11,182 nt of DNA. Source: Spirochaetaceae bacterium (GTDB lineage: Bacteria > Spirochaetota > Spirochaetia > DSM-27196 > PWMO01). The position numbers and the translations under genes were made by a program. The notes beneath the pieces were generated by a model that was given only the letters and a program-made list of their open reading frames with translations, did no database searches and was not told where the DNA came from. Numbering within the stretch: the stretch's first letter is position 1; each line of letters begins with the position of its first letter. The stretch is taken from contig PWMO01000378.1 in assembly GCA_003558175.1 (NCBI GenBank), forward strand, positions 1 through 11,182. The letters are read 5' to 3'. This document shows positions 1 through 11,182 of the stretch, piece by piece.

Positions 1-978
1 GAAGACGGCCAGGATGGTGACTTCAACCTCGCCGACGTGGTCGGGAATCTGACGCTGACAATTGACGACACCACTATCGGTGACGCGCCGTTCAACGTTA
101 CTCTGAGCGAAACGGGCGGGCTGGTAACGGCACCCCCCGATCCCGCGGGCAGCTACAGCTACGAGTGGTTTGTGCAGGGAGCGCTTGTATCCGACGAAAC
201 CAGCGCAACGCTCGATCTCGGCTCCGAGGGCGCAGACCTGAGCCCCGGAACCTACAACGTCAGCGTGATCGTGAGCGCAGATAATCACGAGGTCTCTGAA
301 TCAATCGTGGTAGTGGTGGTTGAGTCGGTTACCTACGAAATCGGCGACATGGGACCCGCCGGCGGCTGGATATTCTACATCGACGAGGATAATGATTTCG
401 ATTGGACGTATCTTGAAGTATGGATAGCTGATGAAGAAGATGAAGCCGGTGTCGTTGACCCCAGTAATACTTCCGACGGTCTCGAGTATAAGTGGAAGAT
501 CAACACCACGGCAACAGCGGGCACTTCCGTGGATATCGGCAGCGGCTACGAGAACACCTACAACGGGATGATTGGAGAGGAGCATCCAGCAGCGGAAGTA
601 GTGAGGAATGCTAACCACGGGGGGTATGACGACTGGTTTTTGCCGTCGAAGGACGAGCTTCAGAAAATCTGGTGGAATCTGCTTAGCGACCAGAGTGAGG
701 CTAACGAAGGCCGTGGTAATCGGCGAGATGATGCGGTCGGCGATTTTAGGACATTCACTTACTGGTCTTCGTCGGAGTTCGAGGACAATACCGTCGGCGC
801 GTGGAACCAGAACTTCACCAATGGCAATGTGATGGCCGTACTCAAGACAAACACTCGGCCTGTTCGGGCTGTCCGGGCTTTTTGGCCCTTTAGCTATTCA
901 ACTAGTATCCCGCAGTGGGGGTGCCGGGGGCGAAAGCCCCCGGCTGAAGCAGAAAACTGCGCAAGGGAAAATGTATGA
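1..978 (+). CDS. DUF1566/C-type-lectin-like exported protein, probable DGR target (5' partial)
   Basis: The frame is open from base 1, so the true start lies upstream; 325 codons are visible. Codons ~13-105 form a beta-sandwich-like module (T.DDTTIGD.PF.V...YEWF.QG...L.PGTY.VSVIV) shared with the two later lipoproteins. Codons ~108-294 are a DUF1566/Lcl C-terminal-type CLec domain: GDMGPAGGWIFYID, DDWFLPSKDELQKIW, YWSSSE, AWNQNF, and a closing RPVRAVRAF. DUF1566-type CLec folds are known ligand-display scaffolds of diversity-generating retroelements, and the last ~45 codons here look like a variable region. The next paralogue stops right after RAF, but this frame runs on for 31 codons through the GC-rich tail and hairpin and ends in an ATGA overlap with the next gene. 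It is probably a surface lipoprotein like its paralogue, though the signal peptide is outside the window. The ligand is unknown. Confidence 0.9.
   Translation, partial: EDGQDGDFNLADVVGNLTLTIDDTTIGDAPFNVTLSETGGLVTAPPDPAGSYSYEWFVQGALVSDETSATLDLGSEGADLSPGTYNVSVIVSADNHEVSESIVVVVVESVTYEIGDMGPAGGWIFYIDEDNDFDWTYLEVWIADEEDEAGVVDPSNTSDGLEYKWKINTTATAGTSVDIGSGYENTYNGMIGEEHPAAEVVRNANHGGYDDWFLPSKDELQKIWWNLLSDQSEANEGRGNRRDDAVGDFRTFTYWSSSEFEDNTVGAWNQNFTNGNVMAVLKTNTRPVRAVRAFWPFSYSTSIPQWGCRGRKPPAEAENCARENV
760..900 (+). other. Putative DGR variable region (VR) with homing (IMH-like) 3' segment
   Basis: The codons from 760 spell YWSSSE, a hypervariable-looking run, AWNQNF, T-NGN, and then K-N--RPVRAVRAF, the layout of CLec-type DGR variable regions. 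Codons at 778, 784, 790, 793, 796, 817, 835 and 841 all end in C with varied first two bases. That is what adenine-directed mutagenesis of AAC codons in a template repeat produces. The sequence from about 856 to 900 is GC-rich and invariant-looking, like an initiation-of-mutagenic-homing site. The boundaries are approximate because the template repeat is not in the window. No reverse transcriptase or accessory Avd gene is visible here. Confidence 0.72.
923..944 (+). repeat. Perfect 9-bp hairpin with GAAA tetraloop (DGR target-site hairpin)
   Basis: The arms GCCGGGGGC (923-931) and GCCCCCGGC (936-944) pair perfectly around a GAAA loop (932-935). DGR target sites are known to carry a short GC-rich hairpin or cruciform with a GRNA tetraloop just after the homing site, needed for efficient retrohoming. 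Position, stem length and loop all fit. No T-run follows, and the hairpin is inside an open frame, so an intrinsic terminator is less likely. Confidence 0.78.
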
Positions 979-2579
979 AAAGAAGCCGATTGAGAGCGCT
1001 TGCGTTGATTGCAATCGCCGCGCTCATTGTTGGAGGGCTGCTTGCAGCCTGTACCGGTCCGTTTGACGGCGAGTCCGGTTTGTCCGTCGCGGAAACCGGC
1101 AGCTTGAGCCTGACAATCGGCGGCGAAATCCACCCGCTTCTCAGGCTCGAGCCGCAGTGGAGCCTCGATATCGCCTCCTACAAGATCACCGGCTCGATCA
1201 CCGGTTCGGGTGTACAGGGCGCGAGCTTTGAGGAAGCCGTCTCAAGAAGCGGCGGTAACCAGCTGGTGAGCATCAGCGGCCTGGCCGTCGGTGACTGGAC
1301 GATCGCCGTAGAGGCGTACAACGCAGCCAATGCAGAGGGACAGAAGATCGCCGAAGGCAGCAACAGCGTCACCATCACCGCCGGAGCGGCAAACACGGTA
1401 ACGGTCACCGTAGCCGAGCTGACCGGAGACGGAACGCTGAAGCTCGACCTCGAGTGGCCGAGCGAGCTCGGCTCGGTAACACTGACCGCAGATCTGACGC
1501 AACGGCGCAATACCACCGGAACGCTAATCGGCAGTCCAGCAACCGTTGACCTGACCGACGGAAACGCTCCGGGCTCCGGTGGCGGGCAGGGAGACAATGA
1601 GTGGAATTACCAAGGTGACCACGCGGCGGGATTCTATCGGCTGTCGCTCCAGCTGAGAGGTGCCGCGGGCAACACGTACGAGAACGACCTGATCTGGGGC
1701 CAGATGATCTCGGTACGCATGGCCGACGGCGCGGAGACCGCGGGCAGTCTCCCGCTCAGTCTGCCGGAAGACGGCCAGGATGGTGACTTCAACCTCGGCG
1801 ACGTGGTCGGGGGCCTGGCCCTGACAATCAACGACACCACCATCGGCGACACGCCATTCAGCGTCAGCCTGAGCGAGCAGCAAGGCACCGTGTTGGCAAC
1901 CGTCGATCCCGTAGGCAGCGCCTACAGCTACGAGTGGTTTCTGATGGGTATCCCCGTCGCCGGAAGCGCGGCAGAGCTCGAGCTGGGATCAACGGGGCTG
2001 GATCTGCCCTCCGGCAGCTATACCGTCAGCGTAGTGGTGGGCACCGCAACACATGAGGCGTCTGCTGCTGCGCGAGTATCCGTGTTGGCCCAGATGTACA
2101 ACGTTGGCGATACCGGGCCGGCCGGCGGACTGGTCTTTTACGTAGACCACGAGAATCACTTCCCGTGGACGTATCTGGAAGCCGCTCCGGTTGGCTGGAA
2201 CGGCGGAGAGGATCCCACCGCGGAGTGGGGCGTACGCGGAACCGCCGTAGAGGGCGCAAGGGGTATCGAAATCGGTTCGGGATCAGGCAACACGGCAGGA
2301 ATTGTTGCAGCCCATCCGGATACCGGATTCGCCGCCAACGTGGCATCTGAAGCTTCCATCAACGGCTACTCAGACTGGTTCCTGCCGTCTCTGGGTGAAC
2401 TGAACGCCATGCGCGAGGCCCTCTATCTGGCGGGAGTCGGCGGCTTTGCGCAGGCACGATACTGGAGTTCAACCGAGTGCTGCGACCAGAATGCGCGCTA
2501 CCAGAACTTCAGCAACGGTTCGCAACCAACCGGCGGCAAGAACAATCTCTATCGCGTTCGTCCGGTGCGTGCGTTCTGA
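975..2579 (+). CDS. DUF1566/CLec-domain lipoprotein, paralogue of the upstream gene
   Basis: This 534-residue predicted lipoprotein has a basic N-terminus, a hydrophobic stretch at residues 8-25 and a lipobox LAAC with Cys26. The start is set by an AAGGGAAA ribosome-binding site, and its ATG overlaps the previous stop (ATGA). Residues ~35-265 form a beta-rich region (LSLTIGGE, ASYKITGSITGSG, GLAVGDWTIAVEAYNA, GDGTLKLDLEWP). Residues ~270-370 are the shared module (LTINDTTIGDTPFSVSL, YSYEWFLMG, SGSYTVSVVV). Residues ~374-534 are the DUF1566 domain, with GDTGPAGGLVFYVD, SDWFLPSLGELNAM, YWSSTE and a terminal RVRPVRAF followed at once by the stop. The C-terminus looks like a variable region, but its 3' bases differ from the first gene at many synonymous sites and no hairpin follows. 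It is therefore unlikely to be a current target of the same template. It is probably anchored in a membrane and surface-facing. Confidence 0.9.
   Translation: MKRSRLRALALIAIAALIVGGLLAACTGPFDGESGLSVAETGSLSLTIGGEIHPLLRLEPQWSLDIASYKITGSITGSGVQGASFEEAVSRSGGNQLVSISGLAVGDWTIAVEAYNAANAEGQKIAEGSNSVTITAGAANTVTVTVAELTGDGTLKLDLEWPSELGSVTLTADLTQRRNTTGTLIGSPATVDLTDGNAPGSGGGQGDNEWNYQGDHAAGFYRLSLQLRGAAGNTYENDLIWGQMISVRMADGAETAGSLPLSLPEDGQDGDFNLGDVVGGLALTINDTTIGDTPFSVSLSEQQGTVLATVDPVGSAYSYEWFLMGIPVAGSAAELELGSTGLDLPSGSYTVSVVVGTATHEASAAARVSVLAQMYNVGDTGPAGGLVFYVDHENHFPWTYLEAAPVGWNGGEDPTAEWGVRGTAVEGARGIEIGSGSGNTAGIVAAHPDTGFAANVASEASINGYSDWFLPSLGELNAMREALYLAGVGGFAQARYWSSTECCDQNARYQNFSNGSQPTGGKNNLYRVRPVRAF
1767..1811 (+). 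repeat. 45-bp segment near-identical to window bases 1-45
   Basis: Bases 1767-1811 match bases 1-45 at 44 of 45 positions, encoding EDGQDGDFNL-DVVG in both genes. Similarity drops quickly afterwards, although the protein modules remain alike. This points to a recent tandem duplication or gene conversion between the two CLec genes. The repeat's full length is unknown because the window starts inside it. Confidence 0.85.
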
Positions 2580-3196
2580 TGGTTGGAACGGTGTTTCGGC
2601 AGAGTGCGCGGATACCGCGCCGTGCGTGCACACTGCTGCTGCTTGCCGTCCTGCTCCTGCCGGCGGCAGTACCGGCAGCCGCAGACAACCGCAGCGGGTG
2701 GCAGTTTGAGTCGCTGGCGCTCTCCGCGGTCGCGGCACTGCCGGGCGGCGACTATGGCCGGCTGTCTGAGCTCGCCGGCGGCGGTTCGCTGCAGGCGGAG
2801 TTCGGGCCCCGCTCCGCCTCTCGATGGGGGCTCTCGCTCGACGCATTTGCCCTGGTTCACGAAACCACCGTGACCGGCACCTCGCTCTTCAGCCTCGCGC
2901 TGCATATCGCACCCTCCTACCGACTCGGCAGCTGGGACGCGCTCTACGCGCTGCTGCAGCTGGGCTATGGGCCGGTGCTGCACCAGAGCAGCGGCGATTG
3001 GGGCGACTGCGAGATCGCAGAACGGCGCTTCATCGGAAACTCGATCTTTGGCGCAGTTGAGATCGGAGACAGGATCACCCGTGGCGCCACGATCTTTCTG
3101 CGCTCACGCTACGGTGCGATTGTGGAAGAACGCGGCGTTGGTCCGCTTGCGGCCGTCGAGCTGGGCGCGCGGCTCGGCCGGGGCGCGGCGCGGTAA
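2579..3196 (+). CDS. Small predicted outer-membrane beta-barrel protein
   Basis: This 205-residue protein has a signal peptide: Arg-rich start, hydrophobic core LLLLAVLLL around residues 19-27, and a likely cut after PAAA near residue 35. The mature part alternates short amphipathic strands with turns (GLSLDAFALVHET, FSLALHIAPSYRLG, ALLQLGYGPVLH, ATIFLRSRYGAIVE, AAVELGARLG), as in small porin-like or OmpA-type barrels. No specific family is recognised. The ATG overlaps the upstream stop (TGATG), which suggests translational coupling. An in-frame upstream start at 2477 is possible but would put 34 residues before the signal peptide, so it is rejected. The context suggests an outer-membrane partner for the neighbouring lipoproteins; this role is inferred. 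Confidence 0.82.
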   Translation: MVGTVFRQSARIPRRACTLLLLAVLLLPAAVPAAADNRSGWQFESLALSAVAALPGGDYGRLSELAGGGSLQAEFGPRSASRWGLSLDAFALVHETTVTGTSLFSLALHIAPSYRLGSWDALYALLQLGYGPVLHQSSGDWGDCEIAERRFIGNSIFGAVEIGDRITRGATIFLRSRYGAIVEERGVGPLAAVELGARLGRGAAR

Positions 3197-3209
3197 GGGG
3201 CCGAGGGTG

Positions 3210-3680
3210 ATGCAAAGCTTGCGCGGTCCGGTTCTGCTGCCGCTTCTGTTGGCGCTGCTGCCGTTTCTGGCAACGGTCGTGGCCTCCTGCGGCAACGTTC
3301 TGACCGAGATCGGCGCTGCGGTGCGTTCAGAGCCGTGCCGTGAGCGGGTGCAGCTCATCATAACGGACGACACCGTGGGCGACACACCATTTGAGGTCAC
3401 GCTCAACCTCACTCCAGCAGACGGGTCTCTGGCGTTGCGCGCAGAGGTAGAGCCCGCCGAGCCTGGTCCCGGCGCATGGTATGAGTACCGTTGGTTTCTG
3501 CAGGGCGAGTCGCTCGGGGGGCCGTCGGCAGACGGCGTCTCGAAAACCGGTGATACTCTGAAACTGGGAGCCGGAGGGCTCAAGCTTGACCCGGGCACCT
3601 ACACGTTCAGCGTCATCGTTGCGACCGCCTCACACGAGGCCTCCGCTGGTGCGCGCGTTACCCTCCCCGACTGCCACTGA
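3210..3680 (+). CDS. Short lipoprotein consisting of the shared beta-module only
   Basis: This is a 156-residue predicted lipoprotein with hydrophobic residues 8-25 and lipobox VASC (Cys27). The body is the module of the two CLec proteins: LIITDDTVGDTPFEVTLNL, YEYRWFLQGESLG, LKLDPGTYTFSVIVATASHEA. It ends at LPDCH, just where the DUF1566 domain starts in its relatives, so it is a stand-alone version of the module. Unlike its relatives it has one Cys before the module (SEPCRE) and one after it (PDCH), which could form a clasping disulfide. It starts 13 nt after the beta-barrel gene, with AAGGGG and GAGGG purine runs upstream; an in-frame GTG one codon earlier is also possible. No DUF1566 remnant is visible after its stop. 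Confidence 0.82.
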   Translation: MQSLRGPVLLPLLLALLPFLATVVASCGNVLTEIGAAVRSEPCRERVQLIITDDTVGDTPFEVTLNLTPADGSLALRAEVEPAEPGPGAWYEYRWFLQGESLGGPSADGVSKTGDTLKLGAGGLKLDPGTYTFSVIVATASHEASAGARVTLPDCH

Positions 3681-3876
3681 CACGCTGCGGCACGCATTCT
3701 GCGCGTCCGGCAGGCAGAATGCGCGTCTGGGCCACCCAATCCGCGCGCGTGGCGCCAACCCGCCGCCGGCGCAGCGCTTCCCCGGCCGGAACCGGTAAGA
3801 CGCCTGCATAACGCATTGCCTGATAACCATTTATTGCAGGATAAAGCGAGCGGAAATTGACAGCACCTGCGGCATA
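3681..3876. other. Intergenic stretch with a 9-bp inverted repeat
   Basis: No convincing gene lies between the lipoprotein operon and the response regulator. The stretch holds a perfect inverted repeat, GCATTCTGC (3694-3702) and GCAGAATGC (3714-3722), with an 11-nt loop, 13 nt after the operon stop. It lacks a T-run, so it could be a 3'-end processing hairpin or a regulator-binding dyad. A weak -24/-12-like match (CGGCACGCATTCTGCG, 3688-3703) overlaps it. A TTGACA box at 3857-3862 has no well-spaced -10 partner. Confidence 0.5.
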
Positions 3877-3892
3877 CGGCACGATACTTGCT
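3877..3892 (+). promoter_or_regulatory. Putative sigma-54 (-24/-12) promoter for the AraC-type response regulator
   Basis: CGGCACGATACTTGCT matches the sigma-54 consensus TGGCACG-N4-TTGCW except for C instead of T at its first base. The essential GG and GC doublets are correctly spaced. It predicts transcription starting near 3903, at the ATG at 3904. The same GGCACG-N4-TTGC core occurs at two other promoters in the window. Confidence 0.6.
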
Positions 3893-3903
3893 GCCCTTGC
3901 TGC

Positions 3904-4839
3904 ATGGAGTGTTACGACACGCCGTTTACCTCTGCGCCGCGCATCTTCATCGTAGACGATGAAGCGCCCGTCTTGCGCTCCGCCAGGCTGATGCTGAAGA
4001 AGTTTGGCCTGAGCGACGCGCAAGGCTTCTTGAACTGGCCCGACGCCAGGGAGCAGATGTGCCGGCGCGCCGCCGACCTGGTGCTGCTCGATCTGCGCAT
4101 GCCCGGGGTGACCGGCTACCAGGCGCTGCTCGACTGCCGCGCGCATTGGCCGGAAACCGCGGTCATCATGGCAACCGCCTCCAACGAGGCTACCGATGCC
4201 GTGCGCTGTCTGAAGGCAGGCGCCGCGGACTATCTGGTCAAGCCGCTCTCGGAAGAGAGTCTACAACGCTCTCTGCGCGACGCGCTGTTTTGTCACACGA
4301 TCGAGACCGAGGCGGAGCAACAGAAACCGCAGCAGCGCGCCGCGACCAGGGAGACCCGTGCTTCGATTGAGCTACCCGATCACGATATCCTGCGCGCGCA
4401 GGACCGCATCAAAGCGTGGCACCGACGGCTATCGGATTACCACCCGCGCGAGCTGACAACCACCATCCCGGCCGACGATGACCCGCTGCTGGCTGCGCTG
4501 GTAACGTACCTTTCGCAGCCGCAAAACTACGCCGACCGGAGCCTGACCCTTGGTCGCGTCGCTATAGACCTTGGCACCAATACAACCTATCTCTCGCGCA
4601 CCGTAAACGGACGCGTCGGCAGGTCGTTTCGATCGCTGCTCAACCGGGTGCGCCTGGCAGCGCTGCTGGACGACATCTCAACCGGAAAACTTGCCGAGTT
4701 CAGCGTGGAGGGCCTGGCCCGCAGCCACGGCTTTGCGCGCAAGAGCACGTTCTACCAGGTGTTCAAGGCCGAAGTGGGCGCCACGCCGTCACAGGTGGCC
4801 CACATGCAGCAACCCGAGGAGCGGCACAACCGCGGTTAG
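3904..4839 (+). CDS. Response regulator: receiver domain plus AraC-type DNA-binding domain
   Basis: This 311-residue regulator has an N-terminal receiver at residues ~12-130: acidic pair Asp18/Asp19 (IFIVDDE), phospho-acceptor Asp63 (LVLLDLRMPG), Thr91 and Lys113 (VKP). A charged, Gln/Arg-rich linker follows (~130-200). Residues ~200-305 resemble an AraC/XylS double helix-turn-helix: YADRSLTLGRVAIDLGTNTTYLSRTVN, then SFRSLLNRVRLA, then FSVEGLARSHGFARKSTFYQVFKAEVGATPSQ (each quoted in part). When phosphorylated it should bind DNA as a transcription regulator. Its partner kinase is not adjacent; the hybrid kinase ~1.1 kb downstream is a candidate. No Shine-Dalgarno sequence precedes the ATG and no other in-frame start exists before the receiver. 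The 3' end overlaps a decayed sensor frame on the other strand. Confidence 0.9.
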   Translation: MECYDTPFTSAPRIFIVDDEAPVLRSARLMLKKFGLSDAQGFLNWPDAREQMCRRAADLVLLDLRMPGVTGYQALLDCRAHWPETAVIMATASNEATDAVRCLKAGAADYLVKPLSEESLQRSLRDALFCHTIETEAEQQKPQQRAATRETRASIELPDHDILRAQDRIKAWHRRLSDYHPRELTTTIPADDDPLLAALVTYLSQPQNYADRSLTLGRVAIDLGTNTTYLSRTVNGRVGRSFRSLLNRVRLAALLDDISTGKLAEFSVEGLARSHGFARKSTFYQVFKAEVGATPSQVAHMQQPEERHNRG

Positions 4840-5175
4840 CCCTCCGAGACGGGATCGGTCCGCGGCCGCCTGCATCAGGTACCGCAGCGAGAACGTTGCG
4901 CGCAGCACGCCGGAGACGGCGGTTGCAAAACGCAGCCCGCGCCTGATCAGGTCGAGCGTGAGCAGGATCAGCAGGTTACCGCCAACCACCGCTACAACTT
5001 CAGGAAGCGGCCCTGCTGCAAGCCGCAGACCTGCCCCCAGCGCCAGAGACGCGTAGCCCAGCATCCAGTCACGCAGGGCCCGGTCACGCTCAGCGCGCCA
5101 GACGACTGCCAGAACCACCGTGCCGGCGGTCGATATGAGCGCCGTGCAGAGCAACACAACGTGCAGGGTGATCAT
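4789..5175 (-). pseudogene. Remnant of a multi-TM sensor protein (N-terminal part only)
   Basis: Read from 5175 down, residues 1-84 look like a genuine sensor N-terminus. There are hydrophobic segments near residues 3-25, 36-53 and 58-76, separated by short charged loops (WRAERDRALRDW, LIRRGLRF). The layout matches the start of the histidine kinase at 5947. A GAGGA ribosome-binding site lies 7 nt before the ATG. The later residues lose this character, and the frame ends inside the 3' end of the response regulator with no kinase or GGDEF domain. It is best read as a 3'-truncated gene. A small intact membrane protein of 128 residues cannot be excluded. Confidence 0.6.
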
Positions 5176-5233
5176 GCCGGTTCCTCGCTCTTTTCTATCA
5201 ACGGTTTGTCATGAGCCGTGCCGGTAGCGTTGT

Positions 5234-5350
5234 CTATGCACCGTACCGGTCTTGCGCCTCGGCAAAGAATGGCTCGAGCGCCTCGAACGCGTCAACCACC
5301 GCCGGGTCAAACTGCGTCCCACGGCCGTCATGGATAATGCGGCAACAGTC
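5234..5350 (-). pseudogene. 3' remnant of an HD-GYP c-di-GMP phosphodiesterase gene
   Basis: The last ~38 codons on the minus strand read RIIHDGRGTQFDPAVVDAF followed by EALEPFFAEAQDRYGA and a stop. This is the typical C-terminal end of HD-GYP domains (G-GTQFDP-VV-AF). Upstream, the frame becomes Arg-rich sequence with no HD, HHE or GYP motifs, so the 5' part with the catalytic residues is gone. Its stop lies 58 bp before the start of the sensor remnant on the same strand, so the two were probably neighbours in one operon. The frame stays open further upstream, but that part is not recognisable. Confidence 0.72.
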
Positions 5351-5353
5351 GCG

Positions 5354-5841
5354 GAGCAAAAACGCCCGCCTGAAGCGGCCTAGGCTGATAGACCGCTCAG
5401 GCAGGAAACGTGGCGCTCCGCTTCGCGGAGCGCCATAGGCCACGGTTGCAGTCGGGTGAGCCCTGCGATTTACCTCGCCACGAGTGCGCCGCTGCTGTTC
5501 TGCGTGCGCCGGATTTGGCTCTACCACAACCCAACAGATACTGTCTCGCAATTTCCGTTCCAGCAGCCTGCATTTTGACCCTGTCACGCCAATTCAGCTG
5601 CAAAATCGCCGCCCGCATCGCCGATTGATCGCTGCCGAACCCGGTATATCCACGTTCAGCCGGCGCTCTGCGCCTGATCTGGCACTGAAACCGTCTGTTC
5701 CGGCTGCAGCGGGCTCAGAGATGGCAACGGAGACGGCGCGGCAAACCACGGACGATCAGAACGCCACGTATCGTAGCGGCACCCGACATGCAAAACGGGA
5801 CTGCGGCCCGCAGTTCGCACCTCAGCAAGCAGAATGCATGC
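5354..5841. other. Gene-poor region between the HD-GYP remnant and the histidine kinase
   Basis: Open frames of up to 133 codons occur on both strands. None has a family motif, signal peptide or ribosome-binding site that supports it. Their composition (Arg-, Ser- and Cys-rich, no hydrophobic core pattern) looks like chance translation of GC-rich DNA. Given the HD-GYP tail at one edge, this may be decayed or deleted former coding sequence. I see no RNA gene or insertion-sequence ends. Confidence 0.5.
5411..5435. repeat. Perfect inverted repeat / hairpin in the gene-poor region
   Basis: TGGCGCTCCGC pairs with GCGGAGCGCCA around a 3-nt TTC loop (11 bp), or as 10 bp with a 5-nt loop. No T-run follows on either strand. 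It could be a REP-like dispersed element, or a remnant of the event that removed the HD-GYP 5' end. It occurs once in the window. Confidence 0.7.
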
Positions 5842-5871
5842 TTGCCCAATCGCGGACCCTTGCGCTACACT
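5842..5871 (+). promoter_or_regulatory. Possible sigma-70-type promoter for the histidine kinase
   Basis: TTGCCC (5842-5847) and TACACT (5866-5871), 18 bp apart, each match the -35/-10 consensus at four of six bases, about 75 bp before the kinase start. This is a weak match. No -24/-12 site was found upstream of this gene. Confidence 0.3.
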
Positions 5872-5946
5872 GTGAGATACGTTAATCGTAAGGACAGGGG
5901 AGCGAGCGTGTAATCAGTAACTTCATGTAAAAAAGAGGCCACCATC

Positions 5947-7986
5947 ATGTTCAGCGAACTCATCTCGGCACGAACCGTTCTGTTAGTATTTGGCGTTCAC
6001 AATTTTCTGGTTGGGTTGATACTGCTCATCTACCGGTTTGTCGATGTGCAGCGGAGGGTTCTGACGCTCTTTGCCGGGGGCACCGCGCTGACCGGATTGG
6101 GGCTTCTCATGCTTGGGCTGCGTGAACTGATACCCGCGTTCTGGAGCGTGCATATCGGGAACGCGGCTCTCGTGTCTGGATACGTGTTGATGGCAGCGGC
6201 CTATCGCCGCTACGCACATCGCAGCGTGGAATCACGTGGCAGAACCGTCATCGCGGTTCTGACGGCCCTCGTTGCGTATAACGGCGCAGCGTTCTTGATC
6301 GCCAACTATGGCGGCGGCCTGATTGGATTGACAACGCTTGGCGCAGTGACGCTTGCACTGTACTATTCACTCAATTCGCTGTTCCTGTACAGCGGCAACC
6401 ACGCGCCGACAACGCTGCACCGACTGCTGCTTGGTGCAAACGTCTGCGGAATAGGCCTGGCCGCGGCGCGGGTTGTGGATTCACTGGTCGTACCGGCGCA
6501 CATGATTCTGACCGATTCGCCGGTGAACTACGTTTCCTACGTTGGACTGTTTGTTGTGATCGTGGTTTCAACCATCGCGCTGCTGCTGCTCATGAAGCAG
6601 GAGACCGATATCTCACTGGCGGACAGTCACAAGTACATTGCACGGTTGCAGCAACTTGAGAGCGAGCGAGAAAGAATGCACCGCGAGCTGTTGCAGCAGG
6701 AACAGCAGCAGACAATCGGGAATCTGGCCGGGGGCGTAGCTCACGATTCTCGCAAGCTGCTGGGAATTCTCGAGGCAGACCTTACGTACCTCTACGATTC
6801 CATGGTCGGACCGGGCGTTGCCGTCCAGACGCGCAACGTCCTGGACGAAATGAAACATACGCTCCGGCACGCACGCGTCCTGGCTGCGGGACTGCTCTCG
6901 CTGGACGCAACCCGCCCCGTTGTTGCGGAGCCAATCGCGGTGAACAGCCTGATCGAGAACCTGTGGCAAGTGGTTCAGAGCATGGCGCCTGAATCAATCG
7001 CGCTGCGGCTTGAATTGCCGCAACACCTGGTGGTGCACAGTAACCCCACTTTTCTGCAATCGGCGCTGCTCAATCTGTTTGTCAATGCTGTAGAGGCGAT
7101 GCCCAACGGGGGTGAACTGGCAGTGACGGTTCGCGCCACCGAGTGGGACGGATCACCGCCTCTGAGCCTGGGCTCCCTGACTCCGGGCCGCTACGCGGAA
7201 GTGGCCATTGCCGATAGCGGGGATGGGATGCCGGCAGGCACACTGAGCCGCGCTTTTCAGCCGCGTTTCTCAACCAAGCAACATAGTGCCGGACACGGAC
7301 TGGGACTCTACCAGGTAGCGCAGTTTGTGGAGCGCAGTGACGCAGGCCTGTCACTGGAATCCTCAGAGGGGCGCGGTACCACGTTCCGGCTTCTGCTGCC
7401 GCTGCATCCATCCAACAGCTCCGTGCCGTACTCCGTCCCCGCGGACGATGCACGGGTACAGGCCAAAGCCGCTCCTGCCGGCGCAGCGACCCAACCCTCG
7501 AGCCTGCACCGGTCCGGGTCGAATGATGCGCGGCTGAGAATTCTGATTGTCGAAGACGATCCGCGCTACTGCCACGCACTCATCCGCATGCTCAAGCTGC
7601 GAAAGATCACGGCAACCTGCGCGGCAAACGGCTGTGTGGCACTTGAGCACCTGGCTCAGGACGCGGCCTATGACCTGGTTCTCAGCGACGTCGCCATGCC
7701 GTGCATGGACGGAATAGAGCTCTGCCGCAGGCTCCATACAGAGTATCCGCAGCTCCCGGTGCTGCTGATGACAGGCCAGGACGCAACGGTCATGCCGTTT
7801 GATACGTTGCCGAGTCGACCGCCGGTTCTGGACAAACCGCTCAGCCGTGACGAGCTCCTGTCGGCCATAGCCACAGCCACCGCAGGCAGCACACCCGCGC
7901 ACACAGAAAAAACCGATGAGAGCCAGAAGCCCCCACCGGCGGTACCTCAGAGCGCCGCGGTCAAGCAGCACCCGGGTGTGTCGTAG
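5947..7986 (+). CDS. Hybrid sensor histidine kinase with multi-TM sensor and C-terminal receiver
   Basis: This is a 679-residue inner-membrane kinase. About seven hydrophobic segments fill residues 11-216, followed by a likely coiled coil (~225-257, Gln/Glu-rich). The H-box is NLAGGVAHDSRKLL with His266. The ATPase domain has an N-box (LNLFVNAVEAM, Asn380), G1 (IADSGDGMPAG, Asp423), an F-box (FQPRFSTK) and G2 (GHGLGLYQV). A receiver follows at ~532-645: Glu536/Asp537/Asp538, phospho-acceptor Asp581 (LSDVAMPCMDG), Thr609 and Lys630 (DKP). The tail is Pro-rich. His266 should be autophosphorylated and pass phosphate to Asp581 or a separate regulator. The usual HDFNN becomes HDSRK, so the H+4 residue tied to phosphatase activity is Lys270. 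AAAGAGG lies 8 nt before the ATG. Confidence 0.93.
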   Translation: MFSELISARTVLLVFGVHNFLVGLILLIYRFVDVQRRVLTLFAGGTALTGLGLLMLGLRELIPAFWSVHIGNAALVSGYVLMAAAYRRYAHRSVESRGRTVIAVLTALVAYNGAAFLIANYGGGLIGLTTLGAVTLALYYSLNSLFLYSGNHAPTTLHRLLLGANVCGIGLAAARVVDSLVVPAHMILTDSPVNYVSYVGLFVVIVVSTIALLLLMKQETDISLADSHKYIARLQQLESERERMHRELLQQEQQQTIGNLAGGVAHDSRKLLGILEADLTYLYDSMVGPGVAVQTRNVLDEMKHTLRHARVLAAGLLSLDATRPVVAEPIAVNSLIENLWQVVQSMAPESIALRLELPQHLVVHSNPTFLQSALLNLFVNAVEAMPNGGELAVTVRATEWDGSPPLSLGSLTPGRYAEVAIADSGDGMPAGTLSRAFQPRFSTKQHSAGHGLGLYQVAQFVERSDAGLSLESSEGRGTTFRLLLPLHPSNSSVPYSVPADDARVQAKAAPAGAATQPSSLHRSGSNDARLRILIVEDDPRYCHALIRMLKLRKITATCAANGCVALEHLAQDAAYDLVLSDVAMPCMDGIELCRRLHTEYPQLPVLLMTGQDATVMPFDTLPSRPPVLDKPLSRDELLSAIATATAGSTPAHTEKTDESQKPPPAVPQSAAVKQHPGVS

Positions 7987-8013
7987 AACCACCCACGACA
8001 CACCCCAAACGGG

Positions 8014-8036
8014 ACGATTCAAGAATCGTTGTTTTA
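8014..8036 (+). terminator. Probable intrinsic terminator after the histidine kinase
   Basis: ACGATTC and GAATCGT form a short stem around AA, followed by a T-rich TGTTTTA. It lies 28 nt after the kinase stop. The stem is short and AT-containing, and the T-rich tail serves only the plus strand. The last bases are the stop codon of the converging gene. Confidence 0.55.
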
Positions 8037-8462
8037 CTGGATCGCATCCACGACGCTGACGGTAACGGAACCTTCGTAGTCACCGGCGAGCAGGTATTCA
8101 AGGCCGCCCTCGCTTCCCTCGGCGCTCGCATCGACCGTGAGTGTCCAGGTGCTGGTCTTACCGGGCAGCATGGCGCCTGCAACCGAAGCATCGAACTGCG
8201 CGTCGCCGGCGAGTCCGGTGGTGTCAACATCGATGTCGTAATCGAAGTTCGCCAGAACGTCGAAGTCTGCAGTGCCGGAAGCTTCACCCGGGCCGCTGAT
8301 CGTGATATCGACCGTGCCGGCGTTCGAGATCGCCGCGTACCTGGCCACGGTGATGTTTACCTGGATCGTTTCGGAAGTGTTCCCGCCGATTGGGCCCGCC
8401 ATAACCGGCATTGCAAACAGAATCAGTGCCAGTGCCATCAGTACAAAACTCATTTTCTTCAT
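8034..8462 (-). CDS. Small secreted beta-rich protein, paralogue of the neighbouring gene
   Basis: This 142-residue protein has a signal peptide: MKKMS start, hydrophobic residues ~5-18, probable cut after VMA near residue 22. The mature part is Gly/Thr/Asp-rich with strand-like repeats (ETIQVNITVARYAAI, ADFDVLANFDYDIDV, TSTWTLTVDA, YLLAGDYEGSVTVSVVDA). The pattern [S/D]ETI-V-ITV--Y at the start and LAG-YE--[V/L]TVSVV at the end is shared with the gene upstream. It resembles small secreted or fimbria-like beta-sandwich proteins, but no named family is recognised. AGGAG lies 8 nt before the ATG. It may be co-transcribed from the sigma-54 promoter upstream of its paralogue, or it may have its own promoter in the 174-bp gap. 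Confidence 0.85.
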   Translation of the reverse strand: MKKMSFVLMALALILFAMPVMAGPIGGNTSETIQVNITVARYAAISNAGTVDITISGPGEASGTADFDVLANFDYDIDVDTTGLAGDAQFDASVAGAMLPGKTSTWTLTVDASAEGSEGGLEYLLAGDYEGSVTVSVVDAIQ

Positions 8463-8636
8463 CTTTTTTTCTCCTGGACTTTCTTTTCCTGGGGATACAC
8501 CCCATTTTTCTTTGGTTTGGGATCAGTCGAACGACACCGTCGTCCGCAGCCGGAGTCTCTCAGGACCATCCGGCGTCCTCCATTCCTCAGCCGTCACTGC
8601 ACGTCTTCGCGGCGGCGGCCGGCCGTTGGTTCACTT
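8463..8636 (-). other. 174-bp gap between the two secreted-protein genes with a leader hairpin
   Basis: The minus-strand sequence before the second gene holds a 5-bp hairpin (TGGGG/CCCCA, 8490-8504) just upstream of the AGGAG ribosome-binding site, and an imperfect GCCGGA/TCCGGC dyad further up. The first hairpin has five Ts after it only on the plus strand, where there is no gene to terminate. No clear -35/-10 or -24/-12 promoter was found. Confidence 0.35.
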
Positions 8637-9170
8637 CTACTGCTCGACAACGCTGACCGTCAGTGTGTCTTCGTACGCACCGGCAAGTGCCAGCTCTAAG
8701 TCGCCCGCGTAGTCCTGAAACTGCGACTTGACGAGCAGATTGTAAGTCTGCGTATTCCCCGGGTTCGATCCATCCACTGTGAGAGGGTTCGTATTCCCGA
8801 CGTCGTTGAACCATGCCCGCGGCGCGTCGTTGCCAGTACCGGTGCGCACTTGTACGTCGTAGTAGATCCGCTCCGTGCCTCCGTCTCGTACTGCAAACGG
8901 CAGATACTCTTCAGCCTGCGGACCCCGGTTCTGCGACTGGATTTCCAGTGCGTACGGGAAGTTCGCGAGAATGGTGAAGTTCGTCTGCACGTCGCCGTCT
9001 TCGGTGTCGATCAACGACAGACTCACCGAGTCGTTCAGCGTGATGTCTACATACTTCTCCACAGTGATGGTGACGTTGATTGTCTCGTCATCATAGCTGC
9101 TTGCCAGCAGGATAGCAGCCGGGAGAACCAGCAGCAGAAAGCTTACCAGTATGACATTTTTTACTTTCAT
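8637..9170 (-). CDS. Secreted beta-rich protein, first gene of the pair
   Basis: This 177-residue protein starts MKVKNVILV. The ATG at 9170 is chosen because AAGGAAGG precedes it by ~9 nt and the signal peptide follows directly; the longer frame to 9419 crosses the predicted promoter and would hide the signal. Hydrophobic residues ~6-22 precede a likely cut near LLA-SS (~24). The mature protein has strand-like segments (ETINVTITVEKYVDITL, TNFTILANFPYALEI, IYYDVQVRTG, QTYNLLVKSQF) and ends AGAYEDTLTVSVVEQ. It is homologous to the next gene at both ends but has a longer middle. No cysteine, lipobox or catalytic motif is visible. Function is unknown; a secreted or surface structural protein is likely. 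Confidence 0.85.
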   Translation of the reverse strand: MKVKNVILVSFLLLVLPAAILLASSYDDETINVTITVEKYVDITLNDSVSLSLIDTEDGDVQTNFTILANFPYALEIQSQNRGPQAEEYLPFAVRDGGTERIYYDVQVRTGTGNDAPRAWFNDVGNTNPLTVDGSNPGNTQTYNLLVKSQFQDYAGDLELALAGAYEDTLTVSVVEQ

Positions 9171-9318
9171 GCCATCCAACCTTCCTTTTTGGGTGACTCT
9201 CGGTGCACCCAACTGATGTTTTGCGAAGCGTGCGTAAGAGCGGTTGCCCGCCCCGCCGCTCGTCCCTTCACGGCAACGCACGTTCGCGGTGGCCTCAACG
9301 AAGCCATGCCCGCTATAG

Positions 9319-9334
9319 TGCAACGGCCGTGCCA
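9319..9334 (-). promoter_or_regulatory. Sigma-54 (-24/-12) promoter for the secreted-protein pair
   Basis: Minus-strand TGGCACGGCCGTTGCA is a perfect match to TGGCACG-N4-TTGCA, preceded by T. It predicts a start near 9308 and a leader of ~138 nt before the ATG at 9170. Such promoters need an NtrC-type activator, and one is encoded ~600 bp away on the other strand. Confidence 0.8.
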
Positions 9335-9814
9335 AACAACCGTACCGGTCCAGATTTTTCGCTGCATTTTCTGTTGCGTCCGTGCTTCGGAACCGCAGCA
9401 CCGGCGTGAGCAACTCCATATTTAGCGGTAGTGCAATACGTTACACCGGACGGATACCGGATTGCGCCGGCGCGTAGGGAAAGCAAGAAGATCCGTCCAG
9501 GTGGTGCGCGGCGCTCCCGTGCCGGCGTGCTTCCGGTGTCGGGGCAGGCGACGCCAACTATCCAAATGCGCGCCGCTTGAGCGGATTGACAGCCGGCACG
9601 CGCGCGCAATGGCGATCTGAGCGCCTGACGAGCGCAAGGCGCAGAATGGGAGCCGGCGCGTTACCGACTTGCATTTTGCTATTCGGCTGCTTTGTCATGC
9701 CGTCGGAGGGTGACCAGACGGCCGAAATTCCGACCGGAGTTGACCTTCAGGAGAGGACTTAAGTTCTTTCCAATCAATCTTTTACCCAAAATAGGCGCAC
9801 CAGGAAGCCAGTTA
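9335..9814. other. Divergent intergenic region between the two sigma-54 promoters
   Basis: No supported gene is seen. Short frames (for example 61 codons at 9577 on the plus strand) lack ribosome-binding sites or family motifs. Lying between two divergent -24/-12 promoters, this ~480-bp stretch is the expected place for activator-binding (enhancer) sites, but I could not identify a repeated dyad with confidence. Confidence 0.45.
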
Positions 9815-9830
9815 TGGCACGCCTTTTGCA
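9815..9830 (+). promoter_or_regulatory. Sigma-54 (-24/-12) promoter for the NtrC-type activator gene
   Basis: TGGCACGCCTTTTGCA is a perfect consensus match with correct GG-to-GC spacing. The predicted start is near 9841, giving a ~109-nt leader to the ATG at 9950. A sigma-54 promoter before a sigma-54 activator gene suggests autoactivation. Confidence 0.8.
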
Positions 9831-9949
9831 AGTATGGTGGCAGAGCAACGGTGAGCGGCAGCGTATCGCCATTGGGCGTTCTTTGTCGGCCGCCGCAAAT
9901 GGAGAAGTTGCAATTCCACAGGGACGGGTATAAGATCGTGATAAACGGA

Positions 9950-11182
9950 ATGAAGAAACAAGACGGATTTGCGGTACTCTGTATTGACGATGAACCCGAG
10001 ATGCTTGAAGCCTATCGCAGGCTCATGCGCTCGATGGTCGACCACGTCTACATTGCGCAGACCCCGGTCAACGCGGTAACCACCATTATGGAGAACTCGG
10101 TGCGCCTGGTGCTGCTCGATCTGCGGATCCCGGGGCACGATGCGCTTGAGACAATTGAAACGATCAAGAGCGCGGTGCCGGCAGTCAGCATCGTCGTCAT
10201 AACCGGCCACGGCACCGTCTCCGACGCCGTAGCCGCGCTGAAGGCAGGCGCATCGGACTTTCTCGAAAAACCGGTCGAACGGTTTCAGTTGCAGGCACGC
10301 ATTGAGCCGCTGAAGAAGATCTACGAGCTCGAGTGCGAGACCGACAGCCTCAGACGGCGTATCGATTCTACCTTTCGCTTCCCTTCTTTCGTGGGATCGT
10401 CTCCGGCTATTGCCCAGATCAAGTCTACCATCGTACAGGTGGCCAAGACCGACGTGACCGTAATGATCGCCGGAGAAACCGGCACCGGCAAAGAGGTTAC
10501 CGCCCAGTCCATCCACGCCCACAGTGATCGCGCTGACGGACCGTTTGTGGTGGTCGACTGCGGCAGCATCCGTGAATCGATGATTGAAAGTGAGCTGTTC
10601 GGCCACAAGAAGGGAGCGTTCACCGGGGCGCTCGATGCAAACCAGGGCCTCATTCGCGCCGCGGACGGCGGCACGCTCTTTCTGGATGAAATCGGCGAGC
10701 TTCCACTCGATATGCAGGTCAAGTTTCTGCGCGTTCTGCAGCAACGCGAGGTGCGGGCCATCGGCACCACCCGTGCCGTTCCGGTGGACATCCGCGTCAT
10801 TTCCGCTACTAACAAAGACATCAAGCAGGCAATCGCCGCCGGCATGTTTCGCGCCGATCTCTATTTCCGCCTGAACACGGTAGTGCTCAACATGCCGCCG
10901 CTGCGGGACCATCCGGAAGACATCACGGAGCTGGCGCACTATTTCCTGAGCAAGCACCAGCCCTCGGGCGGCCCGCCCATGACTCTTACCCCGGATGCGG
11001 TGTCACTGCTGATGGAACACAGCTGGCCGGGCAACGCACGCGAGCTGGAAAACGTCATCATGCGCTCAATTGCATTCAGCACCAACGGCGTTGTTGACGC
11101 GTCAACCATCGCTTTTGACCAGGATTCGTTCTCGACAACTTCCGGGCCTGAAGATAACGCCCCCTACCCCGTGGGCCATCCC
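9950..11182 (+). CDS. NtrC-family sigma-54-dependent response regulator (3' partial)
   Basis: 411 codons are visible and the frame runs off the window. Residues ~8-120 are a receiver: Asp13/Asp14, phospho-acceptor Asp57 (LVLLDLRIPG), Thr85, Lys107 (EKP). Residues ~145-380 are the AAA+ sigma-54 activator domain: Walker A GETGTGKE (Lys181), GAFTGA loop at 222-227, Walker B TLFLDEIGE (Asp246/Glu247), arginine fingers in FRADLYFRL (Arg301, Arg307) and a WPGNARELENV motif. The usual Fis-type DNA-binding domain would lie beyond the edge. Phosphorylation should drive hexamer assembly and ATP-dependent opening of sigma-54 promoters. No strong ribosome-binding site marks the start; in-frame GTG (9938) and ATG (9899) would add 4 or 17 residues. 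Confidence 0.93.
   Translation, partial: MKKQDGFAVLCIDDEPEMLEAYRRLMRSMVDHVYIAQTPVNAVTTIMENSVRLVLLDLRIPGHDALETIETIKSAVPAVSIVVITGHGTVSDAVAALKAGASDFLEKPVERFQLQARIEPLKKIYELECETDSLRRRIDSTFRFPSFVGSSPAIAQIKSTIVQVAKTDVTVMIAGETGTGKEVTAQSIHAHSDRADGPFVVVDCGSIRESMIESELFGHKKGAFTGALDANQGLIRAADGGTLFLDEIGELPLDMQVKFLRVLQQREVRAIGTTRAVPVDIRVISATNKDIKQAIAAGMFRADLYFRLNTVVLNMPPLRDHPEDITELAHYFLSKHQPSGGPPMTLTPDAVSLLMEHSWPGNARELENVIMRSIAFSTNGVVDASTIAFDQDSFSTTSGPEDNAPYPVGHP

Follow-up and report, generated by a model that had tools for sequence, protein, structure and literature searches.

A probable DGR target site, likelier a remnant than an active one, closing an Lcl_C-type gene of a Spirochaetaceae bacterium

The 3′ end of the first gene, a surface-protein gene, in the 11,182-nucleotide stretch of DNA analysed here (the window) is very probably, by descent, the target site of an Lcl_C (DUF1566)-type bacterial diversity-generating retroelement (DGR). 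It carries a C-terminal domain of the variable-protein type, an IMH-like segment shared with a DGR template (that of a relative, G014) and a hairpin; no near-repeat template was found in its own genome, which is 76.6% complete. The original prediction of a DGR-type target is supported, since the IMH-like segment, a linker and the hairpin are common to the G014 DGR locus and to two Avd-bearing sites, in G022 and G041. Its suggestion that the target is active fared less well: RT, Avd and template were not found in the genome, comparison with a proxy template gives a weak adenine bias, and gene 1 has lost its usual stop codon. Present activity is therefore doubtful. The site is more likely orphaned or remote, with a remnant favoured over an active target, and it is probably either a remnant or served by machinery missing from the assembly.

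The window is the entire contig C148 of a 2.77 Mb assembly in 550 contigs. Gene 1 (positions 1–978, + strand) is open at its 5′ end, where the contig breaks, so nothing upstream of it can be read. A Pfam profile search placed PF07603 (Lcl_C, DUF1566) at its C-terminus (586–876, model positions 26–117 of 117, E = 9.3e-12), and the domain profile also matches the solved C-terminal domain of Legionella Lcl (PDB 8q4e, E = 7.9e-14), which its authors describe as C-type-lectin-like (PMC11162425). The C-type-lectin-type C-terminus originally proposed for gene 1 is thus borne out at the level of profiles. By the same measure the two domains belong to one family, although Legionella Lcl, unlike gene 1, is a collagen-like adhesin (PMC11162425). 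DUF1566 is reported as the commonest DGR-target domain, within its own data in PMC4159848 and also in PMC6642488. At 53%, the G+C content of the Lcl_C part of gene 1 is below that of gene 2 (62%) and of the contig (61%). Used as a query against genome and viral contigs, the gene 1 protein gave no relative; phages and plasmids gave no match, and no near-identical protein was present among the matches listed (the best 120 of 2169).

We searched 46 genomes of the order, the source genome included; Lcl_C was present in 37 and some RVT_1 in 15. One of them, G014, has a DGR locus (L074, on G014:C55) with an Lcl_C target, a linker, a 10-bp hairpin with a GATA loop, Avd, a template and an RT. The template is adenine-rich with many AAC codons. 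The RT is 416 aa long, was found by the RVT_1 search at E = 8.5e-16 and has IGNLTSQ and YVDD motifs, which we take to be DGR-like. The Avd of this locus matches PF22296 at E = 1.6e-9, just under the cut-off, and NF033474 at E = 9e-9, below the cut-off. Since this Avd is read in two frames, and since the variable region differs from its own template at 15 of 28 adenines and at 7 of 54 other bases, the G014 DGR may itself be ageing. The window and the G014 locus share the Lcl_C target, IMH-like segment, linker and hairpin; they differ in that G014 adds Avd (in two frames), a template and an RT, and has a GATA loop and a TAG stop after RAF. Two further sites have the same chain of segment, linker and hairpin. 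In G041 (L218, G041:C253, 10164–10960) the hairpin is followed by an Avd with one internal stop and a cut template matching over 78 bp only, and in G022 (L219, G022:C72, 12367–13130) by part of an Avd. Searches with RVT_1 and with the G014 RT found no RT in either genome, and both loci are partial DGRs.

In the window, the IMH-like segment GTTCGGGCTGTCCGGGCTTTT lies at 862–882 (+ strand). The G014 template matches its first 16 bases (862–877) exactly, and the G041 target matches it in full. Behind it, at 883–907 (+ strand), stands an A/T-rich linker (GGCCCTTTAGCTATTCAACTA...) that is eroded when set against the consensus elsewhere, which is roughly three 8-base units of AACTATTT. By a strict rule the window linker amounts to one unit. 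That alone proves nothing, because one unit was also seen in 4/16 viral DGRs (RT-selected loci, 16/17 of which gave a template/variable pair); none of the 16 had two or more. From the IMH-like segment onwards the window is 83% identical to the G022 site over 87 bp (862–948) and 79% identical to the G041 site (862–944). The codon directly after RAF, at 883–885, is TGG in place of the usual stop, and the frame of gene 1 continues for about 30 codons beyond its usual end, across the hairpin, to a TGA at 976–978, where the end of gene 1 and the start (ATG) of gene 2 overlap by 4 bases. Either a genuine change or an assembly error would account for this TGG.

The hairpin, GCCGGGGGC-GAAA-GCCCCCGGC, was located at 923–944 (+ strand), 40 bp past the IMH-like segment, in agreement with the perfect 9-bp GAAA hairpin originally placed about 40 bp beyond a homing-like segment. 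Its stem is all G/C, and the stem arm GCCGGGGGC is common to the window, G022 and G041, with the loops GAAA, GCTA and GGTA in the three. Guo 2011 gave DGR hairpins as G/C-rich stems of 7–10 bp with a GRNA loop, 4–34 bp behind the variable region, and found the hairpin/cruciform needed for efficient homing in BPP-1 (PMC3240598). Like the BPP-1 target, the window has a G/C-rich stem within the 7–10 bp range and a GAAA loop behind the variable region; unlike it, the host gene is a chromosomal Lcl_C gene, the spacing of 40 bp falls outside 4–34 bp, and RT, Avd and template were not found in the genome (PMC3240598).

The variable-region-like segment is placed at 760–882 (+ strand), with an approximate 5′ limit because no template was found for it. 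Over 798–827, 29 of 30 bases equal the G014 template, and the sole change falls on a template A. Over 798–882, with the G014 template as a proxy, mismatches occur at 11/28 adenines and at 9/54 other bases (P = 0.025). The corresponding figures are 15/28 and 3/54 for the G041 target, 17/28 and 4/54 for the G022 target, and 11/28 and 13/53 for gene 2, which has no hairpin. The adenine bias of the gene 1 segment, measured against a proxy template only, is weak and near that of gene 2. Nor did codon content bear out the many NNC codons first taken as a DGR hallmark: codons ending in C make up 13 of 29 in 772–858 and 97 of 257 in the preceding part of the gene (Fisher P = 0.29), and for NNY codons the counts are 17/29 and 152/257. 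We rejected NNC codons as a hallmark here, as they show no excess over the gene 1 background.

We searched the source genome for the rest of a DGR. At 76.6% completeness it contains no RVT_1 and no match to the G014 RT, and a bAvd match is absent from the genome and from the window, so that neither the RT nor the Avd of a complete DGR was found. No template was found either, by blast of 640–980 at E up to 1, by IMH match or with the G014 template. The blast returned six short matches besides the query itself. The best of these, in C408, was rejected as a template because it sits in a GGGCTGTTC tandem; it is also the only other place in the genome that matches the IMH with one mismatch, and seven more match with two. 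Within the window, tblastn gave no RT and the pair search no adenine-biased template/variable pair, which confirms that neither RT nor template is in the window. A near-repeat differing at A beside an RT and an Avd gene, proposed as a check, was so far not found in the genome, nor was any RT or template, whose absence had been named as a refutation; since that genome is only 76.6% complete, action in trans keeps some probability. Five congeners, two of them more than 90% complete, held no RVT_1, no G014-type RT, no Avd and no match to the G014 template, and no match to 640–980 at E = 0.01. Elsewhere in the order, DGR-type RT matches were incomplete, with one fragment in G010 and pieces of RT in G013. 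On G013:C335 (L161) lies a different DGR, with an RT piece and a template pair of another protein type; the pair spans 126 bp, and 19 of its 25 mismatches fall at T when read on the + strand (at A on the other). An Lcl_C gene with a nearby RT in G007 was set aside, having no template pair and an RT only 30% identical to that of G014, and two RTs in G006, from the congener family, look on reading of the ORFs like the group II intron type.

These searches bear on the strongest alternative, that a full DGR core, missed by the assembly or carried on another replicon, diversifies gene 1 in trans. The incomplete assembly, the contig end just upstream and the perfect hairpin are all compatible with this, and remote targets have been reported for T. 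denticola (PMC4891356) and for cyanobacteria (PMC7517822). We nevertheless consider it rather unlikely, given that RT is absent from the five congeners, that the adenine bias is weak, and that the stop codon is lost and the linker eroded. T. denticola isolates offer a precedent for a remnant as well, with leftover DGR targets in isolates that lack RT and TR (PMC4891356). Those targets and the window have in common spirochaete-type lipoprotein targets and remote or leftover targets standing apart from a core; the passages of that paper at hand mention neither hairpins nor DUF1566, and the window target was recognised from its linker and hairpin in place of a template.

In a working system, RT with Avd would copy the template RNA with errors at adenines, and the cDNA would replace the variable region as far as the IMH; a hairpin or cruciform behind the IMH would raise the efficiency of the site, a role that we infer here from BPP-1. 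At the present locus only the target appears to stand, with a second Lcl_C gene in the place that Avd holds in the relatives, and the DGR core would have been lost or never have been present. If so, the site would be either a remnant or a dispersed remote target.

A second alternative is that gene 1 is an ordinary Lcl_C adhesin gene, with a chance hairpin and no DGR history. Lcl_C is common in the order (37/46 genomes), mostly with no such hairpin behind it, and gene 2 resembles the G014 template too though it is no target. However, IMH, linker and hairpin are shared en bloc with DGR loci, and such hairpins are in excess behind Lcl_C domains: a GNNA hairpin (one mismatch allowed, within 130 bp) follows 6 of the order's 82 Lcl_C ends, the window counted, whereas random segments drawn from these loci have one in 86 of 20000 cases. 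The 82 ends take in the window and the G014 template, and are what remains of 90 hits after removal of seven that end before model position 106 and one with less than 60 bp downstream. The six hairpins start at positions 34–50. In the five besides the window the loops are GGTA, GATA, GCTA, GTGA and GGCA, so the loop type is GNNA and not strictly GNRA; the GNRA loop first described holds for the window (GAAA). Apart from 923–944, no hairpin on the window's + strand combines a GNRA loop with a perfect stem of at least 6 bp, and a 9-bp stem with a GRNA loop arose in 0 of 2000 dinucleotide shuffles of 877–1000 and in 0 of 200 shuffles of the entire window. The stem pattern occurs once in the source genome and five times in the 46 genomes of the order; three occurrences lie behind Lcl_C domains and the other two are both in G011. 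We therefore regard a chance hairpin as very improbable. Least probable of all is that the hairpin is a transcription terminator, repeat element or RNA regulator between genes 1 and 2: the fold ahead of gene 2 is strong (883–970 as single-stranded DNA, z = −3.71, equalled in 1 of 200 shuffles), but no T run follows the hairpin, a terminator scan lists only 862–878 and not 923–944, the two genes overlap, and the stem pattern is single-copy in the genome.

Gene 2 (975–2579, + strand) encodes a second Lcl_C protein according to the ORF list and Pfam, with no such hairpin behind it. It starts 30 bp past the gene 1 hairpin, in the place held by Avd in G014, G022 and G041. Counted from the start of gene 1, the two genes are 90% identical for 60 bases, 72–75% for the next 120 and mostly 45–75% thereafter. 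In a tree in which 32 of 77 inner branches are weak, gene 2 groups with the congeners G002 and G004 (99/80), and gene 1 is nearest to G024, from another family (99/85), within a wider group that includes congener G005 and G006 of the same family. Gain of the gene 1 domain from elsewhere and an old duplication would both fit this pattern. A protein carrying two Lcl_C domains is encoded elsewhere in the bin, on L008 (G000:C75); the tree places it with long-branch sequences from other families, and its presence in the bin may be due to contamination. Further along the window, a short ORF at 3202–3680 is similar to the Ig-like part of both genes (DDTVGDTPFEVTL), which suggests a third related copy. 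A second strong perfect hairpin, TGGCGCTCCG-CTTCG-CGGAGCGCCA, lies in an intergenic gap at 5411–5435, and two adjacent secreted-looking proteins of similar layout, neither matching Pfam, are encoded on the − strand at 8034–8462 and 8637–9419.

The linker is not confined to the order. A pattern derived from the order's own Lcl_C sites, where at least two linker units occur behind 8 of 82 Lcl_C ends, found 50 stretches (L168–L217) in named genomes. Three of these, L182, L186 and L198, apparently equal G016:C301, G037:C306 and G022:C72 and are not independent of the order's site set. The RAF codons are fixed by the pattern itself, so conservation can be judged only at its free positions; these are A in 46/50 and T in 45/50, with a T just past the pattern in 49/50. 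The stop after RAF at these pattern-selected sites is TAA in 39 and TAG in 11, and TGG in none. By a simple rule, a WSS-like motif lies upstream in 45/50; among the remaining five, three have no motif, one stretch is truncated and one has a DWSSSE missed by the rule. Eight of the 50 have a DGR-type RT in the stretch examined. Five have template/variable pairs, with 21/22, 19/20, 21/24, 25/25 and 18/18 mismatches at adenine, and at a sixth site, L192, 5 of 7 mismatches fall at adenine. Most gave no strong long-stem hairpin like that of the window in the same scan, and many, on inspection, have shorter stems, for example ACCGC-GAA-GCGGT. The Lcl_C-type ends with this linker are labelled Treponema, other spirochaetes, Bacteroidetes, Nitrosomonas, Proteobacteria, Chlorobium, Atribacterota and others; viral contigs searched by pattern gave no match. 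The letters ACTATTTAACTATTT were absent from the literature searched, which is a weak test of novelty, and PMC8144416 yielded no passage on hairpin, DUF1566 or Spirochaet.

The linker may mark a lineage of bacterial DGRs or serve in recognition, and its occurrence in several phyla is the part of this work most worth following. One speculative reading, to which we give little credence at present, is that Lcl_C DGR targets form a portable cassette (variable region, IMH, a linker of about three AACTATTT-like units and a GNNA hairpin) that moves without the core and is served in trans. Were this true, the linker would be an extra recognition element common to several phyla, cassettes would pass between genes and genomes, and the window would hold a cassette joined to a spirochaete lipoprotein-type gene, in which the lost stop leads to translation across its own hairpin into the next gene. 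More generally, a DGR target can be recognised in a fragmentary genome lacking RT and template, from the chain of IMH, linker and hairpin, and such recognition would permit orphan and remote DGR targets to be counted.
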